A stretch of DNA of 64,000 nt from Carnobacterium funditum DSM 5970 (GTDB lineage Bacteria; Bacillota; Bacilli; Lactobacillales; Carnobacteriaceae), in the NCBI RefSeq assembly GCF_000744185.1, contig NZ_JQLL01000001.1, forward strand, positions 496,001 through 560,000, given 5' to 3'. Shown here piece by piece: positions 1-64,000 of this stretch; within the stretch, counting starts at the first letter, position 1, and the number at the start of each line of letters is the position of its first letter. Both the position numbers and the translations under genes were made by a program. The notes under the pieces were generated by a model. It made no database searches. It was not told the DNA's origin and was given only the letters and a program-made list of their open reading frames with translations.

Positions 1-345
1 CGTTGCAACTTGATCATTTCTGCTACGTGCCGTATGTAGCTTACCTGCTACTGGCCCAATATCGTCATGAAGCAACTTTTCTAAATTCAAGTGAATATCT
101 TCATTTTTGATGGTAAATACTAGATGACCTTTTTTATTATCTTCGAGTAATTTTTCTAGACCTTCGATAATTTCATTTGACTCTCCAACGGATAGTATAC
201 TTGTTTTAGCCAACATTTTTACGTGTGCTAAACTGCAAATTAAATCTTCTTCGGCTAACTGTTGATCAATGTCAATCGAAGCTCCAAAAGCATCAATCCA
301 TGCATGGCTTTCACCTTCAAATCTTCCACTCCATAATTTTTCCAT
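1..345 (-). CDS. argH: argininosuccinate lyase, N-terminal part (runs off the left edge)
   Basis: Last enzyme of arginine synthesis; splits argininosuccinate into arginine and fumarate in the cytosol. Only the first 115 codons are in the window, about a quarter of the usual ~460. The start reads MEKLWSGRF, typical of the family, and an ARSRNDQ motif near residue 107 belongs to the substrate-binding region. The ATG at 345 follows GGATG at a sensible distance. It lies 20 bases downstream of argG in the same direction, so the two form an argGH operon. The signature loop with the catalytic serine is outside the window. Confidence 0.95.
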
Positions 346-365
346 TCAATTCATCCTAACATTTC

Positions 366-1604
366 TTAATAGAAAACTTTTTCTTTTATGACTGTTTCTT
401 CAAAACGATCAGTCGAATGGTGAACTTCTGCGTGTACTTTGGTAGAAAGCCCCCATAATTTAATAAAACCGACTGAAGCTTTTTGATCAAACGTATCAGC
501 CGAAGTATACGTAGCTAAGTTTTCATCATATAGGGAATTAGGGGATTTTCTTCCTTCAACAATTGAATGGCCTTTGAATAATTTCAAACGTATTGTACCA
601 TTCACGTATTGTTGTGTAGCATTTAAAAAAGCAATCAAACTATCTGTTAAAGGATTAAACCATAAACCGTTATAAATCATCTCCGTTAATTTTTGTTCGA
701 TTGCTGGTTTAAAATGACCAATTTCTTTTACAAAAGTCAAATCTTCAAGAGCTTTATGTGCCGTCATCAGAACCATGGCTCCTGGTGCCTCATAGACTTC
801 ACGGGATTTAATTCCAACTAACCGGTTTTCAATATGATCAATTCGTCCAATTCCATGTTTTCCTGCTATTTTATTAAGGTATTCAATCAATTCCACTAAG
901 GAATACTGTTTGCCATTTATTGCAGTAGGTTTCCCAGCTAAAAAGTCGATTTCTAAAATTTCTGGACTATCTGGTGTATTTGCTAAATTAGCCGTTAACT
1001 CATACGCTGCTTCTGGCGGTGCCGCCCAAGGATTTTCTAAAATACCACATTCATTCGCTCTTCCCCACAAGTTCTGGTCAATGGAAAAAGGATTATCTAA
1101 ATCAATAGGCACCGGTATCTCATGCTTAATAGCATAATTGATTTCTTCTTCTCTTGACCATTGCCATTCACGGACGGGTGCAAGAACTTTTAAATTTGGT
1201 GCTAAAGAGTGTATTGCTACTTCAAAGCGCACTTGATCATTACCTTTTCCAGTGCACCCATGAGCAACTGCACTAGCACCTTTTTTGATAGCTACTTCCA
1301 CTAATTTTTTCGCAATTAATGGACGAGATAAAGCAGAAATCAATGGATAAGTGCCCTCATAAAAAGTATGTGCTTGCAGAGCTATTAAAGCATATTCTTC
1401 TGCGAATTCTTTTTTTGCATCGATTGTATACGAAGAAATGGCTCCAATACTTAAAGCTTTTTCTTTAATAAAATCTAGATTTTTCCCCTCACCTACATCT
1501 AAACAACAAGCAATCACATCGTAACCTTCTTCAGTCAACCATTTAATGGCAACAGATGTATCTAAACCTCCGGAGTATGCTATAACTACTTTTTCATTTT
1601 CCAT
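366..1604 (-). CDS. argG: argininosuccinate synthase
   Basis: Condenses citrulline and aspartate with ATP hydrolysis to AMP, the penultimate step of arginine synthesis. The N-terminal AYSGGLDTS (residues 9-17) is the PP-loop ATP-binding motif of the N-type ATP pyrophosphatases. At 412 residues it is slightly longer than the usual ~400. The ATG follows GAGGTG (6 bases before it). It is the first gene of an argGH pair. The upstream region holds a TATAAT hexamer and a possible arginine-repressor box. No truncation or missing motif was seen. Confidence 0.97.
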
Positions 1605-1642
1605 TTGAACACCTCTTTATTTTTAATTAACTCACGATAAAC

Positions 1643-1696
1643 ATTATAATACCATTTCAAAACGATTAAAACAAGATTAGAATGTGTTTTTATTCT
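1643..1696 (-). promoter_or_regulatory. putative argG promoter region with possible ArgR box
   Basis: A TATAAT hexamer lies at 1643-1648 on the minus strand upstream of argG, but no good -35 element sits at 16-18 bases. At 1683-1696 the plus strand reads TGTGTTTTTATTCT, matching 10 of the 12 fixed or W positions of an ARG-box consensus (TGNATWWWWATNCA). A half-site with TGAATA lies further upstream near 1734. This is consistent with arginine-dependent control of argGH, but rests on a short, AT-rich match. Confidence 0.35.
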
Positions 1697-1796
1697 TAAA
1701 TGTGTATTTTACCATGATATTTTAGTTTTAAAATGAATATTAAACGTTTTTATACATTAAGTATTCAAAAAATCAATTTTCATTAGTTGTTGAATC

Positions 1797-1845
1797 AAAA
1801 AAATAAAATCCTTTGTTTTCTTATTAAAGAACACAAAGGATTTAT
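1797..1845 (-). terminator. intrinsic terminator after ribF
   Basis: An 11-bp stem (1806-1816 with 1833-1843) with a short loop is followed on the minus strand by a T-rich run. It lies just past the ribF stop and ends the truB-ribF transcript. Confidence 0.85.
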
Positions 1846-1886
1846 CATTTATTATTATGAGTGTAAGGGAGCAATCGTTTCCTGTT

Positions 1887-2852
1887 TTATATGGTTTTCT
1901 CGTTTTTTTTATTTTCTATTAAAAAATAATCACGTGTATCTTTTTCGTCTTGCTTTAACTGAGCAATTAAAGCTTCAACTGAATCAAATTTCCATTCATC
2001 TCTCAAAAAATGCTGCCATAAAACCGTTACTTTTTCTCCATATATATCTTGATTAAAGTTTAAAATATATACTTCAACTGTCAATGGACGGTTTATTTCG
2101 AATGTAATATTATGCCCAATTGATGCCATGCCTTGGTAATGTTTGTTTCCTATAAGAATTTCAACTACGTAAACACCAACAGTGGGTAAGCGTATGTCTT
2201 TCGTCACATCAATGTTAGCCGTTGGGAAACCTAGTAATCTACCTCGAGCATCTCCATGAATAACACGTCCAGTTGTTTCATACGTATAGCCTAACAACCA
2301 ATTAGCCTCTTTGATATCTCCACTATCTATTGCTTTTCTAATTCGTGTAGAACTGATTTTAGCATCATTTGTTGTTTGTTTTTCAATCACAACAATCTCA
2401 AAACGATTTTTAGCATACTGTGGCAGATGTTCCATAGAAGCCACCTCTTTTTTCCCATATGTGTAATCAAAACCTGCGACGACTACCTTTGCATTTAGGG
2501 CTACAATGTATAAATCAACGAAGGATTGAGGGTCTAAAGACGCAAAGGCTGAGGTGAATTCTATTTCGTATAAAATGTCTACACCTAAATCAGCCATGAT
2601 GGCTTCCTTTTTTTCTACAGTCGAAAGATAAAGCATATCTTGGGCTGCTATTTTTTTGAAAACAATCGAAGGATGCTGATTGAAAGTCATTACTGCTAAT
2701 TTACAGTGTTTTTTCAAAGAAAGATTTTTAGCTTGATTAATAACTTCTTGGTGCCCCCTATGAACCCCATCAAAAAAACCTAAAGCCAAAACGACATTCG
2801 CTGAAGGAATTTGACTTTTCTTATAAGGGTGACGTAATTTAATAATTTCCAT
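1887..2852 (-). CDS. ribF: bifunctional riboflavin kinase / FAD synthetase
   Basis: Phosphorylates riboflavin to FMN and adenylates FMN to FAD. The N-terminal half carries a nucleotidyltransferase motif (LGFFDGVHRGHQ, about residues 24-35). The C-terminal half has the flavokinase motif GDARGRLLGFPTANI near residue 200. At 321 residues it is full length for the two-domain family. The ATG follows AAAGGAG. It lies 15 bases downstream of truB; a truB-ribF pair after rbfA is common in Firmicutes, though here a terminator and an unrelated gene separate it from rbfA. No FMN riboswitch is seen upstream. Confidence 0.97.
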   Translation of the reverse strand: MEIIKLRHPYKKSQIPSANVVLALGFFDGVHRGHQEVINQAKNLSLKKHCKLAVMTFNQHPSIVFKKIAAQDMLYLSTVEKKEAIMADLGVDILYEIEFTSAFASLDPQSFVDLYIVALNAKVVVAGFDYTYGKKEVASMEHLPQYAKNRFEIVVIEKQTTNDAKISSTRIRKAIDSGDIKEANWLLGYTYETTGRVIHGDARGRLLGFPTANIDVTKDIRLPTVGVYVVEILIGNKHYQGMASIGHNITFEINRPLTVEVYILNFNQDIYGEKVTVLWQHFLRDEWKFDSVEALIAQLKQDEKDTRDYFLIENKKNEKTI

Positions 2853-2867
2853 ACTAGAAAAGCTCCT

Positions 2868-3785
2868 TTACTGAAATGATCGCAATCCTTTTATTGGTTT
2901 CACACAATTTTCTTTAACTGGATGTTTCCCATAAATACTCCAAGCTAAAGTATCATACATGATCACTAGTGGAAATGTAACATCCTTGCCAAATACATCA
3001 GCTGGTAAAACAGCACCATTCTTCACTTTATTCCATAAAGTTTCGTCTATATCGACTGAGTCAAGTTCTTTTATACCAAACTCTAAAGGGTATAAACAAT
3101 CTTGGATTGTTTGATTGCTCATCTTATCAGCAACTTGTGATAAGGTTAAACAATTTTTTGACTGAAACGTTCCGCTTGAAGTACGAGTTAAATCTGACAT
3201 ATGTGCTGGGTAGCCTAGAGCTTCACCTAAATCTACAGATAATGTTCTTACATATGTGCCTTTGCCACAATCTACTTCAAATCTCCAAGATACCGTTTTA
3301 TCCTTTTCATTTAAAACTGGTATTGTTGTGCGAACAAATTTATTAATAGTTGCTTTTCTACTTGGTCTTTCAACAGTTTCACCTGCTCTTGCATATTCAT
3401 AAAGTTTTTTCCCGTTTATTTTTACAGCCGAAAACATAGGTGGAATTTGAGTAATAATGCCTTCCATTTCAGACATTGCTTGATCGATTTCTTCTAAAGA
3501 AGGCATTACATCTACAGCACGACGTTCAACAATTTCACCGCTTTTATCTTCAGTAGTTGTAGAAAAACCTAAAGTAATTTCTCCTATATAACTTTTCCCA
3601 GTTTCCATCATATACTCAACAACTTTTGTAGCATTTCCTATACATATCGGTAAAACGCCATCGACATCAGGATCCAAAGTTCCAGTATGACCAATTTTTT
3701 TTGTTTTCAATATTTTTCTGAGTTTAAAAACGCAATCATGACTTGTCATGCCACGTTCTTTCCATAATGGAAGAATACCATCCAA
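2868..3785 (-). CDS. truB: tRNA pseudouridine(55) synthase
   Basis: Makes pseudouridine 55 in the T-arm of tRNAs. The sequence GHTGTLDPDVDGVLP holds the family catalytic aspartate (D38). The length of 305 residues is normal. The start is a TTG (3783-3785), with AAGGTAGGG about 7 bases upstream; the encoded MDGILPLWKERGMTSHD is the family's usual N terminus, which supports this unusual start. It is followed directly by ribF. Confidence 0.95.
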   Translation of the reverse strand: MDGILPLWKERGMTSHDCVFKLRKILKTKKIGHTGTLDPDVDGVLPICIGNATKVVEYMMETGKSYIGEITLGFSTTTEDKSGEIVERRAVDVMPSLEEIDQAMSEMEGIITQIPPMFSAVKINGKKLYEYARAGETVERPSRKATINKFVRTTIPVLNEKDKTVSWRFEVDCGKGTYVRTLSVDLGEALGYPAHMSDLTRTSSGTFQSKNCLTLSQVADKMSNQTIQDCLYPLEFGIKELDSVDIDETLWNKVKNGAVLPADVFGKDVTFPLVIMYDTLAWSIYGKHPVKENCVKPIKGLRSFQ

Positions 3786-3894
3786 TACAAATCCCTACCT
3801 TCTTTTTTAACTCTACTATTGTATCCTATTTTGAATTCAGTCGAAATAAAAGCGCAAAAAAAGCTACAGATAATAAATATCTGTACATCATCTA

Positions 3895-4491
3895 TTATTT
3901 ATTGATAACAATAAATTCTTTTTCGCGCATTTCGAATAATAATTGATTTTTTGATACTACTCCCCAACTAATTGTTCGTCGAAATTGTTCTTTGTTTAAT
4001 TCCTCACCATCCCAGCAACTATAAAGCTCTATTTTATTTGAGTCTTTAAAATAAGTTGTTAAGAAAGATAAAAATCCTGTTTGCTGAGTTTTATTTACTG
4101 CTCGAGCTTCATCCATCATCTTGTGGTAATCTGCTACATCTTTTAGCGTGAAACCATCCGGAATAGCTGTGTCATTTTCAATGGGTTCCCATACTGGGAA
4201 ATCAGTCGTTTTGTAAACATAAGGGGTGCTAAAATGTTTTAAGATATCTCCATTTTTAACTAGTTCTAGGATTTCAAAAGTCCCAACAATCTCTGCTTCT
4301 TTATCATAAAATTTAATTTGATTCATAGTAACTGTGTCATCATCTGTTTGCACACGGATATAAGACAATACCATTTCATCCGTCACCCCTGCATCTAACG
4401 TATCGCGAGCAATTAAAGCAATCACATTTGGATCTTCTGGTGCTCGTATAACTATTTTTTCTTCTGTGCCAATATATGAATATAAAGTCAA
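3895..4491 (-). CDS. protein of unknown function, 198 aa
   Basis: I do not recognise this protein. It is acidic and soluble-looking, with no signal peptide or membrane segment, and has a strand-rich N-terminal half and a C-terminal part ending in MREKEFIVINK. A strong GGAGG lies 7 bases before a TTG at 4491; a TTG three codons earlier overlaps that Shine-Dalgarno site and is less likely. It lies alone between the rbfA terminator region and truB in the same direction. The ribosome-binding site and uninterrupted frame support a real gene, but no function can be assigned. Confidence 0.75.
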   Translation of the reverse strand: MTLYSYIGTEEKIVIRAPEDPNVIALIARDTLDAGVTDEMVLSYIRVQTDDDTVTMNQIKFYDKEAEIVGTFEILELVKNGDILKHFSTPYVYKTTDFPVWEPIENDTAIPDGFTLKDVADYHKMMDEARAVNKTQQTGFLSFLTTYFKDSNKIELYSCWDGEELNKEQFRRTISWGVVSKNQLLFEMREKEFIVINK

Positions 4492-4557
4492 TATATTCAA
4501 CCTCCAAATAATTTTATTTAAATAAAATTCTTAAATACTATACTGTTTAAACTTCAT

Positions 4558-4591
4558 TAAAAAAATAGAGGCTGAGACAGTTGTCTCAGCC
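4558..4591 (-). terminator. intrinsic terminator ending the rimP-rbfA operon region
   Basis: A 10-bp perfect stem (4570-4579 with 4582-4591, core GCTGAGACA / TGTCTCAGC) with a 2-base loop is followed on the minus strand by seven Ts. It lies downstream of rbfA and the multi-hairpin element. Confidence 0.85.
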
Positions 4592-4886
4592 CCCTTTCAC
4601 GTATCCGGATTTTCATTTTAGAACGTGCTCCAAAAAGCAAACCCAACGTTCACTTCACGAATAATACTCGATGGTCTGTGACCATCTTGCGCTTTTTAGT
4701 GAAGCGATGCTGGTCTAAACGTTTTGTGTCCAACTCCCATTTTCATTCTCGAATCGTTCTAACGGAGAGTATTTCAAAAAATAAATACAACTATTACAGA
4801 CGAATCCAACTTAACAGTCTGCGATTAGACTGTCACTATGTTTCTAATTGTTCTAGTTTTAAGTTTTTTTAGTCCTTCGTTTCTTT
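4592..4886. repeat. structured intergenic element with several hairpins downstream of rbfA
   Basis: This stretch has no convincing gene. It holds a 7-bp hairpin (4814-4820 with 4827-4833), a 7-bp hairpin with a 3-base loop (4670-4676 with 4680-4686), and an enclosing stem CTTCAC / GTGAAG (4653-4658 with 4699-4704), before the terminator. This layout resembles dispersed intergenic repeats of Lactobacillales, but only one copy is in the window, so the repeat nature is inferred. Confidence 0.4.
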
Positions 4887-5234
4887 TTATTCTTTGTTTA
4901 AATCACGTAACAATTCGTCAATTCGGCTACCATACAAGACAGATTCATCAAGCGAAAAAGTTAATTCAGGAGTTTTATAAAGCGTCAAGCGTTGGCCTAA
5001 TTCTCTTCTAATCAACCCAGTTGCTTTATCTAAGCCTAACTGAACCATTTCAAGATCTTTTTCTTTTTCAGATAAAATACTGTAGTAAATCGTTGCTTGT
5101 TGCAAATCTCCAGTTACTTTTACTTCAGTAATTGTCACATTTGAAACACGCGGATCTCTCACACGTTTGACTAAAATATCATTGACTTCTTTTTGAATTT
5201 CTTGAGCTACTCGCCCAGTTCTAAAATTTGCCAT
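4887..5234 (-). CDS. rbfA: 30S ribosome-binding factor A
   Basis: Assists late maturation of the 30S subunit and 16S rRNA 5'-end processing, with a KH-like fold. The sequence [17 protein letters not shown] at the start and the segment [18 protein letters not shown] are typical. The length of 115 residues is normal. It is the last gene of the rimP-nusA-ylxR-ylxQ-infB-rbfA operon, 53 bases after infB. Confidence 0.97.
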
Positions 5235-5287
5235 GATGTTCCCTCACTTTCATCATTTTTTCTTTATTTATTAATAAAAAGAAAAGA

Positions 5288-7609
5288 TTACTTTCGTTTA
5301 ATTTCAACCATTTCGTATGCTTCAATAACGTCATCCACTATTACATCATTGTAATCTTTAATCATGAAGCCACATTCGAATCCTTTTTTAACTTCTTTTG
5401 CATCATCTTTAAAGCGTTTCAAACTAGCTAATTCGCCTTCAAAAATCACAATATTGTCTCTGATTAAACGAATACTACTGTTACGAGAAATGTGACCATC
5501 CGTCACGAAACCACCAGCAATTGTTCCTACTTTAGAAACCGCAAATGTCTCACGAACGACTGCTTGTCCAGTAACTTTTTCTTCATACTCTGGATCCAAC
5601 ATGCCTTTCATTGCTGTTTCAATTTCGTCTATAGCATTGTAAATAATCCGGTGTAGACGAATATCAATTTTTTCTTGGCTAGCTTGTTCTTTAGCTTGTG
5701 GAGTTGGTCGAACGTTAAAACCAATGATGATGGCATTACTTGCTGCAGCTAATGTAATGTCACTCTCATTAATAGCTCCAACTGCCGTGTGTATGATTTT
5801 CACACGCACGCCTTCAACTTCAATTTTTTGTAAACTAGAAGATAATGCTTCTGCTGAACCTTGTACATCCGCTTTAATAATAACATTAACTTCTTTTAGT
5901 TCTCCTTCTTCTAAACTAGAGAATAAATTATCTAATGTCACACGGTTAGTCGTTAAGCGTTGGCTAGCCATCGCTTTTTGTGCGCGTGTTTCTCCAACTG
6001 AGCGTGCTGATTTTTCATCATCAAAAACAACAAATTGATCGCCCGCTTGTGGAGCTGTATTTAAACCAGTAATCTCCACTGGAGCAGAAGGTCCTGCTTT
6101 TTTAACACGTCTACCAAGTTCGTTAACCATAACTCGTACACGTCCATATGTGTTGCCGACTACAATTGGATCTCCAACTCGCAATGTTCCTTCTTGAACA
6201 AGTAAAGTAGCAATTGGTCCCTTACTTTTATCTAAACGAGCTTCAATTACTGAACCTAAAGCTGCTCTCTTAGGATCTGCTTTTAAGTCTTCTACTTCTG
6301 CAACTAATAAAATCATTTCCAATAATTCATCTAAATTTTTAGCAAATTTAGCAGAAATTTCAACGAATATAGTGTCTCCACCCCATGATTCAGGAATTAA
6401 ACCATATTCAGTCAATTCTTGCATTACTCGTTCTGGATTAGCTGTAGGCTTATCAATTTTGTTGACAGCTACAATAATTGGAACTTTTGCAGCTTTAGCG
6501 TGATTAATAGCCTCGATAGTTTGTGGCATAACGCCATCATCAGCGGCTACTACAATAATGGTGATATCTGTAACATCTGCACCACGAGCACGCATTGTAG
6601 TAAAGGCTGCGTGTCCTGGCGTGTCTAAGAAAGTAATTGTCTTACCGTTAGATTTCACTTGATATGCACCAATATGCTGGGTAATTCCGCCGGCTTCGCC
6701 CAAGCTAACTTTTGTATTTCTTAAAGAGTCCAACAAAGTCGTTTTACCATGGTCAACGTGTCCCATAATTGTTACAACTGGAGGACGTGTTGCCAAGTTT
6801 TCTTCTTTTGTTTCTGTTTCAAAATAAACATCTAAATCAGATACGTCTACTTTTACTTTTTCTTCTGTTTCAATACCATATTCTGTTGCAAGAAGCTCAA
6901 TAGCTTCTTTATTTAAACTTTGGTTTAAGGTAGCTACCACACCAAGTAGGAAAAGTTTTTTAATAATTTCTGCAGGTTCGCGATAAATTTTCTTTGAAAT
7001 CTCCGCTACAGTCATTCCATCAGTATAGACCAAAACATCTGGTAATTCTTTGAATTTACGAGGAACTGGTGGGGCTACTGGTCTAGTTTCTCCACGTTTT
7101 CCTTTTTTCTTACGTTTGTTAAATCCACCATGAGTACCTTGTGCCCCACGATATCCTCCACGTTTTCCGCTAGTTCCGGTTGTTGTGCGTTGTTCCATTG
7201 GGTTGGTCGTACGTTTTACAATTGAATCTGCTTTCTTTTCAGCAGGTTTTGCTGCTGGTCGACTATTTGTTGATGGTGTCGTTTTTTTATTATTTTCTGT
7301 CTTAACTATTGAAGATGGTTTTGATTTCGTTTCAGGTTTTGTACTATTATTGGATGGTTTCTGTTTGTTTACTATACCCTTACCGCCTTTTTGTGTTGTA
7401 TTTTTTTTTGTTTCTTCTTCTTTTTTCAATGTAGGTGTATTCCTTTTCTTGTTTGCAGCAAATGTCTCATTTAGCATCGCAACTTGTTTGTCTTCCATTG
7501 AAGACATATGACTACTATAATTAATTCCTAACTCCTTAGCTTTTTCAATTACTTTTTTAGTAGGTAAATCATGTTTTTTTGCAAATTCAAATACTCGCAA
7601 ATTAGCCAT
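5288..7609 (-). CDS. infB: translation initiation factor IF-2
   Basis: GTPase that delivers initiator fMet-tRNA to the 30S subunit and promotes subunit joining. The protein has an IF2_N domain at the N terminus, a long low-complexity Lys/Thr/Pro-rich linker (about residues 50-190), a second IF2_N-like segment, and a GTPase domain with GHVDHGKTT at about residue 281, followed by DTPGHAAF and NKID motifs. Domains II-IV complete the 773 residues. The start [20 protein letters not shown] is standard. It sits 14 bases after ylxQ. Confidence 0.98.
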
Positions 7610-7623
7610 TCTAACAACCTCCG

Positions 7624-7929
7624 TTAATTTAGTAATAATTCCCGGATTTTTTTCCCAAAACCGTTATCTAAGGTTGTACATATCGTACGCTCTTTTCCGA
7701 TAGCCTGACTTAATTCTGATTTTGTAAAATGAAGAACTATCGGAATATTATAATAACGACACTTATCCGAGATTTTCTTTTTAGTTTGATCACTAGCATC
7801 AGTAGCAATTAACACTACCTTTGCTTGCTCTTTTCTAATTTCTTTTAATGTTAAGTCTTCACCTGTTACCAATTTGCCAGCTTTCATTGCTATTCCCAAA
7901 AGATTAAGTGCTTTTTGATCTTGATTCAT
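7624..7929 (-). CDS. ylxQ: YlxQ, L7Ae/L30e-family RNA-binding protein
   Basis: Small ribosomal-protein-like RNA-binding protein of the L7Ae/L30e/S12e family, of uncertain role in translation. The segment [15 protein letters not shown] near residues 11-25 is typical of YlxQ. The length of 101 residues matches the family. Its ATG overlaps the ylxR stop by 4 bases, indicating translational coupling in the nusA-infB operon. Confidence 0.93.
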
Positions 7930-8210
7930 AAATTCATCCGCGCTTTCTGACGTGATACATAATCTAGCAGTTCTTGATAAAACGAGTCAGTTAAAGCTGT
8001 CTCAAACGTACGGTCTAAAATACGTTTATCCCAAGCAATCTTTACAATAGCTGGATCAATTGAAACATACGCGCCACGTCCAGTCATTTTTCCACTTGGA
8101 TCAATACTGATTTCGCCCTCTTTATTTTTTACTATACGAATCATTTCTTTTTTAGGTTTCATTTCATTTGAAGCAATACATTTACGCATAGGAATTTTAC
8201 GCTTTTGCAT
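7926..8210 (-). CDS. ylxR: YlxR family RNA-binding protein (RNase P modulator RnpM)
   Basis: Small basic protein of the YlxR family (DUF448). The family has been linked to RNase P modulation in Bacillus, where it is called RnpM. The sequence KIPMRKCIAS near the start and GRGAYVS near residue 50 are the family signature. The ATG at 8210 follows GAGGTG by 6 bases; a GTG three codons upstream is part of that Shine-Dalgarno site. Length 94 residues. It lies between nusA and ylxQ. Confidence 0.93.
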   Translation of the reverse strand: MQKRKIPMRKCIASNEMKPKKEMIRIVKNKEGEISIDPSGKMTGRGAYVSIDPAIVKIAWDKRILDRTFETALTDSFYQELLDYVSRQKARMNL

Positions 8211-8224
8211 ATCTTTCACCTCTA

Positions 8225-9502
8225 TTATTCTTTGTGTTCAGCTTCGTCTTCAGCCAATTCAATCATTTCTTCGGCTTCTTCTGAATCTAATATGCCTTCT
8301 TCTACTTCATCGTCTATCTCTATTTCATTCGTAAAGTCCTCTTGATCTTCTACTGTTTCAATCACTTCTGTTAGTGTATTTTCTTGTTCCGCACTCATTG
8401 TTTCTTCAATAGCAGAAACGTAATCTTTCGTGCGTTCTAAGCCAGCTTCTTTTTCAACAACAAGCGAATCTTGCATATCTGATTCTGACTTGATGTCGAT
8501 TTTAAACCCAGTTAGTTTAGCAGCTAGACGAGCATTCTGCCCACGCTTACCGATTGCAAGAGACAACTGGAAATCTGGTACCACAACGACACAGCTACCT
8601 TCTCTTTCGTTAAAAGTAACATCAACAACTTGTGCAGGATTTAATGCATTAGCTATGAAAGTTGCAGGATCTGCGCTCCATTCAACAATATCCATATTTT
8701 CGCCTTTTAATTCATTTACAATCGCTTGAACACGTTGTCCTTTAGGACCAACACAAGTACCTACTGGATCAATGTTTTCGTCTCTCGACATCACAGCAAC
8801 TTTGGCTCTGTCGCCGGCCTCACGAGCGATTGATTTGATTTCAACAATACCATCATATATTTCTGGGACTTCTTGCTCAAATAATCTTTTTAATAAATCA
8901 GGATGACTACGGCTCACAAAAATCTGTGGCCCTTTTGATGTATTTTCGACTTTTGTTACATAAACTTTTATACGGTCATGAGGTTTATACACTTCATTCG
9001 GTATTTGTTCTTGTTTAGATAATACCGCTTCAATTTTCCCAAGATTCACATAAATGTAGCGATGGTCTTGTCGTTCAACTATCCCTTGCATTATATCATT
9101 TTCATAAGTAATAAATTCGTTATAGATGATACTACGCTCTGCTTCTCGAACGCGTTGCATAATAACCTGTTTTGCTGTTTGTGCTGCAATTCTACCAAAA
9201 TCTTTAGGAGTCGTTTTGAAACGAATTGTATCTCCTAATTCGTAAGCATTATTAATATCTAAAGCATCTTCCAAACTAACCTCTAGACGTGAATCAAATA
9301 CGACATCAACAACTTCTTTTACCGCGAACACAAGAATGTCACCTTTTTTTATATCAAATTCAACTTCTACATTTTGTGCTTGCCCGTAATTTTTTTTATA
9401 TGCAGAAACTAATGCAGCTTCCAAAGCATCAATTACGATTTCTTTTGCAATGCCTTTTTCTTGCTCTAGGGTCTCAAGGGCATTTAGCATTTCTTTGCTC
9501 AT
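8225..9502 (-). CDS. nusA: transcription termination/antitermination factor NusA
   Basis: RNA polymerase-binding factor that stimulates pausing and intrinsic termination. It has an N-terminal polymerase-binding domain, an S1 domain (about residues 130-200) and two KH domains, the second with AIGKRGQNARLAAKLTG. A very acidic tail (about residues 370-425) follows. The ATG at 9502 has AGGAG 9 bases upstream; the seven codons before it overlap that site. Length 425 residues. It is the second gene after rimP; the leader hairpin before rimP may let NusA control its own operon. Confidence 0.97.
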   Translation of the reverse strand: MSKEMLNALETLEQEKGIAKEIVIDALEAALVSAYKKNYGQAQNVEVEFDIKKGDILVFAVKEVVDVVFDSRLEVSLEDALDINNAYELGDTIRFKTTPKDFGRIAAQTAKQVIMQRVREAERSIIYNEFITYENDIMQGIVERQDHRYIYVNLGKIEAVLSKQEQIPNEVYKPHDRIKVYVTKVENTSKGPQIFVSRSHPDLLKRLFEQEVPEIYDGIVEIKSIAREAGDRAKVAVMSRDENIDPVGTCVGPKGQRVQAIVNELKGENMDIVEWSADPATFIANALNPAQVVDVTFNEREGSCVVVVPDFQLSLAIGKRGQNARLAAKLTGFKIDIKSESDMQDSLVVEKEAGLERTKDYVSAIEETMSAEQENTLTEVIETVEDQEDFTNEIEIDDEVEEGILDSEEAEEMIELAEDEAEHKE

Positions 9503-9535
9503 TTCATTTTCTCTCCTGTCCAATAACCGTTTAAT

Positions 9536-10009
9536 TTAAAACTGAATTGCTAGTCTAGCTTTTGCAATTTTTTTACGATCAAATTCGATTTCTTTTAATC
9601 GAGTTTTAATACGTACTGATAAAATCAAGGTTTCTTTTGTAACTTGTTTTAATGTTCCTTCATAAATTTTTTCACCATCAAAAGCCTCATACAATGAAAT
9701 ATGAATATATTCTCCAACAGCTTGAATATAATCTTCTTCTTTTTTTAACGGTCTTTCAGCTCCAGGTGAAGATACTTCTAAGAAATAAGCTTGCGGTATT
9801 GGATCTGGATCCATTGCATCCATTTTTTCGCTAATTTTCTCACTAATAAAAGCACAATCTTCCAAAGTAATACCCTCTGGTTTATCTATATATATCCTCA
9901 AAAACCAATTTTTACCTTCTCTAACAAATTCTGCGTCAACTAACTCAAATTCAAAACCGTCGACTATGGGTTGGACAATATCACTAACCGTTTCAACCAC
10001 ACTTGTCAT
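9536..10009 (-). CDS. rimP: ribosome maturation factor RimP
   Basis: Needed for 30S subunit assembly. The C-terminal half has the family segment YFLEVSSPGAERPL. The ATG at 10009 follows AAAAGGAGG at good spacing and gives 157 residues, normal for the family; an upstream in-frame extension would run through the leader hairpin and is rejected. It is the first gene of the nusA-infB operon, 33 bases before nusA. Confidence 0.95.
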   Translation of the reverse strand: MTSVVETVSDIVQPIVDGFEFELVDAEFVREGKNWFLRIYIDKPEGITLEDCAFISEKISEKMDAMDPDPIPQAYFLEVSSPGAERPLKKEEDYIQAVGEYIHISLYEAFDGEKIYEGTLKQVTKETLILSVRIKTRLKEIEFDRKKIAKARLAIQF

Positions 10010-10049
10010 CTTATACCGCCTCCTTTTAGATACATATACCTGTCTGCCG

Positions 10050-10077
10050 AAAAAGAGTGAGCGTCGCCGCTCACTCT
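10050..10077 (-). terminator. terminator-like hairpin in the rimP-nusA leader (possible attenuator)
   Basis: A perfect 10-bp stem (10054-10063 with 10068-10077) with a 4-base loop is followed on the minus strand by about five Ts. It lies between the promoter at 10104-10132 and the rimP start, so most transcripts must read through it. In Bacillus subtilis the equivalent operon is autoregulated by NusA-dependent leader termination; this hairpin could do the same. Confidence 0.7.
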
Positions 10078-10103
10078 TTACCAAGATATCTAAATACAGT
10101 TAA

Positions 10104-10132
10104 ATAATAACACAAATCCCTAACCATAGCAA
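10104..10132 (-). promoter_or_regulatory. promoter of the rimP-nusA-infB-rbfA operon
   Basis: On the minus strand, a TTGCTA -35 (10127-10132) and a TATTAT -10 (10104-10109) are separated by 17 bases, and a TG one base before the -10 makes it extended. It lies upstream of rimP and downstream of polC. Confidence 0.75.
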
Positions 10133-10219
10133 CAAAACCAATGGTAAATACGTGTTTTTTTATCTTAGAGTTATCTTAATAGACAAGTTTACATTGCTAA
10201 CCTAGTCTATCTTCTCTAT

Positions 10220-13200
10220 CTAAAATAAATCAAATAGGGAAAGTTGATTTTCGTCGGGCATTCCTTTTAAGACACCATTTTCATTCATATACTCAATAAC
10301 TGTTTTAGATACTTTTCCGCGTTTACTTAAATCCTCTTTAGATAAAAAGGGTTTATCTAATCTAGCTTCTACTATTTGATTAGCCACATTGGCACCTAAA
10401 CTTGGTACAGCTCTAAAGGGTGCAATCAAAGAAGTGCCTTCAATGACAAAATCTTTCGCGTCAGATTTAGCTAGATCAATCATTTTAAAATTCATTCCAC
10501 GCTCCACCATCTCATTGGCTAATTCTAAGACAGTTAAAACATTTTTTTCTTTTGTTGAGGCATCCAGGCCTTTATCTGTAATTTCTTTCATTTTAACTTT
10601 TATACTTTCTTTTCCTTGGCACATAGCTACTAATTCAAAATCCGTAGCACGAACAGAAAAATAAGCAGCATAATACAAAATAGGAAAGTGGACTTTATAA
10701 TAAGCTACACGAAGAGCCATTAAGACATAAGCAGCAGCATGTGCTTTAGGAAACATATACTTAATTTTTAAACATGAGTCAATGTACCATTCTGGAACTT
10801 TTTCAGCTCGCATCTCTTTTTGCCATTCATCAGGAATTCCTTTGCCTTTACGGACAGATTCCATAATTTTAAAGGCTAGTCCATCCTCTACACCATTGTG
10901 CATTAAATAAACCATGATATCATCACGACAGCCAATAACTTCAGATAAAGAAATATCATTTTCGCGTATTAATTCTTCTGCATTGCCTAACCACACGTCG
11001 GTTCCGTGAGAAAGTCCTGAGATCTGAAGCAACTCAGCAAACGTTGTTGGCTTCGTTTGTTCTAACATACCACGAACAAAGCGAGTACCAAATTCTGGAA
11101 TACCCAATGTTCCTGTTTTAGATTGAATTTGTTCAGCGGTAACATCTAGTACTTCTGTTCCACCAAAAATTTTCATTACCTCTGGATCATCTGTTGGTAT
11201 TGTTAGAGGATCAATTCCCGATAAATCTTGCAACATCCGAATAACAGTAGGATCGTCATGTCCTAAAATATCTAATTTTAACACATTATCGTGAATGGAG
11301 TGAAAATCAAAATGAGTTGTTTTCCATTCAGAGTCCTGTGCATCAGCAGGAAATTGGATGGGCGTGAAATCATACACATCCATATAATTTGGAATAACAA
11401 TAATCCCACCTGGGTGTTGACCGGTCGTTCGTTTAACACCCGTCGATCCTTTAGCTAATCGATCAATTTCTGCTGCACGAAAATTCAAATTTTGATCTCG
11501 CTCGTAAGCTTTCACATATCCAAATGCTGTTCGGTCTGCTACTGTACCGATTGTACCTGCTCTAAAAACATACTCATCTCCGAAAAGAACTTTCGTATAA
11601 TCATGTGCTTTTGATTGATAATCGCCAGAGAAATTTAAATCTATATCCGGGACCTTGTCGCCATTAAAACCTAAAAATGTTTCAAATGGAATATCATGTC
11701 CATCTTTATGCAATCTAATCTGACAATTTGGACAGATTTCTTCAGGTAAATCATATCCCGAACCAACAGAACCGTCTGTAAAGAACTTGGAATATTTACA
11801 TTTTGAACAACGGTAATGTGGTGGCATGGGATTAACTTCTGTAATTCCAGTCATAGTAGCCACAAAACTAGATCCAACAGAACCACGCGAACCAACCAAA
11901 TATCCTTCTGAAATACTTTTATGAACGAGTTTTTGTGAAATCAAGTAAATAACTGAAAAGCCATTACCGATGATACTGGTCAATTCTTTTTCCAATCTTT
12001 TTTCAATAATTTCTGGCAAAGGATTTCCATATAAGCGATGGGCTTCATCGTAACTTAATTTACGGATTTCTTCTTCTGAACCTTCAATTTTCGGGGTATA
12101 TAACTCTGTTTTTACAGGTGTCATTTCAGCAACAGATTCAGCTATCATTTGAGTATTTTCAACAACAATTTTGTGTGCTGTCGACTTACCCAAGAAAGCG
12201 AAAGCCTCTAGCATGTCATCAGTTGTTCTAAAATGTACTTTTGGCAACTCACTTCTATTTAACGGATTCGCTCCACCTTGAGAATTTATCAATATTTTAC
12301 GATAAATATAATCTTCAGGATTCAAATAATGGACATTCCCTGTAGCTACAACGGGCGTATCAAGTTCTTCTCCTATTTGAACCATATTCCGGATGATTTC
12401 TTCTAAATCATCCTCCGAATTAACAAGTTCTTGTTCTAGTAAAGGTGCATACACTTCTTTAGGCATGACTTCTAAAAAATCATAAAACTTTGCTTTATTT
12501 TTAGCTTCTTCAACGCCTTTTTGCATCATCGCTTCGAATACTTCACCTTGGTTGCATGCAGAACCTACGATTAGGCCTTCACGTAGCCTAATCAGTTCTG
12601 ATCGAGGAATTCTTGCATTTCTAAAAAAATACTGTGTCATCGATAATGAGACTAATTTAAACAAGTTTTTTAATCCCGTTTGTGTGGTTGCAATGATCGT
12701 ACTATGGAAAGGGCGAGCACGTTTGTACGAATCCCCTTCACCAATTCGATCATTTAATTGATTGTGATTAACTATTTGATAGTCTTCTTCAGCTTCTTTT
12801 AAAAACAACCAACAGAGAAAGCCTGTCGATTCAGCATCATAAATAGCCCTATGATGTTGCTCTAAAGCTACACCATATTTTTTAGCCAAGGTATTTAATC
12901 TATGACTTTTTAATTGTGGATGAAGAAATCTAGATAACTCCAGTGTATCAATGACTGGATTACTATTTTCAGCCAAGCCTTGTCTTGCGTTACTTGTATT
13001 TAAAAAACCCATATCAAAACTAGCATTATGTGCAACTAATATATGTTCTTTTGCAAAATCTTCAAACAAGGCTAATACTTCTTTTTCAGTTTTTGATCCT
13101 CTAACCATATCATCAGTGATCCCTGTTAAATTTATTGTCGTTTGTGATAGAGGATGACCGGGGTCAATGAAATATTCGAACTTTTCAATCACATTTCCTT

Positions 13201-14563
13201 TATACATTTTAACAGCTGATAATTCAATTATCTTGTTATAAACTGCAGACAACCCTGTAGTCTCTACATCAAAAACAACATAAGTTGCTTCGGCTAACTC
13301 TATATCACTAGAGTGATACGCAATCGGAATCCCATCATCAACGATATTAGCTTCTATACCATATAATATTTTTACACCGTATTTTTGTCCAGCTTGAAAA
13401 GCATCTGGAAAAGATTGAGCTCCAGCATGATCGGTTATCGCTATGGCTGGATGACCCCATTTTGCTGCTTGAGCAACTAAATCAGTAATGTTATTTGTTG
13501 CATCCATTTGACTCATATTACTATGCAAGTGCATTTCAACACGTTTACTATCTTTTGGCGCCATATCTTTTCGTTCTTCATGGAAGCTTTCGGAAATATC
13601 TTGGGCATTTAAAACTAAATCTCGCATAAAATTATCCTCTTGGACACTTCCACGTGCTTTCACCCACATACCTTTTTTGATGGCCGCGAAAGCCGCTTCG
13701 TCTTCAGGTGTATTCGAGAATTTTTTGACAGTAAAAGATGAAGAATAATCAGTAATTTTGACAATCAATAATTGACGTTCTGAACGAAGAACACGAATTT
13801 CCACATCAAATACAAAACCTTCAATAGTTACTCGTCTTTCTTCTTCTATAATCTGATCCATTTGTTTAATTTCTTCTTTATCAGCTATCTTCCGGCCTAA
13901 AACGATTGGTCCTTTAGCAATATTTTCAATTCCTTTTTCTTTATTGTATTTCTTTTCGTCTTCAGCTTTCTTTAAGTTTTCACCTGCTCGTATACTTAAT
14001 AAAGCATCAGCTTCTTCTTTTTTTTCTTTAAACTCTGTTATTTTATTGTTGTAACTGTCTTCATCGATAACTGGTTCTATTTTAAAAGATGGAAAGCCTA
14101 AACTTTGATAGGCTACTTCCACGGGTGGTAGATACTGATTAATTAAACGACCTTTTACTACTTCATTCTCAACTAAAAACTGAATTTTTTTCCCATTCAA
14201 TAAAGGAAATTGCTCTTGAAATGCACGATTACATAATGGTGATGAAACACCACTTCTTTTTACGACTGAAGGCCAATACTGTTCTAGCTTTTCAACCGTT
14301 ATGTGAGGGTTTATCGCTTCAATCGATACTTCGATAGCCGCGATAGAACTAAAGGTCAATTGAAGTTTTTCAATAAACAGTTGATAAACTTCAAAAGGCA
14401 AAATATCTGTAAATCGCAAGTTAAAATGCCATGTTTTTGAAAATTTATGCACTGTTACTTTTTTTATTTCACCTTTTTCAAAATAAGATTGATATTCTAT
14501 TGCGTTTTGTAACCCTATTTGCTCCAGCAATTTCTGAAATAATTCTTTTTGATTTAAACTCAT
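10220..14563 (-). CDS. polC: DNA polymerase III PolC-type alpha subunit
   Basis: Main replicative polymerase of low-GC Gram-positives. Domains in order: N-terminal region; OB fold; PHP domain split by the proofreading exonuclease ([11 protein letters not shown] near residue 344, VFDVETTGL near residue 429); a four-cysteine zinc site (CSKCKYSKF ... CPNCQ, about 916-947); and the polymerase core with PDIDLNF near residue 971. The ATG at 14563 lies 10 bases after AAAGGAG, giving 1447 residues, normal for PolC; the extension to 14593 contains that site. It is downstream of proS. Confidence 0.98.
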
Positions 14564-14606
14564 AAACGACTGACTCCTTTCAATTACACTCACTTACTCT
14601 AAATAA

Positions 14607-14665
14607 AGACAGCAAAGGAAGCACAGACAAGTAAAAATGTACTTGTATCGGCTCCCTTTGTTTCT
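14607..14665 (-). other. stem-loop between proS and polC
   Basis: The 80-base gap holds an interrupted inverted repeat (AAAGG ... CCTTT outside, ACAAGTA ... TACTTGT inside). The T-run after it is poor on the minus strand. It may be a weak terminator or a processing site. Confidence 0.4.
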
Positions 14666-14672
14666 TTATCCT

Positions 14673-16391
<1,719 letters not shown>

Positions 16392-16440
16392 TTATCTCCT
16401 TTAGTATTTAAGATGTAGTATTTTATTTATATACTTTTTT

Positions 16441-17715
16441 CTATTTCAAAAAGTAGGTTTGAATATCATTCCATGTTACTAGGACCATTAATATGAGTAA
16501 TAATCCTACTCCAATTAATGTGATAATTCCCTCTTTTTCTTGGCTTAAGGGTTTCCCTCTAATTCCTTCAATACTATTTAATAGCAATTTACCACCATCT
16601 AAAGCTGGTACGGGTAAAAGATTAATAATTCCCAAATTGATACTTAAAATGCCCATCCAATTCAATACTCCAATGTAGCCTGTTTTAACAACGGCTTCAG
16701 TCGTCGCATAGATAGCTACTGGACCACCAAACATATCAACCGAAAATCCTTTAGTAAAAATAGAGCCTAACGCAGTCAATATCTGTACAATTACCATCCA
16801 TGTGTACGTAAAGCCAAACAACAGTTTAGCCATAAAAGATGTTTCGATAGGAGCTTGTACCCCTATCATACCAATTTTTGAACCGTCATTTCCTTTTACC
16901 GCTTCAGGGATGACGACAATTTTCTTTTCAGAATTGCCAGTTGATTTTACAGTAAACATCAATGATTGATCAGGACTTTTTTGAATAACTTTTACTATTT
17001 CTTTCCAACTATCCATCGGTTGATCATTGATTGCAACAACCTGATCTCCTTCTGATAAGCCCGCTTCATAAGCTGGCTTATTATCTACGATTGATCCTAA
17101 TTTATTTTCATCACTGACCACTCCTCCTTGTAAAAAAGCCATTAGAGTAAACGTGATAATAGCTAAAATAATATTATTCATAGGACCAGCAAAGTTAGTC
17201 ATCATTCTTTGAGGTAGACTTGCTGCCTGGAATTGAACATCAAGTGGAGCAATTTGAACTTCTGTTCCGTCTTCTTCAATTAAGAGAGCGTTTCGTTTTA
17301 CTGGGTAACGAACCAGTTGATTCTCATTACCAGAAAGGTAGCCTTCTATATATAAATCGTTCTCTAAATCGATAGCACTAACTTGTATAGGGACAACTTC
17401 AAGTAATTGTTTTTTCTTGAAAGTATTGATTGTTGTTACTTCATCCTTTTCGTCTAATAGGATTCCTACAGACATACCTGGTTTAATTTCTGTTTCTTCT
17501 TCATAACCGGCCATTCTGACGTAACCGCCGATTGGCAGAATACGTATAGTAAAAGTGGTCTCATTTTTGCGATAAGAAAAAATCTTTGGCCCAAAACCAA
17601 TAGCAAATTCTCTAACTAATATCCCCGCTTTTTTTGCAAAATAGTAATGTCCAAATTCATGAAAAATGACTAACACACTAAAAACGAATATGAAGGTAAT
17701 AATTGTTGTAACCAT
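16441..17715 (-). CDS. rseP: RIP metalloprotease RseP (site-2 protease family)
   Basis: Intramembrane zinc protease that cleaves anti-sigma factors or signal peptides within the membrane. HEFGH (residues 19-23) lies in the first membrane helix, a PDZ domain occupies about residues 200-280, and a second metal-ligand region with the segment NLLPVPALDGGKLLL lies near residue 365, followed by C-terminal helices. It has 424 residues, normal for the family. It lies between dxr and proS. Confidence 0.95.
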   Translation of the reverse strand: MVTTIITFIFVFSVLVIFHEFGHYYFAKKAGILVREFAIGFGPKIFSYRKNETTFTIRILPIGGYVRMAGYEEETEIKPGMSVGILLDEKDEVTTINTFKKKQLLEVVPIQVSAIDLENDLYIEGYLSGNENQLVRYPVKRNALLIEEDGTEVQIAPLDVQFQAASLPQRMMTNFAGPMNNIILAIITFTLMAFLQGGVVSDENKLGSIVDNKPAYEAGLSEGDQVVAINDQPMDSWKEIVKVIQKSPDQSLMFTVKSTGNSEKKIVVIPEAVKGNDGSKIGMIGVQAPIETSFMAKLLFGFTYTWMVIVQILTALGSIFTKGFSVDMFGGPVAIYATTEAVVKTGYIGVLNWMGILSINLGIINLLPVPALDGGKLLLNSIEGIRGKPLSQEKEGIITLIGVGLLLILMVLVTWNDIQTYFLK

Positions 17716-17727
17716 TCTATCTCTCCT

Positions 17728-18870
17728 TTAAATCCAACTCAAAACTTTTTCCCGAGTATCCTTATCGACTTCTAAAAGAATAGCGAGATCCGGTTTTTGT
17801 AGTTCTTTTTCTTGGTAAACAGCTTTATAGACTAATCTTTCAATGTCTAAAAAAGATATTTTTTTTTGAATAAATGCCTTTACAGCTATTTCATTCGCTG
17901 CATTCATAACTGTTGGAGCTGTTCCACCTATTCTTCCAGTATCAAAGGCTAATTGCAATAAAGGAAATCGTTGAAAATCCATTTCTTCAAAATGTAACTG
18001 TCCAATCGCTGCTAAGTCAAAGAAATGAGGTTCTTTAATTGGCATACGCTCAGGAAAACCCAAAGCATATTGAATGGGTTCTCGCATATCGCTAGCACCG
18101 AGTTGAGCTTTGATTGTTCCATCAACAAATTGTACCAAAGAATGTACAATGCTTTCACGATGTAAAAGAATCTTAATTTTATCATAATCCATATCAAATA
18201 ACCACCGGGCTTCTATGACCTCTAACCCCTTATTCATCATTGAGGCTGAATCGACAGTAATTTTTTCCCCCATTGACCAATTTGGATGATTCAAAGCATC
18301 TGCAACACTCACATTAGCTAAATCAGCTCTCGAATAATCACGAAAACTTCCACCCGATGCTGTAATAAGTAATTGACTAACATGGTTAATATTTTCACCT
18401 TGTAAACACTGAAAAATTGCAGAATGCTCACTGTCTAAAGGGAAGATTTTTACATTTTTTTTTGATGCTAACCCCATTACTAAGTCTCCAGCTATGACGA
18501 GAGTTTCTTTATTAGCGAGTGCTATTTCTTTCCCTGCTTCTATTGCTGTTAACGTTGGTACCAAACCAATACTTCCCATTAAAGCTGTTACAACTGTATC
18601 TACTTCTTCTATCACAACTAATTCAGACAATCCTTCTTCTTCGTATGTAAACCGAACTTTAGGATAATCTAATTTTAAACGCTGAGCCATTTCTTGCGAT
18701 TTAACCGCTACTACTTTTGGTTTTAATAATTCAATCAATTTTCTTCCTTTTCTTTCATTTTCATGAAAAGAAAAGGCCACTATTTCAAATAAATTAGGAT
18801 AAGATTGAACAACTTGAATCGTATTCGTTCCAACTGAGCCAGTAGCACCTAATAAACAAATTTTTTTCAT
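17728..18870 (-). CDS. dxr: 1-deoxy-D-xylulose-5-phosphate reductoisomerase
   Basis: Second step of the non-mevalonate (MEP) isoprenoid pathway; converts DXP to MEP with NADPH. The N terminus reads LLGATGSVGTNT, the NADPH-binding motif; PLDSEHSAIFQ and the segment DSASMMNKGLEVIEA hold metal- and substrate-binding residues. The length of 380 residues is normal. Many Lactobacillales use the mevalonate pathway instead, so dxr is informative about this lineage. It sits between cdsA and rseP. Confidence 0.96.
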   Translation of the reverse strand: MKKICLLGATGSVGTNTIQVVQSYPNLFEIVAFSFHENERKGRKLIELLKPKVVAVKSQEMAQRLKLDYPKVRFTYEEEGLSELVVIEEVDTVVTALMGSIGLVPTLTAIEAGKEIALANKETLVIAGDLVMGLASKKNVKIFPLDSEHSAIFQCLQGENINHVSQLLITASGGSFRDYSRADLANVSVADALNHPNWSMGEKITVDSASMMNKGLEVIEARWLFDMDYDKIKILLHRESIVHSLVQFVDGTIKAQLGASDMREPIQYALGFPERMPIKEPHFFDLAAIGQLHFEEMDFQRFPLLQLAFDTGRIGGTAPTVMNAANEIAVKAFIQKKISFLDIERLVYKAVYQEKELQKPDLAILLEVDKDTREKVLSWI

Positions 18871-18926
18871 GATAACAAAGCAATTACCTTTAGAAAGATA
18901 ATGACTTCTTCACTTCCTTTCATGAA

Positions 18927-19709
18927 TTAAACTAATGTCAGTAAATATAATACTGGCATTGCAAATAAAATACTGTCAAAACGATCAAGAATACCTCCGT
19001 GACCGGGTAGTATCTTTCCAGAATCTTTTACTTGATAATGGCGTTTTAAAGCTGATTCAACTAAGTCACCTAATTGACCGGAAACTGAAATCAGGATTGC
19101 CAATATAACCGTCATTCCAAATGAAAAATCTAATGGAAAAACAAAAAAATAAATAGTCGCCACAACAAGTGCGCTAAAAACGCCACCTAATGAGCCTTCA
19201 ATTGTTTTATTTGGACTAATGTGTGGCGCAAGTTTATTCTTACCAAACTTACGACCTACTAAGTAAGCACCTATATCCGTTGCCCAAACAATAAATAAAG
19301 CTAACAACAACAACCCCAACCCTTCAAAACGGATGAGTAGAAAGTACTTAAATCCAAACCCAATATAGATAGATCCTAAAATGGCCATAGCTGCGTCATC
19401 AAAGTTAAATTTGTTTTTTGAAAATACAGTCGAAACTAACAAAAGTAATACACAAATATAGAATAACATATTTGCTGAATACAACGTCCCTAATATTCCT
19501 TGCTTTGAAGGAATTAATATAAGCAATAGTGCGATACTAGCTATTAGGCCTTCCACAGATAACAACGAATGTCCTTTCATTCTAAATAGCTCAAATAAAG
19601 CAATAAGACTCAATATAGCTAATGCGGTCGTTAAAATAACAGATCCCATATATACAATAGGTACAAACACGATTAAAGAAAGTATTGCTGTGATAATTCT
19701 TTGTTTCAC
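18927..19709 (-). CDS. cdsA: phosphatidate cytidylyltransferase
   Basis: Makes CDP-diacylglycerol for phospholipid synthesis. It is a polytopic membrane protein of 260 residues with about seven to eight hydrophobic segments. The C-terminal KDSGKILPGHGGILDRFDS region is the family signature. The start is a GTG preceded by AGGAGG. It lies 20 bases after uppS and before dxr. Confidence 0.96.
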   Translation of the reverse strand: MKQRIITAILSLIVFVPIVYMGSVILTTALAILSLIALFELFRMKGHSLLSVEGLIASIALLLILIPSKQGILGTLYSANMLFYICVLLLLVSTVFSKNKFNFDDAAMAILGSIYIGFGFKYFLLIRFEGLGLLLLALFIVWATDIGAYLVGRKFGKNKLAPHISPNKTIEGSLGGVFSALVVATIYFFVFPLDFSFGMTVILAILISVSGQLGDLVESALKRHYQVKDSGKILPGHGGILDRFDSILFAMPVLYLLTLV

Positions 19710-19729
19710 TAATTATTCCCTCCTAGATA

Positions 19730-20506
19730 TTATAATCCACCAAAACGTCTGTGTCTTTTTTGATACACGGCAATGGCATTTTCTAATGATTGTTCATTAA
19801 AGTCTGGCCAAAGTTCTTTTGTGAAATAAAATTCACTATAAGCATTTTGCCAGAGCAAAAAATTACTAATTCTTTCTTCTCCACTTGTTCGAATCAGATA
19901 ATCAACTTCTTGATTATCACCTAATGATGCCGTCATCAACTGTGATTCAAAAATAGCTTCATCTATTTCTTCTAACTTTAAAGTATTGTCTTTCACCAAT
20001 TTCGCTATTTTTTTAGTAGCTTCAAGCATCTCACTTCGACTGCCGTAATTTAATGCGAAATTCAATATCATGCCAGTATTGTTTTTTGTATCTTCAATAG
20101 CTTTCGTGACAGCTTTCTTCGTGTGTAACGGTAACTGATCAGTAAATCCAATAACCTGAACTTTAATATTTTCTTTAATTAATTCAGGTACAAATGTATC
20201 GAAAAAGTCTACTGGTAATTGCATCAGAAAATTCACTTCTGGATCAGGTCGTCTCCAATTTTCAGTCGAAAAGGCATATAAAGTTAAAACGTTAACGCCA
20301 ATCTGGCTGGATCGTCTTGTGATTTTTTTGACTGTGTTCATACCTTCTTTATGTCCTGCAATTCGAGGTAAAAATTTTTTTTGAGCCCAACGTCCATTTC
20401 CATCCATTATAATTGCGATATGAGAAGGTACCTCGTCCATTTCATCAAAAGGACGTGAAGCAATTTTATTTTCTTTTTGTTTCTTTTTTTTAAAAAAATT
20501 TATCAT
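19730..20506 (-). CDS. uppS: undecaprenyl diphosphate synthase
   Basis: Makes the C55 lipid carrier precursor for cell-wall polymers. The motif IAIIMDGNGRWA (catalytic D35) and RTSGEERISNFLLWQ near residue 210 are diagnostic. The length of 258 residues is normal, with a Lys-rich N terminus. The first gene of a uppS-cdsA-dxr-rseP-proS-polC series. A TACAAT -10 with a weak TAGGCA -35 at 17 bases lies just upstream. Confidence 0.97.
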   Translation of the reverse strand: MINFFKKKKQKENKIASRPFDEMDEVPSHIAIIMDGNGRWAQKKFLPRIAGHKEGMNTVKKITRRSSQIGVNVLTLYAFSTENWRRPDPEVNFLMQLPVDFFDTFVPELIKENIKVQVIGFTDQLPLHTKKAVTKAIEDTKNNTGMILNFALNYGSRSEMLEATKKIAKLVKDNTLKLEEIDEAIFESQLMTASLGDNQEVDYLIRTSGEERISNFLLWQNAYSEFYFTKELWPDFNEQSLENAIAVYQKRHRRFGGL

Positions 20507-20696
20507 TTAAACTTCTCCAATCCATTCATCGACTTATACCATTGTATCAAAATCTATTATAAATGCCTATAATAAATAAACATCTTAAGAGATTCCTAGA
20601 TATTTAAACAAACAAGTAAACAATGAGTATCAGATGATATGATAAAAAAATTTTTAACCTCCAGAAATCATAAAGTTATTTATTTTTTTAAAAAAA

Positions 20697-20705
20697 TGGT
20701 ATACT
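20697..20705 (+). promoter_or_regulatory. extended -10 promoter of the 36-aa membrane protein
   Basis: TGGTATACT is an extended -10 element 49 bases before the ATG at 20754. The -35 region is A/T-only and not clear. Confidence 0.5.
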
Positions 20706-20753
20706 TTTTTTAAATTCAAAGTGGCAGACCAACGAACTGAAAGGATGATTAAA

Positions 20754-20864
20754 ATGAGTAAGCTAATCAAACGAATGCTAGTCAGTTTTATAGTATCTTA
20801 TGTAGCCGCACGAGTAACCAGTTTCTTGCTAAAAGAAGAAAAAACTGAACCAACTAATAAATAA
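20754..20864 (+). CDS. small membrane protein, 36 aa
   Basis: A short frame reads MSKLIKRMLVSFIVSYVAARV and then a charged tail. It has one hydrophobic segment (about residues 8-26) after a basic N terminus, so it is probably a single-pass membrane peptide. AAAGGATG lies 7 bases before the ATG; an extended -10 (TGG TATACT, 20697-20705) lies 49 bases upstream; and a strong terminator follows at 20876. I do not recognise the family. The complete transcription unit makes it likely real. Confidence 0.65.
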   Translation: MSKLIKRMLVSFIVSYVAARVTSFLLKEEKTEPTNK

Positions 20865-20875
20865 TTACAAAAAAC

Positions 20876-20918
20876 AAAACACCTCATCAACCTTCAACAA
20901 GGTCGATGAGGTGTTTTT
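20876..20918. terminator. bidirectional terminator between the small membrane gene and frr
   Basis: A stem of about 13 bp (20876-20888 with 20905-20917) encloses a small CCTT/AAGG stem, with A-run on the left and T-run on the right. It ends both converging genes. Confidence 0.9.
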
Positions 20919-20934
20919 ATTCAAAATCTATACA

Positions 20935-21492
20935 TTAAACATCTAACAATTCTTTCTCTTTTTCAGAAGCAATAGCGTCAACATTTTTAATACTTTCATC
21001 TGTCAACTTTTGAATATCTTCTTCATAAGAATGAACGTCATCAGATGTTAATTCTTTATTTTTTTCAGATTTTTTCAATTCATCAATTGCCTCACGTCTG
21101 ATATTACGAACAGAAACTTTTGAATTTTCAGCTTCTTTGCCAACTTGTTTAGCTAATTCTTTACGTCTATCTTCTGTTAACTGAGGAATAACTAGACGTA
21201 TAACGTTGCCATCGTTGTTAGGATTGATTCCAATATCACTTTGCATAAGAACTTTTTCAATATCCTTAAGGACAGTTTTATCAAACGGAGTAATCATCAA
21301 CACACGTGCTTCCGGAATAGAGATTTGTGCAATTTGATTCAAAGGAGTTGGAGCTCCATAATAAATAATTTGAATGCGATCTAATAGCGCAGGATTTGCA
21401 CGTCCTGCTCGAATAGTTCCTAATTCACGTTGGAAAGCTTGCTCTGCTTTCAACATTTTTTCTTTTGTCTCTTTTAATAATTCTATACTCAT
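20935..21492 (-). CDS. frr: ribosome recycling factor
   Basis: Splits post-termination ribosomes together with EF-G. The 185-residue length, the segment [21 protein letters not shown] near residue 19 (positions approximate) and the C-terminal Lys/Glu-rich helices are typical. Its ATG overlaps the pyrH stop codon, so the two are translationally coupled. It is the last gene of the rpsB-tsf-pyrH-frr group and ends at the terminator at 20876-20918. Confidence 0.97.
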
Positions 21493-22217
21493 TATCTTTT
21501 CCCCCTAACGGTAGTCCCAATCGTTTCTCCTAAAACAACTCGTTTAATATTCCCAGGTTCATTAAGATTAAAGACAACTAAAGGTATATTGTTATCCATA
21601 CTTAATGAACTTGCTGTTGAATCCATGACTTGAAGACCTTTATTAATGATATCTAAGTGCGTTAACTCGTCATATTTAATAGCTGAGCTATCTATTTTGG
21701 GATCTGCTGAATATACACCATCAACATTATTTTTTGCCATTAATATCACATCGGCACCAATTTCAGCTGCACGTAAGGCTGCGGTTGTATCTGTAGAGAA
21801 ATAAGGGTTTCCAGTACCGCCTGCGAAAATAACCACACGGCCTTTTTCCAGATGTCTTTCAGCTTTACGACGAATATAAGGTTCAGCAATTTGTCGCATT
21901 TCAATAGATGTTTGGACTCTTGTTGGAACTCCAACATTTTCGAGACAATCTTGTAATGCTAAAGCATTCATAACGGTTGCTAACATCCCCATATAGTCTG
22001 CTTGAGCTCTTTCCATTCCCATTTCAGAACCGACTTGACCACGCCAGATATTTCCGCCACCAACAACTATTGCAATTTCTATACCTAATTCCTTTACTTC
22101 TTTTATTTCTTTACATATATTATTGATAACTGGCGGTTGAATGCCAAATCCTGTATCTCCAGCTAAGGCTTCTCCACTAACTTTTAAGATAACACGTTTG
22201 TATTTCGGTTCAATCAT
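21492..22217 (-). CDS. pyrH: UMP kinase
   Basis: Phosphorylates UMP to UDP; an amino-acid-kinase-fold hexamer regulated by GTP and UTP in other bacteria. It has KVSGEALAG near residue 12 and [10 protein letters not shown] near residue 51. Length 241 residues is normal. The ATG follows GGAGGGG. It is separated from tsf by a terminator (22360) but leads directly into frr. Confidence 0.97.
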
Positions 22218-22359
22218 TTTTTCCCCTCCATTGACTCTTACACACTTTGTTTAGTCTACCATATTTCATAAAAAACTTCATTTGTAATCTATAATAATTA
22301 AATTTATTTTTTACTAACAAATTTATTTTTGTCCATGATGTAAAACGATTAAGTGGCAT

Positions 22360-22398
22360 AAAAAAAAGGGAACACATCTAAAATGTGCTCCTTTTTTT
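22360..22398. terminator. intrinsic terminator after tsf
   Basis: A 9-bp stem with one mismatch (22369-22377 with 22383-22391), flanked by an A-run and a T-run, follows the tsf stop on the minus strand. The pyrH-frr pair must have its own promoter or depend on read-through. Confidence 0.85.
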
Positions 22399-22402
22399 CA
22401 TT

Positions 22403-23284
22403 TTATTTGTTTACTTGATTCATAACTTCTTCTGCAAAGTTTTCTTCACGTTTTTGGATACCTTCTCCAACTTCGAAACGAACAAATGATTTTACTGAAG
22501 CGCCTTTAGAAGCTATATATTTGCCTACTGTCATATCTGGATCTTTAACAAAAGGTTGATCTACTAAGCAAATTTCAGCTAGATATTTATTCAAACGACC
22601 AACAATCATTTTCTCAACGATGTTAGCAGGTTTGCCTTCATTTAAAGCTTGTTCTGTTAGTACTTTAGTTTCATGATCAATTTCTTCTTGAGAAACTTGC
22701 TCGCGAGAAACATATTTAGGATTGATAGCAGCAATATGCATTGCAATATCGCGCGCTAATTCTTCGTCTTTTGTACCTTCAAGAACTGCTAAAACTGCAA
22801 TGCGGCCACCCATGTGAGTATATGCGCCAAATGCATCTTCATCAGTTTTTTCAACACGTGAAAAACGACGCAATCCAATTTTTTCACCAATCTTAGTCGT
22901 TGCTGAAAGAATTTCAGATTCAACTGTTCCGTCTCCTGCTTCTAATTTCTGAGCATCTTCAAGAGTTGAAGGATTTCCTTTAGCAATAGTTTCAGTAACG
23001 TCTTTAACTAATTTTTGGAATTGCTCATTTTTTGAAACGAAATCTGTTTCAGAGTTAATTTCGGTAATTGAACCTACGTTACCTGCAACAAATACTCCTG
23101 CTAATCCTTCGGCAGCAATACGGTCAGCTTTTTTAGCTGCTTTCGCCATACCAGTTTCTCTTAAATAATCTACTGCAGCTTCAATATCTCCATCAACAGC
23201 TACTAAAGCTCTTTTTGAATCCATCATACCAACGCCTGTCATATCGCGTAATTCTTTAACTAACTTAGCTGTTACTTGTGCCAT
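22403..23284 (-). CDS. tsf: elongation factor Ts
   Basis: Nucleotide exchange factor for EF-Tu. The N-terminal UBA-like domain ([20 protein letters not shown]) and the [10 protein letters not shown] motif near residue 80 are diagnostic. The length of 293 residues is normal. It is downstream of rpsB across a large hairpin with a T-run, so its expression relative to S2 may be set by partial termination. Confidence 0.98.
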
Positions 23285-23318
23285 TATACTATTCCTCCTA
23301 ATAAATTCTTATACTTTA

Positions 23319-23400
23319 TAAAAAAAGCTGTCTCCGCTAAATTGAAATGATGCCGCTTCGTGTAAAGTCGCTTCTCACTTCTCCTTTTGCTCGAGACAGC
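23319..23400 (-). terminator. hairpin with T-run between rpsB and tsf (partial terminator)
   Basis: An 8-bp stem (23327-23334 with 23393-23400; GCTGTCTC / GAGACAGC) encloses a 58-base loop with further short complementarity. On the minus strand it is followed by about seven Ts. It lies inside the rpsB-tsf unit, so it probably attenuates rather than stops transcription. Confidence 0.65.
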
Positions 23401-23414
23401 CGTTGTTTATTTAA

Positions 23415-24203
23415 TTATTCAGCGTTATTGCCTTCAACAACTTCAACAATTTCTTCAATTGATGCAGTTTCAGCAACTACAGGAGCTTCAGCTGTAAAAG
23501 TTTCTTCAACAACTTCGTCTTCTCCTTGATTTCCTTCAATCATAGCATCTGCCATTTTTGAAGTAATCAATTTAACGGCGCGAATTGCGTCATCATTTGA
23601 TGGGATGATTACATCAATCTCATCAGGATCACAGTTTGTATCAACCATTGCTACGATAGGAATGTTTAATTTGTGAGCTTCTTGGATTGCAATACGTTCT
23701 TTACGTGGGTCAACAACGAACATAACGTCTGGAATTCTAGGCATATCTTCAATTCCACCTAAGAATTTTTCTAAACGATCGCGTTGTTTTAACAAGATTC
23801 CAACTTCTTTTTTAGGAAGAACTTCAAAAGTTCCGTCTGCTTCCATTTTGTTAATTTCTTTTAGACGTTTAATACGTTTTTGGATTGTATCCCAGTTTGT
23901 TAATGTTCCGCCTAACCAACGGTGGTTTACGTAGAATTGACCTGAACGGATTGCTTCTTCTTTAATTGCTTCTTGAGCTTGTTTTTTTGTACCTACGAAT
24001 AGAGCGATTCCGCCGTTCTCAGATACTTCTTTCATGTATGTGTATGCAGTATCAGCTAACTTAACCGTTTTTTGTAAGTCGATGATGTAGATACCGTTTC
24101 TTTCTGTAAAGATAAAACGTTTCATTTTCGGGTTCCAACGACGTGTTTGGTGACCGAAATGCACGCCTGCTTCAAGCAATTGTTTCATTGAGATTACTGC
24201 CAT
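23415..24203 (-). CDS. rpsB: 30S ribosomal protein S2
   Basis: Ribosomal protein of the 30S subunit head-body junction. It has [22 protein letters not shown] at the N terminus (segment given approximately), [19 protein letters not shown], and DPRKERIA. The 262 residues include an acidic C-terminal tail of about 35 residues. The ATG follows GGAGG. The gene is preceded by a clear promoter and a folded leader. Confidence 0.97.
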
Positions 24204-24236
24204 GATTTGTTTCCTCCATTGGTTTTATTTTTTCCT

Positions 24237-24300
24237 CCCCCAAGTTCAACTGTAAGGAGACTTGAATGCTCAAGCACCGTCCTTTACATCCGCTGGGGTG
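24237..24300 (-). promoter_or_regulatory. structured rpsB 5' leader, probable S2 autoregulatory element
   Basis: On the minus strand the leader folds into three nested stems: an outer CCCCA ... TGGGG (ends near 24300 and 24237), a middle TGTAA-GGA ... TCC-TTACA, and an inner CTTGA ... TCAAG hairpin. It lies between the rpsB promoter and the start codon. Folded leaders before ribosomal protein genes commonly bind the encoded protein; that role is inferred here. Confidence 0.6.
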
Positions 24301-24332
24301 TGAAATTATTTGGTATTTTAATACCATTTATT

Positions 24333-24361
24333 ATTATACGGTTTATTACTAAATAAATCAA
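24333..24361 (-). promoter_or_regulatory. rpsB promoter
   Basis: TTGATT (24356-24361) and TATAAT (24333-24338) are spaced by 17 bases on the minus strand. A perfect palindrome (24311-24326, TGGTATT / AATACCA) lies at the expected transcript start and could cap the RNA 5' end. Confidence 0.85.
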
Positions 24362-24404
24362 GTGAAAAGAACAATATATTCAATTTCTTGAAAAATGTTC
24401 TTTT

Positions 24405-24731
24405 TCACGGTTTGACATACGCTGCTCCAGCATGTTGCTGTTCAATAATCTCTAAAATACCTGAAGAAACAATTGTTACCGCTGAGTTTAATTGCTCTCT
24501 TTTAATACTGTGTCCCTGCATAGAATTATTACAAGCTACAAATAAGATGTTTTGCTGCACAAAAGCCTCAACTGTTTCTGCAATTTCAGGATTTAAATAG
24601 CCTTTTATAGCTGAACCATTAACTACTACTTCAATCTCAAAATAGACTTGTTCTTTTTTGAGATTGCGTATGTTCCCTAGTACTGTTGACCATTTCTCTT
24701 CTTCATCAATATGAATGACAACTTTTCTCAT
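24405..24731 (-). CDS. DsrE/DsrF-like family protein
   Basis: A small protein of 108 residues with the look of the DsrE/YchN family: an N-terminal strand (RKVVIHID), the segment IEVVVNGSAIKGYL, and FVACNNSMQGHSIKREQL with one conserved cysteine. Some family members carry sulfur; nothing here shows a partner for that. The ATG at 24731 is preceded by a weak AGGTAG; an ATG nine codons upstream has no ribosome-binding site. It lies 40 bases after the SNF2 helicase gene, in the same direction. Confidence 0.75.
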   Translation of the reverse strand: MRKVVIHIDEEEKWSTVLGNIRNLKKEQVYFEIEVVVNGSAIKGYLNPEIAETVEAFVQQNILFVACNNSMQGHSIKREQLNSAVTIVSSGILEIIEQQHAGAAYVKP

Positions 24732-24770
24732 ACAGCATCTACCTATCTTTTTAGTCATCTGGTTGCATTT

Positions 24771-27700
24771 TTAGTTTCCAATACTTAATATTTCACGAAT
24801 ATCTGCTTCTGTTAACTGAGTCAATGATTGTTGTTCTTTGCCTTCAGAAGTAATCACTTGATCAAACAATGCTTTTTTCTCTTGTTGCATTGAATTAATT
24901 TTTTCTTCTATCGTTCCTTCCGCAATTAGGCGCCATACCTCGACAACTTTCTTTTGACCTAAGCGATGAGCACGTCCTGCTGCTTGCTCTTCTACTGCGG
25001 GATTCCACCATAAGTCATATAAAATGACGGTATCGGCTCCCGTTAAGTTTAAGCCTGTCCCACCGGCTTTCAATGAGATAAGGAAAATTTCTTTTTCTCC
25101 ATCATTGAAACGGTTGACCATCTCTAAACGATCTTTAGGTTTTGTTTGTCCACTTAAATAAAAAGTGTCTATTCCTTCAGCAGCGAGTTCTCGTTCAATG
25201 ATTGATAACATAGAAGTAAATTGAGAAAAAATCAGTACGCGCTTTTTGCTTTCTTTTGCTGTTTCTAACAATTCTTTTAATTGCTCTAATTTTCCTGATT
25301 CTCCTTGATAATCATCTAAGAATAAACGAGGATCACAACAAATTTGACGTAATCTAGTCAGGCCTGAAAGTATCTCGATTCTATTTTTTCTAAAATCATC
25401 TCCTGACATTTTCTGTACACTTTCTTGTATTCTTTGCAGATAAGCTAAATAAACTGTTTTCTGTTCTTTTGTCATTGAACTATAAAGATTAGTTTCTATT
25501 TTATCTGGTAATTCTTTTAATACATCCTTTTTGAGTCTTCTCAGCACAAATGGTCGAATCATCTTGGAAACTTGTTCATAAGGTAAAGTCTTAAATTGTT
25601 TAATGGTTGGGAAAAAACCTGGCATAATTAATTGGAAAATTGCCCATAGTTCTTCTATTTTATTCTCAATCGGAGTTCCACTTAACGCAAATCTTTTTTT
25701 GATGCTTAATCCTCTAAGCGCTTGAGCTGTTTTAGTATGATAATTTTTCACCATTTGTGATTCATCCAGCACTAATAAACTGAACTCTTGTTTTTTATAA
25801 ATATCCGCATCCTGTCTAAAACTTGGATAAGAGGTGATTAATACTTGATTTTTCTTTACAGATTGGATAATAGTCATTCTTTCTTCAGCTGTGCCTGCAA
25901 CAACAAAATTTTCAACAGAAGGTGCAAATTTTATTAATTCATGATTCCAGTTGTAGATTAAAGAAGCTGGCGCTACAATTAAAAATGGACTATTTTCTTT
26001 TTTCTCTTCAATTTCAGACAAGATATAAGTAATCACTTGGATGGTTTTCCCAAGCCCCATGTCATCAGCGAGGATACCCCCAAAACCATATTTAGAAAGC
26101 ATTTTAAGCCATTTAAATCCGACTACTTGATACGCTCTTAAATCGGCATTAAGATTTTTTGGTAAGTCCACCTCAAATTGATCTGGAAAATTTAAATCTT
26201 CAATTAAATTTTGAAACTTTCTAGACAATGTCTGTTTATTTTTTTCTTCTAGACCGAATTTTTCATGTAGCTCTAAACCACGGTAACTAGGTAAACTTAT
26301 TTTACCGTTTTGAAAACTTTTCGATACACGTAATTCAGTAAGAACGTCACTAATTTGTCTGAATTTTTCAGTTTCTAAATCAATTATCGTCCCATTGTCT
26401 AATTTATGAAAAGATTTATTTTCACTTAAACTTTTCAAGACGCTATCAATTTCTTCTGGAGTAATCCCTCCGATATCAAACCGTATATCTAATAAGGAAC
26501 CATCGTTTTGGACATCAATATTGGTTTCTGGATCGATTTGATCTAGAAACATGCTATCTAATAAATCATCTACATAAACTGTTGCATCTAATTCTAAAGT
26601 TGGAATCTCTTTAGTAAATAAAGTATAAAAATCATCATCTCTCACCATACGCTTTGCATAAGTTTTTTTTGTGCGGTGATACTCAAACTCTTTCAGGCGA
26701 TTTAATACGTTCATTTCTTGTTGACTATCACGAATAATCTGGACGCCAGGATCTGGCAAATGATTTTCTTCGACATTCGTGGATAAGACTAGTTGCTTAT
26801 AATTAAATTCAACTGTTGCATGAACAGTATCTTTATCGTACTTAAAATAGATAGTTGTCTTTAAAGGCTCTTGAATAAAAGAATTTTTAAGTTCCTCGTC
26901 AACGCTCACTTCACCGATTTTAGTCAACAATGGCATTACATATGCAGTGAAATCGGGCATATTTTCAGGTTTTATTTCAATATTGTTCCCATCGTAACGT
27001 TCTAGGAAGTAATCCAATGGCTGACTAGCTCGCATTTGTTCCTTAGAAGGTTGGAAAATAACATTAGATGAAACGAACCACTGGTACTCATCTAAGTATG
27101 CATCCACTAAATTTAAAATATCTAAGGTAATTGATTTATTTTTTTGAAATAATTCAAATGAGATTGGCAATTGATTCTCTACAAATATAACTTTTTTATA
27201 TTTATCTTTACCATTAATGAATTGAAGATTGCCACTATCTTGTAACAGCTGTATCGTAACCTCTGCCAGAATAGGCATTAATATTAAATATCTTTTATTA
27301 TTAGTCAATAGAACAGTCTCTTTTTGGTTGCCTACCATTAATTGATTAGAATGTAATTGTTTCTGAAGTAAATCCATAATTTCTTGATCTTCTTTAGTTA
27401 AATGAACTTGCTTGAAATCAATCGTTTGATTTGATTTAAGATTAAAAACACTTTGTGCCAAATAACTTTCAAAAAAAGCTGGTAAGTCTTTGACAATATA
27501 CAGTTTCTCAACTCCAACTCGAATACTAAGTGCTAGAACCTCTGTTTTCGAACGTACCAGCGCCGTACTTAACGGTTTCATTTCTATCTTGTATTCAAAT
27601 TCTAGCGTACGCTCTTTGCCAGAGGTCGAAAGTGATTCTCTATGCTCATTTAAGAAAATACGAGTAAAGGATTCGGTCAATTCTTGTCCTGGACTAGGTG

Positions 27701-27998
27701 AATCTGTAGCCACTTCTTTTGCATTGTCTTTTGTCATTACGCGACTAATTCCTCTGTCTCGTAATTCCAACTCAACAGCTACAGTATGTTTACAATAGCC
27801 ATGTTCCTGCCAATACACACATTCGCAAAAATCTTCTTCTTTAGTTGTGCCGTCTAATTCAATTCGATACCTTTGGTCTCCCATAACTTCAGCGTTCCAA
27901 ACTTTTTTTTCTAAGTTTGAATTAACTGAAAGAACTCGTTTATCAGCAACATATTTTCTTCCTTGATCAATAATCCGTTCCGGAATACTCCACTTCAT
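24771..27998 (-). CDS. SNF2-family helicase with N-terminal SWIM zinc finger
   Basis: DNA-dependent ATPase of the SNF2/HepA type, probably remodelling protein-DNA or polymerase-DNA complexes. The SWIM zinc finger has C58, C60, C69 and H71. The central region is a DUF3670/SNF2-associated segment, and the C-terminal half has Walker A (DDMGLGKT), motif II DESQ, SGTPIENKIEELW, and motif VI with the segment AAGRAHRLGQKK. The length of 1075 residues is normal for Firmicute SNF2 proteins with SWIM. It lies alone except for the DsrE-like gene downstream. Confidence 0.9.
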   Translation of the reverse strand: MKWSIPERIIDQGRKYVADKRVLSVNSNLEKKVWNAEVMGDQRYRIELDGTTKEEDFCECVYWQEHGYCKHTVAVELELRDRGISRVMTKDNAKEVATDSPSPGQELTESFTRIFLNEHRESLSTSGKERTLEFEYKIEMKPLSTALVRSKTEVLALSIRVGVEKLYIVKDLPAFFESYLAQSVFNLKSNQTIDFKQVHLTKEDQEIMDLLQKQLHSNQLMVGNQKETVLLTNNKRYLILMPILAEVTIQLLQDSGNLQFINGKDKYKKVIFVENQLPISFELFQKNKSITLDILNLVDAYLDEYQWFVSSNVIFQPSKEQMRASQPLDYFLERYDGNNIEIKPENMPDFTAYVMPLLTKIGEVSVDEELKNSFIQEPLKTTIYFKYDKDTVHATVEFNYKQLVLSTNVEENHLPDPGVQIIRDSQQEMNVLNRLKEFEYHRTKKTYAKRMVRDDDFYTLFTKEIPTLELDATVYVDDLLDSMFLDQIDPETNIDVQNDGSLLDIRFDIGGITPEEIDSVLKSLSENKSFHKLDNGTIIDLETEKFRQISDVLTELRVSKSFQNGKISLPSYRGLELHEKFGLEEKNKQTLSRKFQNLIEDLNFPDQFEVDLPKNLNADLRAYQVVGFKWLKMLSKYGFGGILADDMGLGKTIQVITYILSEIEEKKENSPFLIVAPASLIYNWNHELIKFAPSVENFVVAGTAEERMTIIQSVKKNQVLITSYPSFRQDADIYKKQEFSLLVLDESQMVKNYHTKTAQALRGLSIKKRFALSGTPIENKIEELWAIFQLIMPGFFPTIKQFKTLPYEQVSKMIRPFVLRRLKKDVLKELPDKIETNLYSSMTKEQKTVYLAYLQRIQESVQKMSGDDFRKNRIEILSGLTRLRQICCDPRLFLDDYQGESGKLEQLKELLETAKESKKRVLIFSQFTSMLSIIERELAAEGIDTFYLSGQTKPKDRLEMVNRFNDGEKEIFLISLKAGGTGLNLTGADTVILYDLWWNPAVEEQAAGRAHRLGQKKVVEVWRLIAEGTIEEKINSMQQEKKALFDQVITSEGKEQQSLTQLTEADIREILSIGN

Positions 27999-28272
27999 TC
28001 AACGTTCCCCTACTTTCATACGTTTTACCTATTTTCATCTCGAATTTTTCTATCTCTCCATTGTACGTCATTCTCAAACAAAAAGAAAACTATTTCATTT
28101 TTAATAAATAGAATTTTACTTCAGGTTAAATGAGTTCTAAACAGATACCAATAATTATTTAGATTTTTTATTTTGTGTAATTCAAAAAAGCTTGCTAAAA
28201 TAGTCTATCTCGTCCATAATTATATCATTATTATAGAATTTTAGTTTGTAAATTATGAAAGGTTGAGGTCTA

Positions 28273-28896
28273 TTGTTTTTCAGAATATTACGCCGCACAA
28301 TTAGTTTTTTATTATTGCTTTTAAACGGCAATGCACATTATCAAAACAGAGCAAAATTGCCTAAGGAAGGTTCATTTATATTAGTAGCTCCTCATCGAAC
28401 TTGGATTGATCCAGTTTATCTTGCTATCGCTGCTAAACCACATGAATTTGCATTTATGGCAAAAAAAGAATTATTTAAGAACCCTGTTTTGTCTTGGGTC
28501 ATTCGACATGCACATGCTTTTCCAGTCGACCGAAAAAATCCAGGACCGAGTGCAATAAAGGTACCCGTTAAAATTTTAAAAGAGGGCCAGTTAAATTTGG
28601 TTATCTTCCCAACTGGAACTAGACATTCTTCTGAATTAAAGGGTGGGGCAGCAACTATCGCTAAATTAAGTGGTGTTCCAATTATACCCGCCGTTTATCA
28701 AGGCCCATTAACACTAACTGATTTAATTAAACGAAAGAGAGTAACAGTACGTTTTGGTGATGCTATCACAATAGATAAAAGCACAAAATTAACAAAAGAA
28801 AGACTAAAAGAAATTGAATTAGAAATACAGCAATCCTTCAATCGACTAGACTACGAAATTGATCCGACCTATGTTTACAAAATCACTCCGGAATAA
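28273..28896 (+). CDS. plsC: 1-acyl-sn-glycerol-3-phosphate acyltransferase (PlsC family)
   Basis: Transfers an acyl chain to lysophosphatidic acid in phospholipid synthesis. The HX4D motif is HRTWID (H41-D46) and the second family motif is FPTGTRHS, a variant of FPEGTRS. A hydrophobic N-terminal segment anchors it at the membrane. The start is a TTG with GAGG upstream; 207 residues is normal. It is a single gene ended by the terminator at 28900. The exact substrate is not shown by the sequence. Confidence 0.88.
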   Translation: MFFRILRRTISFLLLLLNGNAHYQNRAKLPKEGSFILVAPHRTWIDPVYLAIAAKPHEFAFMAKKELFKNPVLSWVIRHAHAFPVDRKNPGPSAIKVPVKILKEGQLNLVIFPTGTRHSSELKGGAATIAKLSGVPIIPAVYQGPLTLTDLIKRKRVTVRFGDAITIDKSTKLTKERLKEIELEIQQSFNRLDYEIDPTYVYKITPE

Positions 28897-28899
28897 TAT

Positions 28900-28934
28900 A
28901 AAAAAAGCTGTTTAAACAAAAAACAGCTTTTTTA
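28900..28934 (+). terminator. intrinsic terminator after plsC
   Basis: AAAAAAGCTGTTT and its complement (28901-28913 with 28921-28933) form a 13-bp stem with a T-run, right after the plsC stop. It can also act on the minus strand. Confidence 0.9.
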
Positions 28935-28952
28935 ATTTACTCCTCCACTATT

Positions 28953-29132
28953 TTAAAGTTGGTATATTTCATAATAAGCCCCATTTTGGCTAAGTAGCTC
29001 ATCATGTGTGCCTCATTCTATAATTCCACCATGATCTATTACAAGAATCATATTAGCATCACGAATCGTTGAAAAACCAGGTACAATAGCTAATGTCGTT
29101 TGCCTTTTACGCATTCTTTTAAGACCTTCTTG
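28953..29132 (-). pseudogene. C-terminal remnant of a multidrug-type ABC transporter ATPase
   Basis: Read on the minus strand, this stretch encodes the last ~60 residues of an exporter ABC protein: QEGLKRMRKRQTTLAIV, then FSTIRDANMILVIDHGGIIE, a TGA stop, then GTHDELLSQNGAYYEIYQL and a final TAA. The H-loop AHRLSTI of working proteins reads VPGFSTI. There is no Walker A, no signature motif and no start. It is a decayed fragment; the rest of the stretch to 29258 (AT-rich) holds nothing I recognise. Confidence 0.8.
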
Positions 29133-29258
29133 TTTAAAAAGCCAATTTTTTGTAAACTTCCACTATCTGGTTTTATTAAAAAAATTTTTTAATAAAAAAA
29201 GCAAACAGAGATATCCTGCTCGCAAAATTTAAAAAATAAGTGTAATACTAAGTATTGC

Positions 29259-29495
29259 TTATTTTTTTTTATTTTTTTTTTCTGATTGAACTTTCATAGA
29301 AGCCATCATTTGTCTAATTTTCTTTTCAGATGGTTTTTGACCCATTTGCATCATCAACATACGTAATGTATCTTCGTTGATAGGTGGATTTTTTTTGAAA
29401 TAATCCATCATATATTTTTTTGCTAGGAAAAATCCACCAACTAAACCGGCAATTAATGCAACAACTATTAAAAGAATTGCTAAACCTGTATTCAT
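29259..29495 (-). CDS. yneF: YneF family membrane protein (UPF0154)
   Basis: Small conserved Firmicute protein of unknown function: one N-terminal membrane helix (residues 4-24, [15 protein letters not shown]) and a basic cytosolic tail with [21 protein letters not shown], the family signature. 78 residues is normal. The ATG follows GAAAGGAG. It sits upstream-to-downstream after tkt in the same direction, 145 bases away. Confidence 0.93.
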
Positions 29496-29640
29496 TTATA
29501 CTCACTCCTTTCAAAATTTCTCACTGACTAATTGTACTAGAGTTTAGACTAAAAATAAATAGGTAAAAAGCTTTCAATAGAAAAAACTATGTAAATTGAT
29601 TTTCTATCAATTTACATAGCCGCAAATTAAGGTTTAGCTT

Positions 29641-31635
29641 TTATAGTTCATTGTACTTTTCAATAATATTATCCACTGTAAATCCATATTCTTTGATGAC
29701 TTTATCTCCAGGTGCACTTGCACCATATTTGTCAATAGCAATCATAGTCCCATCTAATCCTACATAACGTTCCCATCCGAAACTTGAACCCATTTCGATA
29801 GAAACACGTTTACGAACTATATTTGGAAGAACAGATTCTTTGTAAGCAGCATTTTGTTTTTCAAACAAATCAAAACTTGGCATAGAAACGACAGAAACAT
29901 CTTTTCCGGCTGCTTTAAGAACTTTTTGTGATTCCATTGCTAATGCAACTTCAGAACCTGTTGCAATTAAAATTCCTTCTGGAACTTCACCATCTTGTGG
30001 AGAAAGTACATAGGCACCCTTAATAACATTATCTTGCGCCAATTCTTTTGTTTTAGGTAAAACAGGTAAATTCTGACGAGATAAGACTAACATTGTTGGG
30101 TGATCTGTTGAAGTTAGTGCAATCTTCCAGGCAGCAACCACTTCATTGCCATCAGCAGGACGCAATACAGTCAAATTAGACATACCACGTAAACTTGAAA
30201 GATGTTCCACAGGTTCATGTGTTGGCCCATCTTCTCCAACGGCAACTGAATCGTGTGTAAAGACATAAGTTACTGGTAATTTAGAAATTGCTGCTAAACG
30301 AACGGCCGCTCTTAAATAATCTGTAAAAACGAAGAATGTTCCCACGTAAGTTTTTGAACCGCCATGTAAAGCAATTCCGTTTGCTGCAGCTGTCATAGCA
30401 AATTCACGCACACCATACCAAATATTTCTTCCTTCATATTGACCAGGTTGGAAATCTTTTTCACCTGCTACCATCGTATTATTTGAAGAAGATAAATCTG
30501 CAGAACCACCCCAAAAAGCGGGAACAGTTTTAGAAATAGCTGTTAATACTTGATTGCTGGTAACACGTGAAGCTAAAGCAGAATCTCCCTCTGAAAAACT
30601 TGGCAACTCACTATCCCAATCTTTTGGAAGTTCATTATTCATTGCTTGTTCAAATTGATTTGCTAGTTCAGGATAAGCCGTATGATACTCGTTAAACGAT
30701 GTGTGCCATTCTTTTTCTGAATTTGCACCTTTGTTAATCATGTCTTCTTCAAAACGTTTGCTTACTTCTTCTGGAACAAAGAAATCTTTTCCTTCCCATC
30801 CGTAAGCTTTTTTAGCTGCTTCAATACCTTCTGGACCTAAAGGAGCCCCATGGACTTTATGAGTTCCTTCATTTGGTGCGCCAAAACCGATAATTGTTTT
30901 TACTTCAATGATAGTAGGTTTTTTTGTTTCAGCTCTTGCAGCATTGATTGCCGCATTGATTTCTTCAATGTCATTACCATCTTTTACTAAGATATGTTGC
31001 CAATTGTAGGCTTCAAATCGTTGCCCAACATTTTCGGTAAATGCTTTCGATGTTGGTCCATCTAAAGAAATATCATTTGAATCATAAAGCATAATTAGTT
31101 TCCCAAGCTCTAAATGACCAGCCAAACTAGCTGCTTCAGATGAAACCCCTTCCATTAAATCTCCGTCTCCACACAATGCATATGTGTAATGATCCACAAT
31201 TGTGTAATCTTTTTTATTATAAGTTGCTGCTAAATGTGTCTCTGCCATTGCCATACCTACTGCATTTGCAATACCTTGGCCTAATGGACCTGTTGTTGCT
31301 TCGACACCATCTGTTAAATGTACTTCTGGATGTCCAGGAGTTTTGCTATCCCATTGACGGAAATTTTTCAAGTCATCAATTGAAACATTGTAACCCGCAA
31401 GGTGTAATAAGCTATAAAGCATGATAGAGCCATGTCCTGCAGAAAGAACGAAGCGATCACGATTCACCCATTTTGAATTTTTAGGATTCACTTTTAAATG
31501 TTTAGCCCAAAGTGTATAAGCCATCGGAGCTGCTCCCATTGGTAATCCCGGGTGTCCAGAGTTGGCTTTTTGAACCCCATCCATACTTAGTGTTCTAATC
31601 GTGTTAATCGCTAATTGGTCAGTGTTGTCAAACAA
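29641..31635 (-). CDS. tkt: transketolase
   Basis: Thiamine-diphosphate enzyme that moves two-carbon units in the pentose phosphate pathway. The N-terminal domain has the TPP site [19 protein letters not shown], the middle domain has [10 protein letters not shown] and [16 protein letters not shown], and the C-terminal domain completes 664 residues, normal length. The start is a TTG with AGAGGATG upstream. It is followed by yneF and preceded by ynzC on the same strand. Confidence 0.97.
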
Positions 31636-31745
31636 TTAAATCATCCTCTCAATTATGTTACTTTTATTTTACTGTTTTATAACATTCAAATCAACGTTTG
31701 AATGCAATTTATTAAAAATAATTTAATATCCGCTTTATTTTATCT

Positions 31746-31985
31746 TTAACGGTCATGAAGACCTTTTTCTTTTTGAATTTTTTTTAATTTATCTGGTGTT
31801 ACGTCAGCCCCAGTTTCATCAACTACTTTTAATCCTTCAATGTGATTACGCATGCCACCTCTAAAGGCAGCTAGATAAGCTTCTCTTAGTTTTTTTTGTT
31901 CTGTTTGTTCCGATAAACTTAAGCCTTCATTTTTAGATTTTTTTGCTAGAACGTTAATTCTTGTTAATTTATCTTTAGATAACAT
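31746..31985 (-). CDS. ynzC: YnzC family protein (DUF896)
   Basis: Small helical-hairpin protein of unknown molecular role, often found next to lexA; in Bacillus subtilis its relative belongs to the SOS regulon. The segments RINVLAKKSKNEGLSLSEQ and LREAYLAAFRGG are typical. The ATG at 31985 lies 6 bases after GAGGTG and gives 79 residues. It is divergent from lexA and shares the intergenic region that holds an SOS box. Confidence 0.9.
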   Translation of the reverse strand: MLSKDKLTRINVLAKKSKNEGLSLSEQTEQKKLREAYLAAFRGGMRNHIEGLKVVDETGADVTPDKLKKIQKEKGLHDR

Positions 31986-32067
31986 TTCATTCACCTCATT
32001 ATTTTCATTATTTGAATACTATACCAAAAAAAATTACTCTATGCATTAAAATCGTTTTTTACACTAG

Positions 32068-32081
32068 CGAACATTTGTTTG
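32068..32081. promoter_or_regulatory. LexA operator (SOS box) between ynzC and lexA
   Basis: CGAACATTTGTTTG differs from the Gram-positive consensus CGAAC-N4-GTTCG at one base. It overlaps the -35 of lexA (32079-32084) and faces ynzC on the other side, so it can repress both genes. Confidence 0.85.
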
Positions 32082-32107
32082 ATTCAGAGGTTGATTTATG
32101 TTATTCT
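32079..32107 (+). promoter_or_regulatory. lexA promoter
   Basis: TTGATT (32079-32084) and TATTCT (32102-32107) with a 17-base spacer. The -35 overlaps the SOS box, giving simple autorepression. Confidence 0.75.
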
Positions 32108-32145
32108 AAATAAGAAATAATAAAAGAATTGAGGTGCATCTATTT

Positions 32146-32769
32146 ATGCGTAAAACACCAGAATCAAGACAAATCGAAGTTTTGCAATACATTCATGACC
32201 AAGTAAAATTAAAAGGTTACCCGCCAACAGTACGTGAAATTGGAACAGCTGTTTCACTATCTTCTACTTCAACTGTTCACGGCCATTTATCGCGGCTTGA
32301 AAAGAACGGCTTTATACAAAGAGACCCTAGTAAACCGCGTGCTATTGAATTAACCTCTAAAGGGCTAACAAAATTAGGCATTCAACTAGAACAAATCCCT
32401 TTATTGGGCACAGTAGCTGCTGGTGAACCCATTTTAGCAGTTGAAGAAGCTTCTGATTATTTTCCACTTCCTCCTAATTTAAGACAAGAAAGCAATACTC
32501 TTTTTATGTTGACAATCAGAGGTGAAAGCATGATTAATGCTGGTATCTTTGATGGTGATGAAGTGATTGTTCGCAAACAATCTAGCGCAAACAATGGCGA
32601 TATTGTTATTGCATTAACAAACGAAGACGAAGCTACGTGCAAAAGATTTTACCGTGAAGACCGCTATTATCGTCTGCAACCAGAAAATGATTCTATGAGC
32701 GCTATTCTTTTAGATGAAGTTACTATTCTTGGTAAAGTAGTCAGTTTGTACCGTAGCCATATTTTTTAA
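32146..32769 (+). CDS. lexA: SOS repressor LexA
   Basis: Represses SOS genes and cleaves itself when RecA is activated. The winged-helix DNA-binding domain covers about residues 1-70. The cleavage site is A92-G93 (TVAAGEP), and the Ser-Lys catalytic pair is S128 (RGESM) and K166 (ATCKRF). Length 207 residues is normal. The ATG at 32146 lies 9 bases after GAGGTG; an in-frame GTG within that site is rejected. Confidence 0.97.
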
Positions 32770-32842
32770 CCATACTTATTGTTTAATTTCAGAACAGAAA
32801 TGATGCTATTTTTAACGTATCGATAGATAAAGTTTAGCTATA

Positions 32843-32900
32843 AAAAATGCACCTCTTTTATTTATGGAAAACAAACCATAGATAAAAGAGGTGTTTTTTT
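32843..32900. terminator. bidirectional terminator between lexA and apt
   Basis: CACCTCTTTTAT (32850-32861) pairs with 32882-32893, extended by an inner TATGG/CCATA stem. An A-run on the left and T-run on the right let it end both converging transcripts. Confidence 0.9.
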
Positions 32901-32970
32901 GTAACCATTAAAAAAATCAGCTATCTTTTGAGTCCTTTAGTCCGTTAAAAGAAATCTATTTAAGAACTTT

Positions 32971-33483
32971 TTAGTACTCCATTAACGCTAAAATATCATA
33001 ACCTTCAATTTTATTGCGTCCTTTTAAATCACTTAACTCCACTAGAAAGGCTGTCCCAACAACTTCTCCACCTAATTGCTCAATAAGCTTGATAGTTGCT
33101 GCAATGGTACCACCTGTTGCTAGCAAGTCATCACAAACAAGTACTTTTTGGCCAGGTTTAATCGCATCTTTATGAATTTGTAAAACGTCATTGCCATATT
33201 CTAAACCATAACTAACTTCTACGGTATTACGCGGTAATTTACCTTTTTTCCGAGCAGGAGCAAATCCAATCCCTAATTCATAAGCTACTGGACAGCCCAC
33301 GATAAAACCTCGTGCTTCTGGTCCTACAATCATATCTACGCATTTATCTTTTGCATATCTAACTATTTCATTTGTTGCAAATCGATAAGCTTCGCCATCG
33401 GCCATTAAAGGAGAAATATCACGAAAAATAATCCCTTCCTCTGGAAAATCAGGTACATCAGCTATATATTTTTTTAAATCCAT
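32971..33483 (-). CDS. apt: adenine phosphoribosyltransferase
   Basis: Salvages adenine to AMP with PRPP. The PRPP-binding motif [13 protein letters not shown] lies near residues 119-131, and the N terminus is [21 protein letters not shown] (given approximately). The ATG at 33483 lies 9 bases after GGAGG and gives 170 residues, the standard size. It is 23 bases downstream of recJ; recJ-apt is a conserved Firmicute pair. Confidence 0.97.
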
Positions 33484-33506
33484 TAATTTCTTCCTCCGTT
33501 TCGATT

Positions 33507-35557
33507 TTACAGTTCTTTCTCTAGCTGGATTTTCATCCATTTTTCAAGTTCTGCAAAGTGACTGTATATGAGAGCTTCTTCTGCAGCAAATTTTTCGAGC
33601 CGCTTTTGATAAACTTTTGTATCTATTAATTCTTTTTTTTCAATATTTGATACAATATTCATAATACCATCTTGTATTGTAACAAAACCTGCTTCAAAAA
33701 ACACGGAGATTATAAAAATGAGCATATTTTCTTTTAGTTTTAAATGTCCGGATAAAATTTTCGTTTTATGTCTTACGTCAATATCCATATGCGATGCAAT
33801 ATATTTAAAAACATGTGAGAATTGTATCCGACTCGGTATGCCCTCTAAATATACACTTTCTTGATTAAAGAAACTTACATAGATGTTAGAAGGTTCACTA
33901 TTTTGTAATAGCTCTCTTAATAATGTCAAGTTATCTGGACAATCGACTAAAATGAGTTTAGTTGTTTTCATTTCAAATTGCTTATTTTCTTTTTGGTTTG
34001 AAATCAAATGAGAATATCCAGTTACCGGTATTTTTTCTTGGTATTTATTATAATTCTTATCATTGAAAAAAACGTAGTCAGCACTAGGTAGTTGCCATAT
34101 ACTTGGTGAAACTTGGGTACTTCTTAAATCAAACAATTGCGTGCCTTTAACTACTAAGTCGTCTAACATCAGCTGAGGTTTCCTTAATCCATTCCATTCA
34201 TTGATATTCAGTTTACCTGTTATTGAAATTTCTGCTTCAGCTCCAATATTCTCAGCCATGGATCCAAGATGAAAGCCAATTGCATCTAGAGTTGCTTTCT
34301 CTTCAATTAAATTAAGTTTTAAATGTGTTTTTTCGCTACCGATTCTTTTAATTTCTTGAACTCGTACTTGCTCAAATAGAAAAACAGGTTTTGGATTTTC
34401 TGTTCCGAATGGAGCTAATTTTTGTAGTTCTTCGATTGCCTTTATGCTCACATCAGAAATGTGTAGTTTTTCATCAACAAAACAGGCGTTTTCTAATTGA
34501 TTGGGCCCTTCTTTTTGTTGCAAGAATGCATTCAATTCTGTTCTAAGGTTAGCTATGCTTTCAATTGGCAGAGTTAACCCGGCGGCCATTTGATGTCCTC
34601 CAAATTTCGTTATTAAATGATCAGTATCTTCTAAAGCATGAAACAAATGATACGTTGACGTACTCCTACCAGAACCTTTTGCATATCCTTTTTCATGATC
34701 AATGTTAAGAACAATAGCTGGTTTTCCAGTTGTTGCTACTATTTTACTAGCAACAATTCCTAATACACCCTCGTGCCATCCTTGTTTTGCTAAAATATAA
34801 ATGCCTTGGTCAGAATCTTCTTCTACCATTTCTAATGCTTCAGCAGTTATTCTCTTGACAATCGACTGTCTTTCACTATTTTTTACGTTTACCATTTCTG
34901 ATAAGCGTACGGCTTCTTCATCATCAAAAGTAGTCAACAATTCAACGGCAGGCGCAGCATCTCCTAAACGTCCAACAGCATTCAAACGTGGAGCTAAGGC
35001 GAAACCAATCGTTTCTTCATCTGCTTCATTTTGCTTGATACTTGCAACTTTACATAAAGCAATTAATCCTATTCTTTGTGATTCTTTCAATACAGCTAAG
35101 CCTTGCTTTACTAAAGCACGGTTTTCACCCGTTAAGCTGACTAAATCAGCAATTGTTCCTATAGCTACTAAATCAAGCATCTCTAAAGGTATTTCTCCTA
35201 GTAAGGCAGTAGCTAATTTGAAAGCCACACCTACTCCTGCTAAATTTTTGAAAGGATATTGGCCATTTGGATGTCTTGGATGAATTAAAGCATAAGCATC
35301 TGGCAAAGTACTTTGCAATTCATGGTGATCAGTGACTATCACATCAACTCCTAGCTCATTTGCTTTAGCAATAGCCTCATGACCCCCTACTCCATTGTCA
35401 CATGTTAAAATCAAGCCTGTTCCTGCTGAAATTAATTTTTCGAAGACCCTTGTGTTCGGTCCATATCCATCAGTAAAACGATTAGGAATATAATAATTAA
35501 CCTCTCCTCCTATCATTTCAATCGTTTCTTTTAAAACTGCAGTACTGGTAATCCCAT
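33507..35557 (-). CDS. recJ: single-stranded-DNA exonuclease RecJ, 3' exon (interrupted by a group II intron)
   Basis: Second part of recJ, a 5'-3' single-strand exonuclease of the DHH family used in recombination and mismatch repair. It begins with the last two bases of D95, then [10 protein letters not shown]. Downstream are VTDHHEL (the DHH motif), a DHHA1 region with [12 protein letters not shown], and the OB-like C-terminal part. Joined to 38333-38615 it makes 2334 bases, 777 codons plus stop, normal for RecJ (about 780). An apparent GTG start at 35603 lies inside the intron and is an artefact. It is followed by apt. Confidence 0.93.
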
Positions 35558-35606
35558 ATAGTGATAGGTAACCTTTTGATACTATCTCCAGGTTTTCCCC
35601 CACTCC

Positions 35607-35640
35607 ACACCGTGCGTGAGATTTTCACCTCACACGGCGT
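35607..35640 (-). ncRNA. group II intron domain V
   Basis: 34 nt on the minus strand: an 8-bp lower stem (ACGCCGTG with CACGGTGT less the bulge), a 2-nt CG bulge, a TGAG/CTCA upper stem and an 8-nt loop with GAAA. It begins ACGC, giving a CGC catalytic triad. This is the hallmark of a group II ribozyme. Confidence 0.92.
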
Positions 35641-35763
35641 TCCATCGAATTTATTTTTCCGCTTTTAGAGTTACTTTCTTGAATCAAGTTACAATTCGAT
35701 ATTACCAGCTATTATTCTGTACTTGTTCAACCTGTCCAAAAATTTCCCGTTCAATTGAAGTTC

Positions 35764-37581
35764 TTACATTAGTTTATCAATTGTTTTAGAATCTGTAGCA
35801 TGAATAAGTTTGTGAACTTGTTCAGTTACTAAGATTAAATTATCATAGGAATCATTTTGGCTTTTGAACCGTGGTTCAATATGATGACATCTAAGGTTAA
35901 CTGAGGTTAACATTTCTTGCGATATCTTACATTTGCCTTTTTGGGCTGAGTACAAAGATAAGCGATTGTCATTGTATTCCATGGTTCTTTCCTTTACAGG
36001 ATTTTCCATGATATGCCTCAACATAAATACATTTTCAAAAGATAGTTGGTTATGAATCAACTTCCTACCTTCTTCTGTACATTTGTTTACCTTCGTTTTC
36101 TTCATCATTGGATTCTTATGCTTTATATACCCGATGGGTAGTAAAGGCTGTTTCCTTATGAATCTGATTTGTTTACTTCGCCCATATTCCTTATTGATAA
36201 ACAGAGAGGCTATATGCCCCTCCTTTTTAATCCTCTTTGCCAATTTATGACTCTTGAACATTCCTTGCATTCTATACGCCATTAAACCTAAATCAAAAGA
36301 TATCATTGTTGCAATTCGGAAATACTGATGTATTCCGACAACCGTTGAGTTATACAATCCGATTTTTCTTACTTCATCGTTTGTACCCTTCGGGTATTTT
36401 ATTTGCTTAATGATTTCTCTCAACTTCGATTCAGTTCGATAAAATGCTTTATCAGATATGTGGCTTCTGACTATCCACCTATTACCTTTTGGAATGACTT
36501 TCATCTTAAAACCTAAGAACTCAGAGTATTCTGATTTGAGATTTACAATTTGGGACTTTTCTTCACTTATTTCTAAGTGCAATCTCTTTAAGAGCCAGTT
36601 CCTGCAAGCATAAAATATTTTTACCGCATCTGATTTATTCCTGCAAAATATCTTAAAATCATCAGCATATCTCACAACAAACATTTCTTTTAGATTGCTT
36701 TTTCTTAGCTCTTTATATTGATTCCCTTTATCGATACCCTTGCCTTCTTTTGTTCTATCAACTGGCATTACTGTTTTAGTTTTGACTTTCATCTGTTCCC
36801 ATTGGCTTGCTATCCACCAATCAAATTCATTTAGCACAATGTTACTCAATAACAGAGAAAGAATACCACCTTGCGGTGTTCCTTTATCGTTTTTAATCCT
36901 TGTGCCATCATTATATTCGACGGGCGCTTTAAGTATTTTACTCATTATGGAAATCAAATTTTTGTCTCTGATACCCAATGACCACATTTGTTTTAGAAGT
37001 TTGCTGTGAGATACATTATCAAAGAAACCCTTAATGTCTATATCAACAACATAATGTAAATGTTGCATTTGCATAAACCTGTAGCAATGTGCTATGGCAT
37101 GCTTTACAGAGCGGTTAGGTCTAAATCCATAACTGTGATTGTAAAACTTAGCTTCACAGATAGGTTCAAGAACCTGAAGAATCCTTTGTTGAATGAGTCT
37201 ATCCCAAATGGTTGGAATTCCTAACGGACGTGTTCTGCCGTCGGGCTTTGGAATCTCAATTCTTCGTACTGCTTTAGGATGATAGTTAGAAAACTTTTTC
37301 CTTATAACAGTTAGGTATTTTTACTCAGACATCTTGTTTATCTCTTTAAGCGTTCTCTTATCTACTCCAGGGGTATTACTACCCTTATTGTTTTTAATGT
37401 TTCTGTAGGCAAGAAGTAAATTGTTATCGGTAATCATATATTCCATCAGGTGATGAAATACTTTACCCTCCTTACTTTCACTATACAGACGGTCTGAAAT
37501 TTCCTGAGTATCATAATATTCAGCATTTCGTAACTTTTGTACTTTTAAGCCGGTATTATCTTTGTTCCTTGTTCGCCTCAT
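35764..37581 (-). pseudogene. intron-encoded reverse transcriptase/maturase with HNH domain, interrupted by one stop codon
   Basis: Intron-encoded protein of 605 codons that would help the intron splice and move. RT blocks are seen from about residue 55, including IPKPDGRTRPLGIPTIWDR, YGFRPNRS, GTPQGG and the active-site YADD (305-308). A maturase (X) region follows, then an HNH nuclease (CHHIEPRFKSQNDSYDNL). One in-frame TAA at 37321-37323 (codon 87) breaks it. The frame is otherwise open on both sides and no frameshift is needed. The ATG at 37581 lies 8 bases after GGGAGG. A sequencing error or suppression cannot be excluded. Confidence 0.88.
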
Positions 37582-38332
37582 AGTCATCGCCTCCCTTCAT
37601 CGGGGATTGATTCTATTAGTCTTACTCGAACCTATGAGTCTTCGTAAACTTAGCGAATTAATGAAAAATAAAATTCGACTCGAGCCTATCCCTCCACTAC
37701 TTATTATCGTAGCTTCATAGGTACTGTGGCTCTACTTTCACTTGGACTAATTAGCTTATTATTCTCTAACGAGATTTTCGTCTAAACTGCTTCATTTGCT
37801 GGTAAAAGCATCCACATCCCAAGTTTCCCACGTTCCGATTAAACTATCTCCTGCTATATATCTTTAGGTTTCTTCTATAGGCCGTTGCACTCGAATGCCC
37901 CCGTGAGGCAATATGGTATTTCATGACACCAGATTCTTACTTTACCACATGCAATGAGATTGACTTTTGGCGCAATCCCAACAACGCATTTCTACGTTTC
38001 CTATGTATCGACCCGTACATTCAAAGATTCGTCAGTTTCCTGTCAAGAAACATTCTAACCATGGATATTTTATGAGACCCCCAGCCTATAGGAAGCAGAA
38101 TCCACCTCTGGACTTTTTTCGTGTGAGATTTGATTCTCACTTACGGCTTCTCTCAGCTGTCTTCACCGAGCTTTACACTTTCGAAATTTCACCTTTTCTA
38201 AAGCATATCGGAGGATTAGGGATGTCGTTTCAGGGCGTTACCCCGTCATTCCAACATTCATTCAATCAGTTCTCCAGTCCTGTTATTGCTTCAGTCCTGT
38301 GTGTAAGTTTTTCGCTTACAAACGTGTCGCAC

Positions 38333-38615
38333 CTGCATCATAATCACCATAAACTGTGATGAGTTCACCATTTTCAATGGCACTCGTAATACGAGAAACA
38401 GCTTTGTCCATATCTTTTAAAAGATAGGGATCATGAATCCATGTATCATCAGGGGTAATAAAATCCTGTATTTTATCAACAGACTTTAAGCCTCTTTGAA
38501 GACAAAGTGAAATAAATAATGGCGTATAACTAGATTCAAGTTCTTTTTTTTCTTTATCATTTAAACTATCGAATGGTGTTTCTTTTACTTTCCATTTTTT
38601 TTGTACGTTTGACAA
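38333..38615 (-). CDS. recJ: RecJ, 5' exon
   Basis: Encodes residues 1-94 and the first base of codon 95. It ends ITVYGDYDA, the first part of the DYDADG metal-binding motif. The start is a TTG at 38615 with GGGAGTG upstream, and an extended -10 (TGGTATACT) lies about 25 bases further. Without splicing, translation runs into the intron and stops within a few codons, giving a useless ~99-residue peptide. The intron is therefore disruptive unless spliced. Confidence 0.9.
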
Positions 38616-38639
38616 ATCGTCTCACTCCCAACCTTTAAT

Positions 38640-38648
38640 AGTATACCA
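38640..38648 (-). promoter_or_regulatory. recJ extended -10 promoter
   Basis: TGGTATACT on the minus strand (TATACT at 38640-38645) lies about 25 bases before the recJ start, after the degV terminator. No good -35 is visible. Confidence 0.55.
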
Positions 38649-38680
38649 AAAAATCAATAAAAAAAGGATGAACAACTAAA

Positions 38681-38727
38681 AAACAATAAAAAACTTTCCT
38701 ATTTTCAGGAAAGTTTTTTTATTGTTT
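38681..38727 (-). terminator. intrinsic terminator after degV
   Basis: A long near-perfect stem (38681-38700 with 38707-38727) around a 6-base loop, with T-runs on both strands, lies just past the degV stop. Confidence 0.88.
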
Positions 38728-38732
38728 AAGTT

Positions 38733-39599
38733 TTAAGATTCTGTAACGATTATCCCAATTCCAATCAAGCCAGGACCAGTGTGAACACCTAAAGCCGGAC
38801 TAACCTCACCTTCGAAAATCGTATCAAACAATGGCAATTTTTCTTTGAGTACGGAACGTATCTCATTTACTTGATTTTTAGCTGTCTTTCCTCCATAAGC
38901 AATAGCCAAATTGTATTTTTTTGCGGTTCCTGCAAAGTCAACAGCTAAATCAATTGCTTTTTGTACACTTTTTTTACTTCCTCTTATTTTCGCAACGGTA
39001 TGATAGACACCTTCATCATTACAAGTAATGATAGGTTTTAAATTAAGCATATTTCCTAAAATAGACGCTACCAACCCAATTCGCCCCCCTTTTTGTAAAT
39101 ATTCAAGAGTAGGAACATGAAAGAACATTTTTGATTTTAAAACATCTTCTTGTAATTTCATTTTAATTGTTTCCCAGTCTAATCCAGCCTCAAGATATTT
39201 ATATGCTTGAACAGCAATCAGACCACTACCAATACCGATATTTTTTGAATCTATTGTCAAAATATCCATATCTGTGAAACTTTCCGAAATCACTCTTACC
39301 ATATTATTGGTTCCACTTAATCCACTCGAAATAGTCACGCATATTACTTTCTTAAACCCATCATCTTGTATCTTTTTAAAAATATCTGAGATAACTTCTC
39401 CACTTGGAAGGGAAGTTGTTGGAATCTCTTCCGATAGACGATCATAAACATCTTGAGCGGTAATATTTACATTATCGATAAATTCTTCATCTTTATAAAT
39501 AATTTTAAGTGGGATAACATTCATATTACCTAATTCAACATACTCTTCAGGAACATTAGAACCTGAGTCAACCAAAAATGCAACTTTGTCTTTATTCAT
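38733..39599 (-). CDS. DegV family fatty-acid-binding protein
   Basis: DegV proteins bind a long-chain fatty acid and, as FakB, present it to the kinase FakA; which member this is cannot be told. The N terminus has VAFLVDSGSNVPEEY and the segment TTSLPSGEV holds the ligand-contacting serine/threonine cluster. GLSGTNN and GVHTGPGLIGIGI near the end are typical. 288 residues is normal. It is 13 bases downstream of the DUF1836 gene, making a two-gene operon. Confidence 0.92.
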   Translation of the reverse strand: MNKDKVAFLVDSGSNVPEEYVELGNMNVIPLKIIYKDEEFIDNVNITAQDVYDRLSEEIPTTSLPSGEVISDIFKKIQDDGFKKVICVTISSGLSGTNNMVRVISESFTDMDILTIDSKNIGIGSGLIAVQAYKYLEAGLDWETIKMKLQEDVLKSKMFFHVPTLEYLQKGGRIGLVASILGNMLNLKPIITCNDEGVYHTVAKIRGSKKSVQKAIDLAVDFAGTAKKYNLAIAYGGKTAKNQVNEIRSVLKEKLPLFDTIFEGEVSPALGVHTGPGLIGIGIIVTES

Positions 39600-39612
39600 T
39601 TAAAATACCTCA

Positions 39613-40191
39613 CTAATCCATTTTTTTATTTTTTTCTATTTCAGAATTTCTTTTTTCAACTAATGCTAAAACTTTTTGAGTCGTAATTTTTGATGCAACT
39701 GCTATCGTTGACGTACGAACAACGAGGTTTTCTATTTTAGTATTATTAGGTAATAAAGGTAAAAATTGTTTTTTTTCAACTTCAATATGTGAAGCGATCG
39801 CAATTAAAGCAGTCTCTTGTTCTGTGCAAAATAAATCATACGATTCTCTAATACCACTCACGGATGCTTGATAAACGATACCCTCTTTCACTTCAGAAAT
39901 GGTCAAAACTTGTTTCAATACAGATATGGCAATCAAATAAGCTAAATGTTTTTTGTTGTATCTTTTTTTTACAGGAGCGGGAATTAAATCTAACTTAACG
40001 TAATTATTTATCATAGATGCTGTAATAATTTTATTTTGTTTATCTGCTTTAAACACATAGAGATAATTATCTATTAAGTTTAACACCTGATCCATATATA
40101 AATCAAAATCTGGTAACTCTTCCCAACGAGGAAAATGAAATTGTGTTATTTCTTTTGTCCAATCAATGAGTTCTTTTTCCAAATCGTTCAA
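39613..40191 (-). CDS. DUF1836 family protein, putative regulator
   Basis: Conserved Firmicute protein of 192 residues that is often found next to degV. The segment ITASMINNYVKLDLIPAPVKKRYNKKHLAYLI (given as a region, residues about 58-90) looks like a MerR-type helix-turn-helix. Function is not established. It is preceded by a good promoter overlapped by a palindrome, which would suit autoregulation. It leads into degV. Confidence 0.85.
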   Translation of the reverse strand: MNDLEKELIDWTKEITQFHFPRWEELPDFDLYMDQVLNLIDNYLYVFKADKQNKIITASMINNYVKLDLIPAPVKKRYNKKHLAYLIAISVLKQVLTISEVKEGIVYQASVSGIRESYDLFCTEQETALIAIASHIEVEKKQFLPLLPNNTKIENLVVRTSTIAVASKITTQKVLALVEKRNSEIEKNKKMD

Positions 40192-40226
40192 TTTATCACC
40201 TATTTTCTTTAGCTTTCATTTAAAAT

Positions 40227-40273
40227 ATTTTACCATATATGTTGTAACTAGACAAACTAGTTGTAACAACTAG
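40227..40273 (-). promoter_or_regulatory. promoter and operator-like palindrome upstream of the DUF1836-degV operon
   Basis: On the minus strand TTGTCT (40250-40255) and TAAAAT (40227-40232, with TG before it) are 17 bases apart. A perfect 17-base palindrome (40257-40273, CTAGTTGT-A-ACAACTAG) sits next to the -35, and a GTTGTAACTAG half-copy lies at 40241-40251 in the spacer. The rest of 40192-40508 holds a terminator (40399-40437) and no gene. Confidence 0.65.
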
Positions 40274-40398
40274 ATAAACAGGAAATAAAATAACATAAAT
40301 GCTACTAGTAATAGACTAAAAACGGATTATTTTTTGCTAGATAATCATCCTATGTAAATTAGTATACGTTTTTTAAAACCTTCCTCTATCGAGTTCTT

Positions 40399-40437
40399 TA
40401 AAAAAGAGGCAACACGAAATAACATTCGTATTGCCTC
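40399..40437 (-). terminator. intrinsic terminator after the LapA-like gene
   Basis: GAGGCAA (40406-40412) pairs with TTGCCTC (40431-40437), extended inwards, and is followed on the minus strand by six Ts. Confidence 0.85.
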
Positions 40438-40508
40438 AAAATGTAAGGTTTTCTTCTGAAATTTTCCTATCGTCAACACTATAAAAGAATTTTAACAATT
40501 AGTTGAAA

Positions 40509-40925
40509 TCACTTTTTATTTAGAACGGATTCTGAATTTGTATTATGAGTCATTCTATCTATTAATTCTTTTTCTAGACTGTTAATTTTAGTCGTTTTAC
40601 TTGCTATCTCTTCATCTTTTTTTGTAATTTCTTGTTCATATTTCATTTTTTGTTTTTCTAATTCATTTTGTTTTTTTTCATCTGATTTTGATAGTTCAAC
40701 TTCATAATTTTTTATTTGTTTTTTTGTTTTAAATGCTGTATTTGTTGCAATTAGAACGGTAACTAAAGCTCCGATAAATAAAGACCCTAATATAATCATA
40801 ATTAATGGCCACGAAACTAGCGCAAAACCAAAGTTAACCGGTACTACGTCTACATTCAATACTGCAAATAATGAAATCAACAAAATAAGAATGATTGCTA
40901 AAATAGTAGCCCATTGTTTTTTCAT
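40509..40925 (-). CDS. LapA family (DUF1049) membrane protein
   Basis: Two N-terminal membrane helices (about residues 6-26 and 36-60), then a charged coiled coil (about 70-125, rich in Lys/Glu). This is the layout of the LapA/DUF1049 family, of unclear function in Gram-positives. The second of two adjacent ATGs (40925) lies 6 bases after GAGGGG and is preferred; it gives 138 residues. It follows the SDR gene after a 90-base gap. Confidence 0.85.
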   Translation of the reverse strand: MKKQWATILAIILILLISLFAVLNVDVVPVNFGFALVSWPLIMIILGSLFIGALVTVLIATNTAFKTKKQIKNYEVELSKSDEKKQNELEKQKMKYEQEITKKDEEIASKTTKINSLEKELIDRMTHNTNSESVLNKK

Positions 40926-41015
40926 CATATACCCCTCAATTCATTATAAATTTTTCCACACTCTTTGTTGCTACTATTCTAGCATAATAAAGTCCGTGTC
41001 CCTAATGAAACCCTT

Positions 41016-41819
41016 TTATTTATTGTTGAAAAGTTTCAGAGCTATAAAGTCCCCAGTTTTCGGAAAAAGAGTGTAAAATTTGCTCGCTAATTCCATTGAA
41101 TAAGGCAAGTTTAACTCTCTTTTTTGCGTCCCAATTAGTCCAGTAATTCGTTCAGCAACCGATTCGGATTTTAAAACTATTTTCTTAACTTTTTTTAAAT
41201 AGGTTCCACTTTGATCTGCAATGTCAAAAAAATTCGTATCGATTGGACCAGGGTTAACTGTTGTAACGGTTATACCTAATGGTTTTAATTCTAAACGTAA
41301 GGCATTAGAATACCCTATCACGGCAAATTTTGTTGCAGAATAAATACTTGATTTAGAAGTAGCCATTTTACCGGCTTGTGATGCGATATTAATGATATGT
41401 CCTTGCTCTTTTTCAGCCATCTGTATAGCAACTAATTGTGTTACATACATCATTCCTAACACGTTTACTCTAAACATATTTTCTACAATCGACATGTCAA
41501 ACGTCAAGGCTTCTTCAAAATGACCAAATCCAGCATTGTTAATTAAAACATCTACATCTCCAACTTCTTGATAAACTTGTTCAATTACCTTTTGTATTTC
41601 TTCTGGATTGGATACATCTAAACGATAAGCATATGCTGGTTTGTTTGATAATGCCGAACAGTTTTTTTTCACTTTTTCTAAAAGCTCTGTTCTGCGCGCA
41701 GTTACAACTACAATTGCACCTTGTTTGGCAACTTGATAAGCTATTTCTTCGCCTAACCCAGCAGAAGCTCCAGTAATAAAAACTATTTTATCTACTAAAT
41801 GATTAGTGTTATTTGTCAT
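41016..41819 (-). CDS. short-chain dehydrogenase/reductase (YqjQ-like)
   Basis: NAD(P)-dependent oxidoreductase with Rossmann motif TGASAGLG (residues about 16-23), NNAG near 91-94, catalytic serine in NIASQAG and YSATK. The C-terminal part is typical of the DHRS7-like YqjQ group found next to rnz and recJ. 267 residues is normal. The substrate is unknown. It lies 25 bases downstream of rnz. Confidence 0.9.
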   Translation of the reverse strand: MTNNTNHLVDKIVFITGASAGLGEEIAYQVAKQGAIVVVTARRTELLEKVKKNCSALSNKPAYAYRLDVSNPEEIQKVIEQVYQEVGDVDVLINNAGFGHFEEALTFDMSIVENMFRVNVLGMMYVTQLVAIQMAEKEQGHIINIASQAGKMATSKSSIYSATKFAVIGYSNALRLELKPLGITVTTVNPGPIDTNFFDIADQSGTYLKKVKKIVLKSESVAERITGLIGTQKRELNLPYSMELASKFYTLFPKTGDFIALKLFNNK

Positions 41820-41844
41820 TTCTTATTGCCCCTTTTCTAATGAA

Positions 41845-42774
41845 TTATTTACTTAACGGGATATTATATTCTTCAAAATCTTTTGCAACTTTAGTTTGTT
41901 TAAAATACTGTTTAGCTTCTTTTTCTAGTGCAATAACGTCTTTACCTAAATAGCGCGCACTAATATGAGTTAAGAACAACTGTTTGACATTGGCTGCTTT
42001 GGCGACACTAGCAGCATCAACATTTGTAGAATGATTATAGTCTCGTGCCATTTTTTGATCCGAACCTTCAAAGGTACTTTCGTGCACAAGAACGTCAGCA
42101 TTTTTTGCTAATATCCTACTATTTCGTGTCATTTTTGTATCTCCTAAAATAGCAACGACTCTCCCTTTTTGAGTTTCGCCAATATAGTCTAATCCATTGA
42201 AACTACGTCCATCTGATAATGTAATCGTTTCACCATTTTTTAATTTGCCGTATAAAGGTCCAAATGGAATTCCGCTTTCTTTAAGTTTTTCCACCTGCAG
42301 ACTACCTTGATGATCTGATTCTTCAATACGATAACCAAAAGATTCTATCCCATGCTCTAAAGGTAAACAACTAACTTTGAATTGGGAATCTTCAAAAACT
42401 ACTCCTGGTTCATCAATTTCATTGAATTTCAGTTGAAATTTCAAATTTGTCCCTGACACCTTTAAGCTAGTTAGAATAAAATTTTTAATGCCTTTAGGCC
42501 CATAAATAGTTAATGGGCTTTCTCCACCTTGAAATGATCGACTACTAATCAGACCTGGCAATCCAAAAATATGATCTCCGTGAAGATGAGTAATAAATAT
42601 TTTATCAATTTTTCTTGGTTTTAAAGTTGTATGCAAGATTTGTTGCTGTGTAGCTTCCCCACAATCAAATAACCAGATACTATTTCGTTCTGCTAATAAT
42701 TTTAATGCAATACTAGTCACATTGCGACTTTTAGCCGGAACACCTGCACCGGTTCCTAAGAATAATATTTCCAT
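41845..42774 (-). CDS. rnz: ribonuclease Z
   Basis: Endonuclease that cuts the 3' trailer of tRNA precursors lacking encoded CCA. It has the metallo-beta-lactamase motif [12 protein letters not shown] (near residue 63), the segment [14 protein letters not shown] and the C-terminal HISARY ligand motif. The length of 309 residues matches the short form. It follows obg after a terminator and precedes the SDR gene. Confidence 0.96.
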
Positions 42775-42881
42775 TTATACACAATCCTAACCACTTAATA
42801 TTTATTCAAGTATTATTTAACGTATCAATTTCATTCTATTTTAACAAATTTATCATTATTTAACGATAAACAAATGAACTG

Positions 42882-42928
42882 AAAAAAGGTACTCCAATTG
42901 AATGCTTATTCAATTGGAGTACCTTTTT
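42882..42928. terminator. bidirectional terminator after obg
   Basis: A perfect 16-bp stem (42888-42903 with 42908-42923) with a 4-base loop, flanked by an A-run and a T-run. Confidence 0.92.
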
Positions 42929-42941
42929 GTTAGTTCTTACT

Positions 42942-44255
42942 TTATTCAACAAATTCAAATTCATATTTCATAATACGAACGATGTTGCCATCAACAGCTC
43001 CGCGTTCACGTAACTCTTCATCAATACCCATTGCTCTTAATTGACGAGCAAAACGACGAACAGATTCTTCGTGTTCAAAATTAGTCATCTTAAATAGTTT
43101 TTCTAATTTGTCTCCTGAAAGTACCCATGTAGCATCGGAATCACGAGTAATTTCATAACCTTTATCTTCAGGAGTATGTTTATACAACACTGTTTCTTCT
43201 TCTTGATCTAATACTTCTAGCAAGAATTCAGAAGTTACATCTAATATATCTACAGTCGCATTAAGTAGGTTAGAAATACCTTTATGCGTAATAGCTGAGA
43301 TTGGGAATACTAGAATATCATCTTCATATTCATCTTCTTTTAATAGTCTTAGTCTTTCCTTAAACTCTTCTAACTTTTCTTGCGCACCAGGTACATCCAT
43401 TTTATTTGCTACGATTATTTGTGGTCGTTCCATTAGTCTCAAATCATAACTTTCTAACTCGTTATTAATCGTTACGTAATCATCATAAGGATCTCTGCCT
43501 TCACTACCACTCATATCAATAACATGTAAAATAACGCGGGTACGTTCAATGTGACGTAAGAATTGAATTCCTAGCCCAACCCCTTGTGAGGCTCCTTCAA
43601 TTAATCCAGGTAAATCAGCCATAACAAAACTTTTACCACTTTCCATTCTGACCATTCCTAAATTAGGAACTAGAGTGGTGAAATGGTAAGCTCCAATTTT
43701 TGGACGTGCTGCAGTAACGATTGAAAGTAGAGTTGATTTTCCAACTGATGGAAATCCTACTAGACCTACATCTGCAAGTACTTTTAACTCAAGTTCTAGA
43801 TTTCGTTCTTCTCCAGGTTCGCCATTTTCTGCAACTTCTGGAGCAGGGTTTCTTGGTGTAGCAAATCGTTTGTTTCCTCTTCCGCCACGGCCACCTTTTG
43901 CAACAACTAATTGTTGTCCTTCATGGATTAAGTCACCTAATACAATACCTGTATCGATATCACGCACAACTGTTCCTGGTGGGACTTTGACTAGACTGTC
44001 CCCAGCACCTCTGCCATGCATACTTTTACCCATTCCATTTTCTCCATCTTCAGCTTTATAATGACGATTAAAACGAAAATCCATTAAAGTTCTTAATCCT
44101 TCATCAACGATGAAAATCAAACTTCCGCCTTGTCCACCATCTCCGCCAGCAGGACCACCATCAGGAACGTATTTTTCGCGTCTAAAAGCCACCATTCCAT
44201 TACCGCCATTGCCGGCTTTCACACTAATTGTTACTTGATCTAAAAACATTGACAT
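42942..44255 (-). CDS. obg: GTPase Obg
   Basis: Essential GTPase linked to 50S assembly and stress signalling. It has the glycine-rich OBG fold (residues 1-158), a G domain with [11 protein letters not shown] near residue 165 and DLPGLIEGA, and a C-terminal OCT domain (about 355-437). The ATG at 44255 lies 9 bases after GAGGAGG and gives 437 residues. It has a 17-base-spaced promoter and a ~180-base leader. Confidence 0.97.
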
Positions 44256-44348
44256 TTTTAATTTCCTCCTCATTTTTTTGAGTTTATGAGAGATTTCTTT
44301 GATTTTATCTTTTGGGTTACTCTTTAGACGTACCGATAATCCTTGTTG

Positions 44349-44387
44349 TTACATTTGTTCCAAGATGTAATCAAGTTTGTTCTTCAT
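44349..44387 (-). CDS. possible 12-codon upstream frame in the obg leader
   Basis: MKNKLDYILEQM followed by TAA, with AGAGGA 6 bases before the ATG. The frame contains an interrupted palindrome (TTACAT ... ATGTAA). Such a short frame with a good ribosome-binding site may be a leader peptide, but it could be chance. Confidence 0.35.
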   Translation of the reverse strand: MKNKLDYILEQM

Positions 44388-44445
44388 CACGTATCCTCTA
44401 AAAAAATGAAGTATTGTGAGTGTACCCCATTCTAATCCACTATCT

Positions 44446-44474
44446 ATTGTACGTGTATTTTACCTTTTTGTCTA
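44446..44474 (-). promoter_or_regulatory. obg promoter
   Basis: TAGACA (44469-44474) and TACAAT (44446-44451) with a 17-base spacer on the minus strand. The remaining gap 44475-44690 is AT-rich and shows nothing else. Confidence 0.75.
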
Positions 44475-44690
44475 TTTAAACCTAAAAAAATTAATAATTC
44501 CCGATTAATTTAGTGCTAGTAAAATACTTTTATTTGAAAGTATACTAATTCCTTATTTAGTCTGCTTTTTCGAAAAATGGATACTCGGCAAAAAATTTAA
44601 GCGATTATCTTTCACGTTATCGTTCCATTTCCTCATAGAACACTGAACACTAATTTTATTTTAATTGTATTATTTTTTGGTTATCTATCG

Positions 44691-44696
44691 TATAAT
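44691..44696 (+). promoter_or_regulatory. -10 element of the cyclophilin gene
   Basis: TATAAT 30 bases before the GTG start at 44726. The -35 is not clear (TTGTAT lies 20 bases upstream). Confidence 0.5.
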
Positions 44697-44725
44697 AATA
44701 AAGATAAAATTAAAGGATGTGCAAT

Positions 44726-45439
44726 GTGAAATTTAATAAGTTAATAGTTGGAGGTTTGTTATTTCTTATAGCAGTTGCAATGATTATTTATGGCCTCTTC
44801 TATCTGAATCCTACTAAACAAACTACTGATAGTCATCAAGAAAGTGAAGTTATTGAGGCTGATTATTTCCCTCAATTATCAAGTGAGATAGAGAAAACGG
44901 AAATAGGAGCTGACTTAACAACTTCTATGGGGATTATTTCAATTAAACTATTCCCAAAATTTGCTCCTAAGGCCGTAGAAAATTTTGTTGAACTTAGTAA
45001 AGAAGGATATTACGATGGAACTATTTTCCATCGTGTTATCCAAGATTTCATGATTCAAGGCGGTGACCCCGAAGGAACTGGATTAGGTGGAGAAAGTATT
45101 TGGAAAAAACCATTTGAAGTAGAGGTCTCTGATCATCTTTATCATATTAGAGGGGCTCTATCCATGGCAAAGACAAACGCACCAATATCGATTGGAAGTC
45201 AATTTTTTATTGTTCAAAACCAACAAGATATGTCTCATTCTGTTTCTGAGGCAACACCAAATGAGATAGTGAAAACTTACAAAAAAGGTGGATATCCCTC
45301 TTTAGATGGATCTTATACCATTTTTGGCCAAGTTGTTGAAGGAATGGATGTTGTTGATAAGATTGCTGCTTCGGAAACCAATGGCAATGATCTGCCTACT
45401 ACTCCTGTTACTATCGAGTCCATCGAAATACAAAATTAA
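44726..45439 (+). CDS. membrane-anchored peptidyl-prolyl cis-trans isomerase (cyclophilin type)
   Basis: Folds proteins at the cell surface by isomerising proline bonds. The N terminus (KFNKLIVGGLLFLIAVAMII, a hydrophobic segment of about 20 residues) is a signal anchor without a lipobox. The cyclophilin domain has FPKFAPKAVENFVELSKEGYYDGTIFHRVI (region about 75-105) and FMIQGGDPEGTGLGGESIW. The GTG at 44726 has AAAGGATG upstream; an ATG at 44717 overlaps that site. 237 residues. Confidence 0.9.
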   Translation: MKFNKLIVGGLLFLIAVAMIIYGLFYLNPTKQTTDSHQESEVIEADYFPQLSSEIEKTEIGADLTTSMGIISIKLFPKFAPKAVENFVELSKEGYYDGTIFHRVIQDFMIQGGDPEGTGLGGESIWKKPFEVEVSDHLYHIRGALSMAKTNAPISIGSQFFIVQNQQDMSHSVSEATPNEIVKTYKKGGYPSLDGSYTIFGQVVEGMDVVDKIAASETNGNDLPTTPVTIESIEIQN

Positions 45440-45485
45440 AAAAGAAGACAAGGAGCATATCAACTGTTCCTTGTCTTCTTTTTTA
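45438..45485 (+). terminator. intrinsic terminator after the cyclophilin gene
   Basis: A stem of about 17 bp (AAGAAGACAAGGA with its complement) around a 13-base loop, followed by a T-run. Confidence 0.9.
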
Positions 45486-45545
45486 ATTTGTTCTAGTTTT
45501 TAAAAAAATTAATGCGACCAATAAAGCAAAATTTTTGTCAATTAA

Positions 45546-45559
45546 TGAAAACGATTACC
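45546..45559 (+). promoter_or_regulatory. cre site (CcpA operator) upstream of fruR
   Basis: TGAAAACGATTACC matches 13 of 14 positions of the cre consensus TGWAANCGNTNWCA. It lies just upstream of the -35, a position compatible with catabolite control of the fructose operon. Confidence 0.7.
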
Positions 45560-45567
45560 TTTTTTGG

Positions 45568-45596
45568 TTGCTTTTGAACGTTTTTGGTGGTATTAT
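45568..45596 (+). promoter_or_regulatory. fruRKA promoter
   Basis: TTGCTT (45568-45573) and TATTAT (45591-45596) are spaced by 17 bases, 22 bases before the fruR start. Confidence 0.75.
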
Positions 45597-45617
45597 TTTT
45601 TTGAAAGGAGAATCGCG

Positions 45618-46370
45618 ATGTTAACTGAAGAACGTCATGAATATATTCTTACTCAATTGAAAAAATATGGATTAGTCAAATCCCAAGAGTTGATGCAACA
45701 CTTAGATTGTTCAGAATCTACTATTCGTAGAGATTTAGCTTTGTTAGAGGACGCAGGAGAATTATCACGGATACATGGCGGGGCGAAGAAGGTCTATCAA
45801 TTAGACAAGGAACTATCGATATCTGAAAAATCATCCATAAACGTTCAAGAAAAAAAAGAAATCGCAAAACTTGCTTCTTTATTTATCGAAGAAAACGATA
45901 CAATTTATCTAGATGCAGGAACCACTACTCTCTATTTAATTCCTTATTTAAAAAATAAACACGTCCAAGTTGTTACAAATGGTATTCAACATGCTGTATT
46001 ATTAGCTGATCAGCAAACCAAAACAATTCTACTTGGCGGAAATATTAAATCAAAAACGAAAGCTATTATCGGAACTACGACTATTAGTCAACTCGAAAAT
46101 TATCGCTTCAATAAATGTTTTTTAGGAATCAATGGTATTGATAATGAATTTGGTTACACTACTCCTGACATCGAAGAAGCCGCTGTCAAAAAACAAGCCC
46201 ATCTGCATAGCTCTAAAACGTTCATATTGGCCGACAAAACTAAATTTAATAAAGTTAGTTTTGTAAAAGTTTGTGAACTTGAAGATGCTATTATTGTGAC
46301 ACAAGGTCTTGATTCTACTGCATATAAAAGTTACTTTAGCAAAACAACTATTAAGGAGGCTGCAAAATGA
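45618..46370 (+). CDS. fruR: DeoR-family repressor of the fructose operon
   Basis: Sugar-phosphate-responsive regulator. The N-terminal helix-turn-helix has DCSESTIRRDLALLEDAGELSR (about residues 27-48), and the effector domain has DAGTTTLYL. The ATG at 45618 lies 6 bases after AAAGGAG; upstream in-frame codons run through the promoter and are rejected. 250 residues is normal. Its stop overlaps the fruK start by 4 bases. Confidence 0.93.
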   Translation: MLTEERHEYILTQLKKYGLVKSQELMQHLDCSESTIRRDLALLEDAGELSRIHGGAKKVYQLDKELSISEKSSINVQEKKEIAKLASLFIEENDTIYLDAGTTTLYLIPYLKNKHVQVVTNGIQHAVLLADQQTKTILLGGNIKSKTKAIIGTTTISQLENYRFNKCFLGINGIDNEFGYTTPDIEEAAVKKQAHLHSSKTFILADKTKFNKVSFVKVCELEDAIIVTQGLDSTAYKSYFSKTTIKEAAK

Positions 46371-47284
46371 TTTATACCGTTACACTCAATCCTTCGATTG
46401 ACTATATTATCGAAGTCCCTACTTTCAAATTAGGATCTTTGAATCGGATGACTCGTGATCTCAAATTGCCCGGCGGAAAAGGTATAAATGTTTCTAGAAT
46501 CCTTAAACAATTAGGATATCAATCAACAGCCTTAGGATTTTTAGGCGGTTTTACAGGCAAATTTATCCAAGATTGGTTAAATGAAGAAGAAATAAGCACA
46601 AAATTTACTCTTATTAAAGGGGATACACGTATTAACGTAAAATTAAAATCTAATCAAGAAACTGAAATTAATGCAGTTGGACCAATAATTATCAGTGATG
46701 AGGCAAATGAGTTCTTACAAAAATTTGATCAACTTTCACCGAATGATGTAGTGGTTCTTTCTGGAAACCAACCCGCATCCCTACCTGATGATTTCTATCA
46801 CCGTCTGATATTAAAAATTAAATCTTCTGGTGCAAAATTTGTTATGGATACGACCGGTCAGACTTTATTAGATTCCCTTACTTCGCATCCTTTATTAGTT
46901 AAACCAAATCATCATGAGTTAGCTGAAATGTTTGACGTTACGTTTAACTCAGTTGAAGAAATGATTCCTTATGGCCATAAATTAATTGAAATGGGAGCAA
47001 CTTATGCCCTTGTCTCAATGGCTGGAGATGGAGCCTTATTCTTTTCAAATGATGAGGTATATCGATCTAGTGTTCCAAAAGGGATAGTTAAAAATTCAGT
47101 AGGTGCTGGAGATTCTATGGTTGCAGGCTTTATTGGTACATTAATAAAAGAAAACGATCCACTATTAGCTTTTAAAACAGGTGTAGCAACTGGTAGTGCA
47201 ACAGCCTTTTCAGACGATTTAGCCAAGAAAAATGAGATTGAGCAGTTGCTTTCTCAGGTTACTATTACTTCAATTAAACAATAA
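46367..47284 (+). CDS. fruK: 1-phosphofructokinase
   Basis: Phosphorylates fructose 1-phosphate to fructose 1,6-bisphosphate. It is a PfkB-fold kinase with LPGGKGINVSRIL (near residue 35) and NSVGAGDSMVAGF with the catalytic aspartate (near 245). The length of 305 residues is normal. The ATGA overlap with fruR and its position before fruA confirm the pathway. Confidence 0.96.
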   Translation: MIYTVTLNPSIDYIIEVPTFKLGSLNRMTRDLKLPGGKGINVSRILKQLGYQSTALGFLGGFTGKFIQDWLNEEEISTKFTLIKGDTRINVKLKSNQETEINAVGPIIISDEANEFLQKFDQLSPNDVVVLSGNQPASLPDDFYHRLILKIKSSGAKFVMDTTGQTLLDSLTSHPLLVKPNHHELAEMFDVTFNSVEEMIPYGHKLIEMGATYALVSMAGDGALFFSNDEVYRSSVPKGIVKNSVGAGDSMVAGFIGTLIKENDPLLAFKTGVATGSATAFSDDLAKKNEIEQLLSQVTITSIKQ

Positions 47285-47302
47285 TAATTAGGAGGAAGCC
47301 CA

Positions 47303-49195
47303 ATGAAAATAACAGACTTATTACTCAAAAATACAATGATTATGGATTTAAAAGCTACAACGAAAGAAGCAGCGATTGACGAAATGATTGATAGTTTAAC
47401 ACAACACAGTCGAATCAGTGATTCTTCTCTATTTAAAAAAGGAATTATGAATCGCGAGTCTCAAACATCTACAGGTCTTGGCGATGGCATTGCAATGCCT
47501 CATGCAAAAAATTCAGCTGTTAAAGAAGCTACAGTCCTTTTTGCTAAAAGTTCAAGTGGCGTTAATTATGAGGCTTTAGATGGCCAACCAACTTATTTAT
47601 TTTTTATGATTGCTGCTCCAGAAGGCGCAAATGATACCCATTTACAAGCCTTAGCTAGCTTAGCTAGACTATTGGTGAACCCCGATTTTGTAGCTTCTTT
47701 GAGAAATGCACGCACACCTGAAGAGGTTCACTCTTTATTCGAAAGTGCTGAAAAAGAGCTAATCGAACAAGAAAAAGAAGATCAAAAAACTCAAGAAACT
47801 ATTAATCCTGACTCTTCCCGTCCTTTCGTTATTGCAGTTACAGCATGCCCTACCGGTATTGCTCATACGTATATGGCAGAAGATGCTTTAAAGAAAAAAG
47901 CTGCTGAAATGAACATTGATATCAAAGTGGAAACAAACGGGACTGAAGGTGTCAAGAATCGGCTATCTGCAAATGATATTGAACGTGCCGCTGGTGTTAT
48001 TATTGCGGCAGATAAAAAAGTTGAAATGGATCGCTTTAATGGAAAACCTGTACTTCAACGTCCTGTCAGTGATGGGATTCGTAAACCAGAAGAACTTATT
48101 GAAAAAGCTTCTAAAAAACAAGCTCCTATTTATCATGCTAGTAGCGAAGATGGAATAACTAGAGAAGACAATAGCAATGAATCTGTATTCAATAAAATCT
48201 ACAAAGACCTGATGAATGGTATTTCTCATATGCTACCATTTGTAGTTGGTGGCGGAATTATTTTAGCTCTTTCTTTTCTATTTGAACCTTATTTTGGATC
48301 TGAAAGCGAACTATTTATTTTCTTAAATACAATAGGTGCTAATGCTTTTAATTTCTTAATCCCAATACTAGCCGGTTACATTGCTATGAGTATCGGAGAT
48401 AGACCTGGTCTCATGCCTGGTATGGTCGGCGGGTTTATGGCAGTCCAAAGTAATGCTGGTTTCTTGGGCGGATTAGCGGCTGGTTTTATTGCAGGTTATA
48501 CTATCCTACTTCTAAAAAGAGTATTAAAAGGTGTACCTAAATCTTTAGAAGGATTAAAATCAATTTTACTTTACCCTGTTCTTTCTTTATTAATTCTTGG
48601 GTTCTTAATGTACTTTATTATTGATCCTGTTTTCTCTACTATTAATACAGCTATGATTAACTTCTTAGAAAACTTAGGAACAGGTAATGCGGTTCTATTA
48701 GGAGCCTTATTGGGTGGTATGATGGCTATTGATATGGGTGGGCCCTTCAATAAAGCGGCTTATACCTTCTCAATTGGTATTTTTACGGATACAGGTGATG
48801 GCAGTCTCATGGCCGCTGTAATGGCGGGTGGAATGATCCCACCTCTAGCTATTGCTTTAGCAAGTACCCTTTTCAAAAATAAATTTACAGACGATGAAAG
48901 AAAATCTGGATTAACAAATTATATTCTTGGTCTCTCATTCATTACCGAAGGTGCAATACCTTTTGCAGCGGCTGATCCTATGAGAATTATCTCATCATCT
49001 GTTATAGGAGCTGCAATTGCTGGAGGATTAACACAATTTTGGAATATCTCTATCCCTGCTCCACATGGTGGTATTTTTGCGATAGGCTTATCTAATCATG
49101 CTTTATTGTTCTTATTAACATTGGCGATTGGAATGATTGTTTCTGCATTGATTCTAGGTTTTTGGAAGAAAAAAATCCCCACAGTAACTAAATAA
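47303..49195 (+). CDS. fruA: PTS fructose transporter subunit IIABC
   Basis: Brings fructose in as fructose 1-phosphate. Domains in order: IIA with phospho-site H67 (AMPHAKN), IIB with phospho-site C182 (TACPTGIAHTY), and a IIC membrane domain from about residue 300 with some ten helices and ITEGAIPFAAADP near its end. The length of 630 residues is normal for a IIABC fusion. It has GGAGG upstream. Last gene of the fruRKA operon. Confidence 0.96.
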   Translation: MKITDLLLKNTMIMDLKATTKEAAIDEMIDSLTQHSRISDSSLFKKGIMNRESQTSTGLGDGIAMPHAKNSAVKEATVLFAKSSSGVNYEALDGQPTYLFFMIAAPEGANDTHLQALASLARLLVNPDFVASLRNARTPEEVHSLFESAEKELIEQEKEDQKTQETINPDSSRPFVIAVTACPTGIAHTYMAEDALKKKAAEMNIDIKVETNGTEGVKNRLSANDIERAAGVIIAADKKVEMDRFNGKPVLQRPVSDGIRKPEELIEKASKKQAPIYHASSEDGITREDNSNESVFNKIYKDLMNGISHMLPFVVGGGIILALSFLFEPYFGSESELFIFLNTIGANAFNFLIPILAGYIAMSIGDRPGLMPGMVGGFMAVQSNAGFLGGLAAGFIAGYTILLLKRVLKGVPKSLEGLKSILLYPVLSLLILGFLMYFIIDPVFSTINTAMINFLENLGTGNAVLLGALLGGMMAIDMGGPFNKAAYTFSIGIFTDTGDGSLMAAVMAGGMIPPLAIALASTLFKNKFTDDERKSGLTNYILGLSFITEGAIPFAAADPMRIISSSVIGAAIAGGLTQFWNISIPAPHGGIFAIGLSNHALLFLLTLAIGMIVSALILGFWKKKIPTVTK

Positions 49196-49205
49196 ATAAA
49201 ATAAT

Positions 49206-49274
49206 AAAAACCGTATTAAATTACTCTCTGCTCATGTAGAATGGCAAAAGAGTAATTCAATACGGTGTTTTTTT
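49206..49274 (+). terminator. intrinsic terminator after fruA
   Basis: A 17-bp stem with one mismatch (49211-49227 with 49249-49265) and a T-run follows the fruA stop. Confidence 0.88.
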
Positions 49275-49317
49275 GTGCTTCATTTAGATAGTCTATTTTA
49301 TTTACAACTCGATCAGC

Positions 49318-50043
49318 CTAAAGTACCTTTGCTAAGAAACTTTTTGTACGTTCATGCTGTGGATGTTCAAATATCTGTTCGGGTTTTCCTTCTTCCACAA
49401 TATAACCTGCATCCATAAAAATAATACGGTCGGCTACTTCTTTGGCAAAGCCCATTTCATGGGTTACTACTACCATCGTCATACCTGATTCCGCCAAATC
49501 TTGAATAACCTTTAAAACTTCTCCAACCATCTCTGGATCTAGCGCAGAAGTTGGTTCATCAAACAGCATGACCTTTGGATTCATCGCCAATGCTCTAGCA
49601 ATGGCAACCCTTTGTTGCTGTCCACCTGATAAACTAGCTGGGAAAGAATTTTCTTTATCCGAAAGTCCTACTTGATTTAATAGCTTCAAAGCCTGATTCT
49701 GAGCCTCTTCGACATTTATTCCTTTAACTTTAATAGGAGCAATTTTCAGATTTTCTATTACAGATAAATTCGGAAAGAGATTAAAGCTTTGAAAAACCAT
49801 TCCCATTTTTTCTCTTAATTTATTTATTTTATTTTCATTTAATTCCATCAAAACAAGATCTTCAAAGATAATTTCTCCACTGGTTGGCATTTCTAGAAGA
49901 TTCAAACATCTTAACAAGGTACTTTTCCCAGATCCTGAAGGACCGATAATCACAACTACTTCATTTTTTTTAATTTCTCCATTGATATCTATTAATACTT
50001 CGTTTTTACCAAATGTTTTTTTTAAGTGGTTAAATTTAATCAT
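49318..50043 (-). CDS. glnQ: polar amino acid ABC transporter ATP-binding protein
   Basis: ATPase of a glutamine-type importer. It has Walker [10 protein letters not shown] (about 30-38), signature [15 protein letters not shown], Walker [12 protein letters not shown] and VVTHEMGFA. The ATG at 50043 has GAGGAAG upstream; 241 residues. It overlaps the end of the permease gene by 8 bases, so the two are coupled. Substrate (glutamine, glutamate or another) is inferred only from family similarity. Confidence 0.93.
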
Positions 50044-51511
50044 AGTCCATCTTCCTCTCATAATGATTTAAACATTTAGTTAAACTAAATGTTAAAATAA
50101 AATAAATAACCATCGTAACAGCTAAAGGAGCAATTCCTCTATATGAAAGAGACGTAACAATCTTAGTTTGGAAAATTAAATCACCAACTCCAATAATAGA
50201 CACAATTGAACTTTCTTTGATTACTGTAATAAATTCATTTCCTAAAGCAGGCCAAATATTTTTTAAACCTTGTGGAAAAATAATATAACGCATAGCTGTT
50301 TTCTTGCTCATGCCTAAACTTCTAGCTGCCTCAGTTTGCCCTTTACTTACTGAATTCAAACCTGAACGAATAATTTCACATATATAAGCTCCGCTATTTA
50401 AAGATACCGCTATAATACCTGAAGCAAGTGCTGGGATATTAATTAAATACCCAACTGCAAAGTAAATGAACATAACTTGAATCAGCAGAGGTGTCCCCCT
50501 AACAAATTCTACATAAGCCGTTGCTGGTATACTAATAAATTTATTATCAGACATTCTCATTAAAGATAAAATAACGCCTAAAATAGTACCAAAAAAAACA
50601 CTTAGAACAGAAATCAAAATAGTATAGCCCGTTCCTTTAGCAAAATAACTCCAATAATTAACCATCGTTTTTGATTTTGATCCCTCTTGACTTTGTTGGC
50701 CTCGACTTTCTTTCAATAATTCGCCAGCCTCTTTTAAATAGTCTTTAGTTAAATTATTTTCTTTAATTATAGCAATAGATTGATTTATACTTGCGACAAG
50801 GTTCTCTGAGCCTTTTTTTACTGCTACCGCTGCTCCTTGTTCATCTTCTTCTAATTCAAAACCACCGTCAAATGTCGCTAAACCATCATCATTTGCAACA
50901 TATGCCATTGCACTGGGTTTTTCCATAATAATAGCTTCTATTTTATTAGTCTTTAAAGCTAAAATTAAATCTGTCATTTTTGATAAACTCATTATTGACG
51001 ATTCTGCCATTTGCTCTTTTGCTAATGATTCTTGGATTGACCCAGTCTGCACTCCTATCTTTTTTTCATACAAATCTTCCTTAGATGCATAAATTTTATT
51101 ATCTGAGGGACGTACAACAAGGCTTTGTCCACCAATATAGTAAACCTCTGAAAAATCAACACTCTCTTTCCTCTCATTCGAGGCACTCATTCCTGAAATA
51201 ATGATATCAACTTTCCCAACTTCTAATGCTGGTAACAAACTTTCAAATCCAATATCTCGGACTTTTAACTCAACACCTAAATCTTTAGCTATTTTTTTAG
51301 CAATAGAAATGTCCATACCGACTATTTCATCTTTTCCATCAAGATTTGCATGAAATTCATAAGGTGGAAAGTCTGCACTAGTTCCAACAACTAATGAATT
51401 TTTTGATTTGATTTTTTCTAATGATTTATCTGTCGCTAATACATGGAGTGATGGTAAAAGAGCGCTCATTAAAATTAATGATAGAACGATAGCCATTATT
51501 TTTTTCTTCAT
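50036..51511 (-). CDS. glnP: fused substrate-binding and permease protein of a polar amino acid ABC transporter
   Basis: Residues 1-25 are a signal peptide ([19 protein letters not shown]...), about 30-270 an SBP_bac_3 substrate-binding domain ([24 protein letters not shown]), and about 280-491 an inner-membrane permease with [12 protein letters not shown] and the coupling loop with the segment [20 protein letters not shown]. Such fusions are typical of Lactobacillales GlnP. The ATG at 51511 has GGAGGG upstream; 491 residues. It is translationally coupled to glnQ. Confidence 0.92.
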
Positions 51512-51613
51512 ACTTATTCCCTCCTGTTTTTTAAGTCTTTTGCAGTTTAACAGAATAAGAATATTTATGCAATATATCTTTATTTTAATCATTATTTCCC
51601 ATTATAATCATAC

Positions 51614-51660
51614 ATTATACACTTAATTATGTATAATAAAAACTTGTTATCCTAGGATAA
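51614..51660. promoter_or_regulatory. palindromes in the glnP / small-gene intergenic region
   Basis: ATTATAC ... GTATAAT (51614-51636 region) forms an inverted repeat that gives a TATAAT-like hexamer on each strand, and TTATCCTAGGATAA (51647-51660) is a perfect 14-base palindrome. These sit before divergent genes and look like promoter and operator material. -35 elements are weak. Confidence 0.4.
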
Positions 51661-51766
51661 ATAGCGTATTATCTCTTTATTATCAGTTTATTTGAAGAAC
51701 AAAATGGTAGTATTCTATCATAAATAGGGTTAAACTAAGTATAGGCACAATACAGGAGGTATTTTT

Positions 51767-51913
51767 ATGGGACAATTTGTTAAATCTGATACGAGTATAG
51801 ATGCACTATTTTCAAAATTTGTACTTGATCCTGAAGAAACTCTCAATACAAAGGAAAAAACACATGAAGAAGCTGATAAGAACAAGATGCAAGACGATAG
51901 CGAAAAAAAATAA
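51767..51913 (+). CDS. small acidic/basic protein, 48 aa, possibly SPJ_0845-like
   Basis: The frame reads MGQFVKSDTSIDALFSKFVLD followed by a charged Lys/Glu-rich tail; no membrane segment. AGGAGG lies 7 bases before the ATG and a strong terminator follows immediately. It resembles a group of very short conserved Lactobacillales proteins named after SPJ_0845, but I recall this only loosely. Function unknown. Confidence 0.7.
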   Translation: MGQFVKSDTSIDALFSKFVLDPEETLNTKEKTHEEADKNKMQDDSEKK

Positions 51914-51952
51914 AACAACTCTCTTTTCAATAATTGAAAAGAGAGTTGTTTT
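51912..51952. terminator. bidirectional terminator between the small gene and the MazG-like gene
   Basis: A perfect stem of about 19 bp (51912-51930 with 51934-51952) with a 3-base loop, flanked by A-run and T-run, ends both converging genes. Confidence 0.93.
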
Positions 51953-51955
51953 ATT

Positions 51956-52273
51956 TTATTCCATTCTTCTTCGACTTTTTTCTTCTGAAAAACCATCGGG
52001 ATAACGTTCTTTTAATTTTTCAATGTTTTGAATAGCAACATTTTCAAAAGGTATATCAGCCCATTCTGCAATTTGAGATAAATACCAAAGAACATCTCCC
52101 ATTTCTTTAACTAATTCTCTTTTATCTAAATCGTGTCCATGGAACGTATATTTTTTAATCAAATCGACTAGCTCCCCAGATTCGCTGGCTACTCCTAATG
52201 CACAATTAGTCAATACTTGTTCATTTCCATACAAAGTGCGGCTTGCTAGTTTTTGATATTCATTAAATTCCAT
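51956..52273 (-). CDS. MazG-like nucleotide pyrophosphohydrolase family protein
   Basis: Single-domain MazG-type protein of 105 residues, probably an NTP-hydrolysing house-cleaning enzyme. The metal-binding helices show EXXE-like patterns in ASESGELVDLI (near 28-38) and KEMGDVLWYLSQIA (near 58-71, EXXD). The ATG at 52273 lies 8 bases after GGGG; an upstream TTG is closer and less likely. It is 54 bases after engB. Its substrate is unknown. Confidence 0.85.
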   Translation of the reverse strand: MEFNEYQKLASRTLYGNEQVLTNCALGVASESGELVDLIKKYTFHGHDLDKRELVKEMGDVLWYLSQIAEWADIPFENVAIQNIEKLKERYPDGFSEEKSRRRME

Positions 52274-52327
52274 TTTCAAAACCCCTTTTTCATTTGTACA
52301 AATACATTTACAAGAATAAACTTTTAT

Positions 52328-52921
52328 TTATTTCTTTTTAGTCAAGTAACTTTCAATTAATCGCCATGCTTCTTCTTTACCTTCACCGGTCTCTGATGAG
52401 AATAGAACAAAATCATCTTCTGGATCGAAGCCAATGGATTCTTTAGATATTTTTGTATGTTTATTCCATTTACTTTTAGGTATTTTATCCGCTTTTGTTG
52501 CAACGACAATTATAGGAATACCAAAATGTTTAAGAAATTGATACATTTGTTTGTCATCTGCGGTAGCTGGATGTCTAAAATCAATTATACATAGTGTTAC
52601 TCTTAGAGGATCTCTTTGAGTGAAATAAGTTTCTAGCATTTCTCCCCATTTTGCACGTTCAGTTTTTGAAACTTTTGCATATCCATATCCAGGAACATCT
52701 ACAAAATAAAATTTGTCTTCAATGATATAGTAATTAAGGGTTTGTGTTTTACCAGGTTTACTCGATGTACGCGCTAATCCTTTTCTATTAATTAATGTAT
52801 TTATAAAAGAAGATTTTCCTACGTTTGAACGACCTGCTAAAGCAATTTCAGGCAATCCAGTCTTTGGATATTGGGCAGGTGAAACAGCGCTGATTACAAT
52901 ATCGGCTTTATTAACTTTCAT
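52328..52921 (-). CDS. engB: ribosome biogenesis GTPase EngB (YsxC/YihA)
   Basis: GTPase for 50S assembly, usually essential. G1 is [11 protein letters not shown] (about 28-38), G3 is DVPGYGYA, and G4 is TKADK. The length of 197 residues is normal. It follows clpX, a common Firmicute pairing, but a terminator lies between them here. Confidence 0.95.
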
Positions 52922-53083
52922 ATTTTTATCTCCATCTCTTATCTGAATTCTTCTATAATTTTAACATAAATTTATATCAATATCATTCCTTTCTTTTTTT
53001 AGATAAAAGAGTATTATTCATTAGGTGAATACTGGTATTGCTTTTAGAGCAATTCCTAGAATAGACATCTTATTCCTAAAGAA

Positions 53084-53122
53084 AAATAAAGAACCTCCAA
53101 AAAGTTGCCTCTTTGGAGGTTG
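53084..53122 (-). terminator. intrinsic terminator after clpX
   Basis: AACCTCCAAA (53092-53101) pairs with TTTGGAGGTT (53112-53121); T-rich on the minus side. Confidence 0.8.
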
Positions 53123-53148
53123 AAATTAAATTACTATTTTACAAAAAA

Positions 53149-54393
53149 TCATTCCATTTTTTGTCCCTTTTCATTGTAGAAATCTGGAATACCGCTCCCA
53201 CTAACTGTTTCATTAGTTATAACACATTTTGCAATTTCGGGACGGCTTGGTAAATCAAACATAATTTCTAACATGATATTTTCAATAATTGACCGTAATC
53301 CACGAGCTCCAGTATTACGTTCAATGGCTTTTTTAGCAATCTCTCTAAGAGCCGTATCTTCAAATTCTAGTTCTACATTATCCAAAAGCAACAATTTTTT
53401 GTATTGCTTTTCTAAGGCATTCTTAGGTTTAGTAAGAATATGAACTAAATCATCTTCTGTTAATTTTTCTAAGGCTGCCATTACTGGTAAGCGTCCAATG
53501 AATTCTGGAATTAACCCAAATTTCAATAAATCTTCTGGAATAATTTTTTGCATGACACTTTCGTCAATGTTCCCAATTTTTTTAGAAGAACCAAATCCAA
53601 TAATTTTTTCTCCCATTCTACTTTTAACAATCGTTTCAATTCCGTCAAAAGCTCCGCCGACGATAAAGAGAATATTGCTTGTATCTAATTGGATAAATTC
53701 TTGATTAGGGTGCTTTCTTCCTCCCTGAGGTGGAATATTAGCCACAGTACCTTCTAGTATTTTTAATAAGGCTTGCTGGACACCTTCACCACTGACATCA
53801 CGCGTGATAGAAACATTTTCTCCCTTACGAGCAATCTTATCAATTTCATCAATATAAATAATACCTTTTTGAGCGCGTTCTACATCAAAATCAGCAGCTT
53901 GCATTAATTTTAATAGAATATTCTCAACATCTTCACCCACGTAACCAGCTTCAGTCAAACTAGTTGCATCCGCAATAGCAAATGGCACATTTAAGATACG
54001 AGCTAAACTCTGTGCTAAGAAGGTTTTACCTGAACCCGTTGGTCCAATCAAACAAATATTACTTTTTTGTAACTCAACATCATCATCTTCTGCATCTACT
54101 TGATTAACACGTTTGTAGTGATTATAAACGGCTACCGAAAGAGATTTCTTAGCTTGTTCTTGTCCTATAACATAATCGTTTAAAATGCTTCTAATTTCTT
54201 GTGGTTTAGGTACTTCTAAAAATTCACCATAGCCTGCATCACTAAATTCTTCGTCAATGATTTCTTTACATAAGTCAATACATTCATTACAAATATAAAC
54301 ACCAGGACCTGCAACAATTTTTTTAACTTGATCTTGTGATTTTCCGCAAAATGAACAATTTATAGGACCTTTTGTTTCTTCATCAATAAACAT
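53149..54393 (-). CDS. clpX: ATP-dependent Clp protease ATP-binding subunit ClpX
   Basis: Unfoldase that feeds ClpP. The N-terminal zinc domain has C13, C16, C35 and C38. The AAA+ domain has GPTGSGKT (Walker A), [11 protein letters not shown] (Walker B) and the segment RHPNQEFIQ-like pore region around [10 protein letters not shown]. The ATG at 54393 lies 10 bases after GAGGTGG and gives 414 residues; the frame upstream has no family similarity. It lies downstream of tig, as usual, across a terminator. Confidence 0.96.
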
Positions 54394-54543
54394 TATTTTT
54401 TGTCCACCTCTATTCTTATTCCTACTTATCGTAACAATACATTTTTTTAACACCAATAAGTTTTTTAAACACTCATAATCATAGCATAACCTAAATTTAT
54501 TTTCCATACTTCTAACTTTAAAACTAGTTGATTTTTATGATAA

Positions 54544-54590
54544 TAAAGGAAAGAACTTCAAAAGTTACTTACCCTTTGAAGTTCTTTCCT
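54544..54590 (-). terminator. intrinsic terminator after tig
   Basis: A 15-bp stem (54548-54562 with 54575-54589) followed on the minus strand by a T-rich run. Confidence 0.85.
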
Positions 54591-54624
54591 TCAATTTTTT
54601 TCAACTAAAACTATTCTAAGCTAT

Positions 54625-55905
54625 TTATTTTTCTACTGATGTAGATGTAATCAAATCAATTGCTTTTTTCATTGAAATATCATGTTTTAGCATATCTGGA
54701 GATAAGGCAGCGCGAACAGCTTTTTCTTCCATTCCATATTGTACAGCTAATTCTTTGATTTCAGCTTCTACTTCTGTTTCAGATGGTGCAAATGCTTCCG
54801 CTTCAACAATTGCTTCAAGAACTAAATTAGTACGTGTTCTTAATTCAGCATCACTTTCCATTTGTTTATGCAAATCTTCTTCTGTAGTCCCAGTAATTTG
54901 GTAATACATTTCAGGAGAGATACCTTGGCGTTGCATGTCATTTAAGAATGTATCCATTTGACGGTGAACTTCATCATGTATCATTGATCCTGGTAATTCT
55001 TCAATTGTAGCATTTTCTACTGCTTGACGGATAGCTGTTTCTTCTACAGCTTCATCTGCTGCTGCATTTTTAGCTTCAACTAATTTTTTCATTGTTTTTT
55101 CTTTTAATTCGACTAAGGTTTCAACTTCTTCGTCTACGTCTTTAGCAAATTCATCATCTAGTGCAGGTAATTCTTTAGCTTTAACTTCATGTACTTTTAC
55201 TTTAAAGACTGCCTCAGCACCCTTTAAATCTTCTTCATGATAGTCGTCAGGGAAAGTAACCGTTACATCTAATTCGTCGCCAGCTTTAGTGCCAACTAAT
55301 TGCTCTTCAAAACCTGGAATAAATGAGTTTGAACCAATTTCTAATGATTGGTTCTCTCCTTTACCGCCATCAAACGCAACTCCGTCTTTGTATCCGTCAA
55401 AATCAAGGACTACTGTGTCGCCTTCAACTGCTACTTCTTCTTTTAGGACAAGTTCAGCTTGTTCTTCACGCTTTGTTTCTAAATCAGCATCTACGTCAGC
55501 ATCTTTAACTTCGCGATCTTGCTTATCAACTGTTAATCCTTTATATTCACCTAATTTAACTTCAGGTTTTACTGTGACAATTGCTTCGATAACCCAAGGT
55601 TGTCCAGCTTCCATTGATTTAACATCAATTTTAGGTTGTTCAACAGGTTCGATTCCAGCTTTTTCAATTGCTGCTTCGTATTGTTCTGGTAATACTGCAT
55701 TCAAAGCATCTTCATAAAGAGCTGCTTCTCCGTACATTTTGTTGAATACTTGACGTGTTACTTTTCCTTTACGGAAACCAGGTACATTTAAAGTACCTTT
55801 CACTTTGTTGAAAGCTGTATTCATGCCTTCTGAAATTTTTTCTTCTGAAATTTCAAATGTTAGTACACCATCATTAGTGCCTTTTTTTTCCCAATTTACA
55901 GTCAT
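54625..55905 (-). CDS. tig: trigger factor
   Basis: Ribosome-bound chaperone and prolyl isomerase. The N-terminal ribosome-binding domain has the signature [13 protein letters not shown] (near 40), the FKBP-like domain covers about residues 150-245 with [13 protein letters not shown], and the C-terminal domain fills the rest of 426 residues. The ATG at 55905 follows CGGAGGG. No odd features. Confidence 0.97.
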
Positions 55906-56037
55906 GTATAATTCCCTCCGAAACAGTCTATTATTTGGCAATTCTTTTCAAAATTGCATACTCCTTAATCTTACACTATCCCTTTATTTTTGTAAATACA
56001 AACAGAGTAAAGACTGTATTTAACCCAATATTTTTTA

Positions 56038-57018
56038 TTAAATCCACTTTTGAATTTCATCATTTAAACGATGCATCCACTTGTTCATTGTATTCGATTC
56101 CAACGATACTGAATCTTTTGTGCTTACTTCATGCACTTGGTCATACCTTTTTAAATATAAAGAGACCCATTGACTTGGGGATTCAATGACTTCATCGATA
56201 AAAGGATACAATAACATAAAATGTAGATTAGCTTCTTGATTAATAACTTGAAATAAAACAGGATCATTATTTTCAATCGTTTCTTTTAAAATCCCTTCTA
56301 TCTCTTGAACGGTTTTATTTTTGGCTACTGGTAGTATTTCTACGGGTTTAATAACTCGTTGTTCACCAAACCACTCTAACACAAACGTATTATCGACCTT
56401 TTGTTCTATAAGATATTCCAGCACAGTCGTCTTTGCAATTCCATTAACAAATGGATTACTTAGTAAAGTTGTTGCTGCTTTTATAAACAGCGGTAAAGGT
56501 AACTGATTTACTTCTTTTATTGTACGTGCTTGAATTTCGAACGATTGATTTCCCATTGAAAATACATTTTTTAAGATTGCTTCATATTTTTTTTCATTTT
56601 GCAACTGTACTTGTTCTTTTTCTTTTTCTATACTTTTAGATAAAGAATGCCATTTAGAAGCATCTTTCTTATTTTGAGCTAGTTTACTTTTTACTATTTT
56701 TTCAGCTTGGATAAAATAATGTCCTTTGATTAAAATAGATACATAAAAGGCTGTCAAATTGTCTTCACTGTTGTAATAATCTATTTCTTCATCTGTTATG
56801 GCTTTTGCTTTTTTATATTCTCCATTTTGATACAGTGTAGTAGCATAAAGCGCATTTATTTTTGGTTCTTGCTTAATTGCATAAGCTTTTTCGAAACAAG
56901 TTTCTGCTTCTTTCATATCCCCTAAATCAACATATTTAAGACCTTTATTAATGTACGCCTCATAATTGTTAGGGAATTCGATTTTTTCACCCATATCTTT
57001 CACCCATTCTTCTTTCAT
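56038..57018 (-). CDS. TPR-like repeat protein of unknown function
   Basis: 326 residues with helical repeat patterns in the first half: KGLKYVDLGDMKEAETCFEKAY (about 23-44, TPR-like) and a second repeat near YQNGEYKKAKAI. The second half is helical without a known domain. No signal peptide or membrane segment. I cannot assign a family. The start is uncertain: ATG at 57018 lacks a strong ribosome-binding site, and an ATG at 56994 is an alternative. It lies between accA and tig on the same strand. Confidence 0.78.
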   Translation of the reverse strand: MKEEWVKDMGEKIEFPNNYEAYINKGLKYVDLGDMKEAETCFEKAYAIKQEPKINALYATTLYQNGEYKKAKAITDEEIDYYNSEDNLTAFYVSILIKGHYFIQAEKIVKSKLAQNKKDASKWHSLSKSIEKEKEQVQLQNEKKYEAILKNVFSMGNQSFEIQARTIKEVNQLPLPLFIKAATTLLSNPFVNGIAKTTVLEYLIEQKVDNTFVLEWFGEQRVIKPVEILPVAKNKTVQEIEGILKETIENNDPVLFQVINQEANLHFMLLYPFIDEVIESPSQWVSLYLKRYDQVHEVSTKDSVSLESNTMNKWMHRLNDEIQKWI

Positions 57019-57111
57019 AGCTCTATTTATAGCTTTGTTTCAGTGTAACATAGGTTGAAATGGTCTACACATTATTTATTTTCCATTCACTTCTATCAGT
57101 TGTTAATCTAA

Positions 57112-57196
57112 AAAAACAGCTCCATTAACTTGGCGAACTCACTTTAAAAAATTAAATTTTTTAAAGTGAGTTCAGCCATTAAGTGAGCTGCATTTC
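57112..57196 (-). terminator. long nested hairpin terminator after accA
   Basis: A perfect inverted repeat (57135-57152 with 57156-57173) lies inside a further interrupted CAGCTC / GAGCTG stem, followed on the minus strand by a T-run. It ends the fab/acc operon. Confidence 0.85.
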
Positions 57197-57199
57197 TTT

Positions 57200-57982
57200 T
57201 TAATATTTTCTGAAACGTTGGTATCTTTCTTCTACTAACTGACTGGATGATTTAACGGTTAAATCACCTAGCGTTTTTATTAATTCGGCTTTTAGATTTT
57301 GTAGTATTGTATCATTTTCCAGTAATCGGTTTTGATCAGTCTCTGGAATAATCTGGTCAATGATAGCTAATCCCAATAAATCTGCAGCTGTTAGTTTCAT
57401 TATTTCGGCAGCCTCATCAGCCTTGGAAGCATCTTTCCACAAAATAGAAGAGAACCCTTCTGGTGAAAGAATAGAATACATTGTATGTTCCATCATCCAT
57501 ACTTGATTCCCCACTGCAAGTGCAAGTGCTCCGCCACTGCCACCTTCTCCGATAATAATAGAAATAATTGGAACTTTTAACTGACTCATTTCCATTAAGT
57601 TTCGAGCAAGCGCCTCGCCTTGGCCACGTTCTTCTGCTTCCACACCACAATAAGCGCCTGAAGTATTAATAAACGTTACGATTGGTCTTTGAAATTTTTC
57701 TGCTTGTTTCATTAAGCGCAGTGCTTTTCGATACCCCTCAGGATGAGGAGATCCAAAATTACGTTCGATATTTTCCGTTAATTCATGACCTTTTTGATTG
57801 CCAATAACTGTAACAGGTTGTCCATTTAGAGTCGCGACTCCACCCACAATGGCCTTATCATCACGAAATGAACGATCCCCATGAAATTCTATGAAATTCT
57901 CGAAAATTTCTTCAAATATTTCTAAAGCTGTCAATCGAGATGTTTTCCTAGATAGAACAACAATTTCACTTGCTTCACTCAA
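57200..57982 (-). CDS. accA: acetyl-CoA carboxylase carboxyltransferase subunit alpha
   Basis: With AccD moves the carboxyl group from biotin to acetyl-CoA. It has the crotonase-like segments [13 protein letters not shown] and [20 protein letters not shown] with the oxyanion glycines. The TTG at 57982 lies 6 bases after AAGGTG; a GTG at 57991 is part of that site but cannot be excluded. 260 residues, on the short side for the family. Last gene of the operon. Confidence 0.93.
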
Positions 57983-58027
57983 TTGTTTCACCTTCTTATA
58001 TACAAATTCTCTTTCCGATAGTTGATT

Positions 58028-58876
58028 TTATTGATGAAGTTTTAAAAGAAGACCTAAAGTTTCTTTGAGCTCTACTCTTGGAACAATTTTATCAATAAAC
58101 CCATTTTTCAACACGGACTCCGCTAATTGAAAATCATCTGGTAAGGTTTCTTTAATGGTTTGCTCAATGACACGTCTACCCGCAAAACCCACTAGCGCTC
58201 TAGGCTCTGACAAAATAATATCTCCTTGCATAGCAAAACTGGCAGTGACTCCACCAGTTGTCGGATCGGTTAATACAGTAATGTACAATAGACTTTCATT
58301 ACTGTGACGTGCTACTGCAGCACTGATTTTAGCCATTTGCATTAGAGATAGAATTCCTTCTTGCATACGAGCACCACCTGAAGCTGTAAAAATAATAATA
58401 GGTAATTTTTCTTCCAGTGCACGTTCCAGTGTTCTAGTAATTTTTTCGCCTACAACACTGCCCATGCTACCCATAATAAAACTAGAATCCATTACACAGA
58501 TTGCTGTTTCATTTCCTTCAATACAAGCCTTACCCGTTACAACAGCTTCATGTAATTTAGTTTTCGCTTGTACAGTAGTAATTTTTTCTTTATAACCTGG
58601 AAATTCAAGAGGATTTTTAAAAGCAATATCTAAATTCCATTCTTCAAAAGTCCCTTCATCTACTGTTAATTGGATCCTTTTCTTAGCATCTATTCTAAAA
58701 GTATACCCACATTTTGGGCATATCTTTTCTGAGCCTAAATCTTTGCCGTAAATCGATCGTTTACAATTCGGGCATTGCGTAAACATTCCTTCTGGAATTT
58801 TTGGAGCGTCTTTTTCATCTTCTAGCTGTGAACTTTTAGTAATAGGGATAAAAGCTCTTTTTTTAAACAGTTTCAC
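58028..58876 (-). CDS. accD: acetyl-CoA carboxylase carboxyltransferase subunit beta
   Basis: Partner of AccA. The N-terminal zinc ribbon has CPNCKRS ... CPKCGY (about residues 35-57), and the crotonase-fold domain has [19 protein letters not shown] and [13 protein letters not shown]. The start is a GTG after GAGGTGAG; 282 residues is normal. It lies between accC and accA, about 45 bases from accA. Confidence 0.95.
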
Positions 58877-58906
58877 TTTCTCACCTCTTTATGCACTTAT
58901 CAATTA

Positions 58907-60274
58907 TTATTCGATACGTGGTTTCCAGTCTTTAAGAAATGTGTCTTGCAGGAAACTAGTATCATATGACCCACTGACAAAACGTTCATCTGTCAATAAG
59001 TCCTCTTGGAAGAATTGATTGCTTATAATCCCTTTGATAACAAGCTCACCTAAAGCACGCTTCATTTTTGCAATGGCTTCAGTACGATCAGCACCTTTAG
59101 TTATAATTTTAGCTACCATCGCGTCATAGTAAGGTGGAATGACGTACCCTGCGAACATGGCGCTTTCTATTCTTAAACCATTCCCACCACTCGGCATCAT
59201 TAAATAAGTGATTTTACCTGGTGAGGGTGCAAAATTAAATGCTGGATTTTCAGCATTTATACGGCATTCGATTGTATGACCCGTAATTTTCACATTTTTT
59301 TGTTTAATGGTCAGTTTATGACCGCTAGCAATGGTCAGTTGTTCTTTGACAATATCAATTTCTGTTGCCATTTCAGTAACTGGATGTTCTACCTGGATAC
59401 GTGTGTTCATCTCCATAAAGTAAAAATGACCAGTTTGATCCAATAAAAATTCAATTGTTCCAGCATTTTTATAGCCCACAAATTTTGCGGCACGTACAGC
59501 CGTCTCACCTAAATATTTACGTTGTTGTTCACTGATTGCAACGGAAGGAGATTCTTCAATAACTTTTTGATTATTGCGTTGTAATGAACAGTCTCTCTCT
59601 CCTAGATGAATAACATTTCCATGGTGATCAGCTAGTATTTGAACTTCAATATGACGTGCATGTTCAATTATTTTTTCCATGTACATACGATCGTCTCCAA
59701 AAGCAGCTTTAGCTTCACTCTTAGCACTATTAAAAGCAGCATTTAGTTCAGCACTTTTATAAACTTTTCTTATCCCTTTTCCACCGCCTCCAGCAGCAGC
59801 TTTCAACATAACTGGATAACCTAATTCGTCTGCAAGTTCTTTTGCTTTATCAGTATCGGTGATAAAACCTTCACTTCCAGGAATAACTGGTACGCCTGCT
59901 TGAATCATTAGATCTCTCGCATTAGATTTATTTCCCATTTGTTCAATGGTTTCAGAATCTGGGCCAATAAAAACAACATTCATTTCTTTACACATCATAG
60001 CAAATGTACTGTTTTCTGACAGGAAACCAAATCCTGGATGAATAGCCTGTGAGTTGGTTACATCTGCAGCACTTAAAATACTTTGCATGTTAAGATAAGA
60101 ATCTGTAGCTTTTGCTGGTCCTATACAAATAGCCTCGTCAGCCAATTGCATATGCAAAGCATCACGGTCGGCTTCTGAATAAACAGCTACTGTTTGAATA
60201 CCGAGTTCGCGACAAGCTCTAATGATCCGAACGGCTATTTCACCACGGTTCGCTATTAATATTTTTTTAAACAT
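58907..60274 (-). CDS. accC: acetyl-CoA carboxylase biotin carboxylase subunit
   Basis: Carboxylates the biotin on AccB using ATP and bicarbonate. It has KILIANRGEIAVRI at the start, ATP-grasp motif KAAAGGGGKGIR (about 159-170), ERDCSLQRNNQKVIEESP and MEMNTRIQVEHPVTE. The length of 455 residues is normal. It starts 3 bases after the fabZ stop. Confidence 0.97.
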   Translation of the reverse strand: MFKKILIANRGEIAVRIIRACRELGIQTVAVYSEADRDALHMQLADEAICIGPAKATDSYLNMQSILSAADVTNSQAIHPGFGFLSENSTFAMMCKEMNVVFIGPDSETIEQMGNKSNARDLMIQAGVPVIPGSEGFITDTDKAKELADELGYPVMLKAAAGGGGKGIRKVYKSAELNAAFNSAKSEAKAAFGDDRMYMEKIIEHARHIEVQILADHHGNVIHLGERDCSLQRNNQKVIEESPSVAISEQQRKYLGETAVRAAKFVGYKNAGTIEFLLDQTGHFYFMEMNTRIQVEHPVTEMATEIDIVKEQLTIASGHKLTIKQKNVKITGHTIECRINAENPAFNFAPSPGKITYLMMPSGGNGLRIESAMFAGYVIPPYYDAMVAKIITKGADRTEAIAKMKRALGELVIKGIISNQFFQEDLLTDERFVSGSYDTSFLQDTFLKDWKPRIE

Positions 60275-60277
60275 ACC

Positions 60278-60709
60278 TTATCTTCCAATTATGAAGGTTA
60301 ATTCAGCTTCACAAACTTTTTTTCCATCAACGTATGCTACGCCTTTACCGATACCTGCATAGTCTTTTAATTTAACAATATCTACAACCAGCATTAGTTG
60401 ATCACCAGGAACAACTTTTTTACGGAATTTCACTTTATTCATTCCACCTAAGTAAGCTGTTTGACCTTTAAATCTATCCAGCGTTAACAAGGGAATAGAG
60501 CCGGCTTGTGCCAATGCTTCTAAAATATACACTCCAGGTAAAACGGGCTCTCCTGGGAAATGTCCTTGAAAAATTTCTTCATTAATTGTCACATTTTTTA
60601 ATGCTGTAACGTGCTTACCTGGCTCCATTTCATCTACACGGTCAATAAAATAGATTGGGTAACGGTTCGGAATTAAAGCTTGGATTTCTGCAATATTCAT
60701 TTTAGTCAT
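60278..60709 (-). CDS. fabZ: 3-hydroxyacyl-ACP dehydratase FabZ
   Basis: Dehydrates 3-hydroxyacyl-ACP in fatty-acid elongation. Catalytic H50 lies in QGHFPGEPVLPGV, and E64 in LEALAQ. The length of 143 residues is normal. AGGAGG lies about 10 bases before the ATG. In this operon layout the fabZ copy next to accC is a typical dehydratase; isomerase activity (FabN type) cannot be judged here. Confidence 0.95.
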   Translation of the reverse strand: MTKMNIAEIQALIPNRYPIYFIDRVDEMEPGKHVTALKNVTINEEIFQGHFPGEPVLPGVYILEALAQAGSIPLLTLDRFKGQTAYLGGMNKVKFRKKVVPGDQLMLVVDIVKLKDYAGIGKGVAYVDGKKVCEAELTFIIGR

Positions 60710-60723
60710 GTTTTATATTCCTC

Positions 60724-61218
60724 CTATATAATTCTGAAAAGTGGTTGATTGTATTCAACTACTTGCTCATCTGCTACATAAATTTCTGCAATTGTACCTT
60801 CAAATTCACTTTTGACTTCATTCATCAATTTCATTGCTTCGATGATACAAAGGATATCTCCAACTATAACCGGATCGCCGACTTTCTTGAAAACTGGCTG
60901 TTCTGGACCAGAAGACATATAGGTAACTCCAACTAACGGTGAGGAAATAACGTTGCCTTCTTTTACTAGTTCTGTCTCAGGTTCATTAGAAATAATTGCT
61001 TCCTCTTTTTGAAGGGAAGCTTCTGAGTTAATAGACGTCTTTTTTTTAACAGATGTAGCTTCACTTAACTGACTAAAGTCAGCCGAATGAGTTGTGCTTT
61101 GCATAGGATTTGTATTTTTGCTCATTCGCATTGAAACATTATCCATTTGTAAATCAAATTCTGTTAAATCTGATTGATCCACTAATGCAAGTATTTCTTT
61201 GACTTGATTAAAATCCAT
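60724..61218 (-). CDS. accB: biotin carboxyl carrier protein of acetyl-CoA carboxylase
   Basis: Carries biotin between AccC and AccAD. The C-terminal biotinyl domain has EAMKLMNEV with biotinylated K130, and the middle is a Ser/Glu-rich flexible linker. The ATG at 61218 shares a base with the fabF stop (TAATG) and has GGAGGGG upstream; 164 residues. In-frame codons upstream lie inside fabF. Confidence 0.96.
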   Translation of the reverse strand: MDFNQVKEILALVDQSDLTEFDLQMDNVSMRMSKNTNPMQSTTHSADFSQLSEATSVKKKTSINSEASLQKEEAIISNEPETELVKEGNVISSPLVGVTYMSSGPEQPVFKKVGDPVIVGDILCIIEAMKLMNEVKSEFEGTIAEIYVADEQVVEYNQPLFRII

Positions 61219-62462
61219 TATTGCCCCTCCCATTTTTTGAAACAAGTGACAGCATTATGGCCACCGAATCCTAATGAGTTATTTAAAGCATACTTCGTTT
61301 CAGTCTTTCTACCTACTCCTGGTATATAATCCAACTCACATGCTTCATCTTGGACTTTCAGGCCGATTGTTGGAGGTAAGAAACCTTCTTGAAGTGCCTT
61401 GATACATGCGATTGCTTCAATTGCACCAGCAGCACCTAATAAATGCCCTGTCATACTTTTAGTACTTGAAATCGCAACTTTTTTAGCTAATTCTTCGCCG
61501 AATGCATATTTAATCGCCATTGTTTCAGCAGAATCGTTTGCTGGTGTACTTGTTCCATGAGCATTGATATAGCCAACAGTCTCTGGTGTAATACCTGCTT
61601 CTTCCATTGCATTGAGCATCGCTTTTCCAGCTCCACTACCATCAGGTGTTGGTGCAGTCATATGATAACCATCTCCGGTCGAACCATATCCTACAATTTC
61701 ACCGTAGATTGTTGCTTTTCTTTCTAATGCATGGTCTAGGCTTTCTAGCATCACAACTCCTGCTCCTTCACCCATTACAAAACCAGTACGTTCTTTGTCA
61801 AATGGAATAGATGCACGATCTGGATCTGTACTAGTAGAAAGCGCCGTTAATGCAGCAAAACCAGAAATACCAATCTCATCAACTGTTCCTTCTGCTCCGC
61901 CTGCTAAAATAACATCCGAATAGCCATGTTTAATATTACGATACGCTTCTCCAATAGAGTTATTTCCTGAAGCACAAGCTGTCACAATAGAAGTATTAAT
62001 CCCTTTTGTGCCAATTGCAATTGAAATATTACCTGCAACCATGTTGCCTATTGCCATTGGAACGAAAAGTGGCGCCACACGTTGCGGTCCTTTATCGTGC
62101 ATTTTTATAATTTGTTCTTGCATCGCATTTAATCCACCAATACCAGAACCTACAATTACTCCAAAACGATCCATATCCGTTTTTTCTGTATCAATTCCAC
62201 TCATCTCAACAGCTTGGACAGCTGCAGCAACACCGTATTTAGAAAATTCATCCATTCTTTTAGCGATTTTGCGAGGCATATAATTTGTTGGATCAAAATC
62301 TTTTAATTCGCCAGCAACACTTATCCCTGTTTCAGTTGCATCAAATTTCGTAATTGGTCCAATGCCATTTTTACCTACTTTTAACCCTTCCCAAAATTCA
62401 TTAACTGAATTGCCTAAAGGGGTAACTGCACCCATTCCTGTAATTACTACACGATTTGTCAT
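61218..62462 (-). CDS. fabF: 3-oxoacyl-ACP synthase II
   Basis: Condenses malonyl-ACP with acyl-ACP. The catalytic triad is C163 (TACASGNNS), His near 302 (INAHGTSTPAND) and His near 339 (GHLLGAAGA). The ATG at 62462 lies 9 bases after AAAGGAG; 414 residues is normal. It overlaps accB by one base and starts 16 bases after fabG. Confidence 0.97.
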   Translation of the reverse strand: MTNRVVITGMGAVTPLGNSVNEFWEGLKVGKNGIGPITKFDATETGISVAGELKDFDPTNYMPRKIAKRMDEFSKYGVAAAVQAVEMSGIDTEKTDMDRFGVIVGSGIGGLNAMQEQIIKMHDKGPQRVAPLFVPMAIGNMVAGNISIAIGTKGINTSIVTACASGNNSIGEAYRNIKHGYSDVILAGGAEGTVDEIGISGFAALTALSTSTDPDRASIPFDKERTGFVMGEGAGVVMLESLDHALERKATIYGEIVGYGSTGDGYHMTAPTPDGSGAGKAMLNAMEEAGITPETVGYINAHGTSTPANDSAETMAIKYAFGEELAKKVAISSTKSMTGHLLGAAGAIEAIACIKALQEGFLPPTIGLKVQDEACELDYIPGVGRKTETKYALNNSLGFGGHNAVTCFKKWEGQ

Positions 62463-62478
62463 TATAAAGTCTCCTTTT

Positions 62479-63216
62479 CTAACCATTCATTACCATACCA
62501 CCGTCAACATTGATTACTTGACCGGTAATATAGTTATTTTCACTTAAAAATACTGCTACACGAGCAACATCATCGACATTCCCAAAACGTTTTAACGGAA
62601 CTTGCCCTACTGCTAATTCTTTCATTTTATCTGATAGTACATCTGTCATTTCTGTTTCAATAAAACCTGGCGCGATAGCATTAACTGTGATTCCTCTAGC
62701 AGCTAATTCTCTAGCAGCTGATTTTGTTAAACCAATAACACCTGCTTTGCTGGCAGCATAGTTGGCTTGACCAACGTTTCCTACTAAACCAACTACACTA
62801 GACATATTGATAATCGTACCACTTCGTTGCTTTAACATAACTTTTGTTGCGTGACGGATAGTATTAAATGTTCCTTTTAGATTGACTGAAAGAGTTTGAT
62901 CAAAATCATCCTCAGACATACGCATCAAAAGTTTATCATTGGTGATTCCTGCATTGTTTACTAAAACATCAACACTACCAAAAACTTCTTTGGTTTCGTC
63001 AATCAACTGTTTCGCTTTATCAAAATCACTCATATCTCCTAAAATGGTATGAACTTTTGCTCCATAAGATTCGATTTCTGTAATTAATTCGGCGGGGATA
63101 GGATTACGACCATTTAATACAATGTTCGCACCTGTTTTTGCAAAAGCTATGGCAATTGCTTTACCTATTCCTCTTGAACTACCAGTAACAATAACTGTTT
63201 TATTTTCTGTCGTCAT
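62479..63216 (-). CDS. fabG: 3-oxoacyl-ACP reductase FabG
   Basis: NADPH-dependent reduction of 3-oxoacyl-ACP. The SDR motifs are TGSSRGIGKA (about 11-20), NNAG near 88, the catalytic serine in INMSSVVG and YAASKAG. The length of 245 residues is normal. AAAGGA lies 8 bases before the ATG. Downstream of fabD in the usual order. Confidence 0.97.
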   Translation of the reverse strand: MTTENKTVIVTGSSRGIGKAIAIAFAKTGANIVLNGRNPIPAELITEIESYGAKVHTILGDMSDFDKAKQLIDETKEVFGSVDVLVNNAGITNDKLLMRMSEDDFDQTLSVNLKGTFNTIRHATKVMLKQRSGTIINMSSVVGLVGNVGQANYAASKAGVIGLTKSAARELAARGITVNAIAPGFIETEMTDVLSDKMKELAVGQVPLKRFGNVDDVARVAVFLSENNYITGQVINVDGGMVMNG

Positions 63217-63274
63217 ATGCTCATTCCTTTTTTAAAAGATAATGACTGCACTGCTTTGAACAATTCCAGTCATT

Positions 63275-64000
63275 TTATAGTGTCGTTAATTTAGTTAGTG
63301 TTTTTTCTAAAGATATTTTATTTTCAACATTCATAGTCGTCACAGATTTATCAATTTTTTTAATAAAACTACTCAATGTTTTACCTGGACCAACTTCAAT
63401 AAACGTGTCTACGCCTAAATCAATCATTTTTCTAACACTGTCTTCCCAATAAACTGGGGACATAACTTGCTTGACCATAATTTCGGCAATTTCTTCTTTA
63501 GATGAAAATTCTTTAGCCGTTGTATTGCTAACGATTGTTAATGTCGGTTCATTAATTGTTATGTGTTCAATTTCTTTCGCCAATTGTTCTGCTGCCGGAG
63601 CAAGTAAAGAGGTATGAAATGGTCCACTTACTTGTAGTGGAACAACTCGTTTAGCGCCTTTTTCTAATAAAAGTTCTCCAGCTTTTTCGACTGCCTCTTC
63701 TAGACCAGCAATGACAATTTGACCAGGCATGTTATAGTTTGCAGGGGAAACAACGCCTAAATTACTGGCTTCTTCACAGGCTTCGATAATACTAGCGCGA
63801 TCTAATCCCATTACCGCACTCATAGCGCCTAGACCTTCCGGAACAGCTTCTGTCATATACTGTCCTCTTTTTTTAACTAGTTTGACTGCTGTTTGGAAAT
63901 CTAATACCTCAGCTTTGACAAAAGCACTGTACTCTCCAAGACTAAGACCCGCCACCACTTCTGGCACTATCCCTTTTTCCCTTAACAAAGCATCTATTGC
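63275..64000 (-). CDS. fabD: malonyl-CoA-ACP transacylase, partial (runs off the right edge)
   Basis: Loads malonyl onto acyl carrier protein. The nucleophile serine lies in the segment VAGLSLGEYSAF, and the C-terminal region has the segment SGPFHTSLL with the catalytic histidine. The frame is open to the last base of the window, so the N-terminal ~70 residues lie beyond 64000. It heads the visible fab/acc operon; fabK, acpP and fabH would be expected just outside. Confidence 0.95.
   Translation of the reverse strand, partial: AIDALLREKGIVPEVVAGLSLGEYSAFVKAEVLDFQTAVKLVKKRGQYMTEAVPEGLGAMSAVMGLDRASIIEACEEASNLGVVSPANYNMPGQIVIAGLEEAVEKAGELLLEKGAKRVVPLQVSGPFHTSLLAPAAEQLAKEIEHITINEPTLTIVSNTTAKEFSSKEEIAEIMVKQVMSPVYWEDSVRKMIDLGVDTFIEVGPGKTLSSFIKKIDKSVTTMNVENKISLEKTLTKLTTL

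Follow-up and report, generated by a model that had tools for sequence, protein, structure and literature searches.

Group II Introns in Bacterial Genes

Homing group II introns whose intron-encoded proteins (IEPs) are of the RT-X-HNH type show Ll.LtrB-like behavior. Although uncommon, group II introns do occur in bacterial housekeeping genes, recA of Geobacillus being one instance. Chee and Takami reportedly described in 2005 such an intron in recA of Geobacillus kaustophilus, for which we know of no genus-wide and recurrent occupation of the site by IEP-less copies.

In the sections of a 2015 review considered here, ORF-less bacterial introns are described as nearly always accompanied by an IEP in trans, and C.te.I1 is the only exception named (PMC4424553). 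According to the parts of the two sources concerned with it, this intron of Clostridium tetani is ORF-less, has no IEP-related gene in its genome, and undergoes splicing in vivo as well as self-splicing in vitro (PMC3919590, PMC4424553). Its authors claim there that it is, to their knowledge, the first ORF-less bacterial intron to splice without an IEP in the genome (PMC3919590). In the relevant portion of a study carried out with E. coli, deletion of recJ is reported to bring the synthesis of full-length bottom strand in extracts for Ll.LtrB retrohoming down to 37%, while qPCR in that study gave no sign of a decrease (PMC3636086). Since RecJ is thus reported to affect some steps of Ll.LtrB retrohoming, an intron in recJ occupies a gene whose product may help the intron to move. 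Among the titles listed in searches of the open-licence literature, none concerned recJ group II introns, which does not imply absence from print, and the word recJ is absent from the main text of PMC8919778.

A preliminary description of the recJ intron studied here had treated it as an oddity of a single genome. It belongs instead to a recJ-specific intron clade, and the same recJ codon is occupied in 30 genomes. From comparative sequence analysis, we consider it highly probable that a recJ-homing group II intron has repeatedly been degenerating to a splicing-only intron, with the production of RecJ dependent on ribozyme splicing.

Organization of the Interrupted recJ Gene

The window, by which we mean the whole 64,000-nucleotide stretch of Carnobacterium funditum DSM 5970 DNA that was analyzed, carries recJ in two exons on the minus strand:

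33507..35557, (-), recJ exon 2, rest of the split codon plus 682 codons and the stop; DHH, DHHA1, RecJ OB and ssDNA-exonuclease C-terminal domains
35558..38332, (-), group II intron of 2775 nt with 5' GTGCG and 3' AT; Rfam matches, and ends similar to those of other recJ introns
38333..38615, (-), recJ exon 1, TTG start, 94 codons and the first base of codon 95; homologous to the recJ N-terminus or exon 1 in relatives

The intron splits the codon of D95 after its first base, within the DYDADG codons, and leaves exons of 283 nt (exon 1) and 2051 nt (exon 2). Exact joining of the exons by computation gave 777 aa plus the stop, with DYDADG restored, and thus reproduced the intact RecJ that had been announced for removal of the 2775 bases. 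In the unspliced frame, a stop is met at the fifth codon past the split codon. The RecJ features include the DHH motifs, DHHA1, the OB fold and an equivalog score of 515.8 bits for exon 2 against TIGR00644 (cut-off 396.9). The housekeeping location noted earlier was supported. A second intact recJ elsewhere, which in the preliminary description would have meant a simply broken gene, was dropped as a candidate: the RecJ search of the window's genome (G000; 2.35 Mb in 2 contigs) found none, and the joined RecJ matched the two exons alone. Stretches of the small contig are similar to plasmids of Carnobacterium, Enterococcus, Desemzia and Vagococcus, covering at best 14% of a 12-kb query, which points to Lactobacillales, perhaps Carnobacteriaceae. 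The intron is also present in one copy, and recent spread inside this genome was dropped for that reason. Motif I of RecJ is not DYDADG everywhere, as it reads DYDTDG in the intron-bearing Lysinibacillus alkalisoli (L214/L008, G805) and DYDSDG in the intron-free G006 (L080).

Ribozyme Core and Pairing With the Exons

The following elements were located in the intron and at the end of exon 1:

35560..35603, (-), domain VI, from the RF00029 alignment and fold
35607..35640, (-), domain V, 34 nt, from the RF00029 alignment and fold
37926..37932, (-), EBS1, CTGGTGT; against IBS1, 6 bp with one bulge or 5 bp without
38010..38013, (-), candidate EBS2, GGTC, in an 8-nt hairpin loop, picked by eye
38070..38274, (-), match to Rfam RF02004 (group II D1-D4-5), 174 bits, E 1.8e-39
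38333..38338, (-), IBS1, last 6 nt of exon 1, ATGCAG
38342..38345, (-), candidate IBS2, GATT, picked by eye

The match to RF00029 (D5-D6; 62 bits, E 9e-10) terminates exactly at 35558, and the intron coordinates and GTGCG/AT ends first given for this locus were correct. Both Rfam matches lie far over cut-off, and a chance assembly of intron-like signals was dropped on their E-values. The last 98 nt of the intron fold 3.7 s.d. better than 200 shuffles (z -3.7), none of which equaled them. Together, the two Rfam matches and this fold bear out the splice-competent orientation and the foldable domains V and VI, and an intact ribozyme core is supported for the window intron. An A at 35565 in domain VI, 8 nt from the 3' end, is bulged in the fold as well as in the Rfam alignment and would be the branch point. 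The other 28 recJ introns likewise have GTGCG...AT ends, many of them having been found by patterns that require such ends.

The EBS1 loop was set by eye with the help of introns that have different exons. A set of 12 introns whose 5' ends had been defined by blastn yielded 11 loops, and 25 further loci yielded 9; the pairing was then scored in 34 related introns. EBS1 and IBS1 formed 181 of 204 pairs, against a shuffled mean of 121.5 (0 of 2000 shuffles as good). With 20 non-redundant cases, the figures were 108 of 120 pairs against 66.8 (0 of 5000). In most recJ introns, EBS1 has seven letters, and 13 of 14 attain 6 bp with IBS1 when one bulge is allowed. Without a bulge, the pairing is weaker in recJ introns than in the outgroup, with 3-6 versus 5-6 of 6 pairs. 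A first EBS1 candidate, TTGCAT, seemed a perfect fit in the window and in genus g3. It was dropped because these letters are part of a covarying helix (columns 418-423 with 483-488). Candidate EBS2 pairs with candidate IBS2 in 14 of 14 recJ introns, a count made without shuffle control. An EBS2 scan was rejected, having chosen a G-U-rich site for which the shuffle control was uninformative (4296 of 5000 as good). Of the 142 pairs predicted within the first 500 nt, 61 vary on both sides without loss of pairing (no shuffle control); the covariation counts of the consensus fold refer to sequences in two groups and not to events. The exon-intron pairs that this fold proposed near the 5' end were disbelieved.

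The Same recJ Codon in Other Bacillota

In a sample of one genome per species, the same recJ codon was occupied in 30 genomes, of which 29 had both intron ends; G806 was omitted from the 29, its contig ending inside the intron, and G805 (= L008) and G935 (= L007) were each counted once. A RecJ search over 18 genomes of the window's family (f1) revealed the intron in eight, namely that of the window, all six genomes examined of genus g3, and G017. Apart from that of the window, these inserts are 767-896 nt long and contain both Rfam cores and no IEP. The empty-site comparison suggested for sister strains was run on family members, and the recJ site was uninterrupted in 10 of the 10 remaining f1 genomes, including the congeners G004-G007. 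In family f11 (lineage name Caryophanaceae), which includes Sporosarcina, a search with the junction pattern revealed carriers in 21 of 261 genomes, over 7 of 19 genera. The recJ 5' exon was found in all 21, and both exons with in-frame joining in 20, the contig of the last one ending inside the intron. One carrier, Bacillus sp. 522_BSPC, is a Bacillus.

Searching from the protein side, five of 67 loci with related IEPs were in recJ at the same codon (three Sporosarcina, Lysinibacillus alkalisoli and Bacillus sp. 522_BSPC), and these included the four most similar. The junction pattern was present in 8 of 395 genomes of the order, all from the window's family, and in 6 of 398 at class level, including a hit in G571 that was judged a chance match because its downstream bases and upstream frame are unlike intron or recJ. 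As such searches need the exact junction letters, these counts, that for f11 included, are lower bounds.

Homing and Inheritance

The IEP tree comprised 50 proteins, namely those of 47 among the 67 loci, with L071 represented by the C-terminal part, and those of the window, G003 and G734. The seven tested recJ-intron IEPs formed one side of a 100/100 branch. The recJ label changed once on this tree, against a shuffled mean of 6.7, with the non-recJ status of the other rows coming from a check of flanks that are short at some loci. Since the recJ IEPs form one clade, it appears that one specialized lineage colonized the site, rather than unrelated introns inserting by chance.

Within genus g3, the distances between introns grow with those between exons (Spearman 0.72 for 15 pairs that are non-independent), as would be expected from vertical inheritance. 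Between the Sporosarcina loci L007 and L009, the recJ exons differ by 25% and the compared intron parts by 1.2%, as predicted by recent horizontal homing. For the window, a recJ tree of 23 of 24 rows (G006, with its DYDSDG motif, is missing) put the gene among those of intron-free congeners, and the nearest sampled intron has 81% identity. As no near copy of the window intron was thus sampled, a recent arrival is not indicated. It may have come from an unsampled donor, or it may be old and have been lost in the sisters. The congeners G005 and G006, intron-free in recJ, have 10 and 7 RF00029 matches elsewhere (loci L106, L102 and others) and 9 and 7 RVT_1 matches; the window's genome has the recJ intron only.

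Repeated Decay of the Intron-Encoded Protein

The IEP of the window is read on the same strand as recJ and falls into three parts:

35764..37320, (-), remaining IEP open frame, 518 codons, with an RT domain (RVT_1), a maturase region placed by position and an HNH-like C-terminus
37321..37323, (-), in-frame TAA interrupting the IEP at codon 89
37324..37587, (-), IEP N-terminal 88 codons; RVT_N 20.6 bits, under the cut-off of 28.1

The IEP starts with the ATG at 37587, preceded by AGGGAGGCG, a ribosome-binding-like site. Its end is taken to be HNH-like from a weak match under cut-off together with a motif. The agreement that had been reported for the RT frame holds for the RT domain and 518 open codons, but not for the frame as a whole, since the TAA interrupts it. 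Mobile introns are recognized by an intact RT/maturase/endonuclease ORF in domain IV; in the window, this ORF is stopped at codon 89. The nonsense codon could be a sequencing error. A profile search of the window's genome gave no other RVT_1 match, leaving one interrupted IEP as its entire IEP content by this profile, and the recJ intron is its sole RF00029 group II intron match. With its IEP interrupted, the normal maturase route is probably impaired in this strain.

Among the 29 introns, 10 have an intact IEP (~638 codons), 8, window included, have one that is stopped or partly deleted, and 11, all of them under 1000 nt, have none; the IEP is hence broken or missing in 19 of 29. The intron tree requires at least seven changes between intact and lost IEP, an approximate number given that 11 of 26 inner branches are well supported. 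Two introns look partly degenerate themselves, that of G017 with a changed IBS1 and a 6-nt gap in the core alignment, and that of G771 with a long branch and an RF02004 score of 116 bits. In the recJ intron of G885 (L218), 282 bases separate two landmarks of the 5' part, as against 16 in its near relative G779; both Rfam cores and the open frame of recJ are nonetheless preserved.

We then looked for maturases in 18 of the 19 IEP-defective genomes, those of f1 and f11, using one Pfam profile (RVT_1) per genome, plus one X/HNH query in f1. By the RVT_1 search, a group II maturase was undetected in 12 of the 18. Nine (G008, G009, G011, G012, G017, G761, G771, G819 and G950) gave no RVT_1 match, the genome of G761 being 90% complete. 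G013, G885 and G825 have one RT each, of defense type and far under the group II cut-off; these lone RTs (L180 1312-2718, L226 757-2175 and L225 187-1917, respectively) fit Drt2 in two cases and an RT-protease retron-like family in one. Other RTs were present in five genomes: G010 has three, one of which was classified and fits the group II model (350 bits, cut-off 300), and G768, G783, G792 and G796 have several that are unclassified. The window's genome has its own interrupted IEP only. At an E-value of 0.01, the X/HNH part of the IEP went unmatched in G017 and in all six g3 genomes, and across f1, G000 and G003 aside, this query gave one weak match (G002, E 0.001). In five of the six g3 genomes, the recJ intron was the only RF00029 match.

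Another group II intron, distinct from the one in recJ and lacking a long ORF beside it, was seen in G017 (L177 3219-3317), G014 (L178 3264-3362, minus strand) and G015 (L179 3176-3274). It lies no more than a few kb from a thioredoxin-like gene, with a BsrC RNA match nearby in two of the three. G017, a carrier of this second ORF-less intron, is among the genomes without any RVT_1 match.

Evidence for Splicing and Rival Explanations

Joining the exons leaves the recJ frame open over all available sequence in each of the 29 cases where both intron ends are present; in seven of them (G761, G769, G779, G784, G792, G919 and G946), that sequence covers only 297-428 codons of exon 2. Left unspliced, the frame runs into a stop after 5 or 14 codons in all 29. 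The dN/dS of recJ was 0.03-0.12 overall. It was 0.078-0.120 for the 15 pairs of six ORF-less g3 species, with dS up to 1.47, and 0.036-0.103 (13 pairs) and 0.033-0.061 (3 pairs) in f11, IEP-defective genomes included. The window compared with intron-free G005, G007 and G004 gave 0.094, 0.106 and 0.104, and the intron-free pair G005-G007 gave 0.110; low values in the window's own genome would also be expected had the intron arrived recently, the congeners G004-G007 being without it. Because the unspliced frame cannot make a whole RecJ, yet dN/dS is low, we infer that the introns are spliced. The comparative frames and dN/dS thus strongly imply splicing in the lineage, for which a simply broken recJ is unlikely. 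The pairs maintained in the first 500 nt and the EBS1-IBS1 pairing described above also speak for splicing. The dependence of recJ on ribozyme splicing proposed in the preliminary description stands in this comparative sense, although it had not reckoned with an interrupted IEP and a probably impaired maturase route. Its suggestion that the RecJ level is conditional on splicing is plausible.

For the window's strain itself, recJ could be simply disrupted, by a recent arrival of the intron whose maturase was then broken, so that splicing fails and the gene is becoming a pseudogene. Taken alone, the interrupted IEP and the lack of another RVT_1 match in that genome would favor a broken gene, as would the uninterrupted recJ of congeners G004-G007 and the general statement, in the part of the C. 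tetani study concerned, that bacterial group II introns need an IEP for splicing in vivo (PMC3919590). However, the exons show neither stop, frameshift nor raised dN/dS, and the seven other f1 carriers keep recJ open without any IEP, with low dN/dS in the six g3 species (G017 is outside the dN/dS set) and no maturase found in six of the seven. The window intron is also at most 81% identical to sampled introns, which does not indicate a recent arrival, an unsampled donor being possible. We therefore regard disruption as very improbable. A maturase could also act in trans, with the IEP of another group II intron, plasmid-borne or too divergent for the profile, splicing the recJ introns as in cyanobacterial ORF-less introns. 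Help in trans is the pattern given for ORF-less bacterial introns in the review sections considered (PMC4424553), and the group II RT of G010 (350 bits) and the unclassified RTs of G768, G783, G792 and G796 are candidates for it. This source of help is nevertheless rather unlikely for the clade, given that half of the 18 IEP-defective genomes lack any RVT_1 match, that three have only Drt2 or retron-protease-like RTs, that neither G017 nor any of the six g3 genomes gave an X/HNH match at E 0.01, and that RF00029 matched nothing but the recJ intron in the window's genome and in five of the six from g3.

The intron might also be kept as a regulator, the efficiency of splicing, or reverse splicing of the lariat into spliced recJ mRNA, tuning RecJ with conditions. 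One site has been repeatedly occupied and the intron retained there, and Ll.LtrB is reported, in the part of the source concerned, to inhibit a host gene by targeting its mRNA (PMC6003770). Yet a low rate of precise loss would account for the retention equally well, and 10 of 18 f1 genomes do without the intron, making a regulatory role improbable.

A Probable Path From Homing Intron to Splicing-Only Intron

The reading we prefer is that of a homing intron degenerating to a splicing-only one. A recJ-specific clade of mobile introns would retrohome into the DYDADG codons in two groups of Bacilli, taken here as Lactobacillales and Bacillales, and the near-identical introns in divergent recJ suggest that copies with an intact IEP may still spread between species. 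Repeated decay or deletion of the IEP has left both the ribozyme and the exons of recJ intact. IEP-defective introns would lose autonomous homing and become splicing-only, the recJ pre-mRNA being spliced at EBS1-IBS1 by the intron RNA, presumably assisted by some host factor where no maturase remains. With its one nonsense codon, the window IEP would represent an early stage of decay, and the RecJ of this strain is very likely made only from ribozyme-spliced RNA, with little or no maturase help. We also think it fairly probable that, in at least one genus (six of six species examined) and independently in other Bacillota, a homing intron became a vertically inherited, maturase-free and obligatory intron of a core DNA-repair gene, the counterpart of an organellar splicing-only intron, the window's genome having been caught just after maturase loss.

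The recJ introns offer a graded natural series at one fixed site of one gene, with intact, stopped, partly deleted and absent IEPs as well as empty sites. The passage from selfish retroelement to obligate splicing-only intron, a proposed step toward spliceosomal introns, thereby becomes directly testable in bacteria, with natural ribozymes that apparently splice in cells without a maturase.

Comparison With Known Systems

The recA intron of G. kaustophilus resembles the recJ intron in being a group II intron that interrupts a housekeeping gene for DNA repair in a Bacillota species; the gene itself is a different one. With RT-X-HNH homing introns of the Ll.LtrB kind, the recJ introns share the layout of the IEP, EBS1-IBS1 pairing with the target and near-identical copies in divergent hosts; they differ in that their target is a conserved chromosomal housekeeping gene and that 19 of 29 copies are without an intact IEP. 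The likeness to C.te.I1, as described in the source sections used, is that of an ORF-less bacterial intron in a genome without an IEP-related gene, a situation matched by 12 of the 18 IEP-defective genomes searched, as far as RVT_1 shows. C.te.I1 is located there in a surface-layer protein gene with alternative splicing, whereas one product is expected from recJ. In the recJ clade, moreover, IEP loss recurs over many species that have IEP-bearing sisters at the same site, with splicing inferred. The clade adds many candidates for IEP-free splicing, in a core gene. As for organellar splicing-only introns, they are, in the review sections considered, likewise vertically kept, have lost their IEP and need ribozyme or host-assisted splicing for an important gene (PMC4424553). 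In contrast to these, the recJ introns reside on a bacterial chromosome and their core is mostly little degenerated.
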